A stretch of 64,000 bases of DNA from Candidatus Saccharimonadales bacterium (GTDB lineage Bacteria > Patescibacteriota > Saccharimonadia > Saccharimonadales > Saccharimonadaceae). Location of the stretch: the NCBI GenBank assembly GCA_039928925.1, contig JBDSSF010000004.1:62001-126000 (forward strand), in the 5' to 3' direction. Each line of letters begins with the position of its first letter. The first letter of the stretch is position 1. The notes beneath the pieces were generated by a model that was given only the letters and a program-made list of their open reading frames with translations, did not search any database and was not told the origin of the DNA. A program made the position numbers and the translations under genes. Positions 1 through 64,000 of the stretch are shown here, piece by piece.

Positions 1-613
1 GAGCAGTTGGCTGAGGTAAACTATTTACGACGGGTGTTGGTTGACTCACTGGTGAGAAAGTTGGCGCAGGTGCTGGAGCTGCAGCAACTGGTTGTGGAGT
101 TGGCGCAGGTGCAAATTGCTGTACAGGCTGAGGTGAAACTGGCGCAGGCTGTGGGGCTTGGGTAGTTGCTGGAGCAGGTGCGGGACGCATAGCAGTTGGA
201 GCTGGCGCAGCACCAAATGCTTGAGCCGAAGGATGGCTTATTGGTGCATCACCGAGTACATCATGAACAGTACGAACAACATCCTCTATACCAACTTGGG
301 ATTTTACAAGGTATCTATCTGCACCGAGTGCTTCACCTCGTGCTCGTTGATCTTCGGAGCTAAGAGCAGTCATCATAATAACTTTGATATCTTTTGTTTC
401 AGTTGTTGAACGAAGGATATCCAGCATATCGAAGCCGCTAATTTTCGGCATCATAACATCGCTAACAATTAATTGTGGTCGTTCTTTTATCGCCATTGCA
501 AGTGCTGCTTCACCGTCACCGGCTGATACGATGTCATAACCCTCTGCGAGGAGTCGAACACCATATATCTCGCGCAGACTCTTGTCATCTTCTACCAGGA
601 GTATTTTGGTCAT
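1..613 (-). CDS. Response regulator receiver protein with Ala/Pro/Gln-rich tail (partial)
   Basis: The gene starts with ATG at 613 and runs off the left window edge, so its C-terminus is missing. The first ~125 residues form a CheY-like receiver domain: acidic pair E8-D9-D10, phospho-acceptor Asp52 in VSDVMMP, Thr82 in IMMTA and Lys104 in RYLVKS. No DNA-binding domain is visible in the part present; after residue ~130 the protein becomes a low-complexity Ala/Pro/Gln stretch. It lies 51 nt downstream of the histidine kinase at 665-2689 on the same strand and is presumably its partner. The kinase ends in a very similar low-complexity tail, which is unusual. The output of the system cannot be told from this fragment. 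Confidence 0.9.
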   Translation of the reverse strand, partial: MTKILLVEDDKSLREIYGVRLLAEGYDIVSAGDGEAALAMAIKERPQLIVSDVMMPKISGFDMLDILRSTTETKDIKVIMMTALSSEDQRARGEALGADRYLVKSQVGIEDVVRTVHDVLGDAPISHPSAQAFGAAPAPTAMRPAPAPATTQAPQPAPVSPQPVQQFAPAPTPQPVAAAPAPAPTFSPVSQPTPVVNSLPQPTA

Positions 614-664
614 ATTATCCTCTATTGTACTAGGCACTTGTTAAAATTACTATAGCTCTTACGT

Positions 665-2689
665 TTAATTAGGTGGATTGTTCCCATTTCGTACAGGAAT
701 ACTTATACCACTTGTTCTAGCGGCCTGTTGATACTGTTCAGGATGTTGCTCGATACTGTTAATTGAGATATTAGGCCTAGTGTATATAACTTGCTGCGGC
801 TCAGGCTGTTGGACTGGTGCTGGAGCAATTTGCTGAGGGTATTGAACAGGAGGTACGGCTATTTGGACGGGCGTAACCATAGGCACTGGTTGTGGTGCGA
901 CTGGAGGTGCTACCTGTTCAGGCTCAGCGTGTACTGGAGCAGCGATAGGCTGAGCTATCGATGCTTGTCGTGCTGCTTCTGCATTCTCGGCCATCTCTCT
1001 CGCTTTTTCTGTCGCAGCTTCATCAGCTAGCCGTGCAGCCTCAACATTATCTAGACGAGGTAGTTCAAGATAGAACGTACTCCCCTTCTTATATTCGCTC
1101 TCTAGCCATATACGACCGTTCATGGCCTCTGCAAGCCGTCGACATAAATAGAGTCCTAGACCTGTACCGCCAATTTCACGAGTATCACTGTTGTCGACAC
1201 GATAGAACTTTTGGAATAAATGAGAAATATCTTCTTTTGGTATACCAATTCCACTGTCGGCGACACTTACGGTAACATGTTCAGCATCGCCACTCACATC
1301 GACAATTACTTCTCCGACGAGTGTATATTTAATCGCGTTTTCTAAAAGATTAGCAATTACTTCACGAAGATGATCGTTGTCGACGTATGTATAAAATACA
1401 GGGTTAAGGCGACGCTCTGTTGTCTTAAGTCCAGCCGCTGCAAATGGTTTGTATGTAACAGTTAGCCCTTTTTCATCTGCTTTAGGGCGAAGTCCTTCAA
1501 TAATGTCGCCAGTAAACGTAACAAGATCAACAACCTTCGGATTATTCGCTAGTCGTCCATCATCTGCTTTTGTGACATCCAATAAGTCCTGGAACAATCT
1601 TCCAAGGTGCTGGGCTGATTCATGGGCTTTTGTGATGAAGTCACGTGCTTTAGCATCTATTGTTGCTGTCGCAGGATTGAGAGTGAGGCCTAAATAACCT
1701 TCTATAGATGCGACTGGTGTGCGCATTTCATGGCTAGCTGTACTGATAAACTCTGCCTGCTCACGCTCTTCGGCTTTTTCTTTAGTAATATCACGAAACA
1801 CAATAATAACACCCGAGCCTATTGATCCAGCAGGAGAAACGACAATAGAAACAAGTAATTTTTTATCAGAATGAGTTAACAGGGATAATTCATTTGTACT
1901 AATTTGTTGATTTGTATTAAGAGCTTGAAGGATTGGGTCATTCCCCGGATCAAGGGTTTTATCTTTACTGTCAGTAAGCCGCATGACAGACTGGTAATTT
2001 AACGCTAAAGCATCTTGCTTCCCCCACCCTATCATTCGCTGTGCTGCAGGATTAATAAGTTCAACAACTCCCTGGCTATTGAGGGCAACAACGCCATCAG
2101 CGATAGCGTTAATGACGACTTCCGAAGTGCCTGCAACTTGACTCAGTTCATTTGCAAGATCCTTATATGCTTTATCGTCTCCCGATTCTGCCTTTGCTTT
2201 TACGTGCCAGATAAAAAAACTAATAATGAGAGGTAGTTCACCAGCAAGTGCCGTCGTTATTACTCCCTCACGAGTCAGCGTATGGTCAATAAATGACATA
2301 ACCATATACCCAGTTGTTGCTATAAGTAGAGGTAGGACTCCGTATATTCCGAATACACCAGCAAATATAGCAATAACCATCCACAGTGCGACGAATGGAG
2401 ACACAACCCCGCCTGTACTAAAAATAAGCGTTGCAGCAGTTGCAGCTAGAATAAGATACGCAGATAAGCTTAAGGCAAAGATGTATTTGCGGGGTGCGAA
2501 AAGATACGATATAAAGCCCATACAAAATGAGGCCACTGCAAGAATGGCCGCCATATCACTAATAAGTAAAGAGGCACTTAAGGATTTGACACTTGAATCA
2601 AAAAAAGCCCAGCAATAAAGCCCAATGATAGTAAGCGCAATTAACATTATCGCTTCGCATATGCGGCGATGCCAAAATCGGTTAAGCAC
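665..2689 (-). CDS. Membrane sensor histidine kinase with PAS domain
   Basis: A 674-aa protein. The first ~165 residues are a multi-pass membrane sensor of about six hydrophobic segments. A PAS-like domain follows at ~185-300 (NAIADGVVALNSQGVVELIN), then the dimerisation/phosphoacceptor motif SHEMRTPVASIEGYL and an HATPase domain with NLLENAIKYT, DSGIGIPKEDISHLF and GGTGLGLYL. The last ~110 residues are Pro/Gln/Ala-rich. Autophosphorylation on the motif His and transfer to the receiver encoded just downstream (1-613) is the expected role. The listed start is a GTG; an in-frame ATG 14 codons later is an alternative. The stimulus is unknown. Core domains are certain, sensor function is not. Confidence 0.93.
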   Translation of the reverse strand: MLNRFWHRRICEAIMLIALTIIGLYCWAFFDSSVKSLSASLLISDMAAILAVASFCMGFISYLFAPRKYIFALSLSAYLILAATAATLIFSTGGVVSPFVALWMVIAIFAGVFGIYGVLPLLIATTGYMVMSFIDHTLTREGVITTALAGELPLIISFFIWHVKAKAESGDDKAYKDLANELSQVAGTSEVVINAIADGVVALNSQGVVELINPAAQRMIGWGKQDALALNYQSVMRLTDSKDKTLDPGNDPILQALNTNQQISTNELSLLTHSDKKLLVSIVVSPAGSIGSGVIIVFRDITKEKAEEREQAEFISTASHEMRTPVASIEGYLGLTLNPATATIDAKARDFITKAHESAQHLGRLFQDLLDVTKADDGRLANNPKVVDLVTFTGDIIEGLRPKADEKGLTVTYKPFAAAGLKTTERRLNPVFYTYVDNDHLREVIANLLENAIKYTLVGEVIVDVSGDAEHVTVSVADSGIGIPKEDISHLFQKFYRVDNSDTREIGGTGLGLYLCRRLAEAMNGRIWLESEYKKGSTFYLELPRLDNVEAARLADEAATEKAREMAENAEAARQASIAQPIAAPVHAEPEQVAPPVAPQPVPMVTPVQIAVPPVQYPQQIAPAPVQQPEPQQVIYTRPNISINSIEQHPEQYQQAARTSGISIPVRNGNNPPN

Positions 2690-2815
2690 TATTGGCTTGA
2701 TACTAACTGCCCCCCTATGAGTACGTAAAATGCTTGAGGTAAGTATGACTGATAAAACTCATTTAGGCAAGGTCTTTTGTGGTACCATAATGGGAGCATA
2801 GGAGGTGCTTATTTT

Positions 2816-3220
2816 ATGACAGACTTTATTATTAGATTTCTCATTGCAGGTGGCGTCATGGGTGTATTCGACGCTTTTTGGCTTACTGTTGTTGCAAACA
2901 AGTTTTATAAAAGTCAGATAGGTACTCTTCTTCTTGAAAAGCCAAACATGACGGCTGCTATATTGTTCTATATTATTTATGTTGTTGGAGTTGTTGTGTT
3001 TGTTATTAGTCCTGCTCTTGAGAAAGGTTCGTGGCTTTATGCACTTACCTACGGTGCTTTATTCGGGCTAGTTGCCTATGCAACCTATGACCTTACGAAT
3101 CTTTCGACAATTAAGGGCTTTACCGTCAAGTTAGTAGTTGTTGACTTACTCTGGGGTGCATTTCTCACCGCTGGAGTGTCTGTCATTACCTATGCAATTA
3201 TTAGGCAGTTCTTTTCATGA
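2816..3220 (+). CDS. DUF2177 family four-helix membrane protein
   Basis: 134 residues with four hydrophobic segments covering nearly the whole chain (for example FLIAGGVMGVFDAFWL and LVVVDLLWGAFLTAG), matching the DUF2177 family in length and pattern. I place the start at ATG 2816 because GGAGG at 2801-2805 lies at the right distance; an upstream in-frame TTG at 2777 has no such support. The gene overlaps the next one by 4 nt (ATGA), so the two are translationally coupled. A CATAAT hexamer at 2785-2790 could be the -10 element. The molecular function of DUF2177 proteins is not known to me. Confidence 0.85.
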   Translation: MTDFIIRFLIAGGVMGVFDAFWLTVVANKFYKSQIGTLLLEKPNMTAAILFYIIYVVGVVVFVISPALEKGSWLYALTYGALFGLVAYATYDLTNLSTIKGFTVKLVVVDLLWGAFLTAGVSVITYAIIRQFFS

Positions 3221-3864
3221 GACAACAAGTAACAGTTTTTGGGGCTAACGGTAAAGTAGGTAGTTTAATTGTTGAGGAATTATTAGGTCGTGACTATAAA
3301 GTAGTCGCATTCGTCCATAATCAATCGGCGCTCAAACAATCCGATCAACTTAGTATTGTTCAGGGTGATATCTACCAAGCAATTGACGTCGAGAAAGCCC
3401 TTGATGGATCTGAGATGGTTATTAGCGCACTTGGAAGTTGGGGTACGCCAAAAAAGGACATACTTGCAACAGGCATGAGCTTTATTATTCCAGGCATGAA
3501 AAAAAGAAACATAACAAAGATTATTTCGTTAACTGGGGCCGATGCAAGAGCTAAGGGTGATAAACTGAGCCTCCTCCACCGTATTTCACATATTGGTATA
3601 TCGATTATTGGCCATAAAGTTCTTTTTGACGGCGAAAAGCATATTCGTCTTCTTGAAGAAAGCAAGCTTGACTGGACTGTCGTTCGTTCGCCAATTATGT
3701 CGTCATCAGCACCTGTCACTGATATGTATAATCTAGGAGATAGGCGCCCTGCCCCATGGAAAACAATTAGTAGACAGCTTGTTGTCCTATCGATGGTTGA
3801 CCTGCTAGAAAATCATACCTGGACCCGAAGGTCGCCTTTTCTTGGAGAAGATATAGATACATAA
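3217..3864 (+). CDS. NmrA-like / atypical SDR NAD(P)-binding protein
   Basis: 215 aa with an N-terminal Rossmann dinucleotide-binding motif VFGANGKVGSLIVEELL and the downstream ISLTGADA segment typical of NAD(P)-binding SDR-a5/NmrA-like proteins (often annotated NAD(P)H-binding or YwnB/flavin-reductase-like). No classical YxxxK pair is obvious, so it may be a regulator or a reductase of unknown substrate. It overlaps the DUF2177 gene by 4 nt and forms a two-gene operon with it. It is followed by a convergent MMPL gene with no clear terminator in the 41-nt gap. Confidence 0.85.
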   Translation: MRQQVTVFGANGKVGSLIVEELLGRDYKVVAFVHNQSALKQSDQLSIVQGDIYQAIDVEKALDGSEMVISALGSWGTPKKDILATGMSFIIPGMKKRNITKIISLTGADARAKGDKLSLLHRISHIGISIIGHKVLFDGEKHIRLLEESKLDWTVVRSPIMSSSAPVTDMYNLGDRRPAPWKTISRQLVVLSMVDLLENHTWTRRSPFLGEDIDT

Positions 3865-3905
3865 CACTATCTATTTATGATCAGTCCTAAGTTACTATAG
3901 GTCTA

Positions 3906-6074
3906 TTATTTCTTGTCAGTACGAGAGAGTTTTGAGGGCCACCATATGATCTTTCCTAGATCATACGCAACTGATGGAACGAGAAGTGACCGAACGATAA
4001 TTGTGTCAAGTAGCACTCCGAATGCAACAATAAAGGCAATCTGAGCCAGGAATAGAATTGGTATGATGCCAAGTGCAGCAAAGGTAGCAGCAAGCACAAC
4101 TCCTGCTGAGGTAATGACGCTACCAGTCTTACCGAGTCCACGGATGACACCACGTCTGGTTCCGATAATTTGTGATTCTTCTCGGACGCGTGTCATAAGG
4201 AAAATATTATAATCAACGCCAAGTGCTACAAGGAAAATAAATCCAAATAGCGGCACAGAAGCATCCGCTCCTGCAAACCCAAAGATATAGTTGAAAACAA
4301 GTGCCGAAACGCCAATTGCAGCAACGTAACTGATCAAGACACTCACTATGAGAAGTAGTGGTGCAACAATTGCTCGAAGTAATAGTATGAGAATGACGAG
4401 AATGACAACGAGGACTATTGGAATGATTTTGTATAGGTCATTACGAGCTGTTTCGTTTGTATCAAGTGATGTTGCGGTCGCTCCCCCCACTAATACACTT
4501 GAATCAATTGCCGGGAGTTGGGCACGAGATAGTGTAACGACTGATTCTGCCTGTGCTGAATCTGATTCAGTGGCGCTTAGAGTGACATTGATAAGTACTT
4601 TACCATCAACAATTTTTGGTAGTCCGGGGGCTGCTCCTGGCCGCTCACTTCCTCCGGTGTAGACAGTAACTTGACTCACACCTTCAAATGATTGTAGTTT
4701 ACTTACAACCAGATTAACTTTATTCTGATCTGCAATCACCACCATCGGTGTACCGATTGCTGCATTAAAGTGTTTTGCAATGACTGCTTGACCATCAACT
4801 GCCTGCGATTTGGATAGAATGAGTGCCGTTTGAGGTACGCCACTCGCCCTTAACTGCAGGATACCAAGTCCAGCGACAAGTAGTACGACAAGCGATACCA
4901 TCCAAGTCAGGCGAGGCTTTGATGAAATGAGCTTTCCAACGCCCCGCCATAGCTTGCCTATATCACTGTTATTCTTCGTATTTTCAATATGTTGTTCTGG
5001 CATAAACCTTGGACGTACAGGCCAAAATGATCCACGACCGAGTACGACAAGTAGCGCAGGTAAAAATGTTATTGTTGAAAGAAATGAAAGTGCTATGCCG
5101 GTTGCTGCCACTGGTCCGAGGCTTCTGTTTGAGTTTAAATCTGAAAATAATAAACAGAGTAATGCCAGTACGACGGTTGCAGCGGATGCGGCAATTGGCT
5201 CAAATGATACTTTCATCGCTCGCCATATTGCAATCCATTTTGATTCAATGTGAGCAAGGGCTTCACGGTATCGCGCTACGAGAAGTAAAGAATAATCAGT
5301 TGCTGCACCGATAACAAGGATGGATAATATACCTTGACTCTGACCATTTAGTTGAATCCAGTTCTCTTTAGCCATGAAATAAACGACTAGAATAGATGCA
5401 CACAGTGCGAACATCGCGTTTAGCAGTACGATAAATGGTAGCGCAACCGATCTGTAGACAAGTAGTAAAATGAAGAACACAACGCCAAGCGCGACAAGTA
5501 GTAAAATTCCATCTATACCCCCAAATGCCTTGACAAGATCAGCGCTTAAACCTGCTGGACCAGCTACATATGCCGTTTGACCTTTAGGAGTCGTATCATT
5601 AACAGTACTTCTTAAATCAGCAACAACTTTGCTGACATTTTTAGTCTCAGCAATCGGAACAATAAACTCCACTGATAAATTATCTGATGAAGGAATTGGG
5701 CCGATTACCGTGACTGGTTGATTTGCAGTGGTTTGTTTGACACCCTTGACACCAGAAACACTTTCTATAAGAGGTTTGTAAAGCTGGAAATCTTGAGGCG
5801 AGATTTTTTGTTCTGACTCAATAACAATAATTGCGGGAATAGAAGTTGAATCTTGAAATTTACTTTGAAGCGCTTGTACTTTAGTTGACTGGGCACTTGC
5901 AGGTAAAAATGAGGATTGGTCATTAGATGAGACTGATGACAATTTGCCAAACGTAGGGCCACCTATACCAGCAACAATAAACCAGAGGATTATAATAATA
6001 ATAGGCAAAGAGATGCGCAGCCAGGTATGATTTTTAATGTATTGTAATATGCTTGCTAAAGGATTGTTACCCAT
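3906..6074 (-). CDS. MMPL/RND-family exporter
   Basis: 722 aa with the duplicated RND layout: one N-terminal TM, a periplasmic-like loop (~50-180), a block of TMs (~185-345), a second TM and loop (~385-540) and a second TM block (~545-700). The DYSLLLVAR and VDYNIFLMTRV segments are the conserved polar motifs of MMPL proteins in TM4/TM10 that carry the proton-relay Asp-Tyr. Members export lipids or hydrophobic compounds using the proton gradient; the substrate here is unknown. The start ATG at 6074 has TATAAT 8 nt upstream (6083-6088 on this strand), consistent with a leaderless mRNA. Monocistronic and divergent from the hydrolase at 6170. Confidence 0.92.
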   Translation of the reverse strand: MGNNPLASILQYIKNHTWLRISLPIIIIILWFIVAGIGGPTFGKLSSVSSNDQSSFLPASAQSTKVQALQSKFQDSTSIPAIIVIESEQKISPQDFQLYKPLIESVSGVKGVKQTTANQPVTVIGPIPSSDNLSVEFIVPIAETKNVSKVVADLRSTVNDTTPKGQTAYVAGPAGLSADLVKAFGGIDGILLLVALGVVFFILLLVYRSVALPFIVLLNAMFALCASILVVYFMAKENWIQLNGQSQGILSILVIGAATDYSLLLVARYREALAHIESKWIAIWRAMKVSFEPIAASAATVVLALLCLLFSDLNSNRSLGPVAATGIALSFLSTITFLPALLVVLGRGSFWPVRPRFMPEQHIENTKNNSDIGKLWRGVGKLISSKPRLTWMVSLVVLLVAGLGILQLRASGVPQTALILSKSQAVDGQAVIAKHFNAAIGTPMVVIADQNKVNLVVSKLQSFEGVSQVTVYTGGSERPGAAPGLPKIVDGKVLINVTLSATESDSAQAESVVTLSRAQLPAIDSSVLVGGATATSLDTNETARNDLYKIIPIVLVVILVILILLLRAIVAPLLLIVSVLISYVAAIGVSALVFNYIFGFAGADASVPLFGFIFLVALGVDYNIFLMTRVREESQIIGTRRGVIRGLGKTGSVITSAGVVLAATFAALGIIPILFLAQIAFIVAFGVLLDTIIVRSLLVPSVAYDLGKIIWWPSKLSRTDKK

Positions 6075-6169
6075 ATTCTTTCATTATAGCAACTAAGTTA
6101 TACATTTATGATAGATTTTATAATAATATCTGACCTATATTTAAGCAAAATAGTCTAAAATAGGACTAG

Positions 6170-7036
6170 ATGAAAAAATATTCTTTGATAATCATACTAG
6201 TTATAGTAATAGCGCTAGGATTCCTGACAGTTAAATTGTTCAGTAAAGATAACAAAGTTCAGACAGTCGTGCAGACTAATGGGACATATATCGCACTGGG
6301 CGATTCTGTTGCTGCAGGCATCGGGCTTGGAGATTATACTGACTCAAGTGCGTGTGATAGGACAATACATGCATATCCAAATGCTGTCGCGACTGCACTA
6401 AACTATAAATTACAAAGTGTCGCGTGTAGCGGTGCGACGACACAAAATGGACTTATCGGTACACAGGTTGTCAATAAATTAGCTATTGAACCACAGCTAA
6501 ATTCTTTACTTTCGGGGACTAAGCCTAATTTAATCTCAATGACAATAGGTGCTAACGATGCAAATTGGACCTCCTTTATACAAAAATGCTACACGGGTAA
6601 CTGTGGCTCAGATGCTGATACAAATGCCGTCAATGCAGGTGTTGCAGCCGCAACTACTAATTTAATCAATGTCTTTTCTCAAATTCAGTCTACCTATCCA
6701 ACAGAAACACCAAGGGTAGTTATCACGGGTTATTACAAGCTGTTCCCTGCTAGTCCAAAGGCAAACTGCACAGAGCTTGTGGGTATTGATCAGCAAGAGC
6801 TTAAATGGATTACTACCCTACAAAATACAATTGATGAATCACTCAAATCTGCAGCATCAGCATATGATTTCGTAACCTATGTGCCAATTGACTTTAGCGG
6901 TCATGAGCTCTGCACAGCAAGTCCATGGATACAAGGGCTTAGCGACAAAGCTCCATATCATCCAACACTTGACGGCCAGGCTGCCATTGCTAATCAAATT
7001 GTCACAGCGCTTAAAACGAATGGAGCCATTAAATGA
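6170..7036 (+). CDS. Secreted or membrane-anchored SGNH/GDSL hydrolase
   Basis: 288 aa with an N-terminal hydrophobic signal-anchor (residues ~5-22), then SGNH blocks: block I IALGDSVAAG (nucleophile Ser), block III TIGANDANW (Asn), and block V near the C-terminus with the catalytic His in APYHPTLDGQ. It resembles the SEST-like extracellular lipase/esterase subgroup. The hydrolase is expected to act outside the membrane on an ester substrate (lipid or acylated glycan). A TAAAAT hexamer sits 8 nt before the ATG. The 3' end overlaps the following ABC ATPase by 4 nt, so hydrolase and exporter are one operon and may share a substrate. Confidence 0.9.
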   Translation: MKKYSLIIILVIVIALGFLTVKLFSKDNKVQTVVQTNGTYIALGDSVAAGIGLGDYTDSSACDRTIHAYPNAVATALNYKLQSVACSGATTQNGLIGTQVVNKLAIEPQLNSLLSGTKPNLISMTIGANDANWTSFIQKCYTGNCGSDADTNAVNAGVAAATTNLINVFSQIQSTYPTETPRVVITGYYKLFPASPKANCTELVGIDQQELKWITTLQNTIDESLKSAASAYDFVTYVPIDFSGHELCTASPWIQGLSDKAPYHPTLDGQAAIANQIVTALKTNGAIK

Positions 7037-7698
7037 TCACTGTTGAAAAATTAGTCAAAAAGTACGGTAAAAATGAAAATGAATTTATTGCACTTGATAC
7101 CGTTTCTTTAAAGATCAAAAGCGGGAGTACACTTGCAATCATAGGTAAGAGTGGCTCAGGCAAATCAACTCTCATGCACATCATGAGCGGGCTTGATCGT
7201 CCAACGAGTGGAAAGATAGTAATAGATGATGTTGATTTGTTTAGTATGAAATCACGTGAGATGGACAATTTCAGAACAAGCAAGATGAGTTTTATTTTTC
7301 AAGCGTTCTTCATTCAAGCAAATCAAACTGTCTATCAAAATGTAATGTTGCCTCTTCAGATTGCAAAAGTTCCTCGTGCTAAAAGAAAAGAACTCGTGAT
7401 GGAAGCATTGAAGTCCGTAGAGCTAGAGACAAAGGTAGATAATTTAGCTAATAACCTCTCTGGTGGACAAAAACAACGACTTGCAATTGCAAGAGCAATT
7501 GTTAACAAGCCGCATATTCTCTTTGCTGATGAGCCTACGGGTAATTTGGATAGCGTCACCGGTGACCGTATTATGAAACTCCTCTTTGATCTGAATAAGC
7601 AAATTGGATGTACTATTATTCTCGTCACGCATGATCCCGATTTAGCCAACCAGTGTCAGGCGCAAATTCAACTTAAAGACGGAAAGATTACAGCATAA
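7033..7698 (+). CDS. ABC transporter ATP-binding protein, MacB/LolD type
   Basis: 221 aa with all ABC motifs: Walker A GKSGSGKST, Q-loop FIFQAFF, signature LSGGQKQR, Walker B ILFADEPTGNLD and switch HD in VTHDP. The length and the LDSVTG segment after Walker B are typical of MacB/LolD/FtsE-like ATPases working with FtsX-fold permeases. It is coupled by 4-nt overlap to the GDSL hydrolase upstream and by 1 nt (TAATG) to the permease downstream. Together these form an export or mechanotransmission system for an unidentified envelope substrate. Confidence 0.95.
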   Translation: MITVEKLVKKYGKNENEFIALDTVSLKIKSGSTLAIIGKSGSGKSTLMHIMSGLDRPTSGKIVIDDVDLFSMKSREMDNFRTSKMSFIFQAFFIQANQTVYQNVMLPLQIAKVPRAKRKELVMEALKSVELETKVDNLANNLSGGQKQRLAIARAIVNKPHILFADEPTGNLDSVTGDRIMKLLFDLNKQIGCTIILVTHDPDLANQCQAQIQLKDGKITA

Positions 7699-9062
7699 TG
7701 TTTTTACTCGATATCGTACAGCGTTCGGTCCGAAGTCTCCTTAGCGCAAAGGCTCGAACACTACTGACTGCATTCGCTATGGCGGTCGGTGCTTTTGCAC
7801 TCAGTCTTACACTTGCTGCGAGTAATGGTGCAACAAACTATGCGGATAATATTGTTAAAAGTAACTTTGATCCAAGTGAACTTATTGTTAGTGCAAGCAA
7901 ACTGTTATTTAGCTCTACAGATACAAGTAAACCACAAGAGTATAACCAGAATTTTAGTAGCGTTCTCACGCCAGGTGGAACATCTACCCAGGTTGAGAAT
8001 TTGAGTGATAGCGATATCACACGGCTAAAAGCGATTGATGGTGTAGAATCGATTCGTACGACAAATACGGTCAGCCTTCAGTACGTCACACGTGACGGAC
8101 AGCGGAAATATTCCGGAACTGTTCAAGCGTACAGTAGCTATAAGTCGCCTGAACTGCTTGCTGGATCCGTTAGCGGAAGCCTAGCTAGTAAGACTGTTAT
8201 TTTACCAGAAGGATTTCTTAGCTCCCTTGGATTTAGCTCAGCAAGCGATGCTGTTGGAAAGAAAATTAGACTTGGCGTACAGGAACAGGTTGACCAGTCG
8301 TCACTTATAACTTCATTTCTACAAAACGGAAGTGCAAGCACCGATGCATTAGCTCAGAATACAACAACAGAAACTGATTTCAAGATTGTTGCGGTAAGTA
8401 AAACGCCAGCAGTTCTTCTTCAGCCGAGTGCAGGCCTCTACCTGACAGCAAACGAAGATGACTTAAATACTCTTAAGGATATCTCGGTTAAAGGCACTAC
8501 TAGCTACCACAAGTATCTGTCGGTCTATATTAAAGTAAAAGACGGTACGGATATTAATAAGCTCACTGCCGTCCAGGATCAAGTTAAAAAGTTAGGCTAC
8601 GGTGCACAGAGTGTTCTCGACACCCAAAAGACAATTACTCAGGTAATTACGGTGCTACAAAGTATCGTGTTGGTGTTTGGGCTTATTGCCGTCGTCGCAT
8701 CGGTGTTTGGAGTAGTAAATACAATGTACATAAGTGTCCTCCAACGCACGCAGGAAATTGGGCTCATGAAGGCGCTTGGTATGCATAAATACAATATTAA
8801 TCAGCTGTTCCTGTTTGAGGCAGCACTCATAGGCCTTCTTGGTGGACTTATTGGATCGGCTATTGCTGTTGGTGCTGGTACGCTTTTGAATCCTTCGATA
8901 TCTAAATTACTCAATACAGGCGACGTAAGGATCTTAGATTTCCATATTGACCAGATAGTCATGCTTGTTTTGGCACTTACTGTCGTTGCCATGGTTGCAG
9001 GTTTTCTACCAGCTAGAAAAGCTGCTCGCCTTGACCCAATAGACGCGCTTAGAACTGAATAG
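7698..9062 (+). CDS. ABC transporter permease, MacB/FtsX family
   Basis: 454 aa. One N-terminal TM (residues ~18-40, LLTAFAMAVGAFALSL) is followed by a large extracytoplasmic domain (~45-315) and three C-terminal TMs, with the conserved motif RTQEIGLMKALG between TM2 and TM3 that contacts the ATPase. This is the MacB_PCD plus FtsX arrangement. The partner is the preceding ATPase. The gene ends at 9062 and is followed by a convergent gene on the minus strand; no strong terminator is seen between them. Confidence 0.94.
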   Translation: MFLLDIVQRSVRSLLSAKARTLLTAFAMAVGAFALSLTLAASNGATNYADNIVKSNFDPSELIVSASKLLFSSTDTSKPQEYNQNFSSVLTPGGTSTQVENLSDSDITRLKAIDGVESIRTTNTVSLQYVTRDGQRKYSGTVQAYSSYKSPELLAGSVSGSLASKTVILPEGFLSSLGFSSASDAVGKKIRLGVQEQVDQSSLITSFLQNGSASTDALAQNTTTETDFKIVAVSKTPAVLLQPSAGLYLTANEDDLNTLKDISVKGTTSYHKYLSVYIKVKDGTDINKLTAVQDQVKKLGYGAQSVLDTQKTITQVITVLQSIVLVFGLIAVVASVFGVVNTMYISVLQRTQEIGLMKALGMHKYNINQLFLFEAALIGLLGGLIGSAIAVGAGTLLNPSISKLLNTGDVRILDFHIDQIVMLVLALTVVAMVAGFLPARKAARLDPIDALRTE

Positions 9063-9128
9063 TAAGCAAGGATATATAGATTTAGATTGTTACGCTTGAA
9101 ATTCATGCGGATGGAGGTTTATTATGAC

Positions 9129-9857
9129 CTACAAGCTTGATATCGCATCAGTCACTATAATCTTCATTTCATCTTCGTCAATAAAACCATTATCAATTAA
9201 AAACTCAATATATTTTTCAATATTCTTCTTGAGGTTTTTATTTTTTGTAAGAAATATAATACATGGGTATCCCTCATGTGGCCACTCCCCGCTTTCATAA
9301 TGTTCTATACATTGATTAATTTGCTTCTTGATAATGAAAAACAAGTTATTGCCAGCTAGTTCAATAAAGTATTCGTGTGGTTTTGTAATATCTGATTCGT
9401 TCCTGCGAATAAACAACTTAGGTAAAGGACGTGGGAAATGGCTGTAATTAGCCAACTCGTACTCACTAAAAATTGTGAATATGTTTGGGTATAGTGAACG
9501 TATGCGTACGGCTGTCTCAAACGCTTCAAGCGCGCTTAATACAAATTGTTCGGTCGAAGTACTATCTTTGTACCTGGAATGTAACACGCCTTCATTCAGT
9601 TCTATCTGCTCTCTAAGATATTTTATTGACTTACTCGTAAGATGATAGCGAGCGCCTTGTCCTATTAATTTATAGCTTGAATTATAACGACGTCCTAAAT
9701 AGCCATTTTTATGGAGCTTTGAAAGTAATTCATAGGATGCATTTTTATAAGTAGATCGATAAGAAGCGATAAGGTCAGCAGTAACGAATCGGAATTTGTA
9801 GGTAATTTTAAGGATGGTAAGTTGGGTAGAAGTAAGTGGTTTTGGAGTTGTTGCCAT
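9129..9857 (-). CDS. Replication-relaxation-like winged-helix protein
   Basis: 242 aa. The first ~90 residues read like a winged helix: LTSTQLTILKITYKFRFVTA, a second helix ending in ELLSKLHKNGYLGRR, then a beta-hairpin and YHLTSKSIKYLRE. This is the pattern of the Replication-relaxation (PF13814-type) proteins found on plasmids and integrative elements. The rest (~95-242) has a mixed alpha/beta pattern with FFIIKKQINQCIEHYESGEW and a GYPCIIFLTKNKN strand, as in nuclease-like folds, but I cannot assign catalytic residues. It begins the accessory stretch that continues to about 12,700. The family call is an inference from pattern only. Confidence 0.55.
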   Translation of the reverse strand: MATTPKPLTSTQLTILKITYKFRFVTADLIASYRSTYKNASYELLSKLHKNGYLGRRYNSSYKLIGQGARYHLTSKSIKYLREQIELNEGVLHSRYKDSTSTEQFVLSALEAFETAVRIRSLYPNIFTIFSEYELANYSHFPRPLPKLFIRRNESDITKPHEYFIELAGNNLFFIIKKQINQCIEHYESGEWPHEGYPCIIFLTKNKNLKKNIEKYIEFLIDNGFIDEDEMKIIVTDAISSL

Positions 9858-10227
9858 TGGTAGTCTCGTAGTGATAGTAGGTTATTGGAGCTAATGAGTA
9901 TGAGTGTTTCTCTCCTATACGAAGTATATATAGAAGGAGAATAAATACAAGCTTATCAATCTGTTATACTATCAATTTTACTTGGTCATCGACAACCATA
10001 TAAAAAGAATTAAAATTATAATACATTACGGTTCCTTATAGATGCAAAAATAGCTCAGATACAACAGGTAAATGAGCTTTTCCACGTTTATTAATCTTTG
10101 AATTAATTCTTGGTAACCCTGATTGAATCGAATTGGAACGATATACTTGTGGAGTTTACTCGATTCGCGTTTCTTATGAGGGGTTTATCTCTGGCGTAGA
10201 ACATTCGCTTTAGGAGTGAAAATAGGA
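9858..10227. other. Intergenic stretch without a gene
   Basis: 370 bases with stops in all frames. It holds a short inverted repeat TATAC-gaa-GTATA near 9922-9934, a TCTCCT/AGGAGA pair around it, and the hairpin at 10052-10078. I see no convincing ORF or RNA gene. Confidence 0.6.
10052..10078. terminator. Hairpin, possible weak bidirectional terminator
   Basis: AGCTCA at 10052-10057 pairs with TGAGCT at 10073-10078, flanked by A5 on the left and T4 on the right. It would end transcripts from either side. The same stem, with a similar A-rich left flank and TAAATGAGCT right arm, recurs at 12690-12715 behind tRNA-Glu. Confidence 0.4.
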
Positions 10228-10716
10228 CTACTTATGATGGTATTCGTGTGTAAGAGCATGCCCCTTACCTCTCTTTAGCAAATAAACGTTAACTGGGAAT
10301 GCAACAATAAATGCTGCCATAAGCGACACTATGCGACTTAGCCAGTAGATGGGATGCGTCAAATCTTTATCCATTGCCCCAGGAATAAGGAGCATCATCA
10401 AATTATCCATGATAGTCATCGTTAAAATCGAGAGCGTGTCGGCGGCAAAGACAAGTTGAAGTGCTTTTTTGAATGGTATATTAGCCTTAATAAGTGGCCA
10501 TGTTGAAACGGTATATCCGGATAAGAACGAAAGTATCGAAGCTAGGATGATAGTACTATGAGGTGCAAAACCTAAGTGCGTACCAATTGTTACTCCTATC
10601 ATTTCTCCAATCGCACATCCCAACAGACAATGCAGCGTGGCATTGGCCGCCATCATTTTTGATGACATTTGAAGATAGTGTTCGTGGTGATTGTGATGAT
10701 GCGTAGAATCCACCAT
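10228..10716 (-). CDS. DUF4396 family membrane protein with His-rich N-terminus
   Basis: 162 aa. The N-terminus is very His-rich (THHHNHHEHY), followed by four hydrophobic helices with conserved small/polar residues (LHCLLGCAIGEMIGV, FAADTLSILTMTIMDN), as in DUF4396 proteins, and it ends in HEYHHK. The His clusters suggest metal binding. Its ATG overlaps the stop codon of the CsoR-family repressor gene (TAATG), so the two are one transcript under the operator at 11011-11031. A role in metal or metalloid handling is inferred from this linkage; the transported or bound species is unknown. Confidence 0.8.
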   Translation of the reverse strand: MVDSTHHHNHHEHYLQMSSKMMAANATLHCLLGCAIGEMIGVTIGTHLGFAPHSTIILASILSFLSGYTVSTWPLIKANIPFKKALQLVFAADTLSILTMTIMDNLMMLLIPGAMDKDLTHPIYWLSRIVSLMAAFIVAFPVNVYLLKRGKGHALTHEYHHK

Positions 10717-11006
10717 TATTTGCTTCTATTGTTGTTTAGTTCATATAAATTCAAGAGTTCTTCGAGTGCTTTTTCCTGGCTACTTTCTACGCCAGAAGAC
10801 ATAGCATCCGCAACGTGCGTTCGGAGATGGTTCTCGAGCACAAGCTTATTAAGGGACGCAAGTGATTTTTGAATCGCTAAGCTTTGCACGAGAATATCCA
10901 TACAATATGCATCTTCATCGATTTTTTTCTCAAGACCTTTCATTTGGCCTTCAATAATTTTTGCTCGGTGGAGTGCTCTCTTTTTTATAGAATCAATCAT
11001 ATACAC
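10716..11006 (-). CDS. CsoR/RcnR/FrmR-family metal-sensing repressor
   Basis: 96 aa, all-helical, with the family core IIEGQMKGLEKKIDEDAYC. The sensing residues are Cys35, His60 and His64 (ENHLRTHV). Copper-sensing CsoR normally has Cys-His-Cys, whereas Cys-His-His at these positions is found in RcnR-type Ni/Co sensors; the N-terminal His3 of RcnR is missing. The operator upstream is nevertheless of the CsoR TACCCC/GGGGTA type. The protein probably represses its own operon and releases DNA on binding its effector. First gene of a two-gene operon with the DUF4396 protein. The effector cannot be fixed from sequence. Confidence 0.9.
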   Translation of the reverse strand: MYMIDSIKKRALHRAKIIEGQMKGLEKKIDEDAYCMDILVQSLAIQKSLASLNKLVLENHLRTHVADAMSSGVESSQEKALEELLNLYELNNNRSK

Positions 11007-11010
11007 ATTC

Positions 11011-11031
11011 TAATACCCCCTAGGGGTATTA
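11011..11031. promoter_or_regulatory. CsoR-type operator
   Basis: A perfect inverted repeat, TAATACCCC (11011-11019) and GGGGTATTA (11023-11031) around CTA, lies just upstream of the repressor start codon (11006). Its TACCCC/GGGGTA core is the known CsoR-family operator type, so autoregulation of the csoR-DUF4396 operon is expected. Confidence 0.85.
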
Positions 11032-11118
11032 GTCAAGCAAGAATTATAAACACCATCTCCTTTACATAGAGCTTATGGGAATCGAACGAGTTAACAGATA
11101 AAAAATAGAGACCTATCC

Positions 11119-11147
11119 ATTGACAGTTATTCTTTAAAGTGTCAAAA
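11119..11147 (+). promoter_or_regulatory. Promoter of the frameshifted small gene
   Basis: TTGACA at 11119-11124 matches the -35 consensus exactly; 17 nt later comes CAAAAT, a weaker -10. It points at the SD-preceded ATG at 11184. Confidence 0.55.
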
Positions 11148-11183
11148 TACTACCAACCCATTCCAACAACCACAGGAGCCACA

Positions 11184-11467
11184 ATGGGAGCCCTTCTTGC
11201 ACCAGAAGTATTTGGACCGGCTGTTGTCGGCTTACTCATTGCCACGAAGATATCCTCTGGCGAAGAAACGACACTCTCGCATGTCTGGAGTATTGTGAGC
11301 GACCTTCGGAGCGAGAGTCTAGTGCCCCCCTTTTTTTTGTCCAACCAGACGAAAGAGTTATGAGAGCTGTACAAGACTCGATTCCTGCATTCGGACTAGC
11401 AGAGCGGGCACTCCCAAATGGTGGTTACTCTGACTATGTCCTGATTCGGCGCCTACAAGTCAGCTGA
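11184..11467 (+). CDS. Small unknown protein, two ORF halves joined by a -1 frameshift at C6T8
   Basis: An ATG at 11184 has AGGAG 5 nt upstream and a TTGACA promoter before that. The first frame reads ~51 sensible residues (GALLAPEVFGPAVVGLLIAT...) up to CCCCCCTTTTTTTTG at 11325-11339, after which it soon stops at 11363. Slipping back one base in the T run opens a second frame that reads VQPDERVMRAVQDSIPAFGL and ends at 11467. The joined product would be 94 aa. A clear terminator follows at 11494. Both halves look coding, so this is a broken gene, a homopolymer sequencing error, or real slippage. Family not recognised. Confidence 0.5.
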
Positions 11468-11493
11468 TATCAAGCCCTAAAGATCGTGTACAC

Positions 11494-11541
11494 CTCGCTA
11501 CTATTTATCGTCATTCGGCGGAGGTAGTAGCGAGTCATTTT
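11494..11541 (+). terminator. Rho-independent terminator of the small frameshifted gene
   Basis: CTCGCTACTA (11494-11503) pairs with TAGTAGCGAG (11525-11534), followed by tcATTTTT. Confidence 0.8.
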
Positions 11542-11621
11542 TGATTGTTTCAGAAATATATTGCTTACTACCATCGTATTTGAACGATTATTGCTAGTGC
11601 CGTGATGCTAAATGTAATCTA

Positions 11622-12251
11622 TCAGAAAACTAGAAACGACATTGATACGCCGTTGCTACCGCTGCCACTACCACCACTCGAGCCACCCATGATGACATAC
11701 GTCTTCGTAATCCATGGCGATGTCACTGATACTGGCTTGGTGTTGAATGAATATGAAGAGAGTGGACCGTTCGAATCGAACATCACGATACGTCCTCCGC
11801 TATTATTGTCTACGACGGATGTGGCACTGGTCGGTGCGGTCGGCGTACCACCGAGAACCTTACCGACATAATCAAGTCCCACCCAGTCTACGCCAGGATC
11901 TGGGTACGTAGTGACACCGGAATATGAAGCGGTAGTGCTCGAGCCTGCCTGCCCGAGTACATTTGTAATCTGAGTCGCTGCATCGATTCCCGAGTATACG
12001 ATATAGCCTAAATGCGTTACACCCGAGAAAGTAGGGAAGCTCTCGCTACCAGTAGAGACTTTCCTCACTACGCGCATCGAAAAAGCGTTAGTACTGTCTG
12101 ACGCCGAGCCGGTGTCGATGTAGCCAGCAGGCAACAAAGGTGTTGTCGAACCCGAAAAATTAACCAGCACCAAGCGGATAAGGTCACCGCTATAGTTCGT
12201 ACCGAGTGTGGTCGTACCGACGGAGCCGCCGCCAGAAGAGCTCCTCAGCAT
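11622..12251 (-). CDS. Phage structural / tail-like beta-rich protein, probably N-terminally broken
   Basis: 209 aa, rich in Ser/Thr/Gly with short beta-strand periodicity (NYSGDLIRLVLVNFSGS, MRVVRKVSTGSESFPTFS, THLGYIVYSGIDAAT). The layout resembles a common domain of phage tail or virion-surface proteins and ends in a Gly/Ser linker plus a short hydrophobic tip. The ATG at 12251 has no good SD. An overlapping ORF (12245-12334, same strand, another frame, 29 aa, ending ITHLNFSAVSVTC) immediately precedes it, suggesting that an originally longer gene suffered a frameshift. No other phage genes remain nearby, so a prophage relic is likely. Function otherwise unknown. Confidence 0.5.
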   Translation of the reverse strand: MLRSSSGGGSVGTTTLGTNYSGDLIRLVLVNFSGSTTPLLPAGYIDTGSASDSTNAFSMRVVRKVSTGSESFPTFSGVTHLGYIVYSGIDAATQITNVLGQAGSSTTASYSGVTTYPDPGVDWVGLDYVGKVLGGTPTAPTSATSVVDNNSGGRIVMFDSNGPLSSYSFNTKPVSVTSPWITKTYVIMGGSSGGSGSGSNGVSMSFLVF

Positions 12252-12406
12252 GTCACACTCACCGCGGAAAAGTTAAGATGTGTAATACACCAGAGTTCAC
12301 TCTCTTGATTTTCTTCCAAAAGGCGAGCGATCATAGTAGTCTCAATTGGCTCTCTCCGATTAATTACGTTATGGTTTAATTCTAGGGCTATTTCTACACC
12401 GGGTCA
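12252..12406. other. Gap with only an ORF remnant
   Basis: The only visible content is the 29-codon minus-strand remnant 12245-12334 described with the phage-like protein. The rest shows no gene. Confidence 0.4.
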
Positions 12407-12541
12407 ATGGGTGCAAATGTCAGCATCACCACAACAACAAATGGTGTTACTGGTCAGCGCCTGACAATAGAGTATATACAAGATGCATCTGGTAACAGAA
12501 CGTATTGGTGTGAAATTTCTCGTGCCATTGCAGTACGATAA
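12407..12541 (+). pseudogene. C-terminal fragment of an unknown, possibly phage-derived, protein
   Basis: A 44-codon reading frame (GANVSITTTTNGVTGQRL, then ASGNRTYWCEISRAIAVR and stop) has the strand-like Thr/Gly pattern of virion or tail proteins. In-frame stops lie just upstream of ATG 12407 and no SD is present, so it reads as the 3' remnant of a larger gene, on the opposite strand to the phage-like ORF at 11622. Evidence is only composition and sense of the frame. Confidence 0.35.
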
Positions 12542-12682
12542 GTAGTTATAGTGATTTCTTAGTACCGACACATACTGCTCAAAAATGCTTCTTGGCCTCT
12601 GTAATCAGTTTCGTAAAATTGCCTTCTTTGGAGCAATTTTCAATAACGTCCCAACCTACGTGCAAATAGATTTGAGAACCCA

Positions 12683-12716
12683 CAAAAAAAGCTCACTACC
12701 AAAGATAAATGAGCTA
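12683..12716 (-). terminator. Terminator of tRNA-Glu
   Basis: On the minus strand AGCTCA and TGAGCT (12710-12715 and 12690-12695) form a stem followed by T7. It lies 34 nt after the tRNA 3' end. Confidence 0.75.
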
Positions 12717-12748
12717 TTTCAGATACGAACTTCATGCCAATCGATTTA

Positions 12749-12823
12749 TGGTGATCTCACCGGGAATCGAACCCGGATTGCCAGGATGAGAACCTGGCGT
12801 CCTAACCGTTAGACGATGAGACC
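12749..12823 (-). tRNA. tRNA-Glu (anticodon CUC)
   Basis: Cloverleaf read on the minus strand: acceptor GGTCTCA/TGAGATC, T-loop GTTCGATTC, anticodon stem CCAGG/CCTGG around TTCTCAT giving CUC, with encoded ACCA 3' end. Confidence 0.97.
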
Positions 12824-12864
12824 ATTTTTACTCTGATAACTGTAGCAAAGATACGCTTCCCTGT

Positions 12865-13248
12865 CTAGGCGGCGGCATCTAATGCTTGGATGACAGAAAG
12901 TAGTTTTTTTGGTGTAATTTCTGCCTTAATAAGATATGCATCGGCGTTGTGTTGCATTGCTGCTCGTGACTCTTCGTCTTGATCGAAGTTTGTCATGACT
13001 ATAATCTTTGTGTTTGGGATTAGGTCTGTTTCACCACCTCTAAGAATTCCAAGAATCTCATTTCCACGTCGCTCCGGAAGCATGACATCGAGTAACATTA
13101 GATCGTAGGGCTTATTACGAGCAGCTACCAGCCCATCATTACCATCAACCATCCAGTCAACGTCATAGCCGGCTTTTTTGAGGCTACGTACATACATTTC
13201 ACCTATAAAGCGGTCGTCTTCAATACATAGAATTGTTTTAATGGCCAT
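12865..13248 (-). CDS. Stand-alone response regulator receiver protein
   Basis: 127 aa, only a receiver domain: acidic residues in CIEDDRF, phospho-acceptor Asp in LMLLDVMLPERRG, Thr in IVMTNF and Lys in AYLIKAE. No output domain, so signalling must go through protein-protein contact or a phosphorelay. It starts two bases after the stop of the histidine kinase at 13251-14807 and ends the DUF3048-kinase-regulator operon. ATG at 13248. Confidence 0.92.
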   Translation of the reverse strand: MAIKTILCIEDDRFIGEMYVRSLKKAGYDVDWMVDGNDGLVAARNKPYDLMLLDVMLPERRGNEILGILRGGETDLIPNTKIIVMTNFDQDEESRAAMQHNADAYLIKAEITPKKLLSVIQALDAAA

Positions 13249-13250
13249 GG

Positions 13251-14807
13251 TTATCCCCTAAACATCGAATGATTTTTGATCCAGCCACTGCCGTGTTCGA
13301 TGAGTCCTTCATTACTATTATTGTTGAGTTTAAGTTTTTCTGCAACTGTACTATAAATCGGGAGCGTAAAGCTAAAAGTTGAACCCTGCCCTTCGATACT
13401 CCTAACGCTAATGGTGCCTCCATGAGATTCGATAATTGCTTTTGTAATATAAAGACCAATACCCGTACCTGCAACCGTTTCCCTTGATCGGTGTGAACGA
13501 TAGAATTTATGGAAAAGATTACTAACAACGTTACTCGGCATACCAATACCAAAATCTTCGACCGAAACTTCTACCATTCCACCATTGACCCTTGCGGTGA
13601 CATTGATTTGCCCACCTTCATTACTGTATTTGAGTGCATTATCGATTAGATTACCAAGAACTTCACCGACACTCGCGGCATCTGCGGCAACCGTTGGAAG
13701 ATCAATCGGTAGTTGAACGGTTAAGAAGCGATTTTGAGCCATAGCACGAAGGTTCATATCGTCTTTGATTGTGTCATAGATATTACTAATTGTATCTTCG
13801 TGGAGATGTATCTTAAGGTGACGTCTGTCGTAGCGTGAGGCATTTAAGATGTTATTAACATAGCTGCTTAAGCGATTAGCTGATACGACGAGCCTATTAA
13901 GCAGTTCGACTTGATCTGCTGCAAGTACTGGCTGCAGTTCATCGCCAAACACATCCAAATAGCCTCGTATAACCGTTATTGGACCACGAAGTTCATGTGC
14001 AGCAAAGGCGATGAAGTCTAGGTCGTCGTCTTCCGGCTGATAGACGCTTGTACGCTCGAATAGTGTTATTACTACTTCTGCTTCACTACCCTTTTGATAT
14101 GAGGCGGTTATATCATAGATATGACGGTTCTCTTCACCGGGAATTTTATCTGAAACACGTTGCCAGACTTTTTCAGCGTGAACTGCATGCTCTTCACACT
14201 CGTCAAGCCAGTCTCCTAATGTGTGACCATTTTCAAATAAGAGGTCTATAATAATTGCACCATCTGGATCTGTATGAATTGGTGCTTTTGGATTTGCATA
14301 AATAACACGACGATTTTTATCAAGCATCATAAACCCAACCGAAGCGTCACTTAACGCAGTTTCGAGATTGGCATGAACAACTGCTACCTCTTTTGTACCT
14401 AGTGGCGTGATTTCTTTTCTTCCAGTCGCTAGCTCATAGATAGTTTGCAGTAGCGGTCCAAGACCATTTTTTTGGAATTCCTCTTTATTTGGATTGGGTG
14501 GAGTGGTGATTGATGGCTCTCCTGAAATTTCAGTAAGTGCATCAGATAAATGTCTCAATGGCTTCATAATATAAGCGGCTACGGATATATTAATACTGAA
14601 TAAAAAGAATGCTAGTCCAGCGAGTGTTACCCAGAAAAAAGGATCTGTTGCTGAAGACGGTCGAACATACAGCAGTAGTACACCGAATAATAATGTTATG
14701 AGGACCTGCGTTGCAGTAACAAAGAAAATTGTTTTTGCATGATATTTTGGCCAAAAATCACGGACCATTGGAGGTGCACTGACTTGTTTTGTCTTCTCTA
14801 CTGCCAT
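13251..14807 (-). CDS. Sensor histidine kinase
   Basis: 518 aa from ATG 14807, chosen because GGGAGTG precedes it; an in-frame ATG 13 codons upstream lies deeper inside the previous gene. Two TMs (~residues 28-85) are followed by a HAMP-like linker, a PAS-like region (~150-255), the HisKA motif AAHELRGPITVIRGYL and an HATPase domain with NLIDNALKYS, FGIGMPSNVVSNLF and GTGIGLYITKAI. Partner of the receiver protein encoded directly downstream. It overlaps the 3' end of the DUF3048 gene by 10 nt, so that extracytoplasmic protein may be regulated with, or feed into, this kinase. Confidence 0.93.
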   Translation of the reverse strand: MAVEKTKQVSAPPMVRDFWPKYHAKTIFFVTATQVLITLLFGVLLLYVRPSSATDPFFWVTLAGLAFFLFSINISVAAYIMKPLRHLSDALTEISGEPSITTPPNPNKEEFQKNGLGPLLQTIYELATGRKEITPLGTKEVAVVHANLETALSDASVGFMMLDKNRRVIYANPKAPIHTDPDGAIIIDLLFENGHTLGDWLDECEEHAVHAEKVWQRVSDKIPGEENRHIYDITASYQKGSEAEVVITLFERTSVYQPEDDDLDFIAFAAHELRGPITVIRGYLDVFGDELQPVLAADQVELLNRLVVSANRLSSYVNNILNASRYDRRHLKIHLHEDTISNIYDTIKDDMNLRAMAQNRFLTVQLPIDLPTVAADAASVGEVLGNLIDNALKYSNEGGQINVTARVNGGMVEVSVEDFGIGMPSNVVSNLFHKFYRSHRSRETVAGTGIGLYITKAIIESHGGTISVRSIEGQGSTFSFTLPIYSTVAEKLKLNNNSNEGLIEHGSGWIKNHSMFRG

Positions 14808-15907
14808 GACACACTCCCTGTACCATTTGGAACTGCGCTGATCCATGTTTGCCCCCTGTTGAGCGGTACATCTTTACCAAGATCATCGGTAAAAGTTATC
14901 TGTGAGAGGCGGTCCTTTTTAGTCCATGTAACCTTTTGTGCAGTTCCATTTTGAAAGATGACCGCAGTTCCAGTACCTATCGTCGTAATGCTTTCACGAT
15001 ATCCATCTTCCATGACGAGCGACATATCAACATTCATATCTATAACGACGCTTGGCGTAATCTGGCCACCTTCTCTGTCAAGATGTGGAGCGCCAGCGAG
15101 GTTTCTATTATATCGGTTATTAACTTTATCGTAAGTATAGCTCGTATTATAAAGTGGTCCACTTATATTTATTGCTATAGACGTTGCATCTGGTTTATCT
15201 GCAGGCTTACCATCCTTACGCGTGAATCCTGTAAATTTTGACGTCGTATAGCCCTTAGATGCATTAAGTGTATCGAGTTTTGCAAAGCTCGTATAGACGT
15301 TATGAGGCGCATAACGGTCGGTAGCACGCCAGTATGAGCCACCATTAAAGAACTGATCAATGTCACGGTAATTACCATTTCTTACTTCCTCAAGTGCAGC
15401 TGCACTACCTCCAACGTGTGCAACACTGGCATTAAATGCAGCCAACCAATCTACGTAATACATGCGGACACTGCGTACAGGACCGATGATTTGCGGTTTA
15501 TCTTCTTGGTGAAGAGTTAGAAATCGCGTGATGCCGCCCTCTGCGACCGCTTCAAATACAACACCTGCATCTTTTAGTCCTGACTGTGGACGAGCGTCGG
15601 GGCTATTTTCGATCATAATAGCCGTAACAGCCTGTGTGGTGGCGGCTTCAGTGTCTACCTTTATGCCTGTAAGGGGTGAATAAAATATCGGAGCTGGTTT
15701 TGGCTTGGGTGCTGTAGTAACAGATTTTATCGTTTGAGCGACAGGCTGTTTATTAAAAATAACCAGCGCAACCGTGCCCGTAATGACTATTAAAATAGCT
15801 CCTATGATGCCATATGACATCGCCCGATGAGTACGAACCCATCTAGAGAGTTTACTCAAAAAAGGTGTTTTTTTAATACCTTCGACAGGTTGGTTATCTT
15901 GGTTCAT
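14798..15907 (-). CDS. DUF3048 (YerB-like) membrane-anchored extracellular protein
   Basis: 369 aa with an N-terminal cytoplasmic stretch, one TM (~residues 31-52), a Pro/Lys linker and then the DUF3048 N- and C-terminal domains: SPLTGI, AIMIENSPDARPQSGL, GGITRFLTL, IGPVRSVRMYYVDWL and near the end GQTWISAVPNG. YerB-like proteins are cell-surface proteins of unknown biochemistry common in Gram-positive and CPR genomes. A TATAAT lies 12 nt upstream of the ATG. First gene of the operon with histidine kinase and receiver. Confidence 0.88.
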   Translation of the reverse strand: MNQDNQPVEGIKKTPFLSKLSRWVRTHRAMSYGIIGAILIVITGTVALVIFNKQPVAQTIKSVTTAPKPKPAPIFYSPLTGIKVDTEAATTQAVTAIMIENSPDARPQSGLKDAGVVFEAVAEGGITRFLTLHQEDKPQIIGPVRSVRMYYVDWLAAFNASVAHVGGSAAALEEVRNGNYRDIDQFFNGGSYWRATDRYAPHNVYTSFAKLDTLNASKGYTTSKFTGFTRKDGKPADKPDATSIAINISGPLYNTSYTYDKVNNRYNRNLAGAPHLDREGGQITPSVVIDMNVDMSLVMEDGYRESITTIGTGTAVIFQNGTAQKVTWTKKDRLSQITFTDDLGKDVPLNRGQTWISAVPNGTGSVSWQ

Positions 15908-15976
15908 AGCTTAAGCGTTATTATAGCAGATGACGAAACTGAGTACGACACTAGACACTCGGTAATATTATACGTA

Positions 15977-17398
15977 CTAAAGTTGAGCTTTGGTCAGTCG
16001 AGCAATGACTACATCTTTACCTAGCACGGATAGTGTTTCGTTTAGTGCTGGACTAAAAGGTGCCCAAGACACAGCAAGACGAATCAGACTAAAAAGAATA
16101 CCTGGCTTTTGCCCTGTTGTTTCAAGGAGATTATTGAGGGTATCTTGAATCGATTGAGGATCAAAATCACTATCTTGTAGTGCACTTTTAGCAGACTCTA
16201 AAAGAGTAGTAAGTTCATCGTGACTAAATTTTGCAAGCTGTTTATTGTTTTCAATCATTGCCCAGTCGGGTGTTGGTTCTTCGAAAAAGTAGCTAGTTAA
16301 TGTTGGTAAATCTTTCAATGTCTTAAGACGATCTTGAACAAGCCTAAGTAGTTCTGTCCGTCGATAATCGTCGACCGATCCGCTATTTGCAGGCCAGAAT
16401 TCAGACACACGGCCATAGAGATCATCTATTGATAGTTGGCGTATGTGTTGCCCATTAAGCCATAGTAAACGCTGCTCGTCGAAACGCGCCCCACTTCGCT
16501 GTACGCGGCTTAGGCTAAACTTACTAATAAGTTCTTCTCGGCTGAATACTTCCTGTTCAGTTCCATCGTTCCACCCCATACTTGCAATGAAGTTTACGAG
16601 TGCTTCTGGTATGTATCCATCTTTGAGGTAATCGAGCACGTCCTTGGCACCATCTCGTTTTCCAAGTTTTTTGTTACCAGATTCTGCCATGATATGTGGC
16701 ATGGTTGCGAAAATTGGCGGTATAACACCCAGTGCCTCGTATAAATTCAAGTAATTTGGTTGGCTTGAAATAAATTCTTGTCCACGAATTATGTGACTAA
16801 TTTCCATTTCAGCGTCATCAACAATATGCGCAAAATTGTATGTAGGATATCCATCGGATTTAATAAGAATAAAATCATCAATAACATCAGGTCCTGTATG
16901 TAGGTCACCCATGACCTCATCGTGCCATGAATACGCTTTAGGATCAGACTTAAATCGTAATGGCATCGTACCGTCCCAAGTAGGTGGGTTTTCCGGCCGA
17001 TGATGTCTGTATAAAAAGGCCTGCTTATTCATCTTAGCTTCGTCGCGAAATGCCTGCAATTCATCGGTAGTATACGGGTCGGCATAGGCTCTGCCACTAT
17101 CGATGAGTTTTTGTGCCCACTGTTTATATATTTCTAAACGGTCACTTTGACGGTAGGGCCCATACTTACCTCCGATATCAGGGCCTTCGTCATAGGTGAT
17201 ACCAAGTGCCTTTAGGCTTGTCATCAGATGCTCGGCAGATCCTTCCACTTCCCTTTTCTTATCAGTATCTTCAAGGCGAAGAATGAACTGACCACCAGCT
17301 TGGCGCGCAACGAGCCATGCAAAAAGTGCTGTACGCACGCCGCCTACATGCAAAAAACCTGTTGGGCTGGGAGCAAAACGAGTACGAGTAATTGTCAT
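15977..17398 (-). CDS. gltX: Glutamate--tRNA ligase
   Basis: 473 aa, the normal length for GluRS. The class I signature is FAPSPTGFLHVGGVRTAL; the KMSKS-equivalent reads KKLGKRDGA. The zinc-less insertion, the IIRGQEFISSQP segment of the Glu-specific catalytic domain, and a C-terminal helical anticodon-binding domain are in order. It charges tRNA-Glu (a tRNA-Glu gene lies at 12749) and, if this lineage uses the transamidation route, perhaps also tRNA-Gln. Start ATG 17398 has TAAAAT 6 nt upstream and no SD, consistent with leaderless initiation. Ends 69 nt before the DUF3048 gene. Confidence 0.96.
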   Translation of the reverse strand: MTITRTRFAPSPTGFLHVGGVRTALFAWLVARQAGGQFILRLEDTDKKREVEGSAEHLMTSLKALGITYDEGPDIGGKYGPYRQSDRLEIYKQWAQKLIDSGRAYADPYTTDELQAFRDEAKMNKQAFLYRHHRPENPPTWDGTMPLRFKSDPKAYSWHDEVMGDLHTGPDVIDDFILIKSDGYPTYNFAHIVDDAEMEISHIIRGQEFISSQPNYLNLYEALGVIPPIFATMPHIMAESGNKKLGKRDGAKDVLDYLKDGYIPEALVNFIASMGWNDGTEQEVFSREELISKFSLSRVQRSGARFDEQRLLWLNGQHIRQLSIDDLYGRVSEFWPANSGSVDDYRRTELLRLVQDRLKTLKDLPTLTSYFFEEPTPDWAMIENNKQLAKFSHDELTTLLESAKSALQDSDFDPQSIQDTLNNLLETTGQKPGILFSLIRLAVSWAPFSPALNETLSVLGKDVVIARLTKAQL

Positions 17399-17422
17399 AC
17401 TGTTATTTTAACAGATTAGCAG

Positions 17423-19009
17423 CTACGGTGCTTGATATTGAATAGCGTAGCTGCTGAGTACGCCCCTATCGGTGTCATTGATTATAATTGATTTAACTTT
17501 TTTCCATGTTGGTGATGGTGAAAATCCAATATCATTTTTATCTTCACCAAGAATCCACACGTACGAAAATTTTTTAATGAAAGTTGAAATATCTTTAATA
17601 CCTCGCTCATTTGGCATATCGTATAACCCTCTTGTGACACCGGAGTTTTTTAAACTTTCAGTGTAAAGATAGTAGATGGGGTGAGTTTTTGTCTCGTAAA
17701 CCATAGATGCATAGTACGTATATGGCGATTTGATGATAATTGGTTCGATGGTGCTTACTTGAGAGTCAATCTGGGCCACCGCATCACCAACAGTACTTTT
17801 GCCACCAGTATCAAGATTACGATTTCCTTGATGGATAAAATTAAACATGCCTATGACCAAAATAATAAGCAGAAACATGCCGATACATATTTTTTTCGCA
17901 AGCTGATGTTTCTTAAAGCTGATAATTGCAAGACTGACGCCGATTAGGAGCATAGACATGAATACTCCAGCGAGAACATAGCGATATGTATAGGCTGGCC
18001 GAAATGGTGGCAGCGAGAGCAGCCCGAGTAAAATTATTGGACCTATGCTCATAATGATAACAAGTCGGTATAGTGGTTTTTTTGTCGGTATTATTTCTTT
18101 GTAAGTTCGTGTCACGAGCCATGTTGCGACACCTATCCATCCCACAATACCTATGACAAGCCAGCTTGTTATACTACTTGCTGGTCTTAGTAGCGTCATA
18201 GTAGTTATTGTTGAAGAAATAGTATCAATAGAGATTGGTTTGATCCAAAATCCATTATCTTGAATATCTTTGTAGCGTGTAATTAGGGATGGGAGCCAGG
18301 GTATATATAGTAGTACTGCCATTGCTATAGCGGACAACCACCCTTTAGGTAGTATGAACTTACCTTCCTTATTACGTAATATGTATCGCTCTGATATAAC
18401 CCAAAGACCATGGCATATCCAAATCAGAGCTGTAAAGTAATTCGTCCACATACCACCCGCAACAAAAACTCCGTAAATAATCCAAAGTACCGTACGCTTT
18501 TTACGCTCAACGGTGCCCTGAAGCCGCACGAGTATGTAAGTTGCTGCTAAGCAAAATGCTAAAGCCATAGTATACATTCTAGCTGTTTCACTGTACCTTA
18601 AAAAAAGTGGTGAAAAAGTAATGAACGGTAATATGATCCACGCAGCTATTCGACCAAATGCTCTTCTGACAAGAAAAAATGCTAAGGCTATACATATTGC
18701 TGCCCATACGACGCTCATCATTCGTAATACAAAAATGGAGGAATCAAAAACCATTTGCCAAAAGTGAAGAGCAATGTAATAGAGAGGCGGATGGACGTCA
18801 AGCGATGTATAGTAGACAGCACTCGGAATATTTAAATGAGCTAAGTAAACACTGTAGCCTTCGTCAAAATACGTACTGTCACTACTCAGCATCGGAGTGA
18901 TAATGATATAAAAAATTGCTATAGATAAAGCAAGAATAATAATATCAACCCAGGCTGGCAATGACCGGTCTATTCTTTTTTTGTGTCGTACTAAAGGTAA
19001 CTGAGCCAT
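17423..19009 (-). CDS. GT-C fold membrane glycosyltransferase (GT39/PMT-like)
   Basis: 528 aa with about ten to twelve TMs. The first extracytoplasmic loop carries the acidic pair in TYFDEGYSVYLAHL, where GT-C enzymes such as ArnT/PMT place their catalytic acid, and a loop with DVHPPLYYIAL follows. Such enzymes transfer sugars from polyprenyl-phosphate donors to proteins or glycans on the outer face of the membrane. The gene follows the DUF4367 gene with only 8 nt between them, so both are probably co-transcribed. Sugar and acceptor are unknown. Confidence 0.85.
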   Translation of the reverse strand: MAQLPLVRHKKRIDRSLPAWVDIIILALSIAIFYIIITPMLSSDSTYFDEGYSVYLAHLNIPSAVYYTSLDVHPPLYYIALHFWQMVFDSSIFVLRMMSVVWAAICIALAFFLVRRAFGRIAAWIILPFITFSPLFLRYSETARMYTMALAFCLAATYILVRLQGTVERKKRTVLWIIYGVFVAGGMWTNYFTALIWICHGLWVISERYILRNKEGKFILPKGWLSAIAMAVLLYIPWLPSLITRYKDIQDNGFWIKPISIDTISSTITTMTLLRPASSITSWLVIGIVGWIGVATWLVTRTYKEIIPTKKPLYRLVIIMSIGPIILLGLLSLPPFRPAYTYRYVLAGVFMSMLLIGVSLAIISFKKHQLAKKICIGMFLLIILVIGMFNFIHQGNRNLDTGGKSTVGDAVAQIDSQVSTIEPIIIKSPYTYYASMVYETKTHPIYYLYTESLKNSGVTRGLYDMPNERGIKDISTFIKKFSYVWILGEDKNDIGFSPSPTWKKVKSIIINDTDRGVLSSYAIQYQAP

Positions 19010-19017
19010 AGGTCTAA

Positions 19018-19959
19018 TTACATGCTTGTAGCGATATGACGTATTTGCTCAGTCGAAAGAGGTGCATCGCCCTTGATAGTGTAGAGTATGCCCCTATTTA
19101 CCCATGTTGCGTTCGTTCCGTCTATGTAAATTGTTAGTCCACGCTCGGTATATGTAGTTGGAGCAATTCCCTTATTCTCACGAGTATAGTTGTCAAGAAC
19201 AGCGCTCGAGTCCCAACTACTTTTTGATTGGCGAATCGTATAATCGCTTGAGCCACTGTTCGAGGCGAATTTCATACTGACTTCACCTTGCGTGTATGCA
19301 ACAGCGCCATTCAAACTGTAGCCGTCTGGCTTATATTCAGGATAGCTCGCAGCAATGCCAGCTTGTGAACTTGCAACTCGAACTGATAGATTAGGCATAT
19401 TAATATACGTGAAGTAGCCAGCTAAAAGAAGAAGAGCTAAGCTCGCAGATGCAACACTGAAAAAACGTGAACGTCGCTTTGGTTGCTGTTTGTGTGATGA
19501 GGTATCTTTTGCCCCGGTATTTTTTAAGGCGTTGGTGATAGCTTCATTTTTAATAGCCTGGGCAGGTTTTGATACTGCGACGACGTTCTTCTTAACTGCT
19601 ACAGCTGAATTTACTTTGTGTTGCAGTGGATGTGTCACAGGACCAATATCAGAATGAGTAGGTTTTCGTGCAATACGTGCGCCGGCAGGATGAGGAGCAA
19701 ATTTTGTGATTAAGGGGCTTTTAGTGACGATCGCAGGGTGGCGTCGTACCATGCCATCTATATTATGTGGGGAACTTTTTTTCACAGTACTTCGATTGAG
19801 TGTCTTTGATCGCTGTGTACTTGTATGGACCGTTTGAGAGGTTGTGGCATGTTTAACAGGATTAACATGATGAGTACTTACCTTACTCGCTTCAACTAAG
19901 GGCAGGCCTGTGTGAGCGTCGTACAATGTCCCGTTAATTGCTACTGTTTTTTGACTCAT
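19018..19959 (-). CDS. Membrane-anchored protein with DUF4367 C-terminal domain
   Basis: 313 aa. A long, basic, Thr/Lys/His-rich cytoplasmic part (~1-165) leads to one TM (~168-190, FFSVASASLALLLLAGYFTY) and a C-terminal extracytoplasmic domain of the DUF4367 type (YPEYKPDGYSLNGAVAY, SSWDSSAVLDNY, ERGLTIYIDGTNATWVNRG). This topology resembles anti-sigma or sensor proteins, but no sigma factor gene is adjacent. It is the first gene of a unit with the GT-C glycosyltransferase. Confidence 0.75.
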   Translation of the reverse strand: MSQKTVAINGTLYDAHTGLPLVEASKVSTHHVNPVKHATTSQTVHTSTQRSKTLNRSTVKKSSPHNIDGMVRRHPAIVTKSPLITKFAPHPAGARIARKPTHSDIGPVTHPLQHKVNSAVAVKKNVVAVSKPAQAIKNEAITNALKNTGAKDTSSHKQQPKRRSRFFSVASASLALLLLAGYFTYINMPNLSVRVASSQAGIAASYPEYKPDGYSLNGAVAYTQGEVSMKFASNSGSSDYTIRQSKSSWDSSAVLDNYTRENKGIAPTTYTERGLTIYIDGTNATWVNRGILYTIKGDAPLSTEQIRHIATSM

Positions 19960-20092
19960 GTTTTTCTATTCCCCTTTGGCCCATGGTAACTCCTTGAGCT
20001 CGTTTGTTACTTATAATAGTAGGGAAAGCGAAAGGATTATGCAAGTGGTATCGTTAAAAAAACTGACAAAATTGCTATACTAGTATATAGGT

Positions 20093-21556
20093 ATGTATCA
20101 TCCACCCAGCAAACGTAAGCAGCTCGTTCGTCAAGTTGCTGTATACACCGCCATGTCGGTAACTATTATTGTCGCAGTCACTGCGCTCGTATTTATAATG
20201 CTTGGATATGATTTTAACAAAAAAGATGGACGTATTGAACAAGGTGGGCTTTTACAATTTGTTACCTCTCCTTCTGGAGCTGAAGTTACTGTCGACGGCA
20301 ACATGCTCGGTAGCCAGACTCCTTCAAAGTCAACGGCGTTTACCGGTTCTCATTACGTTACGATGAGTAAAACAGGTTATAAGACATGGCAAAAGTCTAT
20401 TGATGTACTACCTGGTAGTATTTTATGGCTTAACTACGCTCGTCTTATTCCAACAACTCTTACTCAAAAAACAGTAGCTGATTTCACGACCGTGTCGTCG
20501 ACTGCTTCTTCCTCAGACAATAAATGGCTTGCGGTTAAAGAAGATCCTACGACTCCCGCTATTAAGCTTGTAAATATTAATAGTGATGCGACACCAGTCA
20601 CTACGCTAAACCTACCTGCTACGACTTACACGCCCCCTACTACCGATAAAGGTCAATCGTTTTTTATTGAGAATTGGGATCAAGCAAGTCGATATATTAT
20701 TGTTAAACACGTATATGACACGTCAAAAATTGAATGGCTTGTCGTTGACAGCCAAGATGTAACAAAAACAAAAAATATAACACTTCTCCTTGGTATTGAT
20801 GCTTCTAAGGTAGTATTTAGTAAATTAAATAACCGGGTTGTGTTTGCTCAAATAGGTGCAGATGTTCGCCAAATTGATCTTGACGCTGAGACATTATCGC
20901 GGCCTCTCATTTCAAATGTTGCAGAGTTTAGCCTATCCGATTCATCAACAATTACATATGTGACTAATTATGATACTGAGAAGAAGATTCGTAGTGTGGG
21001 TTACTATCAGATTGGAGCGGATAAGCCATATATACTTAGAAACTTTAATGAAGGTGTTCTTCCACTCCACGTTGCAATCGCTAGTTATTTTAATGAAAAT
21101 TATATAACTATTACCTATGGTGATTCGGTAGATATTTTTAAAGGTTCTCTTCCAAAAGTAGCAATTGAATCCTCTGATCTTAGTACTGTCGCATCATTTA
21201 AATTAGAAGGTGGTGCCCAGTGGTTAAAGATAGAGAATAGTGGTCGATTTGTGGTTATGCAGAATGGTGGTGTGTATAGTGTCTATGATCTTGAACTCAA
21301 CAAGTTAACTACGACCACTGTAAAGAGTGACACTGCCATTTCAAAAGAGCTCCCTTGGCTTGATGGCTATACAGTTTGGAATGATACAAATGGAACAGTT
21401 CGCCTATATGAGTTTGATGGGTCAAACCAACAAGACATCATGTCTGTAGTCCCTGGCTTAAGCGTGACATTAAATCCAAACGGTAGTTACGTGTATGGTT
21501 TTAACAAAAATGCAGCTGGTGCGTACGAGCTGCAACGCACGAAATTAATTCTTTAG
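20093..21556 (+). CDS. PEGA-domain membrane-anchored protein, possible beta-propeller
   Basis: 487 aa. An N-terminal TM (~20-42) is followed by a PEGA domain (~55-125; VTSPSGAEVTVDGNMLG, KSTAFTGSHYVTMSKTGYKT) and a long beta-rich region with repeated WL-V and LD-type strands that may form a propeller. PEGA domains are surface modules of unknown ligand. A TATACT lies 11 nt before the ATG. The stop codon overlaps the end of the convergent sortase gene by 4 nt. Function unknown; a role at the cell surface follows from the topology. Confidence 0.75.
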   Translation: MYHPPSKRKQLVRQVAVYTAMSVTIIVAVTALVFIMLGYDFNKKDGRIEQGGLLQFVTSPSGAEVTVDGNMLGSQTPSKSTAFTGSHYVTMSKTGYKTWQKSIDVLPGSILWLNYARLIPTTLTQKTVADFTTVSSTASSSDNKWLAVKEDPTTPAIKLVNINSDATPVTTLNLPATTYTPPTTDKGQSFFIENWDQASRYIIVKHVYDTSKIEWLVVDSQDVTKTKNITLLLGIDASKVVFSKLNNRVVFAQIGADVRQIDLDAETLSRPLISNVAEFSLSDSSTITYVTNYDTEKKIRSVGYYQIGADKPYILRNFNEGVLPLHVAIASYFNENYITITYGDSVDIFKGSLPKVAIESSDLSTVASFKLEGGAQWLKIENSGRFVVMQNGGVYSVYDLELNKLTTTTVKSDTAISKELPWLDGYTVWNDTNGTVRLYEFDGSNQQDIMSVVPGLSVTLNPNGSYVYGFNKNAAGAYELQRTKLIL

Positions 21557-22773
21557 TTTTCAGTTGCACCAAGTATACGCTGGACAAATGTAGGTGAGTT
21601 ACCAGGTATTGTCTGCGTTGACGGTGTGCCACTATTTGTCGGTGCTGCAGCTGCCGCACTTGGGCTTGGGCTTATTTGTTCAGCGGTTACGAGCAAGCGG
21701 TTTTGCGATGTCCCAAGTGGCGTACACGTAATAAGTGTTAGTACGGGCTTGTCAGTAGGATAGACGAGTTTAGCAACATCGGTTGGCTTGACTACTTCTG
21801 TTTTAGTAACAGTGTAAATATATCGTTTACCTTGATAGTTAACATAAATCGTGTCACCGGTACCAAGTTTTTCAAGTAAGGCAAAAATAAACTTATAGTC
21901 ACCACTATCAAGAAAATCATTACTAGAATGGCCTGATAAAACCGTATTGCCTACTTGGCCCGGCTTACTGTTAGCCCCCGGTATACCAAAGTACGCTACT
22001 CCACTTTCCATTGCTTTCATTTGTGATGTGTAATCTGGTTGTGTGTCATAGATGACAGGAACATCAACATTAATTTTTGGAATGATCAATTTAGGGTCTT
22101 GGCTAACGACAACATCCGTATTTGGATCAACAATGATATTTTGAGGATCAATACTTCCAGGGCTGACATATGCTTGAACATTTGCAAAAAGAACTCGGTT
22201 ATACTGTAGAAAAAGGAAAATAACCATCACAAGACTAGCCGCGGTAATAGGGATAAAATGGCGACTTTTACGTACCTTCTTTGCTGATGTCTGAACGGAA
22301 TCTAGAAGCTTAGAGCGGAGCTCGTAAAGTGCTTCTTTTTTATCAAGACTCTCGGTAGCATTGGGCACTTCATCCGATTTTTGTAATGTAGCGACTACTG
22401 GCTGTGTTTGATGAACATGGTCTTCAAGAACTGTCCTAGCTTTATGTACCTGTCCAATGTAGTAGCGTTCATAATATTTTTGGTAATAGTCCTGCCATGC
22501 ACTATGGTATTGTTGCCACTGGTTTTGTTCTACTTGTGGTGAATCAGCGTTTGCAAGGGTTCTATCATACGGATTTTCAGCTTCTGTCACATTGCCCGAT
22601 TCCTGCTCTATTGCTGTGTGCGTAGGATCGTTCGTATAAATTGTATCAATGCGATCCCTAACGACGTTACTTGCCGCCTCTTGGCTGGCTATACGGGTAC
22701 GCTCAGCAACACGGGATGCAAGATCTCGTGGTGGAACATAGGGTGTGGCAGGTCTGTTGTCATCTGGTCGCAT
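21553..22773 (-). CDS. Sortase
   Basis: 406 aa from ATG 22773; a longer frame upstream would run antisense through tRNA-Leu and is rejected. A long charged N-terminal half (~1-165) precedes one TM (~170-188) and a C-terminal sortase domain: IPKINVDVPVIY, catalytic His in NTVLSGHSSND, catalytic Cys in TLITCTP and Arg in QNRLLVTAE. It cleaves LPxTG-type signals and attaches proteins to the cell envelope. A likely substrate is encoded at 26047-27630 (LPHTG signal). A TATACT sits ~20 nt upstream of the start. The unusually long cytoplasmic region is unexplained. Confidence 0.9.
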   Translation of the reverse strand: MRPDDNRPATPYVPPRDLASRVAERTRIASQEAASNVVRDRIDTIYTNDPTHTAIEQESGNVTEAENPYDRTLANADSPQVEQNQWQQYHSAWQDYYQKYYERYYIGQVHKARTVLEDHVHQTQPVVATLQKSDEVPNATESLDKKEALYELRSKLLDSVQTSAKKVRKSRHFIPITAASLVMVIFLFLQYNRVLFANVQAYVSPGSIDPQNIIVDPNTDVVVSQDPKLIIPKINVDVPVIYDTQPDYTSQMKAMESGVAYFGIPGANSKPGQVGNTVLSGHSSNDFLDSGDYKFIFALLEKLGTGDTIYVNYQGKRYIYTVTKTEVVKPTDVAKLVYPTDKPVLTLITCTPLGTSQNRLLVTAEQISPSPSAAAAAPTNSGTPSTQTIPGNSPTFVQRILGATEN

Positions 22774-22826
22774 ATGTAGACTTCTCTTCTTCACTAGTAT
22801 ACAATACTCTATGAGTTTTCTCACGT

Positions 22827-22913
22827 GCCGCGGTGGTGGAATTGGTAGACACGCCGGACTCAAAATCCTGTGAGCGCAAGCTCGTGCCGGTTCAATTCCG
22901 GCTCGCGGTACCA
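22827..22913 (+). tRNA. tRNA-Leu (anticodon CAA)
   Basis: 87 nt with long variable arm (TGAGCGCAAGCTC), acceptor GCCGCGG/TCGCGGT closing with a G-U pair, T-loop GTTCAATTC, anticodon loop CTCAAAA giving CAA, and encoded CCA. One mismatch in the anticodon stem. Confidence 0.95.
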
Positions 22914-22917
22914 TTCT

Positions 22918-22945
22918 AAAGTAACGACTATTCGGTCGTTACTTT
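22918..22945. terminator. Bidirectional terminator after tRNA-Leu
   Basis: AAAGTAACGAC (22918-22928) pairs perfectly with GTCGTTACTTT (22935-22945). It serves the tRNA on the plus strand and the hypothetical gene at 22951 on the minus strand. Confidence 0.85.
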
Positions 22946-22950
22946 ATTTA

Positions 22951-23814
22951 TTATGCAGCTATTGCACCAGGATATGTACGCAGTCTTTCGGCTACTATTT
23001 CCATAAAGTTTCCATGAATAGCATCTAGATTTACAGAATCTTTGGTGGTTGCTGTTCCGTTTAGCTCACGTAAGATTAACCTAGCTGCTCTAAAATTGTT
23101 ATTAAAATTACCCAAATCTATACCGGAAACGACGAACCCATTTTTTGGTGCTTCTTGATCAAGATTATACTTATCTGATGATTTAACCTGGATATTCGAG
23201 ACGTATGTTTTACGATCATTGGGAATATATAAATAATTTATGTCAGTTTTAAGCAAAAAATCTGCACTTGTAGACGCGGGTACTGCTAATTTATTGCAAT
23301 TTTGAGTACGATTTAGCAACGCGAGTGCTGTCTGCTCGTTTAAGACCCCTCTTATTTCGTTACTTCCCAAATCATCAATATCTGGCGTATCTGCAATTAA
23401 AAGTGCATCTTCGATAAGTCCCATGCTCAGACCATATACTCCGTTATTTAGTTGACGACGTGCAGCATAATCACCATGTCGACGAAATAATAGAGGACCT
23501 AAAATTGTTTGATCTAAAAACGTTAGTTGTGTCCGAGCACGAAATAAGTCCACGAGTGTCGTGCTTGGTTGATGTTGAGCTGTTTCAATCGCCTCTTCGA
23601 GTTGTTTTGTAATTTCTGGAAAAAGGTTTGTAGTAGTGGAAATGTCACTTGATTCTGTTCGTTTATAGTACGACTGTATATTACGTACGGTTGCTCCAAG
23701 TGCTAATGTTGCGAGAGTAAGAGCAGCTTCCGGATCACTATAGAGATGTTCAAAAAGCCCTCGTTCGCTAGCGCTGAGGGATGGGGTTTTAAGTGAAAAA
23801 GTTTCCACAGACAT
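22951..23814 (-). CDS. Hypothetical protein
   Basis: 287 aa, soluble, mostly helical in the first 170 residues (FEHLYSDPEAALTLATLALG, QLEEAIETAQHQ), then an alpha/beta portion with DFLLKTDINYLYIPND and VSNIQVKSSDKYN. The spacing of Asp and QVK in that part recalls PD-(D/E)xK nucleases, but the motif is too weak to call. No SD is seen; it stands alone between tRNA-Leu and the 23859 gene, which is on the same strand 44 nt upstream. I do not recognise a family. Confidence 0.6.
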   Translation of the reverse strand: MSVETFSLKTPSLSASERGLFEHLYSDPEAALTLATLALGATVRNIQSYYKRTESSDISTTTNLFPEITKQLEEAIETAQHQPSTTLVDLFRARTQLTFLDQTILGPLLFRRHGDYAARRQLNNGVYGLSMGLIEDALLIADTPDIDDLGSNEIRGVLNEQTALALLNRTQNCNKLAVPASTSADFLLKTDINYLYIPNDRKTYVSNIQVKSSDKYNLDQEAPKNGFVVSGIDLGNFNNNFRAARLILRELNGTATTKDSVNLDAIHGNFMEIVAERLRTYPGAIAA

Positions 23815-23858
23815 ACTTAAATTATAACATATTTATCAATTTTTAACAACTTATATTA

Positions 23859-24653
23859 TTAAGCTAAAAGACTCGTTGTAATTGCCTCAAGCTGTCTTCC
23901 TGGATGCCACATTTGATACACCGCGGCTTTTGAAGCAGTGTTCCCTCTCCAAATTGCCATCGGATTTTCCCAAGCAGTTGATGTGACCATTCCGTTGTTT
24001 GCGACAAGAAGGTGATCTTTATGAAGTACGGTAATTGTCACTGGATATGAGAGTGTAAATTTATGAATTGCTTCAACGAAGTTGCTAAGCTGCATGCTAA
24101 AAGTAAGAATTTTAGTATAGTAAACTGCTTGAAATAGTTTTTGGAGCTGCGCAAAAGATACGACTAATTGTGTGTTTGGCCGTTCGAATAATAGTTGTGA
24201 ACTATTCTTAACTAAATCAACCGCGTCACGCGTTATAGTAAGTGGGCCTGTATAATCACGAATAAAATCTTCGTATGCAATTGCAGTTTCCGCATTACGA
24301 CCGGCATCACCTATGAGTAATATTCCACTCGCCCATTGTCCGAGCGTGTGCATTTCTGTGGTTGCAACTCTCGCAAGGCTCCCTGAAGGGTTTGATGCAC
24401 CAAAAATAGCATCAGTAATGGCAGCTGGAATGGTTTTTCTGAGTACGTCAGGAAGTAAGACACGAACTTCCCCTACTCCAGCTGCACATGCAACTGTATA
24501 CGCCTCGCCAACTCCTGCGAACCCAAGCTTATTGCCACCTATTATTCCCAGGCGTCCAGCCATGGACCTTTGTTCAGGCTTTGCCCATTCGATGTCAGGA
24601 TATAGAGCAGATCCAGTGGTTTGTTGTTTCCAATATGGAAAATCATTCATCAT
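23859..24653 (-). CDS. Degenerate NAD(P)H-hydrate dehydratase / ribokinase-fold protein
   Basis: 264 aa. The N-terminal RLGIIGGNKLGFAGVGEAYTV and AGVGEVRVLLPD match the start of the ADP-dependent NAD(P)HX dehydratase (CARKD/NnrD) family, and TITVLHKDHLLVANNG resembles the later VLKG-T-I strand. The catalytic GTGD motif near the C-terminus is not present: the corresponding region reads IWRGNTASKAAVYQMWH. Either the enzyme is inactive or the protein does something else on the same fold. The start codon overlaps the end of the upstream 153-aa gene by 11 nt, so both are translationally linked. Confidence 0.6.
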   Translation of the reverse strand: MMNDFPYWKQQTTGSALYPDIEWAKPEQRSMAGRLGIIGGNKLGFAGVGEAYTVACAAGVGEVRVLLPDVLRKTIPAAITDAIFGASNPSGSLARVATTEMHTLGQWASGILLIGDAGRNAETAIAYEDFIRDYTGPLTITRDAVDLVKNSSQLLFERPNTQLVVSFAQLQKLFQAVYYTKILTFSMQLSNFVEAIHKFTLSYPVTITVLHKDHLLVANNGMVTSTAWENPMAIWRGNTASKAAVYQMWHPGRQLEAITTSLLA

Positions 24654-25104
24654 TTTTAATCCTCTTCAAATTTCCGAGCAGCGGAATCGGTTTTAGGCCT
24701 TTTAGTTCATCTAATAGTGGCGATACGGCAGGGATATTATTTATTAAATATATTGGTATATGATCTGCGAATGCTATCGCCATTTCAATAAGAACATTGG
24801 GTCCAATATAATCTGGTATATTATGCTTTTCATCATTGATAACAAGTATGGCATCTGCCCGGCGCACCTCATCAATATGCTTACGCATCGCCTGAGTTTT
24901 TGCATCAGAATTATCAGTCATATTTAAAGTGCTCAGTGGATCAAGACTGAATACTCCAGATTTTTTCATGAGGACAGCAGTCTCAGGAATAATAACTTCC
25001 CACCCAAGAGATTCTAACTCTTCTTGGACCTGACAAACATGTTCGTAGAAGCTAAAACTTGCGCATAGCGTAATAATTGATTTCCTGCTTGTTTCTCCAT
25101 GCAT
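24643..25104 (-). CDS. Nucleoside 2-deoxyribosyltransferase-like Rossmann protein
   Basis: 153 aa. The pattern ITLCASFSFYEHVCQVQEEL at the N-terminus, RRADAILVINDEKHN in the middle and GPNVLIEMAIAFADHIPIYLI is that of the nucleoside deoxyribosyltransferase-like fold, in which the Glu after the N-x-x-x-E segment is catalytic in true enzymes. Small CPR homologues are usually annotated as hypothetical, and substrate is uncertain. TATACT (25113-25118) lies 8 nt before the ATG. Operon with the CARKD-like gene downstream. Confidence 0.7.
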   Translation of the reverse strand: MHGETSRKSIITLCASFSFYEHVCQVQEELESLGWEVIIPETAVLMKKSGVFSLDPLSTLNMTDNSDAKTQAMRKHIDEVRRADAILVINDEKHNIPDYIGPNVLIEMAIAFADHIPIYLINNIPAVSPLLDELKGLKPIPLLGNLKRIKNDE

Positions 25105-25150
25105 CTATTATTAGTATACAGCTAACAAAAACGAATAGGTACGAAGAATG

Positions 25151-25951
25151 TTACAATTCAATTTCAATACTTACTGGACAATGGTCTGACCCCATTACGT
25201 CTGGATGAATTGCAGCACCAATTATTTTATTAGAAATCGTTGCACTTGCAAGCCAGTAATCAATTCGCCAGCCAACATTTCGCTGACGAGCACCACCCCA
25301 ATGTGCCCACCATGTATACGCATCTTTTTCTTCAGGATGGAGTGTACGAAATGTATCGATAAATCCTGCGCTGATCATGTTATCCATTCCTTCACGCTCT
25401 TCGGCTGTAAAACCGGCATTTTTGAGGTTATCTTTTGGTCTTGCGATGTCGATTTCAGTATGAGCAACGTTAAGATCGCCACTAAATAGGACTGGTTTAG
25501 TTTTTTCAAGAAGCTTCACATAAGCGAGAAATCCCTTATCCCAATGATCATGTCGTAGACTCAGGCGTGTTAGATCTCGTTTGCTATTAGGTGTATAGAC
25601 TGTTACGATCCAGAAATTATCGAACTCTGCAGCAATAACTCTCCCCTCTTTGTTTGGGTCACCATATGTGTCACCTTGAACGTCGTATGTTTTTACGATA
25701 CTTTCCGGGAATCCATCGACCACTTGGAGCGGTTTTGTTTTACTGAAAATTGCAGTGCCAGAATAGCCTTTTTTTGCTGCGCTAAAAAAATGTTCATTAT
25801 ACTGGGGAAAATCAATTTCGAATTGACCGCGATCTGCCTTAGTTTCCTGGAGACAGAGTATATCTGGGTCATGCGTACTAATAAGCTCCTGCAGCGCACC
25901 CTTGTTTAGAACTGCACGTATGCCATTAACATTCCAAGAATAGAGTTTCAT
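25151..25951 (-). CDS. xthA: Exodeoxyribonuclease III
   Basis: 266 aa from ATG 25951 (MKLYSWNVNGIRAVL), with LCLQETKAD holding the metal-binding Glu, the SGDLNVAHTEID motif with Asp/Asn, and the C-terminal GSDHCPVSIEI with the catalytic His. This is an AP endonuclease/3' exonuclease of base-excision repair. The longer frame to 25987 is rejected because TATACT (25958-25963, with TG one base before it) lies 6 nt before ATG 25951, indicating a leaderless mRNA. Single gene. Confidence 0.96.
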   Translation of the reverse strand: MKLYSWNVNGIRAVLNKGALQELISTHDPDILCLQETKADRGQFEIDFPQYNEHFFSAAKKGYSGTAIFSKTKPLQVVDGFPESIVKTYDVQGDTYGDPNKEGRVIAAEFDNFWIVTVYTPNSKRDLTRLSLRHDHWDKGFLAYVKLLEKTKPVLFSGDLNVAHTEIDIARPKDNLKNAGFTAEEREGMDNMISAGFIDTFRTLHPEEKDAYTWWAHWGGARQRNVGWRIDYWLASATISNKIIGAAIHPDVMGSDHCPVSIEIEL

Positions 25952-25998
25952 AAAAATAGTATAACAGGGCCTATCTGTGTCCGCCACTCTGAGGTATG

Positions 25999-26027
25999 AA
26001 AAATACCGACTATTTCTAATCGGTATT
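25999..26027 (-). terminator. Terminator of the LPHTG surface protein gene
   Basis: AATACCGA/TCGGTATT hairpin (26002-26009, 26020-26027) followed on the minus strand by TTTTTC-rich sequence. Confidence 0.8.
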
Positions 26028-26046
26028 AATCATTTTTCTATTTGAA

Positions 26047-27630
26047 TTATCGGTTAAGCATTGCTGAAAGTAGGCTGCGTCGGCTTGCGACGTAATAGCC
26101 AGTACTTGCTACGATGGCAGATAGGCCAATGACTGCACCAATACCGTCACCTGCGCCTGTGTGAGGTAGTTCAGGTGGAGTTACAGGAGGAACAACACAC
26201 TCAGGGCTGTCTTTTGGAAGTGTTTCTTTACCTGGAACTGTACAGTTTTCAACACAGTTAGGACTGTTTGCAGGGAATGTCTCTTTACCTGGAACTGCAC
26301 AGACTTCTACGTCAATTGCAATTTCGGTTTTACAGCTATTCGATGTTCGGTCACCAAGGCTAGTTTTTGCTGTTACCTGTGCAGTATATGCGCCAGGAGT
26401 AAGGTCGCCTGAAGTCATTGTAGTTGTGCTGTTAACATTTGATACTACTTTGCCAGCGCTATCTTTGATAACAAACTGGTAGCTAGTAATTTTTGCACCA
26501 CCAGAAGCACTTGCAAGCGCATTAAGTGTGTAGTGGGTACGATTTGAAATCGTTGCAGTCAACTGTTTACATTCAGCAATTGGCTGGGGGCTAATTGTGA
26601 AACCTGCAGTACATGCACTACTGTTTCGATCGCCAAGACTTGTTTTCGCAGTTACTGTCGCTGTGTATGTACCGTCTTGGAGTGATCCAGTAAGTACTGG
26701 GCTACTTTGAGTCGTTGTCTTAACGACTTTACCACTCTTGTCTTTGATGACAAATGTGTAAGCGCTTACAGTAGCACCGCCGGATACGCTAGATGTCGCA
26801 GTGAGCTTGTAATCATTACGGTTACTAATTGTTGCGATGAGACTTTTACATTCTGCTAGTGGCTGAGGAGGAATTGTAAAAGATGTACTACAAGTGCTAG
26901 CAGTTCTATCCCCAAGTGTTGTTTTAACAGTTACTTTAGCTGTATATTTACCAGGTTGAGCATAAACATGGTCGGTCATATTCGCACTAGTAGTGGCAGA
27001 TTTACCATCACCAAAGTCAAATACATAACCAGTAACTTTTGCACCGTTCGTAACAGTTGCAGTAGTCGTTAGGTGGACTTTGTTACGGTTAGAGATTGTT
27101 GGTGTAATGCTTACGCAAGCTGCTGTTTGAACAGGTTTTGGTTTAGGAGGTACTGGGATTGCCTTAACTGCGTTAGCACATGATTTAAGGATTGCTCCTG
27201 TGAAATTACCATCTTTATCAAAGAATACAAATGCAGATATACTGTCAGATGCAAAGCTTGTTGATGTAGCTCGTTCATAGAATGTAGTACTACCAACTTT
27301 AAATGAAGTACTACCTGGCATATTCTGGCGACCAACGCTGCGTGCGTTTGTTGCAACTACTTTACCATCAACGATAACACGACCGTCTTTAGTAGTAATT
27401 CCATCTTTAGCGGAACTAATAGCAGTAGGATTGATACCATAATGAGCATATAGCCCAGGAAGATCACCTGTTTTGTTCTGGTTATACTTTTGAGTAAACT
27501 CACTAGCTGTTAATGCACCACAGTAAATAACTGAGTTTGTATCACAGTCACGACCTTGTGCGTGTAGCTGTGTTGCACCAACTGTCGCTATAGCGGCAAT
27601 TGATAATAAGATTGCTAACAATTTTTTCAT
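26047..27630 (-). CDS. Sortase-anchored surface protein with three PKD-like repeats
   Basis: 527 aa. The start at 27630 is fixed by AGGAGG eight nt upstream. A signal peptide (KKLLAILLSIAAIATVGA) is followed by a ~150-residue N-terminal domain and then three ~85-residue repeats, each beginning C-x-ISNR and ending TLGDR/SLGDR-S-C. The first has the PKD-type FDFGDGKSA; the other two carry FVIKDK-GKVV instead. Two short Pro-Gly-Lys-Glu-Thr repeats precede ELPHTGAGD, a TM and a basic tail, a complete sorting signal. It is expected on the cell surface as substrate of the sortase at 21553. Confidence 0.9.
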   Translation of the reverse strand: MKKLLAILLSIAAIATVGATQLHAQGRDCDTNSVIYCGALTASEFTQKYNQNKTGDLPGLYAHYGINPTAISSAKDGITTKDGRVIVDGKVVATNARSVGRQNMPGSTSFKVGSTTFYERATSTSFASDSISAFVFFDKDGNFTGAILKSCANAVKAIPVPPKPKPVQTAACVSITPTISNRNKVHLTTTATVTNGAKVTGYVFDFGDGKSATTSANMTDHVYAQPGKYTAKVTVKTTLGDRTASTCSTSFTIPPQPLAECKSLIATISNRNDYKLTATSSVSGGATVSAYTFVIKDKSGKVVKTTTQSSPVLTGSLQDGTYTATVTAKTSLGDRNSSACTAGFTISPQPIAECKQLTATISNRTHYTLNALASASGGAKITSYQFVIKDSAGKVVSNVNSTTTMTSGDLTPGAYTAQVTAKTSLGDRTSNSCKTEIAIDVEVCAVPGKETFPANSPNCVENCTVPGKETLPKDSPECVVPPVTPPELPHTGAGDGIGAVIGLSAIVASTGYYVASRRSLLSAMLNR

Positions 27631-27772
27631 GTAACTCACCTCCTCAAGTGAAAACTATACTTCATACACTAACACAAAATATTTAAAAAGTCAACACATT
27701 TTAAACTAAAATTGTCAAATAAAGTAATTTGTTTTAAACATAAGTACAATGGCTTATTACTATTGGAGTGAT

Positions 27773-28249
27773 TTAGCTGTTTTTTATTGCACGTGACGCA
27801 TCACGTTCTTGATCACGACGTTTCAGGGTTTCACGCTTGTCATAATTCTTTTTACCCTTACCTAGCGCAATAACAATTTTTATGTGTCTACTTGTTGTGA
27901 TAAGTTTTGTCGGTACTATTGTCATGCCCTGTTTACGGCGGATTGCAAGATCAGTAATCTGTTTACGGTGTGCAAGCAGCTTACGGGGGCTCGTATCGAT
28001 ACTTCGACTGGTAGGGTCACCTTTTTTTTGTAGCATAATGCTAAAACTAGTATTATTAAGCCATAATTCGTTGTCGCGAATTGTCACAAAAGAACCTTTG
28101 AGTTGTACATGTCCATCTCGAGCAGCTCGAACCTCAGGCCCTGTAAGCGCTAGGCCGACCACAAGATCTTCGCCAAGTTCATAATCAAACCGAGCCCGAC
28201 GATTGACGACGGCTCCAGGTTTAGTCACGACTTTCTTTTTTTGTGCCAT
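27773..28249 (-). CDS. smpB: SsrA-binding protein SmpB
   Basis: 158 aa of the expected length, with NRRARFDYELGEDLVVG, the central GPEVRAARDG and KLITTSRHIKIVIALGKGKK, and a basic C-terminal tail (KRRDQERDASRAIKNS) that mimics the mRNA in the ribosome channel. It works with tmRNA in rescue of stalled ribosomes. No tmRNA gene could be recognised in this window. Divergent from pyrH with 60 nt between the start codons. Confidence 0.96.
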   Translation of the reverse strand: MAQKKKVVTKPGAVVNRRARFDYELGEDLVVGLALTGPEVRAARDGHVQLKGSFVTIRDNELWLNNTSFSIMLQKKGDPTSRSIDTSPRKLLAHRKQITDLAIRRKQGMTIVPTKLITTSRHIKIVIALGKGKKNYDKRETLKRRDQERDASRAIKNS

Positions 28250-28309
28250 AATTACACTCTATTGTAACAGATACGTTATGAGCATTTGTGGTTTGTTATA
28301 CTAAGATGC

Positions 28310-29011
28310 ATGTATAAACGTATTCTTTTAAAACTATCAGGCGAACAACTTCAAGGCGAATTCGAGGGTGGGTTTGATGCAAAACGTGCAGCTTGGATCG
28401 CAGCCGAAGTTAAAAAGGTTACAGATTCAGAGGTCGTCATTATGATCGGTGGCGGCAATTATGCACGTGGGGCGCAGCTAACTGGTGGTGGCGTTCAGCG
28501 TGTCAGCGCCGATAATATCGGCATGATGGCCACAATGATGAATGCGGTCGCACTGACAGATGTATTTAACAATGAAGGACTTCCCGCTAGTGCTGTCAGC
28601 AATATTAAAGCGGATCAGATTATTGATCAGTTTACTCATCGTCGTGCCCTCTCGCACCTTAAAAAAGGTCGTGTTGTTATAGTTGCGGGTGGTATAGGTC
28701 GCCCATATCTCACAACTGACACTGCTGCAGTTAGTTTGGCGCTCGAGTTAGAGTGCGACGTCATCTTGAAAGCCACAAAAGTTGATGGTGTCTATGACAG
28801 TGATCCTCATAAAAATCCTGCTGCACAAAAATATGAAAAGATTAGTCTACAGCAAGCAGTTGAGCAACCGGATATTCAAATAATGGATAAGGCAGCAATT
28901 GCGCTTGCCGCCGACCATAACCAATCAATTATTGTTTTTGAACTTTTAGTTGAAGATAATATCGCTAAAGTTGCTCGGGGTGAACTGGTCGGGACAACTA
29001 TCAGTAGCTAG
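28310..29011 (+). CDS. pyrH: UMP kinase
   Basis: 233 aa from ATG 28310: RILLKLSGEQL at the start, MIGGGNYARGAQL (phosphate-binding), nucleotide-binding KATKVDGVYDSDPHKNP and C-terminal ALAADHNQSIIVF. Amino-acid-kinase fold; converts UMP to UDP. TATACT with an upstream TG (28297-28302) lies exactly 7 nt before this ATG, supporting it over the longer frame at 28286 and suggesting a leaderless mRNA. The end overlaps the convergent ABC exporter by 4 nt. Confidence 0.95.
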   Translation: MYKRILLKLSGEQLQGEFEGGFDAKRAAWIAAEVKKVTDSEVVIMIGGGNYARGAQLTGGGVQRVSADNIGMMATMMNAVALTDVFNNEGLPASAVSNIKADQIIDQFTHRRALSHLKKGRVVIVAGGIGRPYLTTDTAAVSLALELECDVILKATKVDGVYDSDPHKNPAAQKYEKISLQQAVEQPDIQIMDKAAIALAADHNQSIIVFELLVEDNIAKVARGELVGTTISS

Positions 29012-30789
29012 CCTTGAAGTTCATATTGTTTTAATTTTTTAGCAGCTTTTTCTGTATTATTTTGCTGGAGTTCGAGTAGCTGAGAATAGATGCCACCACT
29101 TGAAGCTAGCTGTTCAGGTGAGCCGCATTCATCAACCTTACCATTTTGAAGCGTGACGATCGTATCAACCGATTGGATTGTACTAAGACGGTGCGCAATA
29201 ATGAGAGTTGTTCGTCCTTTCATTAAACGCTCTAATGCCTCTTGTACTTTTCTCTCGCTACGTGTATCAAGGCTGCTCGTTGCTTCATCAAGTATGAGTA
29301 TGGGAGCATCTTTTAAAAGCGCTCTTGCAATAGCGATACGTTGTTTTTGGCCACCTGATAGTTTCAACCCACGCTCGCCAATTTCAGTACTATATTGATT
29401 CTCGAATTTACTAATAAATTCATGTGCATTTGCAGAAATTGCAGCTGCTTTAACTTCCTCGTCAGTCGCATTCGGTCGGGCATATGCAATGTTCTCGCGG
29501 ATTGTTCCGCTGAATAATGCAGAGTCTTGAAATACAACTGCAATATTTCGACGAAGGCTTTCCTGGGTAACATCATTAATATTTTGATCATCAATAGTGA
29601 TCGAACCACTCGTTACATCGTAAAGACGCAGAAGAAGGCTTGTTATTGTCGTTTTGCCTTGACCACTCTCTCCTACGAGTGCAATTTTACTATCTGCAGG
29701 AACATCAAAACTTAAATCTTTTAACACGGGAGACTTCGCATCATATCCAAATGTGACATTTTTAAATACAACCGCACCACGTACAACGTCTAGTTTTTTT
29801 GCATTTTCCTGATCTGTGATCTCAGGTTTTTCGTCCATGACTGTGAAATAGTCTTTGCTATTTGCAATCGCACGTTGAGTCTGGCCAACAAGGTAGCTGA
29901 TACTAAATAAAGGTATACGCATTAACTGTGTATACTGAATCAATAACACCATAGTACCAATACTGTATTTACCATTTGCTGCTTCAATAAATATGAATGC
30001 ATATAGTGCAAATGTCATTGACGCCAGGACGCTGCGACGAATTGCATCGTGTTTCTGCCAGTAGATGCTCTGGGGACTTGTTGTTTTGACTAATGAGTTC
30101 ATTAATTTACCAAATATTTGAAGCTCATGCTTTTCTTGGGCAAAACTCTTGACCACGCGGACTTGACCGACACTTTCTGCAAATCGTCCACTGGCTACGT
30201 CGCTTTTTTGGTTGATTTCTTTTTGCCAGACAAGCCACTTTTCGCTCGTAAGTGCGGTAAGCCATATGAAAATTGGGTACATGGCGAGTAGTATAAGTGC
30301 GATTGGCCAGGAATACTGAGCGACGATAATAAGAGTAAAAACTGAGCTAAATAAGAAAAATAGGAAATTATTACTTAGTGCTTGAGTAAAGTCGCTTATT
30401 TGGTGAATGCCACGGTTCATCCGGCTTATGATCGTTCCTGTTAATTCAGTGTCAAAATAACGCTGAGGTAACCTTAACACATGTGCGTAATAACGATTGC
30501 TTAGTAGGCGCTGTTGATTAGCTGCAAGCATATCTCCCAAATAGTTACTAAAATTGCTAAACAGAGTTTGACTAATATCAGTCAAAAATATTAAACCAGC
30601 AAAGATCGCAACTTTTGTGATGTCCACATGTCCGCCTCCTGATAGCTTGCTAATCTCATCTATCGCTGCCTTTGTAAGAATCGGTACAAGTTGTGAGACG
30701 GCGGCAATTAAAATGGTAAAAACTGCGACACCGATGTAATATCGTCGCAGCTCACTAGTAAAGCGGATAATTCGCCAAATACTTTTCAT
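29008..30789 (-). CDS. ABC exporter, MsbA/Lipid-A-like half transporter
   Basis: 593 aa from ATG 30789. Six TMs in the first ~310 residues, then the nucleotide-binding domain: GESGQGKTT (Walker A), VFQDSALFSGTIRENI (Q-loop region), LSGGQKQRIAIARAL, ILILDEATSSLD and IAHRLST. A homodimeric exporter of lipids, peptides or drugs. TATAAT (30797-30802) stands 7 nt before this ATG, so I prefer it to several upstream in-frame starts. Monocistronic. Confidence 0.95.
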   Translation of the reverse strand: MKSIWRIIRFTSELRRYYIGVAVFTILIAAVSQLVPILTKAAIDEISKLSGGGHVDITKVAIFAGLIFLTDISQTLFSNFSNYLGDMLAANQQRLLSNRYYAHVLRLPQRYFDTELTGTIISRMNRGIHQISDFTQALSNNFLFFLFSSVFTLIIVAQYSWPIALILLAMYPIFIWLTALTSEKWLVWQKEINQKSDVASGRFAESVGQVRVVKSFAQEKHELQIFGKLMNSLVKTTSPQSIYWQKHDAIRRSVLASMTFALYAFIFIEAANGKYSIGTMVLLIQYTQLMRIPLFSISYLVGQTQRAIANSKDYFTVMDEKPEITDQENAKKLDVVRGAVVFKNVTFGYDAKSPVLKDLSFDVPADSKIALVGESGQGKTTITSLLLRLYDVTSGSITIDDQNINDVTQESLRRNIAVVFQDSALFSGTIRENIAYARPNATDEEVKAAAISANAHEFISKFENQYSTEIGERGLKLSGGQKQRIAIARALLKDAPILILDEATSSLDTRSERKVQEALERLMKGRTTLIIAHRLSTIQSVDTIVTLQNGKVDECGSPEQLASSGGIYSQLLELQQNNTEKAAKKLKQYELQG

Positions 30790-30905
30790 TAACATCATTA
30801 TAACACCCCTGAACTTATCCATAGTGCTCTGCCTACACGAGCGCATCGTGATTATCACTTTCTGCTGCTCGTTATACGGTAAATTTTCCTGTTATAGTTA
30901 TGCGT

Positions 30906-31736
30906 ATGGATTATCAAACTTGGGACCGCGATGCCCTACAAAAGACGACGTATGGCCACAGCGGATCCTCAACTGCAGTTTGGAGTACAAAGCCAAACGG
31001 CAAGCCTCTCATTATTCTTGTCCATGGCATTAGCGGCGATCATCACGGCCTAGCTGCCATTGCATACGAACTTTCCTCGCTTTATCAAATTGCTATTGTT
31101 GAGCTACCTGGGCATGGCAATAGTGACCCTATTCCACTTCCTGACGCCAAAAGTCTACAACGTTGGTTTAGCGCAACACTTAAAAGTATTACTACCACCA
31201 TAGGCAATCCAGCGCTTATCTGCGCGCATTCGTTTGGCTGCTCAGCAGTTTTATCTCAAGAGATTATTGATAAATATACAATTATTTTGCTAAATCCCGT
31301 TCCAACGCCGAGTCGAACCTATGCCCGTTATGCAAAAGGTATCATGAGATCTGCCTCATTCTGGGCACACATCTATAACTGGCCTTTTTTAGTTTATCTT
31401 CGTGGACGAGCGCTTATGCAGGTTCGATCAAAAGCTGCCCGTAAAAGAGTGAGTTGGGCTGGACATGCGTCAAGAGCAAATTATACACAGACTGTTTATC
31501 AGGCTGGTCTAGTGGATATGATTTTGGACGGTTCGGCGTATCGCTACGCCTCTGATGGTAAGGTGAAATTAGTGATTTGTGGACTACACGACACAACTGC
31601 GACTCAGCGTGATCACCCAAGCTTTGCGAAAATTTTCGGCTCAACTGAAGTAACTTTTGTAAGTGGGGGTCATTTATTACCGATCGAGTCTCCAGATGTA
31701 GTCGCAAGGATAATAAAATCATCCATGCTACACTAG
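30906..31736 (+). CDS. Alpha/beta hydrolase
   Basis: 276 aa. LVHGISGDHHG is the oxyanion-hole motif, CAHSFGCSAVL the nucleophile elbow (AHSFG instead of GxSxG), and HLLPIESPD carries the catalytic His. Substrate unknown. TATAGT (30893-30898) is 7 nt before ATG 30906, which I prefer to ATG 30900. It is followed after 5 nt by a glycosyltransferase that has its own -10-like hexamer, so the genes overlap functionally as a group but may have separate promoters. Confidence 0.85.
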   Translation: MDYQTWDRDALQKTTYGHSGSSTAVWSTKPNGKPLIILVHGISGDHHGLAAIAYELSSLYQIAIVELPGHGNSDPIPLPDAKSLQRWFSATLKSITTTIGNPALICAHSFGCSAVLSQEIIDKYTIILLNPVPTPSRTYARYAKGIMRSASFWAHIYNWPFLVYLRGRALMQVRSKAARKRVSWAGHASRANYTQTVYQAGLVDMILDGSAYRYASDGKVKLVICGLHDTTATQRDHPSFAKIFGSTEVTFVSGGHLLPIESPDVVARIIKSSMLH

Positions 31737-31741
31737 ATTAA

Positions 31742-32761
31742 ATGAATAAAATTCGCGTTAACATCGTGTCGGAAAGTGATATTTCGGTTCAAGGTCATGG
31801 AGTTCACACAGCTTATGATGAAATAGCTACTGCACTTGAAAAGCGTGATGACGTCACTCTTATCAGAGGTGACTTTGGTAAAAAAACGGACTGTGATATT
31901 GTCCACCTTCATACTATTGGTCCGCGTACGTGGCGAAAATTATCCCAGTCTGGTCCTAAGAAGGTTATTTCGGCTCATGTCGTTCCAGCTTCACTCGTAG
32001 GTTCGATAGTTCTTGCCAAGTATTGGTCGTTTGCTGCTTCTTGGTATATGAAATGGTTCTATAACCGTGCAGACAAAGTCCTTGCCGTGTCGGGTACGGT
32101 TGCTAAAATCCTGCACGATGATCTGAAAGTGCCACAGAAAAAAATTGAGGTATTCTATAATACAATCGACATGAAGCGCTACGTCACTACTGGCTCAGAG
32201 AAAACCGCTGCTCGTAGCCGCCTTAAACTCTCAGATGATGCATTTATAGTTCTTGGAAATGGCCAGGTTCAGCCGCGTAAACGTCTTGATATTTTTGTAA
32301 AAATGGCACAAGCATTGCCAGATGTAACATTTATATGGGTTGGTGGCATACCCTTTAAGCAGTTAGGTGCGGACTACGCGTCAATGCATCGACTCATGAC
32401 AGAAGTCCCAGATAATCTGAGGGTTACGGGAGTTATTCCACATTCAGACGTTAAAGATTACTTTGCCGTTGCTGACATTTTCTGTCTGCCAGCAGAACAG
32501 GAGAATCATCCTATGTGCGTACTAGAAGCTGCAAGTAGAGGCATACCTATTATTCTGCGGGATATTCCTGAGTATGATGACACATTTGGCCATGATGCAT
32601 GGCGCTGTGATGACGATCATTTCATTGAAGCTGTCGCTATGTTACGTGATAACGATGATCTATATAAGCAATGGGTTACGAAAACGCAATCTATTGCAGA
32701 ACGATTTGATTCAGGCCTTGCTGCAGAGCGTCTCGTCAAACTGTATAGGCAGCTGGTATAA
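31742..32761 (+). CDS. Glycosyltransferase family 4
   Basis: 339 aa with GT-B layout: N-terminal domain with HGVHTAYDEIA and DIVHLHT, C-terminal domain with GNGQVQPRKRLDIFV, and the donor-binding EQENHPMCVLEAASRGIPII (E-x7-E). Retaining nucleotide-sugar-dependent enzyme of the cytoplasmic membrane face. TACACT ends 7 nt before the ATG. The next glycosyltransferase begins 7 nt after its stop, and its promoter lies in the end of this gene. Confidence 0.9.
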   Translation: MNKIRVNIVSESDISVQGHGVHTAYDEIATALEKRDDVTLIRGDFGKKTDCDIVHLHTIGPRTWRKLSQSGPKKVISAHVVPASLVGSIVLAKYWSFAASWYMKWFYNRADKVLAVSGTVAKILHDDLKVPQKKIEVFYNTIDMKRYVTTGSEKTAARSRLKLSDDAFIVLGNGQVQPRKRLDIFVKMAQALPDVTFIWVGGIPFKQLGADYASMHRLMTEVPDNLRVTGVIPHSDVKDYFAVADIFCLPAEQENHPMCVLEAASRGIPIILRDIPEYDDTFGHDAWRCDDDHFIEAVAMLRDNDDLYKQWVTKTQSIAERFDSGLAAERLVKLYRQLV

Positions 32762-32768
32762 TAGCCAT

Positions 32769-34064
32769 ATGCGCATAGGCCTTTTTACTGACACCTATAG
32801 ACCATCCATAAATGGAATTGTATTTGTTATCGAATCTCTCCGTACTAATCTTGAGGCTGAGGGTCACGAAGTATTTATATTTTGTCCAGCAAGTACTGTG
32901 CGTCGTTCTCAGCATGCTGCCCTGTTTGACGATGATGACCATATTATTCGATTCCCAAGTATAAAAGGCGCATTTTTTGATGATTATGACACTAGTCTTT
33001 TCTTCCCTCCTCGTGTGTTATCACAAGCTAAATCATTAAATCTTGATGTGATTCACTTCTTTACCCCAAGTCAGGTTGGTCTTATGGGTGCCTATATCGC
33101 ATTTAAAACTGATGTGCCGCTGATCGCTCAGCACTGTACGGACCTTCGCCAATATGTGGAACATTATAGAAGCGGTATGCTTCTCCCGGGTCTACTCGCG
33201 CTCGTTGCAATACTGCCTTTTGCGGTTAAAGTTGACGGCAAAGACATCCGCGAGCTTATGAAAATGTATCGTCCCCGGCGTGAACGCGTTCAATGGAATA
33301 TAGACATTGTTGAGCATGTCGTTACGCTCGTCTATAGTAAATGTGATGCGGTCATTGCTCTTAGCCGAAAAAGCCAGAAACAACTTGAGGGTTGGCAGAC
33401 AGAAGATAATTATAATTATGATGTGACACTAATGCCAAACGGCGTTGACCGTATTACTCCACCAACTGAAGGCGAGTTAACAAAGTTTCGTCAAGATTGG
33501 GGTATTGCAGGAACGGACGAGGTATTTGGTTTTGTAGGTAGACTTGGGTCGGAAAAAAATCTTGATATATTAATTGAATCCATAGAAAAAGTTGTTGCAG
33601 CCCGTCCAAAAGCTCGACTTATGTTCGTGGGTGATTATGAATATCGTGAGAGACTTGAGGAACTAGCCGCTGAGTCATCTTGCCCTGATCGTATCACTTT
33701 TACTGGAGCCCTTCCCCGTGAGCAACTGGGTGCTGTATACGCATCTATGAAAGTGTTTGTATTTCCTTCTCTTACAGATACTCAAGGCTGGGTACTTCAT
33801 GAAGCTGCGCTTGCTGGCCTACCTATTGTTCTGCTCGACCGTGAACTATCTGAAGTAATGGTTCCTGGTGTAAGTGGCGAATATGCAGACAATAATGCTG
33901 ATAGTGTAGCTGAAAAAGTGACAGATCTTTTGGCACATCCAAAAAAACGTCAAGAATACGGTGAGCAAAGTCAAAAATTAGCGCGTCGTTTTACTGAAAG
34001 ACATCAAGTTAAAAAACTTATCACATTGTACGAACGCGTTACTAAAAGTCACCTTACTGACTAA
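32769..34064 (+). CDS. Glycosyltransferase family 4, glycolipid-type
   Basis: 431 aa from ATG 32769 (RIGLFTDTYRPSINGIVF), preceded by TATAAT at 32757-32762. The N-terminal TDTYxPxxNGV motif and the following HFFTPSQVG are typical of diacylglycerol glucosyltransferases and PimB-like enzymes. The C-terminal domain has GFVGRLGSEKNLDIL and PSLTDTQGWVLHEAALAG. The longer frame upstream is out of frame with the preceding GT and is rejected. It probably makes a membrane glycolipid; the pair with the gene at 31742 may add two sugars in turn. Confidence 0.92.
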   Translation: MRIGLFTDTYRPSINGIVFVIESLRTNLEAEGHEVFIFCPASTVRRSQHAALFDDDDHIIRFPSIKGAFFDDYDTSLFFPPRVLSQAKSLNLDVIHFFTPSQVGLMGAYIAFKTDVPLIAQHCTDLRQYVEHYRSGMLLPGLLALVAILPFAVKVDGKDIRELMKMYRPRRERVQWNIDIVEHVVTLVYSKCDAVIALSRKSQKQLEGWQTEDNYNYDVTLMPNGVDRITPPTEGELTKFRQDWGIAGTDEVFGFVGRLGSEKNLDILIESIEKVVAARPKARLMFVGDYEYRERLEELAAESSCPDRITFTGALPREQLGAVYASMKVFVFPSLTDTQGWVLHEAALAGLPIVLLDRELSEVMVPGVSGEYADNNADSVAEKVTDLLAHPKKRQEYGEQSQKLARRFTERHQVKKLITLYERVTKSHLTD

Positions 34065-34105
34065 TTAATAATTGACGTAAAAACAACAAAATCATTAATT
34101 AGTCA
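34058..34105. promoter_or_regulatory. 12-bp hairpin between glycosyltransferase and ABC-F gene
   Basis: TGACTAATTAAT (34058-34069, containing the GT stop codon) pairs perfectly with ATTAATTAGTCA (34094-34105). There is no U-run, so it is a poor terminator; it could stabilise the mRNA end or act in the ABC-F leader. Confidence 0.45.
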
Positions 34106-34152
34106 AATATTACCAGTCGTTTATCTATCATCTTGACCCCTATTCTGCTACT

Positions 34153-35802
34153 ATGGATCAGATGATCGCTGATATTACTATTTCTGAAAAAAGCTTTGGC
34201 CCTAAGATTCTTATGAGTGGGATTAAGTTTAGTATTGATGATAGTGAAAAAATTGGTGTTATTGGTCGGAATGGTGTTGGTAAATCGACGCTGTTTGGCA
34301 TTCTTACTGGCGGTGATAAAGATTTTACTGGTGATGTTATCTATAAACGCGGTACCGTGATCGTATCAACCGCGCAGGAACACCACGATATGGGAAATAC
34401 GACAGTTCTTCAATATGTTCTTGCTGGTCTACCCGAATATGCAGAACTTTCTCAGATTATGGAAACGTACCCAGTTACTATGGGTGATGATATGAAAATG
34501 ATAGACACTTACACGACAGCATTACAACGCTTTGATGATAAAGGTTTTTATCAAATAGAGGAACAGATTGAGCGTGAGCTTGATAATTTTCAGTTACCAA
34601 ATATTGCACACCAACAATTTTCGACACTATCAGGTGGTCAAAAACGATTGGTTGAGGTGATTAAAATTATGCATTCTCAGGCGCAGCTTGCGCTTGTCGA
34701 CGAACCGACGAACCACATGGATTATGTCGCCAAAGATCAGTTTATTGATTGGATGAAGTCCGCTTCTGAAGCCATGCTTGTTATTACTCACGACCGTGAT
34801 GTACTTCGTGAGGTTGATCGAATCGTAGAGCTAAAAGACGGTGAAAGTGTGAGTTACAAGGGTAACTATGACGCATATTTGAAGCAAAATGCTGTGTCTA
34901 CAGGTAGCCAAATGAATGAATTTGAAATGATTGAAAAGCGTATCGTAAATCTAAAAGTAAAAGTTCTCGACTATCAGCGTCTTAAGGAGAAGTCACGAAA
35001 TCCGGGAACGATCCAAAAGTTTAAGCGCCTCGAAGAAAATAGCCGAAAAGAACTAAATGAATTACAAGCAAAAGAAAAGCCTAGCTTTTGGATTGATAAG
35101 GAGTCCGCAGCAAATCTTCACTATAAGGTTGCTGCTCAATATGACAAATTTAAGTCTAAAAATATTCGTATGAATATGAAAGCTGATGAGTCGAGAAGCA
35201 AGCACGTTCTCGTAAGCGCAAAAAACCTTAGCCTTGGGTACGGTGACACGGCACTATTTGGTGGCGTTAATATCGATCTTCGTGAAGGCGAAGCTCTTGA
35301 GGTTCGAGGGCGTAACGGTGCTGGTAAAACGACGCTTATAAAAGCCTTACTAGGTGATAAGACACCGAAAGTTTTCTCCGGTGAAGTAACTCTTGATTCG
35401 CATGTGCGCATTGGAGTTTATGAGCAAGAAGTGCTACCGACATACTTTGATCTTCCACTAGCATTAGCAGTCGAAAAAATGTATCTTTCTCGCGACTTAC
35501 CTATATCTACAACAAAAATTCGTAGTCTTCTTAGTGATTATTTATTCACGGAAGGAGATGGTCATGTTCCAGTTTCAAAACTATCTGGTGGTCAAAAAGC
35601 TCGTTTTCAATTAATTACAATGCTTGCAAATGATCCGCAGCTTTTGATACTTGATGAGCCGACAAACCACCTTGATCTTCCATCAATTGAGGAGTTGGAG
35701 ACAGCACTTGGAAGATATAGTGGTGCAATTTTGTATGTGAGTCATGATGGATATTTCCGTAAACAACTTGGAGGTGATGTCGTTCAGGTTGGTACTAAAT
35801 AA
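34153..35802 (+). CDS. ABC-F family ATPase
   Basis: 549 aa with two ABC domains in one chain and no TMs: GRNGVGKST, LSGGQKRL, LALVDEPTNHMD in the first, GRNGAGKTT, LSGGQKARF, LLILDEPTNHLD in the second, joined by a charged helical linker (~250-330). ABC-F proteins act on the ribosome (EttA/Uup-like translation factors or antibiotic-protection proteins). ATG 34153; an ATG three codons later is also possible. Which subfamily it belongs to cannot be told by eye. Confidence 0.94.
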   Translation: MDQMIADITISEKSFGPKILMSGIKFSIDDSEKIGVIGRNGVGKSTLFGILTGGDKDFTGDVIYKRGTVIVSTAQEHHDMGNTTVLQYVLAGLPEYAELSQIMETYPVTMGDDMKMIDTYTTALQRFDDKGFYQIEEQIERELDNFQLPNIAHQQFSTLSGGQKRLVEVIKIMHSQAQLALVDEPTNHMDYVAKDQFIDWMKSASEAMLVITHDRDVLREVDRIVELKDGESVSYKGNYDAYLKQNAVSTGSQMNEFEMIEKRIVNLKVKVLDYQRLKEKSRNPGTIQKFKRLEENSRKELNELQAKEKPSFWIDKESAANLHYKVAAQYDKFKSKNIRMNMKADESRSKHVLVSAKNLSLGYGDTALFGGVNIDLREGEALEVRGRNGAGKTTLIKALLGDKTPKVFSGEVTLDSHVRIGVYEQEVLPTYFDLPLALAVEKMYLSRDLPISTTKIRSLLSDYLFTEGDGHVPVSKLSGGQKARFQLITMLANDPQLLILDEPTNHLDLPSIEELETALGRYSGAILYVSHDGYFRKQLGGDVVQVGTK

Positions 35803-35834
35803 GAAGTTTATGGTCTAACATTCATTTTAAAATA

Positions 35835-35863
35835 AAACTACCTCGTTACTAACGAGGTAGTTT
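35835..35863. terminator. Bidirectional terminator between ABC-F gene and glutaredoxin
   Basis: Perfect 13-bp stem AAACTACCTCGTT/AACGAGGTAGTTT around ACT. Confidence 0.9.
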
Positions 35864-35884
35864 AAGTATATTTTAATGATAGTG

Positions 35885-36160
35885 TTATGCCGCTGAAACG
35901 GGTGCAATATTATGTGCTTTAATTGCAGCATCAATTTTTGGACGATCGAATCCAAGAACGATATCACCTGCAATGTCAGTAACAGGGACACCCTGAAAGT
36001 TCCCGTTAATTTTAGTCATTAATTCAGCGTAGGCTTCTTTATCTTCCTCTATATCTTTTTTGATATATGGAATACCTAGCTTGTCTAGCCACTGTGCTTC
36101 AGTGTGGCAGAAAGCGCACCAAGTAGTGCTGTAAATAGTGACCTGTGCTGTATCGCTCAT
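35885..36160 (-). CDS. Glutaredoxin-like thiol-disulfide protein
   Basis: 91 aa, thioredoxin fold, active site TTWCAFCHTEAQWL (CxxC), cis-Pro region GVPVTDIAGD. This is the NrdH/mycoredoxin-like form. AAGGAG seven to eight nt before ATG 36160. The promoter region holds TATAAT and a perfect palindrome (36205-36221), suggesting regulation, perhaps by redox state. Confidence 0.92.
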   Translation of the reverse strand: MSDTAQVTIYSTTWCAFCHTEAQWLDKLGIPYIKKDIEEDKEAYAELMTKINGNFQGVPVTDIAGDIVLGFDRPKIDAAIKAHNIAPVSAA

Positions 36161-36204
36161 GAGTACTCCTTTTCGTTGTATTTACTATACATTATACACT
36201 AAAA

Positions 36205-36221
36205 TGTATCACTTTGATACA
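36205..36221. promoter_or_regulatory. Operator-like palindrome in the grx / RCC1-gene divergent region
   Basis: TGTATCA-CTT-TGATACA is a perfect 7-bp inverted repeat in the 106-nt divergent intergenic space, next to the TATAAT of the glutaredoxin gene. No matching regulator gene is identified. Confidence 0.5.
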
Positions 36222-36266
36222 AATTTAAAACATTTACGTTTAAGTGCTATATACTAGAATTGTATT

Positions 36267-38537
36267 ATGCTTATGAATCTTGTCAATGAATCAAGAGTAT
36301 CTCGGAGGTTTTCGGTTGGTTTTGCGCTTCCGACTGTTTTGATTGCATCAACAATCATGATGGCCGTACTTCTGCTCTCCATTCAGGCAAATACTGCTGT
36401 CCGTGCTGAGTTAATGACCCAGTACTATAATCAGCAGGCTCGCCTCGCTTCGCAGTCTGGGGCTACGAGAGCGCAGCAGTGTATTAGCGATAATGGCTCA
36501 TCCGTAACATGGACTGATGCAAAGCCGCTAACACCCGCAACTGACTGTTCAGGTAATGTTGTTGTTGGATATCCCGCGTATATCTTGACGTCACCTGGCG
36601 TGAGAACCTCTTTTAGTGTTCCCGCCCCTATCGTATCAAACGGTACTCAGCGGATTAAGGTAAATGGCATAGTAGAGCTTGTAAGGTCAAGTTCGAACGT
36701 TGCATGGAGGACGTACAGTCAGGCTCTTGTTTCGCAAGAAGGGGCAGATGTAAGTTTTAGTAATGTCGCATTCGGCTATGCAAGCACGGAAGGTTCGTAC
36801 TTTGCTACAATTGGTCTTTCTGGAGATGTTAATGCACTAGGCTACAATGGCCAAGGACAACTCGGAACGGGAGATACAACTTCTAGTTCGACACCTCAAC
36901 CGTTCTCGCTTCCGGGAGGGGTAAAAGCTACTCAACTAGCAACGAACTATTTGTCATTAGGAACAAATATGTTTGCTATCACTTCCGATGGTAAGGTTTA
37001 CGGAGCCGGACAAAACACGAGCGGTCAGCTAGGTAATGGCACTGTTAACGCGTCAGCTGCGTTCCCGACAGTTTTTGGTCTTCCAGCGGGCGTAAAGGCA
37101 AAGTATGTCGGAGTGCTTGGCGTTGCAACATACGTAATAGGTGACGATAATAATGTTTATGCTAGTGGATCTTGTCAGTATGGTATTCTAGGTAACAACT
37201 ACACAATAACTGGATGTGCAAACAAGTCCTCATATGTCAGGGTCAACCTTCCTACCCCAGTACTTAGCGATCCGAATACTTTGCCTGTTTCTATAGCTGG
37301 TTCGACTCCCCCGACAAATATGGCACTTGATAGGTTAAATGTGTATCTTCGTATGCAGGGCGGGCGTGTATATACATGGGGCATCAATGATTATGGCGAG
37401 CTTGGGAACGGGACTGTTGTCGCCTCCTCTACTCCAGTTAAGGTTGGTGTGTATGGCGACTCCGGTCAGCCCAAAGCGACTCAAGTTGCATTTGACGGTA
37501 AAACCGCATATATTCTTGATAATACTGGAGTTGTCGCAGCTATTGGTAACAATATTGACGGTGAGTTAGGCGGAGCAGGATCACATCTCATCCACCAAGC
37601 AACTGGTATGTGTTTGAATAATGCAGGTAATTCGACGGCAAATCAAAAGGCATCCTTATATACGTGTGTAACTGCTCAGTCTGAACTTGTGCAGTTCCTC
37701 TCTGATAAAACGATAGTGCTAAAGACTAATGCTACTACTTCGAGATGTTTGGCTAATGGAGGTCGGCTTACGACTGACGGCAACCCAACATATATATATG
37801 ACTGTAATGGTGACGTAGCTGCAGAAACATGGGTCTTAAATGATGATGGAACGATTAAAAATGTTGGATCAGGAAAGTGTTTAAATAACCCAGGTAATGC
37901 GACTGCTCTCGATTCACCACTAAGTATAATAACCTGTAATGCAGCTTCAACATCACAGCAATGGAACTTGGATCAAAGTCCTTACTTGAGCGTTGTCCCC
38001 ATTCCAAGTACCGCTGGTACTGTTAAGAGTATAGCAACCGATCAATATAGCGTATTATTTCTGACAAGTAGTGGGCAAGTATGGGGTGCTGGAATGAATG
38101 AAAGTGGGCAGCTCGGTAATGGCTTACCGTCAAGGGTGGCGAATCCTGCACTTACGCAGATGGTTCTTCCTGCAGGTCGCAAAGCTGTTAATGTTTACAC
38201 GACAAAAGCAGGCGGTATTGGATCTTTGTATGCAAACACTTACGTCGTCCTTGATAACGGAGATGTATATGGATGTGGCACGAATTCTTTTGGTCAATTA
38301 GGAATTGGCATAACATCACCTAGTGAAAATATTCCAAAGAAGATGAACCTCCCTTCAGGAGTTAAGGCAAAGGTCGTTCAGTCTGGACTCGGCACGACTG
38401 TTATTCTAACAACTACAGGTAGCATTTACACAGTTGGTAATAATGCAGATGGACAACTGGGCGATGGAACAACAAATAATAGTTCAATACCCCAGGCAAA
38501 CCGCTACACAAACGTTATTCCACTCGTTTTGTTCTAG
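36267..38537 (+). CDS. Pilin-like surface protein with RCC1 repeats and an embedded ricin-B lectin domain
   Basis: 756 aa. The N-terminus is a type IV pilin/pseudopilin signal (RRFSVGFALPTVLIASTI plus a hydrophobic helix). From ~180 on come RCC1-type repeats (NGQGQLGTGDT, NTSGQLGNGT, NDYGELGNGT), interrupted at ~440-575 by a ricin-B-like beta-trefoil (TGMCLNNAGNST, GSGKCLNNPGNAT, SQQWNLD), after which the RCC1 repeats resume (NESGQLGNG, NSFGQLGIG, NADGQLGDGT). A beta-propeller with a lectin insert on a pilin stem suggests an extracellular adhesin, perhaps at a pilus tip. No pilus assembly genes are adjacent. Ends 23 nt into a convergent small gene. Confidence 0.88.
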   Translation: MLMNLVNESRVSRRFSVGFALPTVLIASTIMMAVLLLSIQANTAVRAELMTQYYNQQARLASQSGATRAQQCISDNGSSVTWTDAKPLTPATDCSGNVVVGYPAYILTSPGVRTSFSVPAPIVSNGTQRIKVNGIVELVRSSSNVAWRTYSQALVSQEGADVSFSNVAFGYASTEGSYFATIGLSGDVNALGYNGQGQLGTGDTTSSSTPQPFSLPGGVKATQLATNYLSLGTNMFAITSDGKVYGAGQNTSGQLGNGTVNASAAFPTVFGLPAGVKAKYVGVLGVATYVIGDDNNVYASGSCQYGILGNNYTITGCANKSSYVRVNLPTPVLSDPNTLPVSIAGSTPPTNMALDRLNVYLRMQGGRVYTWGINDYGELGNGTVVASSTPVKVGVYGDSGQPKATQVAFDGKTAYILDNTGVVAAIGNNIDGELGGAGSHLIHQATGMCLNNAGNSTANQKASLYTCVTAQSELVQFLSDKTIVLKTNATTSRCLANGGRLTTDGNPTYIYDCNGDVAAETWVLNDDGTIKNVGSGKCLNNPGNATALDSPLSIITCNAASTSQQWNLDQSPYLSVVPIPSTAGTVKSIATDQYSVLFLTSSGQVWGAGMNESGQLGNGLPSRVANPALTQMVLPAGRKAVNVYTTKAGGIGSLYANTYVVLDNGDVYGCGTNSFGQLGIGITSPSENIPKKMNLPSGVKAKVVQSGLGTTVILTTTGSIYTVGNNADGQLGDGTTNNSSIPQANRYTNVIPLVLF

Positions 38538-38739
38538 TACTATTATTAGATAATGACGTGAGGTGCCATCCGCCACATGATGGACATAGATACACCGATA
38601 ATTCGAGATTTAATTGCGAAAGCATTTGATACTCAGCAGCTGATTGGGCTATTTTTTCATTTGTAAAACGACGCTTAGCTTGGCACTGAGCGGTATTCGT
38701 AAAAAGTTCGTGTTTTTGAGTTTTATTCTTTCGCGGCAT
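38515..38739 (-). CDS. Small zinc-ribbon-like protein
   Basis: 74 aa with an N-terminal CQAKRRFTNEKIAQSAAEY and C-terminal YLCPSCGGWHLTS. Short proteins of this CGxWHLT type recur in actinobacteria, phages and CPR; the CxxC probably binds zinc with the first Cys and His. Role unknown. It is divergent from the ATP synthase operon (41 nt between the start codons) and its 3' end overlaps the RCC1 gene by 23 nt. Confidence 0.75.
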   Translation of the reverse strand: MPRKNKTQKHELFTNTAQCQAKRRFTNEKIAQSAAEYQMLSQLNLELSVYLCPSCGGWHLTSLSNNSTRTKRVE

Positions 38740-38780
38740 CGTTTACAATTCTTTCGTTCACTGTTACAGTATATAAGTAC

Positions 38781-39035
38781 ATGAGCACATCACCAAACCC
38801 TACTGGTGCAGCGCCCATACCGCCGGATAAATCGACGGTAATTTTATTGATGAGCACTATTGGTGATACGACATGGCGTATGTTTGTGCCAAGCATTGGG
38901 TTCACTATCTTGGGTGTTGTTGCCGACAAACAATTCGGTACAAAGCCTTGGCTCACAGCAGTAGGTATCATAGTTGGGGTATTTGTGGCTGGACTACTAG
39001 TTCGTCTCCAAATTAAGAAAGTACAACAAAAATAA
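38781..39035 (+). CDS. atpI: AtpZ/AtpI-like protein of the ATP synthase operon
   Basis: 84 aa with two TMs (FVPSIGFTILGVVADKQFG, AVGIIVGVFVAGLLV), the pattern of AtpZ/AtpI proteins that assist c-ring assembly or Mg uptake. First gene of the operon, 3 nt before atpB. TACAGT lies 10 nt before the ATG. Confidence 0.8.
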   Translation: MSTSPNPTGAAPIPPDKSTVILLMSTIGDTTWRMFVPSIGFTILGVVADKQFGTKPWLTAVGIIVGVFVAGLLVRLQIKKVQQK

Positions 39036-39038
39036 TAT

Positions 39039-39863
39039 ATGAATACATTATATACATTTGCTAGTTCAAATCTTCATATCAGCCTTTCGGCCGAACCGAT
39101 ATTTCACATCGGAAGTTTTGCTATTACAAATGCAATGCTTCTTGGATTCTTAGGCACTATTGTCACACTTGTGATATTTTTCTACGTCGGCTCAAAGCTT
39201 AAAAAAGGTTCAACGAATCGCTTCGTTGGACTTGTGCAGTGGGCATTTGAAGGCATGCTTAAGTCAGTTGACGATGTTATAACAGACCGCAAACTTGCAA
39301 GAACTATTGCCCCAACTGCCATAACAATCTTCTTTTTTGTCCTGATTAATTACTGGCTTGGTATTCTTCCAGGTATTGGTTCAATCACTTGGAATGGGCT
39401 GCCTCTGTTTCGTAGCTTAACAGCTGATTTGAATTTCACGTTCGCTATCGCCATCATTACGATGGTTGGTGTGCAGATTTACGCAATAAAGCACCACGGT
39501 GTTTTTGGGAATGCTGGCCGATATTTTAAAAATCCACTCAAAGATCCGATCGGTGCATTCGAAGGTGTCCTAGAATTTATTGGTGAGTTTTCACGAGGTG
39601 TCTCCCTCAGCCTACGATTATTTGGAAATGCATTTGCGGGTGAAGTTTTGCTACTCATTGTCGGTATCTTAACGAGCTACTTTGCAACTGTCACACTGCC
39701 AATATTCATGGCATTTGAGCTATTTATTGGTTTTATCCAGGCGTATGTTTTCTTTATCCTCACGTTAATATTTACTTCTCTCGCCCAAGAATCGCATGCC
39801 GGCGACCCATCATCTGACCATTCCCCTGCTGCTTCCGCCAAAAAGGCAACTCAGCTGGAATGA
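39039..39863 (+). CDS. atpB: ATP synthase F0 subunit a
   Basis: 274 aa with about six TMs. The essential Arg lies in SLSLRLFGNAFAGEVLL, and LELFIGF-like FELFIGFIQAYVF forms the last helix, both hallmarks of subunit a. It forms the half channels for ion flow next to the c-ring. The C-terminal ~25 residues are a polar extension. Start ATG 39039. Confidence 0.96.
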   Translation: MNTLYTFASSNLHISLSAEPIFHIGSFAITNAMLLGFLGTIVTLVIFFYVGSKLKKGSTNRFVGLVQWAFEGMLKSVDDVITDRKLARTIAPTAITIFFFVLINYWLGILPGIGSITWNGLPLFRSLTADLNFTFAIAIITMVGVQIYAIKHHGVFGNAGRYFKNPLKDPIGAFEGVLEFIGEFSRGVSLSLRLFGNAFAGEVLLLIVGILTSYFATVTLPIFMAFELFIGFIQAYVFFILTLIFTSLAQESHAGDPSSDHSPAASAKKATQLE

Positions 39864-39898
39864 TATAATTGAAATAATACCTAAAGGAGATTTAAATA

Positions 39899-40111
39899 AT
39901 GAACGAATTAGCATTTGGTTTGACATACGCATTACCTGCACTTGGTGCAGCAATCGGCGTGGGCTTTATCGGTGCAGGTGCGCTTAATGCACTTGGTCGA
40001 AATCCAGAGAAACTTGGTGATATCCGTACGCTAATGATTACAGCGATCGTTTTCGCTGACTCACTCGCTATCATCGGTATCATCGTGGCAATTATTGCAA
40101 AGTTCCTCTAA
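39899..40111 (+). CDS. atpE: ATP synthase F0 subunit c
   Basis: 70 aa, two TM hairpin. Loop ALGRNPEKLGDIR and the ion-binding carboxylate in helix 2, FADSLAIIG. Helix 1 has no Gln at the Na+-ligand position, so proton coupling is more likely. AAAGGAG precedes the ATG by about 9 nt, an SD-led internal operon gene. Confidence 0.96.
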   Translation: MNELAFGLTYALPALGAAIGVGFIGAGALNALGRNPEKLGDIRTLMITAIVFADSLAIIGIIVAIIAKFL

Positions 40112-40129
40112 ATAAAAGGCGTATAAAGT

Positions 40130-40666
40130 ATGAATATACTCACTCAATTAGCAACGACTGAAGCCGTCAAAGGGGGTATCTTCGAGGCGCTTGGCATAGA
40201 CTGGAAGACGTTAATTTTTCAGATTATTGCTTTTTTGATTCTCGTATTTCTACTTGGTAGGTTTGTATATCCTGTCTTGATGAAGTCTGTTGATAAACGT
40301 CAAGCTGAGATCCAATCTGCAAGTGAAGCTGCGCTTGAGGCAGAAAAAAAAGCAACAGCAGCTGAAAAGAATATTGAAAAGCTTCTTGCAGAAGCACGTA
40401 AAGAAGCTAGTGATATTGTTACCACTGCGAAAGACGAGTCTGCTGCTTTATCAGATGCAGCTGATAAAAAAGCAAAAGCTCGTGCTGAACATATAGTTGA
40501 AGACGCACGTGAACAACTTGAAAAAGACGTTATTGCAGCGCGTAAGACACTTCATAACGATACAATTGATCTTGTGGCACTTGCAACAGAAAAAGTTATT
40601 GGTAAAACAATAACACCGGCACTTGATAAAAAGATCATTGCAGGTAGTGTTAAGGAAGTAAGCTAA
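40130..40666 (+). CDS. atpF: ATP synthase F0 subunit b
   Basis: 178 aa with one N-terminal TM (~28-48, FQIIAFLILVFLLGRFVYP) and a long charged helix rich in Ala/Glu/Lys (~55-150), the peripheral stalk. Two nt separate it from atpH. Confidence 0.95.
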   Translation: MNILTQLATTEAVKGGIFEALGIDWKTLIFQIIAFLILVFLLGRFVYPVLMKSVDKRQAEIQSASEAALEAEKKATAAEKNIEKLLAEARKEASDIVTTAKDESAALSDAADKKAKARAEHIVEDAREQLEKDVIAARKTLHNDTIDLVALATEKVIGKTITPALDKKIIAGSVKEVS

Positions 40667-40668
40667 TC

Positions 40669-41064
40669 ATGGCTACGCGTTTGTCCCGTCGAAAAATTGC
40701 CGAATATTACGGCAAAGAAATCCTTAAAGGAACTTCTTTAAAGCAGCTTACACAGGAGCTTTCTGCGTTTCTTATTGATACAAGACGAACGCGTGAACTT
40801 GTGCTTATTGTTCGCGATATCGAAGATGTTCTTGCACGAAGCGGTACGGTCATAGCGGATGTCACCAGTATTGAGCCACTTGATGAAACTGCAAAAAAAT
40901 CAATCAGTGCATTAGTGTCTACTGTTTATAACACAACTGAGCTGCATATACGTCAACATATCGATGCAACTATCATCGGCGGTGTCCATATCCAGTTACC
41001 AAACGAAGAGTTTGATGGAACACTACGACATAAACTAACTCGCTTAAGTGCGAACAAACTGTAA
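40669..41064 (+). CDS. atpH: ATP synthase F1 subunit delta (short)
   Basis: 131 aa, clearly shorter than the usual ~175. The C-terminal half with [21 protein letters not shown] is the conserved OSCP/delta signature; the N-terminal helical domain is reduced. Position between atpF and atpA supports the assignment. It overhangs into the SD of atpA. Confidence 0.9.
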
Positions 41065-41077
41065 GGAAGAGGAATAC

Positions 41078-42607
41078 ATGGCTGAACTATCAGTAACTGA
41101 ACTAAGTAAGAACTTAAGAGATGCAATTACTAATCTTGAAGTAAATGAAGGCCTCGGACAAGTAGGTATTGTTGTTCGTGTTGGTGACGGAGTCGCTTGG
41201 GTTCATGGACTGCGGGATGCTGGTTATTCTGAGATGCTCGAAATTGATAGTGCTGATGGTACAGTCGATGCATTTGCCCTTAACCTTATGGAAGATGAAA
41301 TCGGGGCTGTGCTTCTTGGCAGTGACGAGCTAGTATCAGCGGGTGCGAAGGTTCGTCTAAAAGGCACGCTTCTTCAAGTTCCTGTTGGCCCTGAACTACT
41401 TGGCCGTGTGGTTGATCCACTTGGCCGTCCTCTTGATGGTGGTGCGCCGATCAAAACCAAGCATACCGGGCTTGTTGAGCGTGAGGCGATTGGCGTGATG
41501 GGCCGTAAATCTGTGCACGAGCCACTCATGACTGGTATTGCTGCTATTGACTCTATGTTCCCTATTGGCCGTGGCCAGCGCGAGTTAATTATTGGTGATC
41601 GCCAAACTGGTAAGACTGCCCTAGTGATTGACACAATGATCAACCAAGGAAAGCAGAAAACTGGTGTCGTGAATGTATACGTTGCAATTGGGCAAAAGCT
41701 TTCGAAAGTTGCCCGCTTAGTTGACCGACTTAAAGAAGAAGGCGTTATGGATCAAACAATTATTGTTGCGACTGGTCCGGCTGACCCAGCTTCACTTCTT
41801 TATTTGGCACCTTATGCTGCAACCGCTATGGGAGAATATTTCCGCGATAACAAACAGCACGCTCTTATGATCTACGATGATCTTACGAAACATGCAGTTG
41901 CCTATCGTCAAATGTCGTTACTTCTTCGTCGCCCGCCGGGACGCGAAGCATATCCTGGTGATGTTTTCTATCTTCATTCTCGTTTACTCGAGCGATCAGC
42001 AAAACTGTCAGACGATCTCGGTGCAGGTTCTTTGACAGCTTTGCCAATCATTGAAACACAGGCTGGTGATATCTCTGCTTACATTCCAACGAATGTCATT
42101 TCAATTACTGATGGGCAGATCTTCCTTGAGACGGATTTATTTTATCAAGGTATTCGTCCAGCGATCTCTGCGGGCTTGTCTGTTTCTCGTGTTGGAGGCG
42201 CTGCCCAGACGAAGGCTGTCAAAGGAGTCAGCGGTGGCCTCAAACTTGGCCTCAGTCAGTTCCGAGAGCTTGCGAGTTTCGCCCAGTTCGGTAGTGATCT
42301 TGATGAAGCGACTAAGAAGCAGATTGATCGTGGCCAGCGTCTTACGGAGCTCCTTAAGCAGCCACAATATCAACCTGCAAGCATCTGGGAACAGGTAGTT
42401 AGCGTGTACGCAGTATCACACGGGCACTTTGATAGTGTTCCAGTCAGTAAAATAAAAGATGCACAGGCCTCATTACTTACGCGTCTTTGGACTGATCATA
42501 AAGATGTGATGCGAGTTATCAACACTGGAGATAAGTCAACTGATGAGCAGTTTACACTAATTGATACAGTTGCTAAAAAAGTAGCTAAGGGATTCGAGGG
42601 AAAGTAG
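41078..42607 (+). CDS. atpA: ATP synthase F1 subunit alpha
   Basis: 509 aa from ATG 41078, with GGAAGAGGA upstream; an in-frame ATG at 41048 lies within atpH and is rejected. P-loop [10 protein letters not shown], the family signature [16 protein letters not shown] and the catalytic-interface Arg in that stretch (SVSRVG) are present. Non-catalytic nucleotide-binding subunit of the F1 hexamer. Confidence 0.97.
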
Positions 42608-42611
42608 TTTC

Positions 42612-43478
42612 ATGGCTTCAACGCAAGGCTTAAAACTTCGAATTCGCTCGGTTAAAAGTACCAAGCAGATTACGAAAGCTATGCAGCTGGTTGCCGCCAG
42701 TAAGATGCGCCGTGCCCAAGAAGCAACGAAAGCATCAGCTCCCTACACTCAGGCTGCAAGTGAGATTCTCAGCTCACTTTCGAGCCATACCGCAAGTGAC
42801 AACCATCCACTATATGTATCTCGTCCTGTTAAGACTCGCTTAATGATTGTCATAGCATCAGATAAAGGACTTGCAGGCGCGTACAACTCGAATGTTCTTA
42901 AGATGTACACAACTGAATTAAAAGATGATGTTAAAAATAGCATAAAGAGCGAGACGATCACTGTTGGTCGCAAGGCTTCACAATTTGCCACAAGGATCAA
43001 AGGTGCAGAGATTATCGGTGTCTACGAAGGCTTACCAGATCATCCTGATGGTAGTTCGCTACTCCCAATGTTTGCAATGGTTCAAGATAGATTTGTTTCG
43101 GGTGAAGTTGATGCCGTTGATCTAATATTTACTGAATTCGTCACAAGTTTAAATCAAAAGACAAAAATGGTGAGAATTTTACCTGCTGGATTTACTTCTG
43201 AGCCAAGTGTTGGAGCTGCTCGTGATGTTACGTATGAACCAAGCGCTAGCCGTGTACTTGACGAAGTAACTTCACGTCTTGTTAATGCTCAAATCTTCCA
43301 AGCAATTCTAGATGCGCGCGCAAGTGAGCATAGTATGCGAATGCTTGCGATGAAGAATGCTACCGATAATGCTTCTGATCTTGCCGATGATCTCACTCTC
43401 GCGATGAACAAAGCTCGTCAGGGTGCTATCACTCAGGAATTAGCCGAAATATCTGGTGGTGCGGAGGCAATGAAATGA
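42612..43478 (+). CDS. atpG: ATP synthase F1 subunit gamma
   Basis: 288 aa. N-terminal KLRIRSVKSTKQITKAMQLVAASKMRRA and C-terminal RMLAMKNATDNASDLADDL form the central coiled-coil shaft; ASDKGLAGAYNSNV is the conserved Rossmann-like start. 4 nt after atpA. Confidence 0.97.
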   Translation: MASTQGLKLRIRSVKSTKQITKAMQLVAASKMRRAQEATKASAPYTQAASEILSSLSSHTASDNHPLYVSRPVKTRLMIVIASDKGLAGAYNSNVLKMYTTELKDDVKNSIKSETITVGRKASQFATRIKGAEIIGVYEGLPDHPDGSSLLPMFAMVQDRFVSGEVDAVDLIFTEFVTSLNQKTKMVRILPAGFTSEPSVGAARDVTYEPSASRVLDEVTSRLVNAQIFQAILDARASEHSMRMLAMKNATDNASDLADDLTLAMNKARQGAITQELAEISGGAEAMK

Positions 43479-43506
43479 TAGATATAATGAAGCGGAATGA
43501 GAATGA

Positions 43507-44904
<1,398 letters not shown>

Positions 44905-44933
44905 TTGATTTTACAGCATAAATATGCTGTAAT
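44905..44933 (+). promoter_or_regulatory. Promoter with embedded operator-like palindrome for the 44982 gene
   Basis: TTGATT (44905-44910), 17-nt spacer, TGTAAT (44928-44933). The spacer and -10 coincide with a perfect inverted repeat TTACAGCATA-AA-TATGCTGTAA (44911-44932), an arrangement expected for a repressor site. Confidence 0.55.
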
Positions 44934-44981
44934 GATACTATGAGACAAATCGTCTCGCATCTTGATAGATAGGTGGTAAAT

Positions 44982-45317
44982 ATGTCAGGTCACAGTAACA
45001 GTGAAATCGACAAGTTGCCAGACCCTTGGGGTAAATCACCGAAGGACTGGAACTTACTGTGGGTCATCCCGTTGGTGCTCATTATCGTCGGCGGCATTGT
45101 CGGTTCATTCGTGCATTTCGACAACACTCACGGGAGTCCAACGGCATGGCCATTTCTACGACTTTTCGTCGTGCTTGGCCTCATGGGCATCGCTGCGTTT
45201 CTCATCGGTCTTGTGGTTGCCTCACTGCTTCAGAAGCGATACCACCGAGCCATGAAAGCGCTCATCGCACTCATCATTACGCTGCTTGTCCTTCTAGCCA
45301 TCTACGTATTGGCATGA
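44982..45317 (+). CDS. Three-helix membrane protein inserted between atpD and atpC
   Basis: 111 aa from ATG 44982, which has AGGTGG eight nt upstream. A polar N-terminus (KLPDPWGKSPKDWN) precedes three TMs (~25-48, ~58-83, ~92-111). The codon use and GC are visibly higher than in the flanking atp genes. It has its own promoter (44905) and is followed by a hairpin and a strong terminator (45428), so it interrupts the atp operon. I do not recognise a family. A role in the ATP synthase is possible from position, but a later insertion fits the composition better. Confidence 0.75.
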   Translation: MSGHSNSEIDKLPDPWGKSPKDWNLLWVIPLVLIIVGGIVGSFVHFDNTHGSPTAWPFLRLFVVLGLMGIAAFLIGLVVASLLQKRYHRAMKALIALIITLLVLLAIYVLA

Positions 45318-45339
45318 AGTCACAGCAGACCGTTAATGC

Positions 45340-45379
45340 GGCAGCACTACTGGAGTATTCTTTCTTCCGTAGTGCTGCC
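45340..45379. repeat. 11-bp inverted repeat after the inserted membrane-protein gene
   Basis: GGCAGCACTAC (45340-45350) and GTAGTGCTGCC (45369-45379) form a perfect stem with an 18-nt loop. No U-run follows, so it is probably not the main terminator. Confidence 0.6.
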
Positions 45380-45427
45380 ATGGTGGACAATAAGTGCCCC
45401 TATCTATCAAATCATCACGTTCTTCAA

Positions 45428-45452
45428 CCCTGGTAAACACCAGGGTTTTTTG
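45428..45452 (+). terminator. Strong terminator ahead of atpC
   Basis: ACCCTGGT-aaac-ACCAGGGT followed by T6. It would stop most transcripts from upstream, so atpC needs its own promoter; TATAAT lies directly after it, about 4 nt before the atpC start. Confidence 0.88.
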
Positions 45453-45466
45453 GTACTATAATAGAT

Positions 45467-45889
45467 ATGAATCTTGAGCTAATAACACTTGACGGCAAAA
45501 AAGTTGATCAAGTTGCGTATGAAGTGATCCTTCCAACTGTTGAGGGTGAAATTGCAGTTTTTCCGGGCCATCAGTCCTTGGTTGCGGTAGCTGTTCCAGG
45601 TGTAATTTCGGTTCGTTACAATAAATCTGATAAGGATAATACACTTGAATACTTTGCTATAAGCGGAGGTGTCATTGAAATCACAGGTACGTCAGTTCGT
45701 GTTCTTGTTGACGAGGCTGATCATGGTGATGACATTATTGAAGCCGAGAGTAAGGCGGCACTTGATCGTGCAATTGCCATGCGAGATAGTGCAAAAGATC
45801 AAGTAGAGCTTGAGCGAGCGCATCAGCTTGTTGATCGTCACGCAGTTCGTCTCAAAGTAGCTGGTCTTCGTCGTCGCCATCGTCCATAG
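45467..45889 (+). CDS. atpC: ATP synthase F1 subunit epsilon
   Basis: 140 aa, beta-sandwich part with ELITLDGKKVDQVAYEVIL, TVEGEIAVFPGHQSL and a C-terminal helical hairpin (ALDRAIAMRDSAKDQVELERA). It is cut off from atpD by the inserted gene and terminator and uses its own TATAAT just before the ATG, which may uncouple epsilon dosage from the rest of F1. Confidence 0.95.
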   Translation: MNLELITLDGKKVDQVAYEVILPTVEGEIAVFPGHQSLVAVAVPGVISVRYNKSDKDNTLEYFAISGGVIEITGTSVRVLVDEADHGDDIIEAESKAALDRAIAMRDSAKDQVELERAHQLVDRHAVRLKVAGLRRRHRP

Positions 45890-45937
45890 TTCTTCTAGTG
45901 GTTGCAATCAGCTATAAAAATCCCTACTATTAATATA

Positions 45938-45954
45938 ACCCGCTTTTAGCGGGT
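45938..45954. terminator. Short GC hairpin after atpC
   Basis: ACCCGC-tttta-GCGGGT (45938-45943, 45949-45954). No clear U-run. A possible promoter TTGCAA-N17-TACTAT (45902-45930) for the downstream acyltransferase gene lies just before it. Confidence 0.5.
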
Positions 45955-45990
45955 CCGCTCTTCTCATCCAATCCTATCAAAGGAGTCATC

Positions 45991-46683
45991 ATGCACGCAC
46001 TGCTTCGCACAATCGCCAAATGGTTGATGAAGTTGTATTTCAATGTTAAGGTCATCGGTCTGGAGAACATCCCGGCCTCTGGTCCTCTCATCGTGGCATC
46101 AAATCACCAGGCAGTTGTCGATTCGTACGCACTCCCTGCGTTTCTCGAACAGGATCTCATCTTTCTGTCCAAGAAAGAATATTTCGAGAAGCCAGGTATC
46201 CTGGGCGCACTACTCAGGTGGGCACTTACGGGGAGAGCCATTCCTGTTGATCGAGAAAGTGTCGTTGACGCTGTAGCCGCCTTTGGGAAGCTCGTTGAAG
46301 TGCTGAATAAAGGTGGTCGTATCGGTATACACCCCGAAGCTACCCGAGCACCACCCGGTGCAGTCTATAGGGGCAAAACTGGTGCGGTGAATATGGCGTG
46401 GAAATCCGGTGCACTCGTGCTTCCAGTGGCGATCATTGGGTCGCATCGTGCCAATAAACCTGGCCGTAGAATTCCACGCTTTCGTGCAAGGATCACGCTC
46501 ATTATCGGTCAGCCAATGACCTTTGCTCCTCCGATCATCTTCGGTAAACTGAAAGCGGCCCAGAAGCTGCAGCAAGAGACACAGACGCGTCATCTCATGC
46601 AGATGATTGCAAAGCTTGCTGGTTGGCTCTATGTCGATGAAGATGCCGGTGATGCAAAAGAGGCATTGTCGAAGGGTGAGTAA
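45991..46683 (+). CDS. 1-acylglycerol-3-phosphate O-acyltransferase-like (PlsC family)
   Basis: 230 aa. Motif I SNHQAVVDSYAL (HX4D), motif III region GIHPEATRAP in place of the usual F/PEGTR, and LVLPVAIIGSH as motif IV. An N-terminal hydrophobic helix anchors it to the membrane. It would acylate lysophosphatidic acid or scavenge host-derived lysolipids. AAAGGAG precedes the ATG. Codon use and GC are higher than in neighbours and it has its own flanking hairpins, like the genes at 44982, 52526 and 53777. Confidence 0.87.
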   Translation: MHALLRTIAKWLMKLYFNVKVIGLENIPASGPLIVASNHQAVVDSYALPAFLEQDLIFLSKKEYFEKPGILGALLRWALTGRAIPVDRESVVDAVAAFGKLVEVLNKGGRIGIHPEATRAPPGAVYRGKTGAVNMAWKSGALVLPVAIIGSHRANKPGRRIPRFRARITLIIGQPMTFAPPIIFGKLKAAQKLQQETQTRHLMQMIAKLAGWLYVDEDAGDAKEALSKGE

Positions 46684-46690
46684 GAGTGAG

Positions 46691-46722
46691 AGGTGGGGGC
46701 GACGATCCTGTTCGCCCTCACC
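46691..46722 (+). terminator. Hairpin after the PlsC-like gene
   Basis: AGGTGGGGGCGA pairs with TCGCCCTCACCT with one bulge and G-U pair; only a weak U-stretch follows. Confidence 0.5.
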
Positions 46723-46852
46723 TATTCACTTATATTTTAGAATTAATTACGTTTAACAAAGATTTAATCTGACAAACTTTGGCTTCCTAATTTTTCTTCC
46801 TCTAAAATTAACTGAATAAATATTCCTGACCCATATGCCTAGCTGGATACTG

Positions 46853-47809
46853 CTAGTTAAGCGTATTTTGTAAAACCTCACGAGCTTCGGTGGTGCTTGA
46901 ACTATGCATTAGTTGTTCGCGTAGTTCTGACGCCCCATCGAATTCTCGAATATATATCTTAAAGAATCTCTTAAGAGGTTCAAACTTACGTTCACCAATT
47001 TCGCTGGAGTATTTATCATGGAGATCGAGTTGTAAATTCAAAAGTGCAACGAGTTCTTCCCTGCTATGTTGTACTGGAGTCACTTCAAACGCAAATGGAT
47101 TATGAAAAATACCACGGCCAATCATGATTCCATCAATACCGTATTTTGCGACTAGTTCTTCACCATGTTGTCGGTCACGAATGTCACCATTAATAGTCAG
47201 AAGAGTCTGAGGTGCTATTTCATCACGAAGTTTTTTAATATCTGAAACAATTTCGAAATGTGCATCAACTTTGCTCATTTCTTTACGTGTTCGGAGGTGT
47301 ATTGTAAGGTTTACTATATCCTGACGCAGTATATGAGCCAGCCACTCATGCCACTCATCTGTACGGCTATAGCCTAAGCGTGTTTTTACGCTGACGGGTA
47401 GTCCAGATTTTTTTGCGCTAGCAATGAGCTGACTCGCAAGTTCTGGCTGTAGTATAAGCGCACTTCCAGCACCGCCTTTAACGACAGATTTATCGGGGCA
47501 TCCCATATTAATATCTATACCACTGTAGCCCTGCTTGGCAAGCCCCTTAGCCATTTGTTCAAACTGATCAGGTCGATTGCCCCATATTTGAGCAACCATG
47601 GGCTGCTCATCATCCGTAAACGCTAAACGGCTACGCGTACTGTGCGCACCTTTTTCACTACAATAACTTGCGGCGTTGGTAAATTCGGTAAAAAAGATAT
47701 CGGGTCGAGCTGCTGACGCTACGACGTGACGAAATACAACATCAGTGACTGCTTCCATAGGAGCAAGGATGAAAAATGGTTTTGGAAGTGTGTGCCAGAA
47801 GTTATTCAT
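46853..47809 (-). CDS. dus: tRNA-dihydrouridine synthase
   Basis: 318 aa. [15 protein letters not shown] is the FMN-binding start, [19 protein letters not shown] carries the catalytic Cys, VSVKTRLGY and TINGDI and [13 protein letters not shown] complete the TIM barrel, followed by a helical tRNA-binding domain. Reduces uridine to dihydrouridine in tRNA D-loops. Which Dus subtype is unclear. Confidence 0.95.
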
Positions 47810-47862
47810 ACTATTTTTACTCCGTTAATTATACCATGAGGTCAGAAAGCTATAAGGAAATG

Positions 47863-48106
47863 AAAAGACCATCGGAGTAAACTCGACGATGGTCAGAAGT
47901 TATTTTTACAAGACAGCCAGGGGGAACCCGGCGACACGGTGTGCGGGGGGCACACGTTCGCGGGGTTCCTCCCCTGGTCTGCCCCTCGTGGGGTCCACAC
48001 AATTCCGATATCCGCAGACTGGGGGGGGGGTAGTCTGAGAACTACGGCAGGGATTTCCCACTATCCGATAGGCTCAAAGAGCCAACCGGTGGTAAAAAGA
48101 AACTTA
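47863..48106 (-). ncRNA. Candidate structured RNA A (~243 nt) with C-rich loop
   Basis: A consensus promoter (48113-48141) is followed by sequence without a credible ORF and ends at a terminator: GACCATCG/CGATGGTC (47867-47874, 47887-47894) followed on the minus strand by TTTTC. Inside are a long GC hairpin (about 47911-47981) and a stem AGACT/AGTCT whose loop is a run of ten C (G10 on the plus strand, 48021-48030). I cannot match it to 6S, SRP, RNase P or tmRNA. Confidence 0.7.
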
Positions 48107-48112
48107 ATCTAT

Positions 48113-48141
48113 ATTATAGTCTGTTTTACTCGTAGTGTCAA
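48113..48141 (-). promoter_or_regulatory. Consensus promoter of RNA A
   Basis: On the minus strand TTGACA (48141-48136), 17-nt spacer, TATAAT (48118-48113): full match to the vegetative consensus. Confidence 0.9.
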
Positions 48142-48169
48142 GTACTAAATCGTATATTATACATGAAAT

Positions 48170-48431
48170 AAAAAACCCACCTGAATTTTGAGGTGAGGGG
48201 TTTTACGGCGGAGGCGACACCTGAGTATACGTAAGGACGGCATGTCCCCAGTATGTAGAGAGCGGCGGGCTCTCGTTCAGGTGTCTGCCTCCGCAGGAAG
48301 TAGTGATAATTGTTGGATCCGTCGGCGTGACGGAGATGCTCAAGAGCTTCCAAGAATCACTGATCCGATCGGTGTGAACGTGTTTTTGTTTTGTTTCTGC
48401 GGCTTGCAGGACGGACAAATGTTACGCACCT
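48170..48431 (-). ncRNA. Candidate structured RNA B (~260 nt)
   Basis: Begins after an extended -10 promoter (48438-48467) and ends at a strong terminator (CACCT/AGGTGGG with T6, about 48170-48204). The 3' half folds into a long helix, GCGGAGGC..ACACCTGA against TCAGGTGT..GCCTCCGC (48208-48224 with 48277-48294), that encloses a GAGAG/CTCTC hairpin. A 71-codon frame crosses it but looks like a by-product of the helix. Family unknown. Confidence 0.65.
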
Positions 48432-48437
48432 GAGACC

Positions 48438-48467
48438 ATGCTAGCACGAGCGGTATTGTTTCGTCAA
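48438..48467 (-). promoter_or_regulatory. Promoter of RNA B
   Basis: Minus strand TTGACG (48467-48462), 18-nt spacer, TAGCAT with TG one base upstream (extended -10). Confidence 0.65.
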
Positions 48468-48540
48468 TGATTTTTAAATTTTTGCAGTGTTACCACATCT
48501 CTCGCCTGACACAATAAAGATTATGTCGAGTGAGAGACGG

Positions 48541-49138
48541 ACAGGAGTAGTACAATTGAACCTGTTTTTTCGAGGTGTTCATGACTGGGTGCCATGATCC
48601 TACGTCCGTCACCTAAGTCAGCTGATCTTACTTGCGATCCCCGAAAGGAATGACCTCACGCAGGCAAGATTTTGCTTTCCTTCGAGCTTCTGCAGAACTC
48701 GGTTACCCCTGTCAATCTTCGAAAGATTTTTGAGGTAAGCGAAGTCAGATCCGTAGTTCGACTGGCAACTTGACGTACACATGCTACTCACCCCCTTACG
48801 GGAATTTGTAGGTCTTTGCAACGGTTGCTGCAAATTAACGCGCAGGTAAAACGGTTGGTGTCGGCGCTGCGGCGATCTATCGACCACCGCAGCGCCGCTC
48901 GGGCATGCTAACACACACATTTTTTCCCAAATCTAGTTTTGGTATGTGTGTAGCGGATAAGTCCCCGGGCGGAGGCTTCGAGCCTCACTCTACTCCCTTA
49001 CAGGAATTGAGTATTCAGACCATGAAGGTCACGCCGAGGTTGGGACTTTCGTCCACCCACTTTCATAGAAAGTGGAGCTTTTTATAATTACTACTCCTGT
49101 CAAAGTGCTCAACAAAATCATGTTCTGATCTTGGAGCC
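48541..49138 (-). ncRNA. Candidate large structured RNA C (~600 nt)
   Basis: Transcribed from the consensus promoter at 49145-49173. A perfect 12-bp pair, ACAGGAGTAGTA near the 5' end (49100-49089) and TACTACTCCTGT at the 3' end (48552-48541), closes the molecule. Inside are strong hairpins: CCACTTTC/GAAAGTGG (49057-49075), GAGGC/GCCTC (48972-48985), ACACACAT/ATGTGTGT (48913-48951), and GGCGCTGCGG/CCGCAGCGCC (48863-48896). The motif AATTCC-GTAAGGG occurs twice (48784-48806 and 48990-49008 on the plus strand). The RNase P and tmRNA signatures were searched for and not found. No clear U-run terminator; the 3' end may extend to ~48480. Confidence 0.65.
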
Positions 49139-49144
49139 TATATG

Positions 49145-49173
49145 ATTATAGGGCATTTACTAGTTATTGTCAA
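49145..49173 (-). promoter_or_regulatory. Consensus promoter of RNA C
   Basis: Minus strand TTGACA (49173-49168), 17-nt spacer, TATAAT (49150-49145). The -35 lies within the last codons of the helicase gene. Confidence 0.88.
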
Positions 49174-52100
49174 TAAGCCACTTTTCGAACGCGAGCATGC
49201 CCTTGTAGGTAGGTTCATATATTGAAGTATCTGGGAGATCAAGCGTTGTAATATGTTTCCATACGGCTTGGATGAGTTTTGTGAACAGTTCAAGCTCTTT
49301 AAATGTGCAGGTTGCCTCGAGCGCAAGTATCTCTCCATTTTGTGTAGGCTCGATAAACTGTAAGATTCCATTATCAACTGTATAGCCGCGGAAATCTCGA
49401 GAATACTCAATGAGCAGTTTGTAAAACATAAGTTGTTGTTTGTATTTGTGGAGCTTTATTTTTTCAAAATCTGTTTTACCAGTCCAACTTCTCGAAGGTT
49501 TACCTGTTTTGTAATCCGTGACAATAATTGTTTTTTCATAAATATCAACAAGGTCGAGTGACCCAGTCAGGTGTGCATCTCCAACCATAACGTGTTGGCC
49601 CGCAAAACTAAGTTCAGTTTTTTGAGATGGTGTAAAAGAGATATATTTCTGATCAAGAAATGTCTGTAACGCATCACTACCCTTTTGTAGATAAGTCGCA
49701 AAATCTGTGGGACTTAAATATTGGGCAGTTAGATTCTTCTCAAAATCATGTAAAATATCTTCAACAGCTCGGTGATTGCCTGTTGCCAGTAAATGAGAGT
49801 GTGTATGATGAAGTGTTGCGTGGATAGCTGATCCATAGCTTGCGCTCGGGCTTTTTGCTTGCGGGAAACGCAAGATATTATTTAATAGAAACATCTCAGG
49901 TCCTCCACGAGTGACATCGAGAAAGTTATTAAGATGTGTGGCGCTTAGCTTGTAGTATTCTAAAGCCGGCAGTAGTAATTCTTTCATGGTAGCGTTCTTA
50001 ACTGAAACAACGGGAAGATACCAGCGAAGTGCTGCTGCAGACTCGAGTGATCCTACATCTTGCTCCAGAGTTGGTATAACTGCCTTCCAAGTCGAACCTG
50101 CAAGAAAGCTAGCTCTTAGTGTATCCTTGCCGTTATCATCAGATGTACTGTAGCTAATTATCAGTTGCTTCTTTGCGCGTGTCATCGCAACGAAAAACAA
50201 TCGAAGTCGGTCGTCAAGGTCCCCACCGGATGCCTGAATTGGTAAGTTTTCCGGATAGCTTATAAGTCTACTTCGACTTCGAACTCGCTCACCCCATGCG
50301 GTATCTATTGCGCCTATTATATATACATGGTCAAATTCTTGACCTTTTGATTTATGAGCCGTCATTAGATTGACGGCACTATCAACAATATCACTATGAG
50401 GTCTAATGCTTGTAATCATGCTTCCAAGTCCACGGTGAAGCTCAATAAATTCAATAAATGAACGAAGATCTGCCTGCTTTTGTGGTTGATATTCACGTAG
50501 TTTTGTCCGAATTGTACGCAGTGATTCAAGATATGTTAAGTATTCATCTGGATTGCTAGTTCGCTTTTCTTCGCTAAAAAAATATGCGTAGAGTGGTGAC
50601 CTAAACTCATCGGTTCTTGCCGCATTATTAGGTGTACCAATAATATTATCTAGTAATTGCTCAAGCGGCATATTTGGGACATATGTTGCCTGTGTTATAA
50701 GCCATCTATGGAGTTCAAGGAAATCAGGAGTTGTTGCCATAACTTCCATCCAGCTTTGGTGGCTATTGTTTGCAGATAAACTAAGTCGCCATATATCTAT
50801 AGGATCAATAGCAAACGCAGGGTGTGTCAAAAGCTCAGCTAGAAGTGCGTTCACCTTGTCATGCTGTCCTTCAAATAATAAAATTATAATTCTTGCGAGA
50901 CGCTCTACTGTGATAACAACATCTAAATCAAGCACATTGTCGCGGCGTTCGTAATTAACATTAATCCCCTTTTTTGCAAAGTAAGGCAAAAGAGCAATAA
51001 TTTCATGATGACGACGGGCTAAGACTGCGATTGATGATGGTGATACACCAGAATTTATTATTTCTTCAATACTACTCACAAGTTGGCCGCGTTCATCACT
51101 TACGGTTCCGAGTTCAATTAATTCCGTCTTACTTTTACTATCAGAAATATGCGCAGTTAAGGTCTTATCTAGCTTTGTATCGTAGTTCTCGAGCCTGCCG
51201 TGACCTTGCGTAATAATATCGCGGGCATGCGCTAAGATAACAGCAGTCGAACGATAATTGTCGGTAAGAGTAATTTGTTTTTGAGTTGGAAAATTCTCAC
51301 CAAAATGAATAATATTACCAATCTCTGCACCCTGGAAACTGTATATGGCTTGATCATCATCGCCCACGACTAAGATATTTGGCTCGCTATCAACCGCTTC
51401 ACTATTTGTTAAATTATACAGAATACGCATCTGTGCCATATTTGTATCCTGGAATTCATCTACCATGATGTACTGATGTTTTTCCTGAAGATTGAAACGC
51501 AGCTCTGGGAATACTTCCATGGCATGAACAACGCGAAGAATCATGTCATCAAAATCATATAATTCCGACTCCTGCATTCTTGCAAGATATTGATAGTATA
51601 TAAAGCTGACAGAACGCAGCTTAATTTGACGATCGCGTGATTTTAATACGAACTCACCGCGCTCATTTTTCTTAAGCCATTCATTTTTCCAAGCTGTGAG
51701 TGCTTTTGTGGAATTATCATCTTGAGAGCTGTGTATAGCAAGCTCTAAACTATCAATCAGAGTTCGATTGAGCGGACTAATATTTGGTAAGTTAATTTTA
51801 CTTGTAATGTTGCGAATTGGTTCAATTATTTTTTGTAATTCACTTGCTGTTGTCTTGCTAATACGTGAGTCAAATACAGAAGCAAGTAGCGGCTCAGCAG
51901 TATCTATGACTACATCGTTAGCGGCTAGCACTTCAAGGAGCTCGTCACTTGTGAGCCCGCTTTTTTTAAGTTCTGAAATAGTAGTTAGTGTATCCTGGAG
52001 ATGAGTATATTCACCATTCATTTTGCTTGCTAAAGGATTATTGTACTCAAGCTCATTGAATATTCCTCGCAGTAACTCATAGCTACTTAACTCATCGGCT

Positions 52101-52438
52101 GCACGAAAATTAGCGCCGTGATAAAAAAACTGTGCATTTTGATTCATCACTTCAGCTCCGAAGTTATGGAACGTGTGGATTGCGACACGATAGGCATCTT
52201 TACCGATGATCTGTACGAGTCGTTGGCGCATTGCAGAAGCGCCACTATCTGTAAATGTTAAACAGAGAATATTTTCAGGTAGCACATCAGTCTTTTTGAG
52301 GATATTTGCCGCACGCATAGAAAGTAGTTCAGTTTTACCAGTGCCAGGCCCCGCTATAACCATAACAGGGCCTTCGATTGTATCGACGGCTTGTTTCTGT
52401 GCTGAGTTTAGGTGGCTATAGCGTGAGTTAAAATCCAT
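49160..52438 (-). CDS. UvrD/Rep-type superfamily 1 helicase with C-terminal PD-(D/E)xK nuclease domain
   Basis: 1092 aa. Motif I VIAGPGTGKTELL, Walker B YIMVDEFQDTNMAQ, VVGDDDQAIYSFQGAE, LTDNYRST, AHKSKGQEFDHVYI and FFVAMTRAKKQL define the UvrD helicase core (~1-740). The last ~250 residues hold a RecB-like nuclease with GSLDLVDIYEKTIIVTDYKTGKPS. It resembles AddA/RecB-type or Cas4-fused repair helicases and likely processes DNA ends, perhaps in uptake or recombination. Start ATG 52438 is preferred over 52447 because CATAAT (52446-52451) lies exactly 7 nt upstream. No AddB partner in the window. Confidence 0.94.
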   Translation of the reverse strand: MDFNSRYSHLNSAQKQAVDTIEGPVMVIAGPGTGKTELLSMRAANILKKTDVLPENILCLTFTDSGASAMRQRLVQIIGKDAYRVAIHTFHNFGAEVMNQNAQFFYHGANFRAADELSSYELLRGIFNELEYNNPLASKMNGEYTHLQDTLTTISELKKSGLTSDELLEVLAANDVVIDTAEPLLASVFDSRISKTTASELQKIIEPIRNITSKINLPNISPLNRTLIDSLELAIHSSQDDNSTKALTAWKNEWLKKNERGEFVLKSRDRQIKLRSVSFIYYQYLARMQESELYDFDDMILRVVHAMEVFPELRFNLQEKHQYIMVDEFQDTNMAQMRILYNLTNSEAVDSEPNILVVGDDDQAIYSFQGAEIGNIIHFGENFPTQKQITLTDNYRSTAVILAHARDIITQGHGRLENYDTKLDKTLTAHISDSKSKTELIELGTVSDERGQLVSSIEEIINSGVSPSSIAVLARRHHEIIALLPYFAKKGINVNYERRDNVLDLDVVITVERLARIIILLFEGQHDKVNALLAELLTHPAFAIDPIDIWRLSLSANNSHQSWMEVMATTPDFLELHRWLITQATYVPNMPLEQLLDNIIGTPNNAARTDEFRSPLYAYFFSEEKRTSNPDEYLTYLESLRTIRTKLREYQPQKQADLRSFIEFIELHRGLGSMITSIRPHSDIVDSAVNLMTAHKSKGQEFDHVYIIGAIDTAWGERVRSRSRLISYPENLPIQASGGDLDDRLRLFFVAMTRAKKQLIISYSTSDDNGKDTLRASFLAGSTWKAVIPTLEQDVGSLESAAALRWYLPVVSVKNATMKELLLPALEYYKLSATHLNNFLDVTRGGPEMFLLNNILRFPQAKSPSASYGSAIHATLHHTHSHLLATGNHRAVEDILHDFEKNLTAQYLSPTDFATYLQKGSDALQTFLDQKYISFTPSQKTELSFAGQHVMVGDAHLTGSLDLVDIYEKTIIVTDYKTGKPSRSWTGKTDFEKIKLHKYKQQLMFYKLLIEYSRDFRGYTVDNGILQFIEPTQNGEILALEATCTFKELELFTKLIQAVWKHITTLDLPDTSIYEPTYKGMLAFEKWLIDNN

Positions 52439-52478
52439 TACATCCATTATGTCACATTCAAGGCCGGTGGTATAAAAT

Positions 52479-52521
52479 GCGAAAACCCCGCCACCCCTTT
52501 CGGAGCGGCGAAGGTTTTCGC
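52479..52521. terminator. Terminator between ICMT-like and helicase genes
   Basis: GCGAAAACC (52479-52487) pairs with GGTTTTCGC (52513-52521), with further GCC/GGC pairing inside. Confidence 0.75.
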
Positions 52522-52525
52522 GGCT

Positions 52526-53122
52526 CTACGAGCGGGTAGCGGGGGGTGATCCCTGGCGAATTCTCGGCAGCAATCGTCCAGTCTTTGTCATATAGCCGCG
52601 GTAGCTAACGATTCGAGAGTACAATATACCCTCCTCGCCCCCTATCCGACTCATGAATCCAACTCCCAAGACGACACCTGCGAGTAGATACCACACACTG
52701 AACGCTGTCATCCCGATCCCGATCCCGGATACCAACATCCCGAAATACATCGGATGCCGAATATATCGATATGGACCAGTCGTGACAAGCTTGTGGTTTT
52801 TGTAGATACCGATACCACCTACCCAGCCGCGCCTTCCGAGCGCGACTTTTGCACACACACTTAGACATAGCCCACTAACGATGAATGCGAGACCCAAGAA
52901 TCGGATCAAGACCCAGTCATCAGTTGGCTTGTTCTTGAGTGTCATCATCCCGATGATCCATAGAATCATCGATAGGATCTGAGCCATGCATACTGCAGGC
53001 GGATCACTCGTGAGCCTTCCACTGCAGAGGTCCTTTTTTGGACGAGGGCGACCAGTAGCGAGCAGCAGTACTCCATATACCAGGATATATCCTGGAAATG
53101 AGAGTAAAGCAAGTAGGTGCAT
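52526..53122 (-). CDS. Isoprenylcysteine carboxyl methyltransferase (ICMT/PEMT)-family membrane protein
   Basis: 198 aa with five hydrophobic segments and the family motif LVTTGPYRYIRHPMYFGML, which binds S-adenosylmethionine; a GEEG-like Glu pair (IGGEEGILYS) follows as in ICMT proteins. Bacterial members methylate lipids or small hydrophobic acceptors and the acceptor here is unknown. ATG 53122 has CGGAG seven nt upstream. GC is high relative to neighbours, with a private terminator. Confidence 0.85.
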   Translation of the reverse strand: MHLLALLSFPGYILVYGVLLLATGRPRPKKDLCSGRLTSDPPAVCMAQILSMILWIIGMMTLKNKPTDDWVLIRFLGLAFIVSGLCLSVCAKVALGRRGWVGGIGIYKNHKLVTTGPYRYIRHPMYFGMLVSGIGIGMTAFSVWYLLAGVVLGVGFMSRIGGEEGILYSRIVSYRGYMTKTGRLLPRIRQGSPPATRS

Positions 53123-53241
53123 GACAACTCCGTTCAGTAGAGCGAGCGTGGCATAGATTGTTTATATCATATAAGTGACATATTTACAATATTAATTGAT
53201 GCATTATGTATCCTAGTGAAGAGTGGTACAATAAAAACAAT

Positions 53242-53730
53242 ATGAACGATGAAATTTTTGATGATATGGCCGTTGAAAGACTTGCTAAAGAGAAGTTTGG
53301 CTTAGACGTTGATATAGACCAGGTCATTGTTCGTCAAGTAATGGTGAGTCATACGACGATGGCAACCGTATTGTTAACTAAGAAAAAGCAATTATTCGTA
53401 TATATAACGGGTCATTCTCGCCTTCTACTTAGTGATGTAAAGAAGATAGTCACCCGCATGGGTTTTCATGCGGAATTATACATTCCACCAAAAAATCGTC
53501 CAGACTACTTTGATATTATAGGAAGAGAAAAATTTCGTGATGTGTTTCCTGGTCGTGGACATGTTACTAACGAAGATATTATTTTTTATCGAACATTAGC
53601 TCCGTATAATCCCGCAATGGTTCTCATTAGTGAGGTGAAGAATGGTGAAATATATCAATACGATAGCGACAGCAAGGGCGGCTGGCGCGTTGCAGCTAAA
53701 TTTGCTTATCGACGCATTAAAACAAGCTAA
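53242..53730 (+). CDS. Conserved hypothetical protein
   Basis: 162 aa from ATG 53242, with TACAAT 9 nt upstream. Compact alpha/beta pattern: VIVRQVMVSHTTMATVLLT, LFVYITGHSRLLLSDVKKIV, HAELYIPPKNRPDYF, FPGRGHVTNEDIIFYRTL. The ITGHSRL and PGRGH segments look conserved-site-like, but I cannot assign a family or activity. Convergent with the MFS gene across a shared terminator. Confidence 0.65.
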   Translation: MNDEIFDDMAVERLAKEKFGLDVDIDQVIVRQVMVSHTTMATVLLTKKKQLFVYITGHSRLLLSDVKKIVTRMGFHAELYIPPKNRPDYFDIIGREKFRDVFPGRGHVTNEDIIFYRTLAPYNPAMVLISEVKNGEIYQYDSDSKGGWRVAAKFAYRRIKTS

Positions 53731-53741
53731 AAACATGAAAT

Positions 53742-53769
53742 ACCCGGGGAAGAAATGAGTTCCCCGGGT
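53742..53769. terminator. Bidirectional terminator
   Basis: ACCCGGGGAA (53742-53751) and TTCCCCGGGT (53760-53769) form a perfect 10-bp stem between the convergent genes. Confidence 0.85.
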
Positions 53770-53776
53770 TATTCGT

Positions 53777-54955
53777 TCACTTCGATTCAAGGGTATATAG
53801 TCGGCGTGACGCAATAAAAACCATTGGTGAAAAGATAAGGATTGTCGCGACCATTGTTAGACGAATATCCAATACACCAACGAGCCCAACTATCCACACG
53901 AGTGGAATGTAGAGGAGCTGCGACACCGATCCTGCCAGTGATCCAACCGATGCCTGTGTTGTTGATGGTGCATGGAGCTGTATCATAGGCATCGTAATTG
54001 ATCCAAGCCAACCCTGAGCAAGCCCAAGTCCAGCATAGAGCCATATCGTGATAAGAGAGAGATGAATACTCATCACGCTCAAGGCAGATAGTACTACTAT
54101 GTTTGGCCACATAAATCGTTTCCATTCACACAGTCGCATGCTCCATTTTCTGGCAATAACCCCGCCAATAGCCACCATTGCAGCATTTAGTGCCCAGCCA
54201 ATTGCAACGATTTTTAACGGCACGCCCGCAGTTAGCATTAGTGGTGTGAGTGCCCAAATCATTACATGAGTAATTTTTTGTCCAACCGCATGCGCTGCAA
54301 TAAGCCACCGAAGCCTTTCGTCCCGCAAGCTCACCATCGTGAGATGCGTCATGTCGCGAAACGGATTACGATGAATGCTTACGAAACGCTCACCATCCTC
54401 TCGAATAATGAGTGACAATATCCCACCGAATACGTATGGTCCAGCCGAGATGAGAATCGCCGTACGAGGTGACACTGCTGCAACTGCACCACCGATGAGT
54501 ACCACTATGATTTGGGCTAGTGGCTTGTAGATCGTTAGCATAGCATTCTCTGATCGCAGACGCCTACCTGTTGAATCAAACCGCTGGCAATATGCATACA
54601 GCAGCGCTCCGTCAGAACCATGACTAAATGCAAGGCTTATGCCGATGATAATCTCCGCGATTATTACATCACGAAAACTATGAGCTTGAGAATAAAATAT
54701 AAACCCAAGTGCCGCACCGCTGTCCCCAAATGCGTTGCAAAACTTTCTACTGAAACGGTCTGCAATCCATCCTGTCGGTATGTTGAGTGTCAAAAGAGCG
54801 ACCGTAAACAGTGCTTGACTGAGGCCGATTTGACTTTGATCCATTCCAATCGAATGGTAGAACGGTACCATTATTGATATCGATGCTAACGTATTTGTTG
54901 CAACGATTTCAACACGTAGCAGTCGAAGACTTGTAGTATAACTGGTCATCGGCAT
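53777..54955 (-). CDS. MFS transporter
   Basis: 392 aa, about twelve TMs in two six-helix halves, with the MFS motif-A-like segment after TM2, NIPTGWIADRFSRKFC. A proton-driven efflux or uptake permease; an efflux role (drug or toxic compound) is favoured because its leader (55068-55219) has the architecture of a ribosome-stalling attenuator. ATG 54955 with GAGAAAGG upstream. Base composition is higher in GC than the resident genes, consistent with acquisition by transfer. Substrate unknown. Confidence 0.9.
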   Translation of the reverse strand: MPMTSYTTSLRLLRVEIVATNTLASISIMVPFYHSIGMDQSQIGLSQALFTVALLTLNIPTGWIADRFSRKFCNAFGDSGAALGFIFYSQAHSFRDVIIAEIIIGISLAFSHGSDGALLYAYCQRFDSTGRRLRSENAMLTIYKPLAQIIVVLIGGAVAAVSPRTAILISAGPYVFGGILSLIIREDGERFVSIHRNPFRDMTHLTMVSLRDERLRWLIAAHAVGQKITHVMIWALTPLMLTAGVPLKIVAIGWALNAAMVAIGGVIARKWSMRLCEWKRFMWPNIVVLSALSVMSIHLSLITIWLYAGLGLAQGWLGSITMPMIQLHAPSTTQASVGSLAGSVSQLLYIPLVWIVGLVGVLDIRLTMVATILIFSPMVFIASRRLYTLESK

Positions 54956-55067
54956 ACCTTTCTCGAAAGTAATGGATTTGACATAGCTATTCCTTTCCTT
55001 GAAGATGTGAACGAGCAGCTCCGCGTATGCGAAGCCAGAAAAGCCTCCGTGTCGATGATTTTAGATG

Positions 55068-55140
55068 TAAAAAGTCTCCGAGGTCGGAGACTTATCTAGC
55101 GTCGAATAAAAAATGTAAGATTAAATGCGTGATAAGTCTC
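55068..55140 (-). promoter_or_regulatory. Transcription attenuator in the MFS leader (alternative hairpins)
   Basis: Read on the minus strand: segment A GAGACTTATC (55140-55131), segment B GATAAGTCTC (55096-55087), segment C, CGGAGACTT (55080-55072), then T5. A pairs perfectly with B over 10 bp (antiterminator), while B together with its next base pairs with C over 9 bp to form a classic terminator. A is inside the end of the leader ORF 55121-55219, so a ribosome finishing the leader masks A and permits termination. Confidence 0.82.
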
Positions 55141-55219
55141 GGTTTTGATATGTGACATACATAAACAGACCATTAATATGGGCTGAAGGAGTACAAAACT
55201 GAAACTTAAAACTTTTCAT
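55121..55219 (-). CDS. Regulatory leader peptide of the MFS gene (32 aa)
   Basis: ATG 55219, stop TAA at 55121. The peptide begins MKSFKFQFCTPSAHINGLF and ends YQNRDLSRI. TATTAT lies 6 nt before the ATG (55226-55231), so the leader ORF is probably at the very 5' end of the transcript. Its last codons coincide with segment A of the attenuator. Drug- or starvation-induced stalling in the leader would free A to form the antiterminator and turn on the transporter. No regulatory codon run stands out. Confidence 0.7.
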   Translation of the reverse strand: MKSFKFQFCTPSAHINGLFMYVTYQNRDLSRI

Positions 55220-55313
55220 AAAACTATAATAACATAATTATTATAAAAAACAAAACACAATATAAATAGCGACAGTAAAATAACATGGAATAATCATAAT
55301 GAACGGGCGTAGG

Positions 55314-56618
55314 CTACATTAAGTCAAGAACAATAAGGTGCTCGATATGAGGCGTCCGAGGAAAAAAATTGTAGCCCTGATGAGCTTTAACACCATATTT
55401 TTCAGCCAGTCTCTGAACATCACGGGCCTGCGTTACAGGATTACATGATAAATAGATAATTCGTGCGGGAGCTGCTTCGAGAAGTTTTGTAATAACGTCC
55501 TCATGAAGACCGGCACGGGGTGGATCAACGATGATAGTTGCATCTGAAGTAATATGCTCAAGTGCAGTTTCGCTTGGTGCGAGAATGGCTTTTGCTTCAT
55601 TCTCGCGTTCGAGTGCAGTAATATTACGTTTCATTTCACGGACAGCATGCTCATTAATTTCTACTAGCGTAACGTTATCACCGCCAATTGTAAGACCGAT
55701 AGTGCCAACACCACTATATAAGTCAACAGTTGGCTTTTTTGCATCGAGCCACTGCTTCATGTCAGTAAGCGCATGTTCATAAACAGGTATGTTTATTTGA
55801 AAAAAACCTTCGACAGCGTATGTAAATGGAACACCCATGATCGTATCAGTTAATGTTGTTTCACCCCAAGCTTGTAGACGCTCCGTGATGATGCTTGCTG
55901 GGCTTTTTGGGTTTGAAAAAATAAGTTCGAATCCAGTAAGGCCAAGTGGCACTAGTTGCTCATCCGTGAATAAATTAAAAGTTTGATCTTTCACGTATAG
56001 TTGAGCGGCAACATTTCCTGAAGCATCACAACGTATTAGTAGAGTTTTTAGCATAAATGCTTGGATACCTGTCCGTTTTCGTAAAAGATTACGGATGTTC
56101 CGAGCGGCAATATTGATTGGTTCAAGTGCCAAGCTTGTGCCATCAACTGGAATTTTACCATGAGTTCCACGGCGGAAGAATGCCAGCTCAAGTTCATCCT
56201 TTTCTTTATCCCAGTAAAAACTAAATTCGATCTTATTACGGTAATTATAATCTTTACTATCGGTGTATACCGTAATTGGAACTGGGAGTACAATATCGTG
56301 AAGTTCGAATGCCTCTTCAATGAGTGCTGACTTATAATGTTGCTCGGCTTCAAGTGACATTATTTGCCATGGACTAGTCGATAGATAGCTTGTTTCATCA
56401 CGAGGAGCGATACGTTCATCACTTGCGGTGATTACATCAGCAACAACGCCTTCAAGTAGATTCGATTTCTTTTTAGTAACTTGGACACTTACTTTTTCAC
56501 CCGGGAGTCCGCCCCAGACAAATATTTTTTTACCGTATTCAACTTGACCAAGTGTTTGTCCACCACCAACAATTTTGTCGAGTTGAACTTCGACGATAGG
56601 AAAGATTTTTTTACTCAT
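55314..56618 (-). CDS. RNA m5U methyltransferase (TrmA/RlmCD family)
   Basis: 434 aa. N-terminal TRAM-like domain (EVQLDKIVGGGQTLGQV), SAM-binding VDLYSGVGTIGLTIGG, TIIVDPPRAGLHEDV, and the catalytic SCNPVTQARD. Methylates uridine C5 in 23S rRNA or tRNA. The four Cys that bind the iron-sulphur cluster in RlmD are absent: the corresponding stretch reads TSPWQIMSLEAEQHYK. ATG 56618, ten nt after the pilin-like gene, same direction. Confidence 0.92.
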   Translation of the reverse strand: MSKKIFPIVEVQLDKIVGGGQTLGQVEYGKKIFVWGGLPGEKVSVQVTKKKSNLLEGVVADVITASDERIAPRDETSYLSTSPWQIMSLEAEQHYKSALIEEAFELHDIVLPVPITVYTDSKDYNYRNKIEFSFYWDKEKDELELAFFRRGTHGKIPVDGTSLALEPINIAARNIRNLLRKRTGIQAFMLKTLLIRCDASGNVAAQLYVKDQTFNLFTDEQLVPLGLTGFELIFSNPKSPASIITERLQAWGETTLTDTIMGVPFTYAVEGFFQINIPVYEHALTDMKQWLDAKKPTVDLYSGVGTIGLTIGGDNVTLVEINEHAVREMKRNITALERENEAKAILAPSETALEHITSDATIIVDPPRAGLHEDVITKLLEAAPARIIYLSCNPVTQARDVQRLAEKYGVKAHQGYNFFPRTPHIEHLIVLDLM

Positions 56619-56627
56619 CCTTCTATT

Positions 56628-57257
56628 CTAACTGAAAGTACACGTTTGTGGTGCAGTTGGGCCACTTCCAAATACTGCCATTGTTGCAGTGCCTCTAGGA
56701 CTTTTCTTAAATATCCATAGATTTTTGAATGAATTGTAATAAATCATGACATACGCAGGATCATCGTATTGAATAGTTAATGTACAGCCAATCAAACTAA
56801 TATTCCATACCGATGATACGTTTGCACTATTCGAACTAGCATTGAGTGCGGCATAAGTATACTGGTTTTTCTGAGGCGCTCCACCGCAGCCTGATGCACA
56901 ATGGGTATAAAATTTTATATTATTTGGTCCACTGAGGTAATCTGTGGTTACGTTTAGTATACTTGCTGCAGCTGTAAAATCGGTCATCGTAACATATGTC
57001 GAGCTTGTCCCTGGATTAAGGGCCTCCATTAAAGGATATTCACCATGTGTGGTTTTATACTGGTCAAGTTGATGTGCTATCCAACTGGCTTTTGCGACAA
57101 TGGCAGCATCGGTACTTTGTTTCTGGACATTTATATATGCATAAGTCCCAATCGTGACAAGGATAGCTATTGTAGATATGACGACCAGTAGTTCTACGAT
57201 TGTAAAGCCACGATTTCTTGGTAGTAATAACTTTGAAAACGGCTTATGCTTAATCAT
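56628..57257 (-). CDS. Type IV pilin-like protein (GspG/PilA type)
   Basis: 209 aa. Short basic leader then RNRGFTIVELLVVISTIAIL, the prepilin peptidase site with Glu5 and hydrophobic helix, and a globular domain with one predicted disulphide-rich portion (THCASGCGG and IGCTLT). No pilus assembly genes are in the window. Type IV pili matter for attachment and DNA uptake in CPR bacteria. The ATG lies 9 codons upstream of the basic leader sequence. Confidence 0.88.
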   Translation of the reverse strand: MIKHKPFSKLLLPRNRGFTIVELLVVISTIAILVTIGTYAYINVQKQSTDAAIVAKASWIAHQLDQYKTTHGEYPLMEALNPGTSSTYVTMTDFTAAASILNVTTDYLSGPNNIKFYTHCASGCGGAPQKNQYTYAALNASSNSANVSSVWNISLIGCTLTIQYDDPAYVMIYYNSFKNLWIFKKSPRGTATMAVFGSGPTAPQTCTFS

Positions 57258-57388
57258 GTCACGATTGTAGCTTATTTATGATGAAAACGGTAGCCCTGCC
57301 CTTTTAAAACCTACAGAGGTTATGGTACAATGTCATAGCATCATCGAACGTTTTCACTCGGTATAATAATAGTGAAGTACGACATTAT

Positions 57389-57463
57389 TGGGATGTCGCC
57401 AAGTGGTAAGGCACTAGTTTTTGGTACTAGCATTCGGGGGTTCGAATCCCTCCATCCCAGCCA
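57389..57463 (+). tRNA. tRNA-Gln (anticodon UUG)
   Basis: Acceptor TGGGATG/CATCCCA, anticodon stem CTAGT/ACTAG around TTTTGGT (UUG), T-loop GTTCGAATC, encoded GCCA. TATAAT at 57362-57367 is its likely promoter. Confidence 0.97.
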
Positions 57464-57552
57464 GATGCGACAGCACGAAATGTGACCCATGTCCCTAATC
57501 GTGCTATTGCATCTGAATATAAAAATAGAATCACCGAGGTGATTCTATTTTT
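57463..57552 (+). terminator. Two-part hairpin and terminator after tRNA-Gln
   Basis: AGATGC..AGCACGA (57463-57478) pairs with TCGTGCT..GCATCT (57499-57514), immediately after the tRNA. Then comes a perfect 15-bp stem AAAAATAGAATCACC/GGTGATTCTATTTTT (57521-57552), a strong terminator working in both directions. Confidence 0.85.
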
Positions 57553-57641
57553 ATGTGAATAAGCACTGCTTGCTCCAACTCGCAGATAGTCGAGAGCAAT
57601 GTAGGCTTTTCAATATTTAATACTCAGATAGAGTGAGTAAG

Positions 57642-57761
57642 TTATCGTTCCATTACTTGACGTGTAGCTTCCTTTTCTGTATTGCCATCAAGGTATTTGA
57701 CCTTTGCGATGTGCTCGTGGAGTGTTCCACAAACCATGTGACGTTTGATGATCTCGATCAT
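57642..57761 (-). pseudogene. DUF3892-like fragment (39 aa)
   Basis: ATG 57761 has AAGGAG eight nt upstream. The frame reads MIEIIKRHMVCGTLHEHIAK and YLDGNTEKEATRQVMER, similar to the N-terminal half of DUF3892 proteins (GG-HEHI motif), which are usually about twice as long. Likely truncated by a stop. It borders the accessory module after tRNA-Gln. Confidence 0.45.
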
Positions 57762-57821
57762 GTGCTCTCCTTGTACCTGAGGTACGAATTTGTTTAGTTG
57801 TGAAGGTGCATAGGTGTTTGT

Positions 57822-58469
57822 TTGAGTTGTTTGCTGACTCCACCAAACTGCGCACACACCTACAAAGATAAACTTGATCTGAAGCACGAAGACGAACCCG
57901 TGGACCCTGTTTACGATGAAGACCACCGTATCTACTGCCTCCAAGACGAAGCAATACGCAAGGAACACCAAGAAGCCAAGTACCGTTTCGACGACCTCGT
58001 TCGCTTTGCTAAAGTACATAAAGAAAAAGAAGACAACAAGCATATCTACGACGCCATGAAAGAGATGAAAAAGCCAAAGATAGCCGAACTTACTCCACTC
58101 CTACAGTCGGTACTCGAAAAAGCTGGCTACACTGACTTTAGTCTTGATAAGCCTGAGATAGGCAAAGATGTTTTTGTCGGCTTCGACTGTCTCGATACAA
58201 AATCCGACCGTAGTGACTATGACAGTATAAAGACGCTCGAAAAGCTAGTGAAAAAGACCCTGGAGGACACTAACTGGCGTCTGATGAGTGATGGCATTCA
58301 TTTTAGACTCGGATATCTCAATGGTCGTATCCGTGCTTATGAACGTGAAGAAGACCTCAAACAACTAGTTATCAATAACAGGAAGTTGCAACTCAAGCGA
58401 AAAGCTGACAAGCTAGACGATAATGAGGGAACAATGGAAGGCAAAAATGGTGAAAGGATAATACTATGA
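57822..58469 (+). CDS. Hypothetical protein, probably missing its original N-terminus
   Basis: Open frame of 215 codons. The first ~15 codons (from TTG 57822) run antisense to the DUF3892-like unit and lack an SD, so the true start is unclear and the gene may be a 5'-truncated relic. The rest is highly charged and helical: DEAIRKEHQEAKYRFDDLV, KPKIAELTPLLQSVLEKAGY, RLMSDGIHFRLGYLNGRIR. Not recognised. Its stop overlaps the next gene by 4 nt (ATGA), so both act together. Confidence 0.55.
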   Translation: MSCLLTPPNCAHTYKDKLDLKHEDEPVDPVYDEDHRIYCLQDEAIRKEHQEAKYRFDDLVRFAKVHKEKEDNKHIYDAMKEMKKPKIAELTPLLQSVLEKAGYTDFSLDKPEIGKDVFVGFDCLDTKSDRSDYDSIKTLEKLVKKTLEDTNWRLMSDGIHFRLGYLNGRIRAYEREEDLKQLVINNRKLQLKRKADKLDDNEGTMEGKNGERIIL

Positions 58470-59053
58470 ACAAGTCGCATATTGAAGGCATGAAAATTGA
58501 TAATGAAGAGATGCTCAAAGATCCTGAAGAATTCATTGATAAATTTGGTTTCTCAATCTTTGACGAAAAGGCCCGCAGCGCTATAAATTTAGCGAGGGAG
58601 ATCGAGCAAGACAGCCTAACGATGATGGAAAAAGGCTTCTTGATGACTCAACAGATTTATGATGCAGAACTTGCTACGAATGATCATCTTACGGGACTGG
58701 CAAAGTTCTTCATCTCTATCAGTGCAACAGGTATATTTGCGGCGGTAGGTCTTAACGTCGTTAATATCCAAGCGTATCTACTGTATGTTCTTGCATTACC
58801 TGTACTCGTTATGTCGACAGTAACTCTCGCGGTTCTCTTTAGGCGTCGTAATAAAGTTATTAAAAAGCGTACTGATGATTATCAAAAGGTCAGCGAAACT
58901 ATGGAATTAGTCACTAATGCTTCAAAAATGCGGCTTAAGGCGATGCAATCGATCAAAAACGATGATCCTATAAAAATGCAAGAAATGTTCAAGGAGCTAG
59001 GTATTGATCTGAAGATAAATCCAGTCGACTTGAAGAAAACAAAGAACCAATAA
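58466..59053 (+). CDS. Two-TM hypothetical protein
   Basis: 195 aa. A charged N-terminal helical region (~1-75), two adjacent TMs (~78-100 and ~105-128) with a short loop, then a long basic coiled-coil-like tail (RRRNKVIKKRTDDYQKV, KMRLKAMQSIKNDD). Coupled by 4-nt overlap to the upstream soluble protein. The soluble-plus-membrane pair recalls two-gene effector or defence modules, but no catalytic motif is visible. Confidence 0.65.
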   Translation: MNKSHIEGMKIDNEEMLKDPEEFIDKFGFSIFDEKARSAINLAREIEQDSLTMMEKGFLMTQQIYDAELATNDHLTGLAKFFISISATGIFAAVGLNVVNIQAYLLYVLALPVLVMSTVTLAVLFRRRNKVIKKRTDDYQKVSETMELVTNASKMRLKAMQSIKNDDPIKMQEMFKELGIDLKINPVDLKKTKNQ

Positions 59054-59122
59054 GCATCAATATCTTTTTTGAGGTATTTTAATCAACCACTTAAAATGAC
59101 CTGTATGTTAAAATGTATCTAT

Positions 59123-59572
59123 ATGCCGACAAAACAAACAGTAATTGAGTCAGTTGCTAAAGTTCTCATTATTGATAATGAGAATCGAGTGCTAACCTTA
59201 GTTCTCGGAGAGCATTTAAAATATCCAGAGAAATCTTACCGACCTGATCTTCCAGGTGGAATTGTCGACCCGGGAGAGTCTGAGCTGTCAGCTGTTATCC
59301 GTGAGGTCAAAGAAGAATGCGGTTTTGCATTAGACCCTGAAAAGGTTCAGCCTGCTTATAGCGAGACAGCTTATTACGAAAAAGAGAACAAGTCAGTAAC
59401 TAAGCTGCTTTATATTGCCTATGTAGATGAACGGCGTGTAGTTAAACTTAGCTGGGAACATAGTGACTACAGATGGGTAACGTTAGAAGATCTTCAAGCA
59501 ATTAATTTGCAACCATTCTTTAATAATTCTATAAAATACTCAATTCAACACAAATTGATTAGGATTCGGTAA
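59123..59572 (+). CDS. Nudix hydrolase
   Basis: 149 aa from ATG 59123. The Nudix box is complete: GGIVDPGESELSAVIREVKE followed by ECGF (G-x5-E-x7-REVxEExGF). It hydrolyses a nucleoside diphosphate linked to another moiety, exact substrate unknown. TAAAAT lies 8 nt before the ATG and there is no SD. Converges with the DUF6270 gene with a 14-nt overlap. Confidence 0.93.
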   Translation: MPTKQTVIESVAKVLIIDNENRVLTLVLGEHLKYPEKSYRPDLPGGIVDPGESELSAVIREVKEECGFALDPEKVQPAYSETAYYEKENKSVTKLLYIAYVDERRVVKLSWEHSDYRWVTLEDLQAINLQPFFNNSIKYSIQHKLIRIR

Positions 59573-60332
59573 TTCTACGGACTTCTTTCCACAGGTTATC
59601 GTAGTATGCTTGTGTATAGTGGACGGAGTGAAGACCCCATGGATGATTCGGGGAGGCGATAAATAAACTATCACCATGCGATATGCGCTGTGCATCAAGC
59701 TCATCAACAGCCATAACGTCTAGCAAGTCCCAAAATGTATTTTTCCGTTGTAGACTATCGGTGTTGGCGAACTCATGCACGGTTTTAGTTTCATCGATGT
59801 GAGCGGTCGAAAACCGGGCTGAATTAATAATCAGTTCTGTTTTTGGTAAATCACTTTTTAATCTATCACTGAGTGTTCTTAACGACTTTACTGCAAGTTG
59901 GTTGTACTCATTATCACCAAATCGCATTCTATCAGGTGCTTTAATGTCTTGATCCTCAAAGTGATCATCGGCATTACTTAGTATCTGAAACGCCATATGA
60001 TTGCGTGTTACGTACCTTCCCATTTTCCGAGTGACGCCCATATGAACATCAGCAAAGAAATCGAACAGTATGAAATCAGGGCGGGAATCGATCACTCTTT
60101 GAAGATTGTTGCCAGAGTATTCTTCATTTAAGGTTTGAATGAAGACTCTCTTTATCTTGTCAGTCTCAGAAATAAGAGGAGCGGGTGTTTCGTCAATAAG
60201 ACTAGGTAGCGCAGTTTGGTACACCGTTTCGCCAATCTCTACGTAGTCTTTATAACCGTCCGTAAATCGACTGTTAAATACGTCCCTAGAAACACATGAA
60301 CCGACAATATCTATTCTTGGTTTGTTACGCAT
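59559..60332 (-). CDS. DUF6270 SGNH-hydrolase-like protein
   Basis: 257 aa. The N-terminus DIVGSCVSRDVFNS is the family hallmark with a Ser in the block I position; FILFDFFADVH and C-terminal SPNHPWGLHSVHYT provide the Asp and His. DUF6270 proteins occur in capsule and glycan clusters of many bacteria and are presumed esterases or acyltransferases. Last gene of a four-gene operon (8-nt overlap with the kinase gene). Confidence 0.82.
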   Translation of the reverse strand: MRNKPRIDIVGSCVSRDVFNSRFTDGYKDYVEIGETVYQTALPSLIDETPAPLISETDKIKRVFIQTLNEEYSGNNLQRVIDSRPDFILFDFFADVHMGVTRKMGRYVTRNHMAFQILSNADDHFEDQDIKAPDRMRFGDNEYNQLAVKSLRTLSDRLKSDLPKTELIINSARFSTAHIDETKTVHEFANTDSLQRKNTFWDLLDVMAVDELDAQRISHGDSLFIASPNHPWGLHSVHYTQAYYDNLWKEVRRITES

Positions 60333-61230
60333 TAGAGCTCCAGTCCCCAGGTGCCTCTAGTTCTTCGGCAATTCTTGCAAGTTCTATAATCTTGCTCTCT
60401 GAATTTATAGGATTATAAACTAATTCATGACTCATAGAGGATAATACTTTCCAGCCTACCATTGAGCGAATTAAGTCTTTGTTCACTAGACCTTCTGCTA
60501 CAGAAAGGGTTGTAGCTTCGACTGCAGGTGCTACATCACCCCTCATCCTACGCACACACCAAGATGCCAAGTCATACTCCCTTGGTCCTATCGCGATTGA
60601 ATCAAGGTCTATAAAAAGTAGTTGATTGTTAGCTGATACGACATTTCCACTATGCATATCACCGTGAACTAAACCGCCACTTTGTATCGCTGCGGTACTA
60701 AAACAGTGATCTGTACGGTATTTGTCTAATATCTTTTGTATATACGTTACTGCATTTTTGTTTGGTTGATCATCAAGAGACTTAAGCCTGGATTGTACAT
60801 AATCTGCAACATTCATATGCCGGATACGATTATTGCGAAAAAGGCCAGCAGTCTGATAAGGAAAGCTGTTTAGTTTACGCGCAGCTTCTGCAAGCTCATC
60901 CCCCGAAACTTCACTCCAGTCTGGAATCGGCATTTTAGGATAGCGAGAAATGATATTTTCGCCAAACTCTATCGGCCTCTCATCTATTGGAGATAAAACT
61001 GCACCGTCGCGACCTATTACATTCGACATTTTGTGTGAGTATATTAAGTCACCAGGATCTTTTCTAGCTTCGATTTGCGCGACGGTTGATATTCGGGCAA
61101 CGATACTTTCTGAATCGGATGCAACTACAAGATTATTATGTGTTGAAATTATCCTACTATCCAAAGGTATTACGCCTTCGGAGCTAAGAAATTTTAGCCG
61201 TTCGCTATTATTCATCGATCGGTTCGCCAA
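60325..61230 (-). CDS. Aminoglycoside/choline-kinase-like phosphotransferase
   Basis: 301 aa. Catalytic loop GGLVHGDMHSGNVV (HGDxHxxN) and metal-binding LLFIDLDSIAIGPREYD, the APH/choline kinase signature. In a glycan operon it more likely phosphorylates a small alcohol, amine or sugar than an antibiotic. Overlaps the GT2 gene by 23 nt and the DUF6270 gene by 8 nt. Confidence 0.88.
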   Translation of the reverse strand: MANRSMNNSERLKFLSSEGVIPLDSRIISTHNNLVVASDSESIVARISTVAQIEARKDPGDLIYSHKMSNVIGRDGAVLSPIDERPIEFGENIISRYPKMPIPDWSEVSGDELAEAARKLNSFPYQTAGLFRNNRIRHMNVADYVQSRLKSLDDQPNKNAVTYIQKILDKYRTDHCFSTAAIQSGGLVHGDMHSGNVVSANNQLLFIDLDSIAIGPREYDLASWCVRRMRGDVAPAVEATTLSVAEGLVNKDLIRSMVGWKVLSSMSHELVYNPINSESKIIELARIAEELEAPGDWSSNA

Positions 61231-62125
61231 ATATATTTATTAACTTTTGTCTGTTGCTGTCGGTATAGATTAAGTCGGCCACGCCTCGATTCCAGTGAGG
61301 TGCGAGAGCTTGTTTCAAATCCATGACTGTATCATCTGTGAGAGATGCGCTCTCTGTGATCTCTATCGCATCAGCGTTAAACAGCCGTATCATAAAATGA
61401 TCTTTTGTTCTCTTATCTTGAGCCATCTCAGTTACCAGCTGAGCTGCCTTTTTGACGACACTCAACCGCTTGTTATGATCCCACTCCTCCTGCGTAATGG
61501 AGGTGCCATCTTCGCGACCGCGCAACATATAGAACGGGTAATCAGATAAAACAGATAGCCGTTTCGCTTTTAGCATAGCTTCGATAAAGAACATGACATC
61601 ATCACCACGTCTAATACTTGGATCAAACCTAATGTCATTATCGATGATGAATTTACGGTCAACCATTTTCCATATACCCAAAGTTTTGTATAAACCAGAG
61701 TCAATCAGATCAACATTCACCGCAGTAGTATTTAGCATTGAACGAGGAACATTTCTGTCTATGCCCTCCAGCTGAAAAGCAAAGATGTCGCTAGGGTTCT
61801 CACTTGAAAAGCCATCCAGTCTTTCTAATGCTTCTGTACCTATGTAGTCATCAGAGTCGAGAAAGAGTACGTATTTACCTATGGCACGCTGCACGGCTAA
61901 ATTGCGCAACTCGCCCGGGCGCGCAGTATGTTCATGCCAGATAGGCCTTAAACCGGGTATTCGATCACTATAGCTTTCTACGATCTCACGAGATTTATCA
62001 GTTGATCCATCGTCGACAAACATGACTTCTATTTCTTCTTGGGGTAGCGTCTGATTAGTTATAGAATCAAGATAGTCACCGAGCCATTTGTCGCCATTAT
62101 AATTGGGAGTGATTACGCTTATCAT
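61208..62125 (-). CDS. Glycosyltransferase family 2
   Basis: 305 aa GT-A enzyme: SVITPNYNGDKWLGDYLDSI at the start, VMFVDDGSTDKS and FLDSDDYIGTEAL (DxD) for nucleotide-sugar and metal binding, a later RRGDDVMFFIEAML motif. Inverting transferase in cytoplasm, probably building a surface glycan. 4-nt overlap with the upstream nucleotidyltransferase gene. Confidence 0.93.
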   Translation of the reverse strand: MISVITPNYNGDKWLGDYLDSITNQTLPQEEIEVMFVDDGSTDKSREIVESYSDRIPGLRPIWHEHTARPGELRNLAVQRAIGKYVLFLDSDDYIGTEALERLDGFSSENPSDIFAFQLEGIDRNVPRSMLNTTAVNVDLIDSGLYKTLGIWKMVDRKFIIDNDIRFDPSIRRGDDVMFFIEAMLKAKRLSVLSDYPFYMLRGREDGTSITQEEWDHNKRLSVVKKAAQLVTEMAQDKRTKDHFMIRLFNADAIEITESASLTDDTVMDLKQALAPHWNRGVADLIYTDSNRQKLINIFGEPIDE

Positions 62126-62748
62126 ATCTCTGAAACCTCCAGTTGCTTACGGATTTGCGTCGAGCTTATGTCAATTTTTATATTTTCTCTCGATGTTAGT
62201 AATAGCCTATTTTCGCTTGTTACTTCTTTAAACCAATCTTCGGCGATTACATTCCGCAAGACGCCTTCAGATCCGGGTCTTAAGACACATATTGCTCGAT
62301 TATGTTCCAAATGGGATTGCATACTATTGATTTGATCTGTACCAACGACTAATACTAAGTTGCATGCTTTAATGCCAAGTCTATAGCTAACGGTGTCAAT
62401 AACCTCTTCACTAATTGATAGTTCGGGAGGGGTGACTCCAGTAATATCATCCACATACGATTTTGATGAAGTGCCACTCTCTCGTGTGATGAATTCATCA
62501 ACGCGTCGACTAAAGTTCCAGACACCTTGGGTATCATGCAACTTTTTTAATACATGGGAGTCGCTATTTGGTGCAAATATATTTCCCGCAATGTTATCGT
62601 CCTGAATCATCAGCCTCTTTTCGGCAGAACGCATGGCGTCAAGATGTCCTTCGTGAACCGGAGCATACGAGCCCACAATAATTAGCCCACTCGCATTTGA
62701 GTCTTGGTATTTGCTTGCGGTGGATAATCTTTCAATTTTCTGGTTCAC
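62122..62748 (-). CDS. Nucleotidyltransferase, NadD-like
   Basis: 208 aa. IIVGSYAPVHEGHLDAM is the HxGH nucleotide-binding motif and IDISSTQIRKQL is the ISSTxIR motif of nicotinate/nicotinamide mononucleotide adenylyltransferases. It may make NAD or, in this context, activate a phosphorylated small molecule made by the kinase in the same operon. First gene of the four-gene operon; starts 153 nt from a minus-strand terminator. Confidence 0.82.
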   Translation of the reverse strand: MNQKIERLSTASKYQDSNASGLIIVGSYAPVHEGHLDAMRSAEKRLMIQDDNIAGNIFAPNSDSHVLKKLHDTQGVWNFSRRVDEFITRESGTSSKSYVDDITGVTPPELSISEEVIDTVSYRLGIKACNLVLVVGTDQINSMQSHLEHNRAICVLRPGSEGVLRNVIAEDWFKEVTSENRLLLTSRENIKIDISSTQIRKQLEVSEI

Positions 62749-62971
62749 ATCAGATGACTCAATAAATATTTAATCAAATATAGCACATTTTTGTAGATAT
62801 GTCAAACATCGGGACTGTCTGCTAACATTATGTTAGGCTATGTCTCATTTGTCTCATTTTGGGTACTAGACCCACAAGCTCAGCCAAGATGATTATACTT
62901 AAAATGACGAGAGATCGTCATTTTTTGTTTGATATCATGGGCCACTTGAGGCAAGTCTAGTTAATACAAGA
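62749..62971. other. Intergenic region upstream of the glycan operon
   Basis: Holds the terminator at 62901-62927 and a repeated GTCTCATTT (62838-62856). No gene seen. Confidence 0.5.
62901..62927. terminator. Intrinsic terminator
   Basis: AAAATGACGA-gaga-TCGTCATTTT with T6; works on the plus strand, and for the small minus-strand gene at 62972. Confidence 0.85.
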
Positions 62972-63097
62972 TCAACCAAATACTTGAAGGATTTCAAATA
63001 TCATAAATATGGTTGCAAGTGGTAATGCTATCCAATAAAACATCCAAAATGAGAAATGTTTTTTAACATGTTTTACCTGTTTAGACTTTTCGTGCAT
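62972..63097 (-). CDS. Small single-TM protein (41 aa)
   Basis: ATG 63097, stop at 62972. A basic N-terminus (HEKSKQVKHVKKH) precedes one TM (FWMFYWIALPLATIFMIF). TATAAT (63105-63110) lies exactly 7 nt before the ATG, the spacing seen for other leaderless genes here, and a terminator follows 45 nt after the stop, so it is a complete tiny transcription unit. No family recognised. Confidence 0.6.
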   Translation of the reverse strand: MHEKSKQVKHVKKHFSFWMFYWIALPLATIFMIFEILQVFG

Positions 63098-63243
63098 TGA
63101 TGAAATTATATCTATTCAAACTTAATATTAACTTATAGAAGCCTATGATTGAATTGTCCTTCATGTATTTCCACTGATCTATTACCTAAGAGTGCAGCCT
63201 ATGCACTCTTGTAGGCATGGGGTTTGTGGCCTATGCTTGGATA

Positions 63244-64000
63244 ATGAATGATACGAAGTTAATTACAGTTATTGTACCTGATAAAAAAGGTAAAGACGCA
63301 ATGGAAAAAATACAAGGCATCAACGCTATTCTAGTTGAATCGGGAAAACCTGTAGTTTCGGATGCGTTGAATGCTGAAGTATTGGTAGTCGGCCCTGCTG
63401 AGCAGCAGAGTGAAGTTGAGGATGCACTACGCCAAATTAAGCAACTACCACACCTCAAGTTGTTACAAACGCTCGGGCAAGGTATTGAGCAGTGGGACGG
63501 TCTCTTGCCGAATGATCTTATAATTTCTACTGCCCGTGGTGCACACGGTGGCTCAACGGCCGAACTGGTACTGGCATCGTTACTGGCAATCATGCGGGAA
63601 TTGCCGCACTATATTAAAAACCAACAATCACGTATTTGGGAAGGTCGTAGAGCACGCACTCTTCAAAATGCCAATGTGCTTGTGTATGGTTCCGGCGACC
63701 TCGGCCTTAATATTAAAAGTCGCATGTTGCCATTCGGCGCAAAAGTAACAATGGTTGGTGCGCATAATCACGAAGATGTTATCGACACTGCAAAAGCTCG
63801 TACCCTACTACCTACTACTGATGTAGTAATCCTAGCACTACCATTAACGAGGGATACGCGGCATACTGTTGATACTGATTTTCTCGCACTTTTACGCGAC
63901 GGCACCATTGTTATTAATGCTGGTCGTGGTGGTTTAGTTGATCAAGCTGCACTTCTAAAAGAATTACAAGATGGTCGGCTTCAAGCTGCACTAGATGTTA
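63244..64000 (+). CDS. D-isomer-specific 2-hydroxyacid dehydrogenase (partial)
   Basis: ATG 63244, open to the right edge, ~252 codons seen. The NAD-binding motif is NVLVYGSGDLGLNIKSRM, the substrate-domain motif HGGSTAELVLASLLAI, and TIVINAGRGGLVDQAALLKEL contains the catalytic-site Arg region. Members reduce 2-oxoacids (lactate-, glycerate- or phosphoglycerate-type); substrate cannot be fixed. TATGCT lies 6 nt upstream and there is no SD. Confidence 0.92.
   Translation, partial: MNDTKLITVIVPDKKGKDAMEKIQGINAILVESGKPVVSDALNAEVLVVGPAEQQSEVEDALRQIKQLPHLKLLQTLGQGIEQWDGLLPNDLIISTARGAHGGSTAELVLASLLAIMRELPHYIKNQQSRIWEGRRARTLQNANVLVYGSGDLGLNIKSRMLPFGAKVTMVGAHNHEDVIDTAKARTLLPTTDVVILALPLTRDTRHTVDTDFLALLRDGTIVINAGRGGLVDQAALLKELQDGRLQAALDV

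Follow-up and report, generated by a model that had tools for sequence, protein, structure and literature searches.

A candidate four-segment transcription attenuator upstream of MFS and GNAT genes in Patescibacteria

The leader of an MFS transporter gene in the window, the stretch of 64,000 nucleotides analyzed here from a genome of ~985 kb, is best read as a ribosome-mediated transcription attenuator of the four-segment (trp/bmrB) type. It belongs to one RNA family that spans the Patescibacteria and precedes MFS or GNAT genes, most likely for self-protection against ribosome-targeting compounds. We assign this reading a probability of about 0.8. A preliminary description of this DNA had proposed a leader-peptide attenuator before the MFS gene of a CPR bacterium, with an A:B antiterminator and a B:C terminator, and both comparative sequence analysis and computed folds bear it out. 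It knew of no such element described in these bacteria; in agreement, no description of a leader-peptide attenuator in CPR/Patescibacteria was found in the literature searched. Nothing matching the element was found in Rfam or in that literature, and it seems undescribed.

Leader ORF and pairing segments

The leader comprises ~280 nt on the minus strand, flanked by the genes for an RlmD-like methyltransferase (55314-56618) and the MFS protein (53777-54955). Its features are as follows.

55226..55253, minus strand: predicted promoter with -35 TTGTTT (55253-55248), a 16-nt spacer, and -10 TATTAT (55231-55226)
55121..55219, minus strand: leader ORF MKSFKFQFCTPSAHINGLFMYVTYQNRDLSRI, 32 codons; an equivalent ORF is found in 80/80 loci
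55194..55214, minus strand: segment Z (segment 1), codons 2-9, the putative anti-antiterminator; pairs with A, far better in native than in species-swapped combinations
55167..55184, minus strand: apical hairpin within the leader ORF (AGCCCAU..AUGGUCU), from sequence and fold; the equivalent helix covaries in clade g11
55131..55140, minus strand: segment A (segment 2) GAGACTTATC, in the last leader codons; pairs with Z or B, the extended partner of Z being 55147-55128
55084..55100, minus strand: segment B (segment 3), the hub strand, with partners A, C, and D; core 55096-55087, GATAAGTCTC
55069..55093, minus strand: predicted intrinsic terminator B:C AAGTCTCCGACCTCGGAGACTTTTT, formed as AAGTCTCCG ACCT CGGAGACTTTTT, 9-10 bp and then T5; C is 55081-55069

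The TATTAT hexamer, the 32-codon ORF, A, B, and the C terminator had been named in the preliminary description, and all are present in the sequence where it had placed them. Four pieces were absent from it: Z (55214-55194), D (55049-55034), hairpin E (55037-55016), and a boxA-like motif (55017-55006).

In the window, 6 nt lie between TATTAT and the leader ATG. This spacing is 6-7 nt in 31/47 MFS-linked leaders, several leaders scored at 11 nt have an equally good -10 hexamer at 6 nt, and many homologues carry a promoter-like TTGACT-N17-TATAAT. Since only 6-7 nt separate the -10 box from the ATG, the transcript is predicted to start at or beside the ATG; hence, the leader ORF probably lies on a leaderless mRNA, the start being placed from the predicted promoter. 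Among close relatives, the pN/pS of the ORF is 0.56. Leader peptides vary widely across loci, and no conserved arrest motif is visible.

The core of B is an exact 10-bp complement of A, and such an A...B pair occurs once in the window, versus a mean of 0.00 in 100 shuffles. The fold of the leader lies 3.1 sd below dinucleotide shuffles (z -3.1), in line with the structure first proposed. In the MFS-linked leaders, the native Z:A pairing was computed at -18.2 kcal/mol versus -10.3 kcal/mol when partners were swapped between species, and the native A:B pairing at -18.3 versus -15.4 kcal/mol; 0/5000 permutations were as strong in either case. A:B covaries, with 23 double-change cells versus 4.6 after shuffling, and 84% of its positions are paired versus 18-47% in slid registers; this pairing was outside the structure of the covariance model described below. 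RNAalifold on the g11 leader ORFs returned the apical hairpin only, probably owing to excessive variability in the Z:A alignment, and the pairing was therefore tested by swaps between species. A generic terminator scan of the window did not list the C terminator, though its hairpin and T5 are plain in the sequence.

The marks of an attenuator found here are a short leader ORF near the predicted 5' end of the transcript, an anti-antiterminator (1:2) within that ORF, and competition between an antiterminator and an intrinsic terminator with one arm in the ORF, the U-tract being weak or missing in clade g11.

Homologous leaders and downstream genes

Reading upstream of MFS homologues gave 47 MFS-linked leaders of one layout. 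As the preliminary description would predict, the layout is kept and compensatory changes are strong, with marked covariation over 80 homologous leaders. A single-sequence query of genome contigs retrieved no relatives, but an alignment query did find them; viral contigs gave no relatives. Two covariance models were used, the first running from the stop codon to E and the second from A to E; neither includes Z. The first model matched 34/198 genomes of the family (23 elements before an MFS gene, 11 before a GNAT gene) and the second 35/393 genomes of the class, including other families and orders. The second model also detected the element in 6 genomes elsewhere in the phylum. The window genome has one strong element by the covariance model. 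In Rfam, no family scored above its gathering cutoff, and Phe_leader was the only match (19.7 bits, cutoff 55, E 0.71).

For sense matches, an MFS or GNAT gene lies directly downstream in 57/57 genomes inspected, with no other target, and beyond the initial MFS set the gene downstream is once more a GNAT gene or a different MFS gene. The GNAT acetyltransferase is ~225 aa and matches RimJ/SpeG-like proteins, its putative function being assigned by family. For an independent check, we used 33 model-found loci, where the Z region and the ORF were outside the model. In 33/33, an ORF opening with ATG extends into A, its end lying 11-25 nt past the first nucleotide of A; at random positions, such an ORF end is found in 6% for the 11-25 nt range and 16% for a wider range. 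Z:A in these loci was -15.8 kcal/mol native versus -9.4 kcal/mol swapped (0/5000). Loci L125, L173, and L191 rank poorly in this check; in these, the script took an ATG other than the promoter-adjacent one. The ORF, the pairings, their covariation, and the gene association are established at the level of comparative sequence.

No leader was recognised for some MFS relatives (L011, L028, L029, L037, L040, and L043). In L042, from another family (G261), a distant MFS relative is preceded by a leader that also has four segments (Z:A:B:C, T6), is unrelated in sequence, and lacks D/E. L069, in a record titled Erysipelotrichaceae, is an MFS relative 41% identical whose leader is different, GC-rich, and possibly structured, with no Rfam match.

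Two coding features lie downstream in the window.

53777..54955, minus strand: MFS transporter gene, 392 aa, from open reading frames and homology
54946..54984, minus strand: 12-codon ORF MSNPLLSRKVCR, following the SD AAGGAAAGG (55000-54992); stop codon overlapping the start of the MFS gene (ATGA)

Judged from its homologue L002, the true MFS start is probably 54949, with the SD GAGAAAGG at 54964-54957. The 12-codon ORF is absent from the relatives compared, in which the MFS gene begins directly after a conserved SD; it possibly reflects translational coupling, or else a frameshift where the gene begins. Matches of the MFS protein are generic and weak (NorA, TetA(P)). The family is patchy, with the protein in 28/198 family genomes (E<=1e-10) and in more genomes of the order, yet the named matches are nearly all Candidatus Saccharibacteria, which leaves the earlier suggestion of a gene acquired from outside unsupported. 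A few matching records are titled otherwise (Nomurabacteria, Erysipelotrichaceae) and may be mislabelled or real exceptions. In L028 (G171), the RlmD-like gene seen in the window is immediately followed by a different MFS gene (26% identical) that lacks the leader; the site behind this gene may be an exchange hot spot.

Segment D, hairpin E, and the boxA-like motif

Three further features lie between the terminator and the MFS gene.

55034..55049, minus strand: segment D, a second complement of B (14 bp), pairing with all of B; no clear U-tract
55016..55037, minus strand: hairpin E (UGGCUUCGC..GCGGAGCUG), overlapping the end of D; from homologues and the window sequence
55006..55017, minus strand: boxA-like motif TGCTCGTTCACA, 10/12 to TGCTCTTTAACA; suggestive only

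In an ordinary MAFFT alignment, the 14 pairs of B:D are 91% paired versus 22-50% in slid registers. A larger alignment, which leans toward B:D in that it was fitted to this pairing and includes four antisense duplicates, gives 89% paired, with 12/14 pairs changed on both sides. D was considered as a second terminator and rejected: most lineages have no U-tract there, distant families included, and D resembles a terminator arm only in clade g2 (L034, L067), which lacks C and has D acting in that position. Clade g11 shows no U-tract at the C arm and only a weak one at the D arm, so intrinsic termination is doubtful in this clade. In L123 (G016), T6 follows C, whose partner is the 5' half of B; this arrangement may bridge to the g11 form of the C arm.

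A boxA scan with the generic E. coli motif gave little excess (7.8 versus 7.2). A matrix built from the lineages' own rrn leaders placed 20/53 MFS-linked elements above the shuffled 95th percentile, and 3/27 GNAT-linked ones; the motif is retained as a lead on account of this enrichment, which is confined to MFS-linked elements. The 16S of the window genome is absent from its assembly, so boxA was taken from relatives. In the window and in L177, L192, and L194, the motif after E matches the boxA that these lineages carry in their rrn leaders (in L192, for instance, AGCTCTTTAACAACTC).

A broader scheme can be proposed tentatively, and we consider it rather unlikely as a whole. B would be the hub of an ancient Patescibacteria family, pairing as A:B, B:C, and later B:D, with D joining E and an rrn-like boxA behind it. 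D, E, and boxA would then form a second layer, for Nus-factor antitermination or resetting on the mature mRNA, coupled to the attenuator.

Ribosome states, alternative readings, and known systems

The window transcript was folded to T5 with a partition function, and ribosomes were simulated by masking. Computed without a ribosome, Z:A, A:B, and B:C had 16.6, 1.9, and 8.6 expected pairs. With the first 24 nt masked, as by an early ribosome, the values were 0, 10.0, and 1.1; placing the ribosome on the stop codon gave 5.2, 0, and 8.6. In this model, the switch is OFF when untranslated, ON upon an early stall, and OFF upon full translation. The logic first proposed therefore holds for a ribosome held early (ON) and for full translation (OFF); its claim that A:B forms when translation is absent is reversed, as folding without a ribosome gives OFF. 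Most other folded loci behave like the window across ribosome states. In L007, L012, and L042, equilibrium folding keeps the terminator despite an early ribosome, and L015 misbehaves.

In the mechanism proposed, RNA polymerase would start at or beside the ATG of the short leader ORF and produce a leaderless transcript. With no ribosome, Z:A and B:C would form, and transcription would terminate after T5; a fast ribosome reaching the stop codon would cover A, leaving B:C to terminate again. A ribosome held in the first ~10 codons, by a drug or any early elongation block, would cover Z and allow A:B, and with C single-stranded the polymerase would read into the MFS gene. Four parts of this picture are inferences: the leaderless start, termination itself, the inducer, and the substrates. 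Many antibiotics stall ribosomes. An antibiotic is suggested as inducer by the switch logic together with the two target families, and induction by antibiotics is plausible, the more so given the GNAT and MFS targets.

That the leader might instead sense charged tRNA for certain codons, as in starvation attenuators serving amino-acid metabolism, is improbable. The four-segment logic is the same as in trp, and Asn, Ser, Tyr, and Phe are abundant in the early leader codons; however, 72 non-redundant leader peptides hold only 6 triplets of any residue and no conserved single-residue run, and the targets are MFS and GNAT genes, neither biosynthetic nor named amino-acid transport genes. The combination of a regulatory codon run and a biosynthetic target was not found. 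In the absence of a conserved codon run, a single amino acid is unlikely to be the signal, and a general block of early elongation fits. Equally small is the chance of translational attenuation of the erm/cat/tet(L) type, in which a change of fold masks or frees the target's ribosome-binding site. Full-length transcripts do retain D and hairpin E near the SD, and clade g11 has no good terminator, but many loci have a terminator with T5-T7, and mean accessibility of the target SD is 0.46 with no ribosome, 0.45 upon early stall, and 0.52 with a ribosome at the stop, the same in all states, which argues against translational control. Sequestration of the SD by D/E was likewise rejected, as computed accessibility did not depend on the state. 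Least probable, and very much so, is a riboswitch-like RNA that binds a small molecule or protein and carries the ORF incidentally. The ORF ends in A in 33/33 model-found loci against an expected 16%, and the sequence varies while pairing is conserved, with no conserved ligand-like core and no Rfam match; the long conserved helices B:D and E and the single-stranded motif after E are the points in favor of such an RNA.

Actinobacteria, from which a large share of antibiotics comes, are considered the hosts of many Saccharibacteria. Most Patescibacteria are unculturable, and a switch found only before MFS and GNAT genes lets candidate resistance genes be picked out by sequence alone; being phylum-wide, it may also offer a handle on which compounds these cells meet. 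Ribosome-mediated attenuation would suggest that transcription and translation are coupled closely enough for it in reduced Patescibacteria cells, and the conserved D/E piece poses a concrete new RNA problem.

By analogy, the element would work like known drug-inducible attenuators. The trp attenuator of E. coli has the same 1:2, 2:3, 3:4 logic, with segments 1 and 2 inside the leader ORF; the present element differs in lacking a regulatory codon run, in its resistance-type targets, and in the added D/E. The mefE/msrD (Mega) attenuator of streptococci likewise places leader-peptide attenuation before an MFS efflux gene, with a much shorter leader peptide and macrolide-specific arrest. The regulation of msrD is the topic of PMC10314930. 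The boxB-boxA region of rrn leaders resembles the present element in having a hairpin and then a boxA-like CTTTRACAAYT, a motif carried by the rrn leaders of the same lineages; the motif is weak or absent in GNAT-linked elements. Like the element here, the bmrB leader of bmrCD in Bacillus subtilis combines a leader ORF with anti-antiterminator, antiterminator, and terminator, and its logic, the same as that proposed here, was demonstrated by experiment, with induction by ribosome-targeting drugs and by lincomycin most (PMC4191407). The multidrug exporter downstream of bmrB is of the ABC type, in contrast to MFS or GNAT here (PMC4191407). The two belong to different phyla and are alike by logic, the extra D/E and a probably leaderless leader being found only in the element described here.
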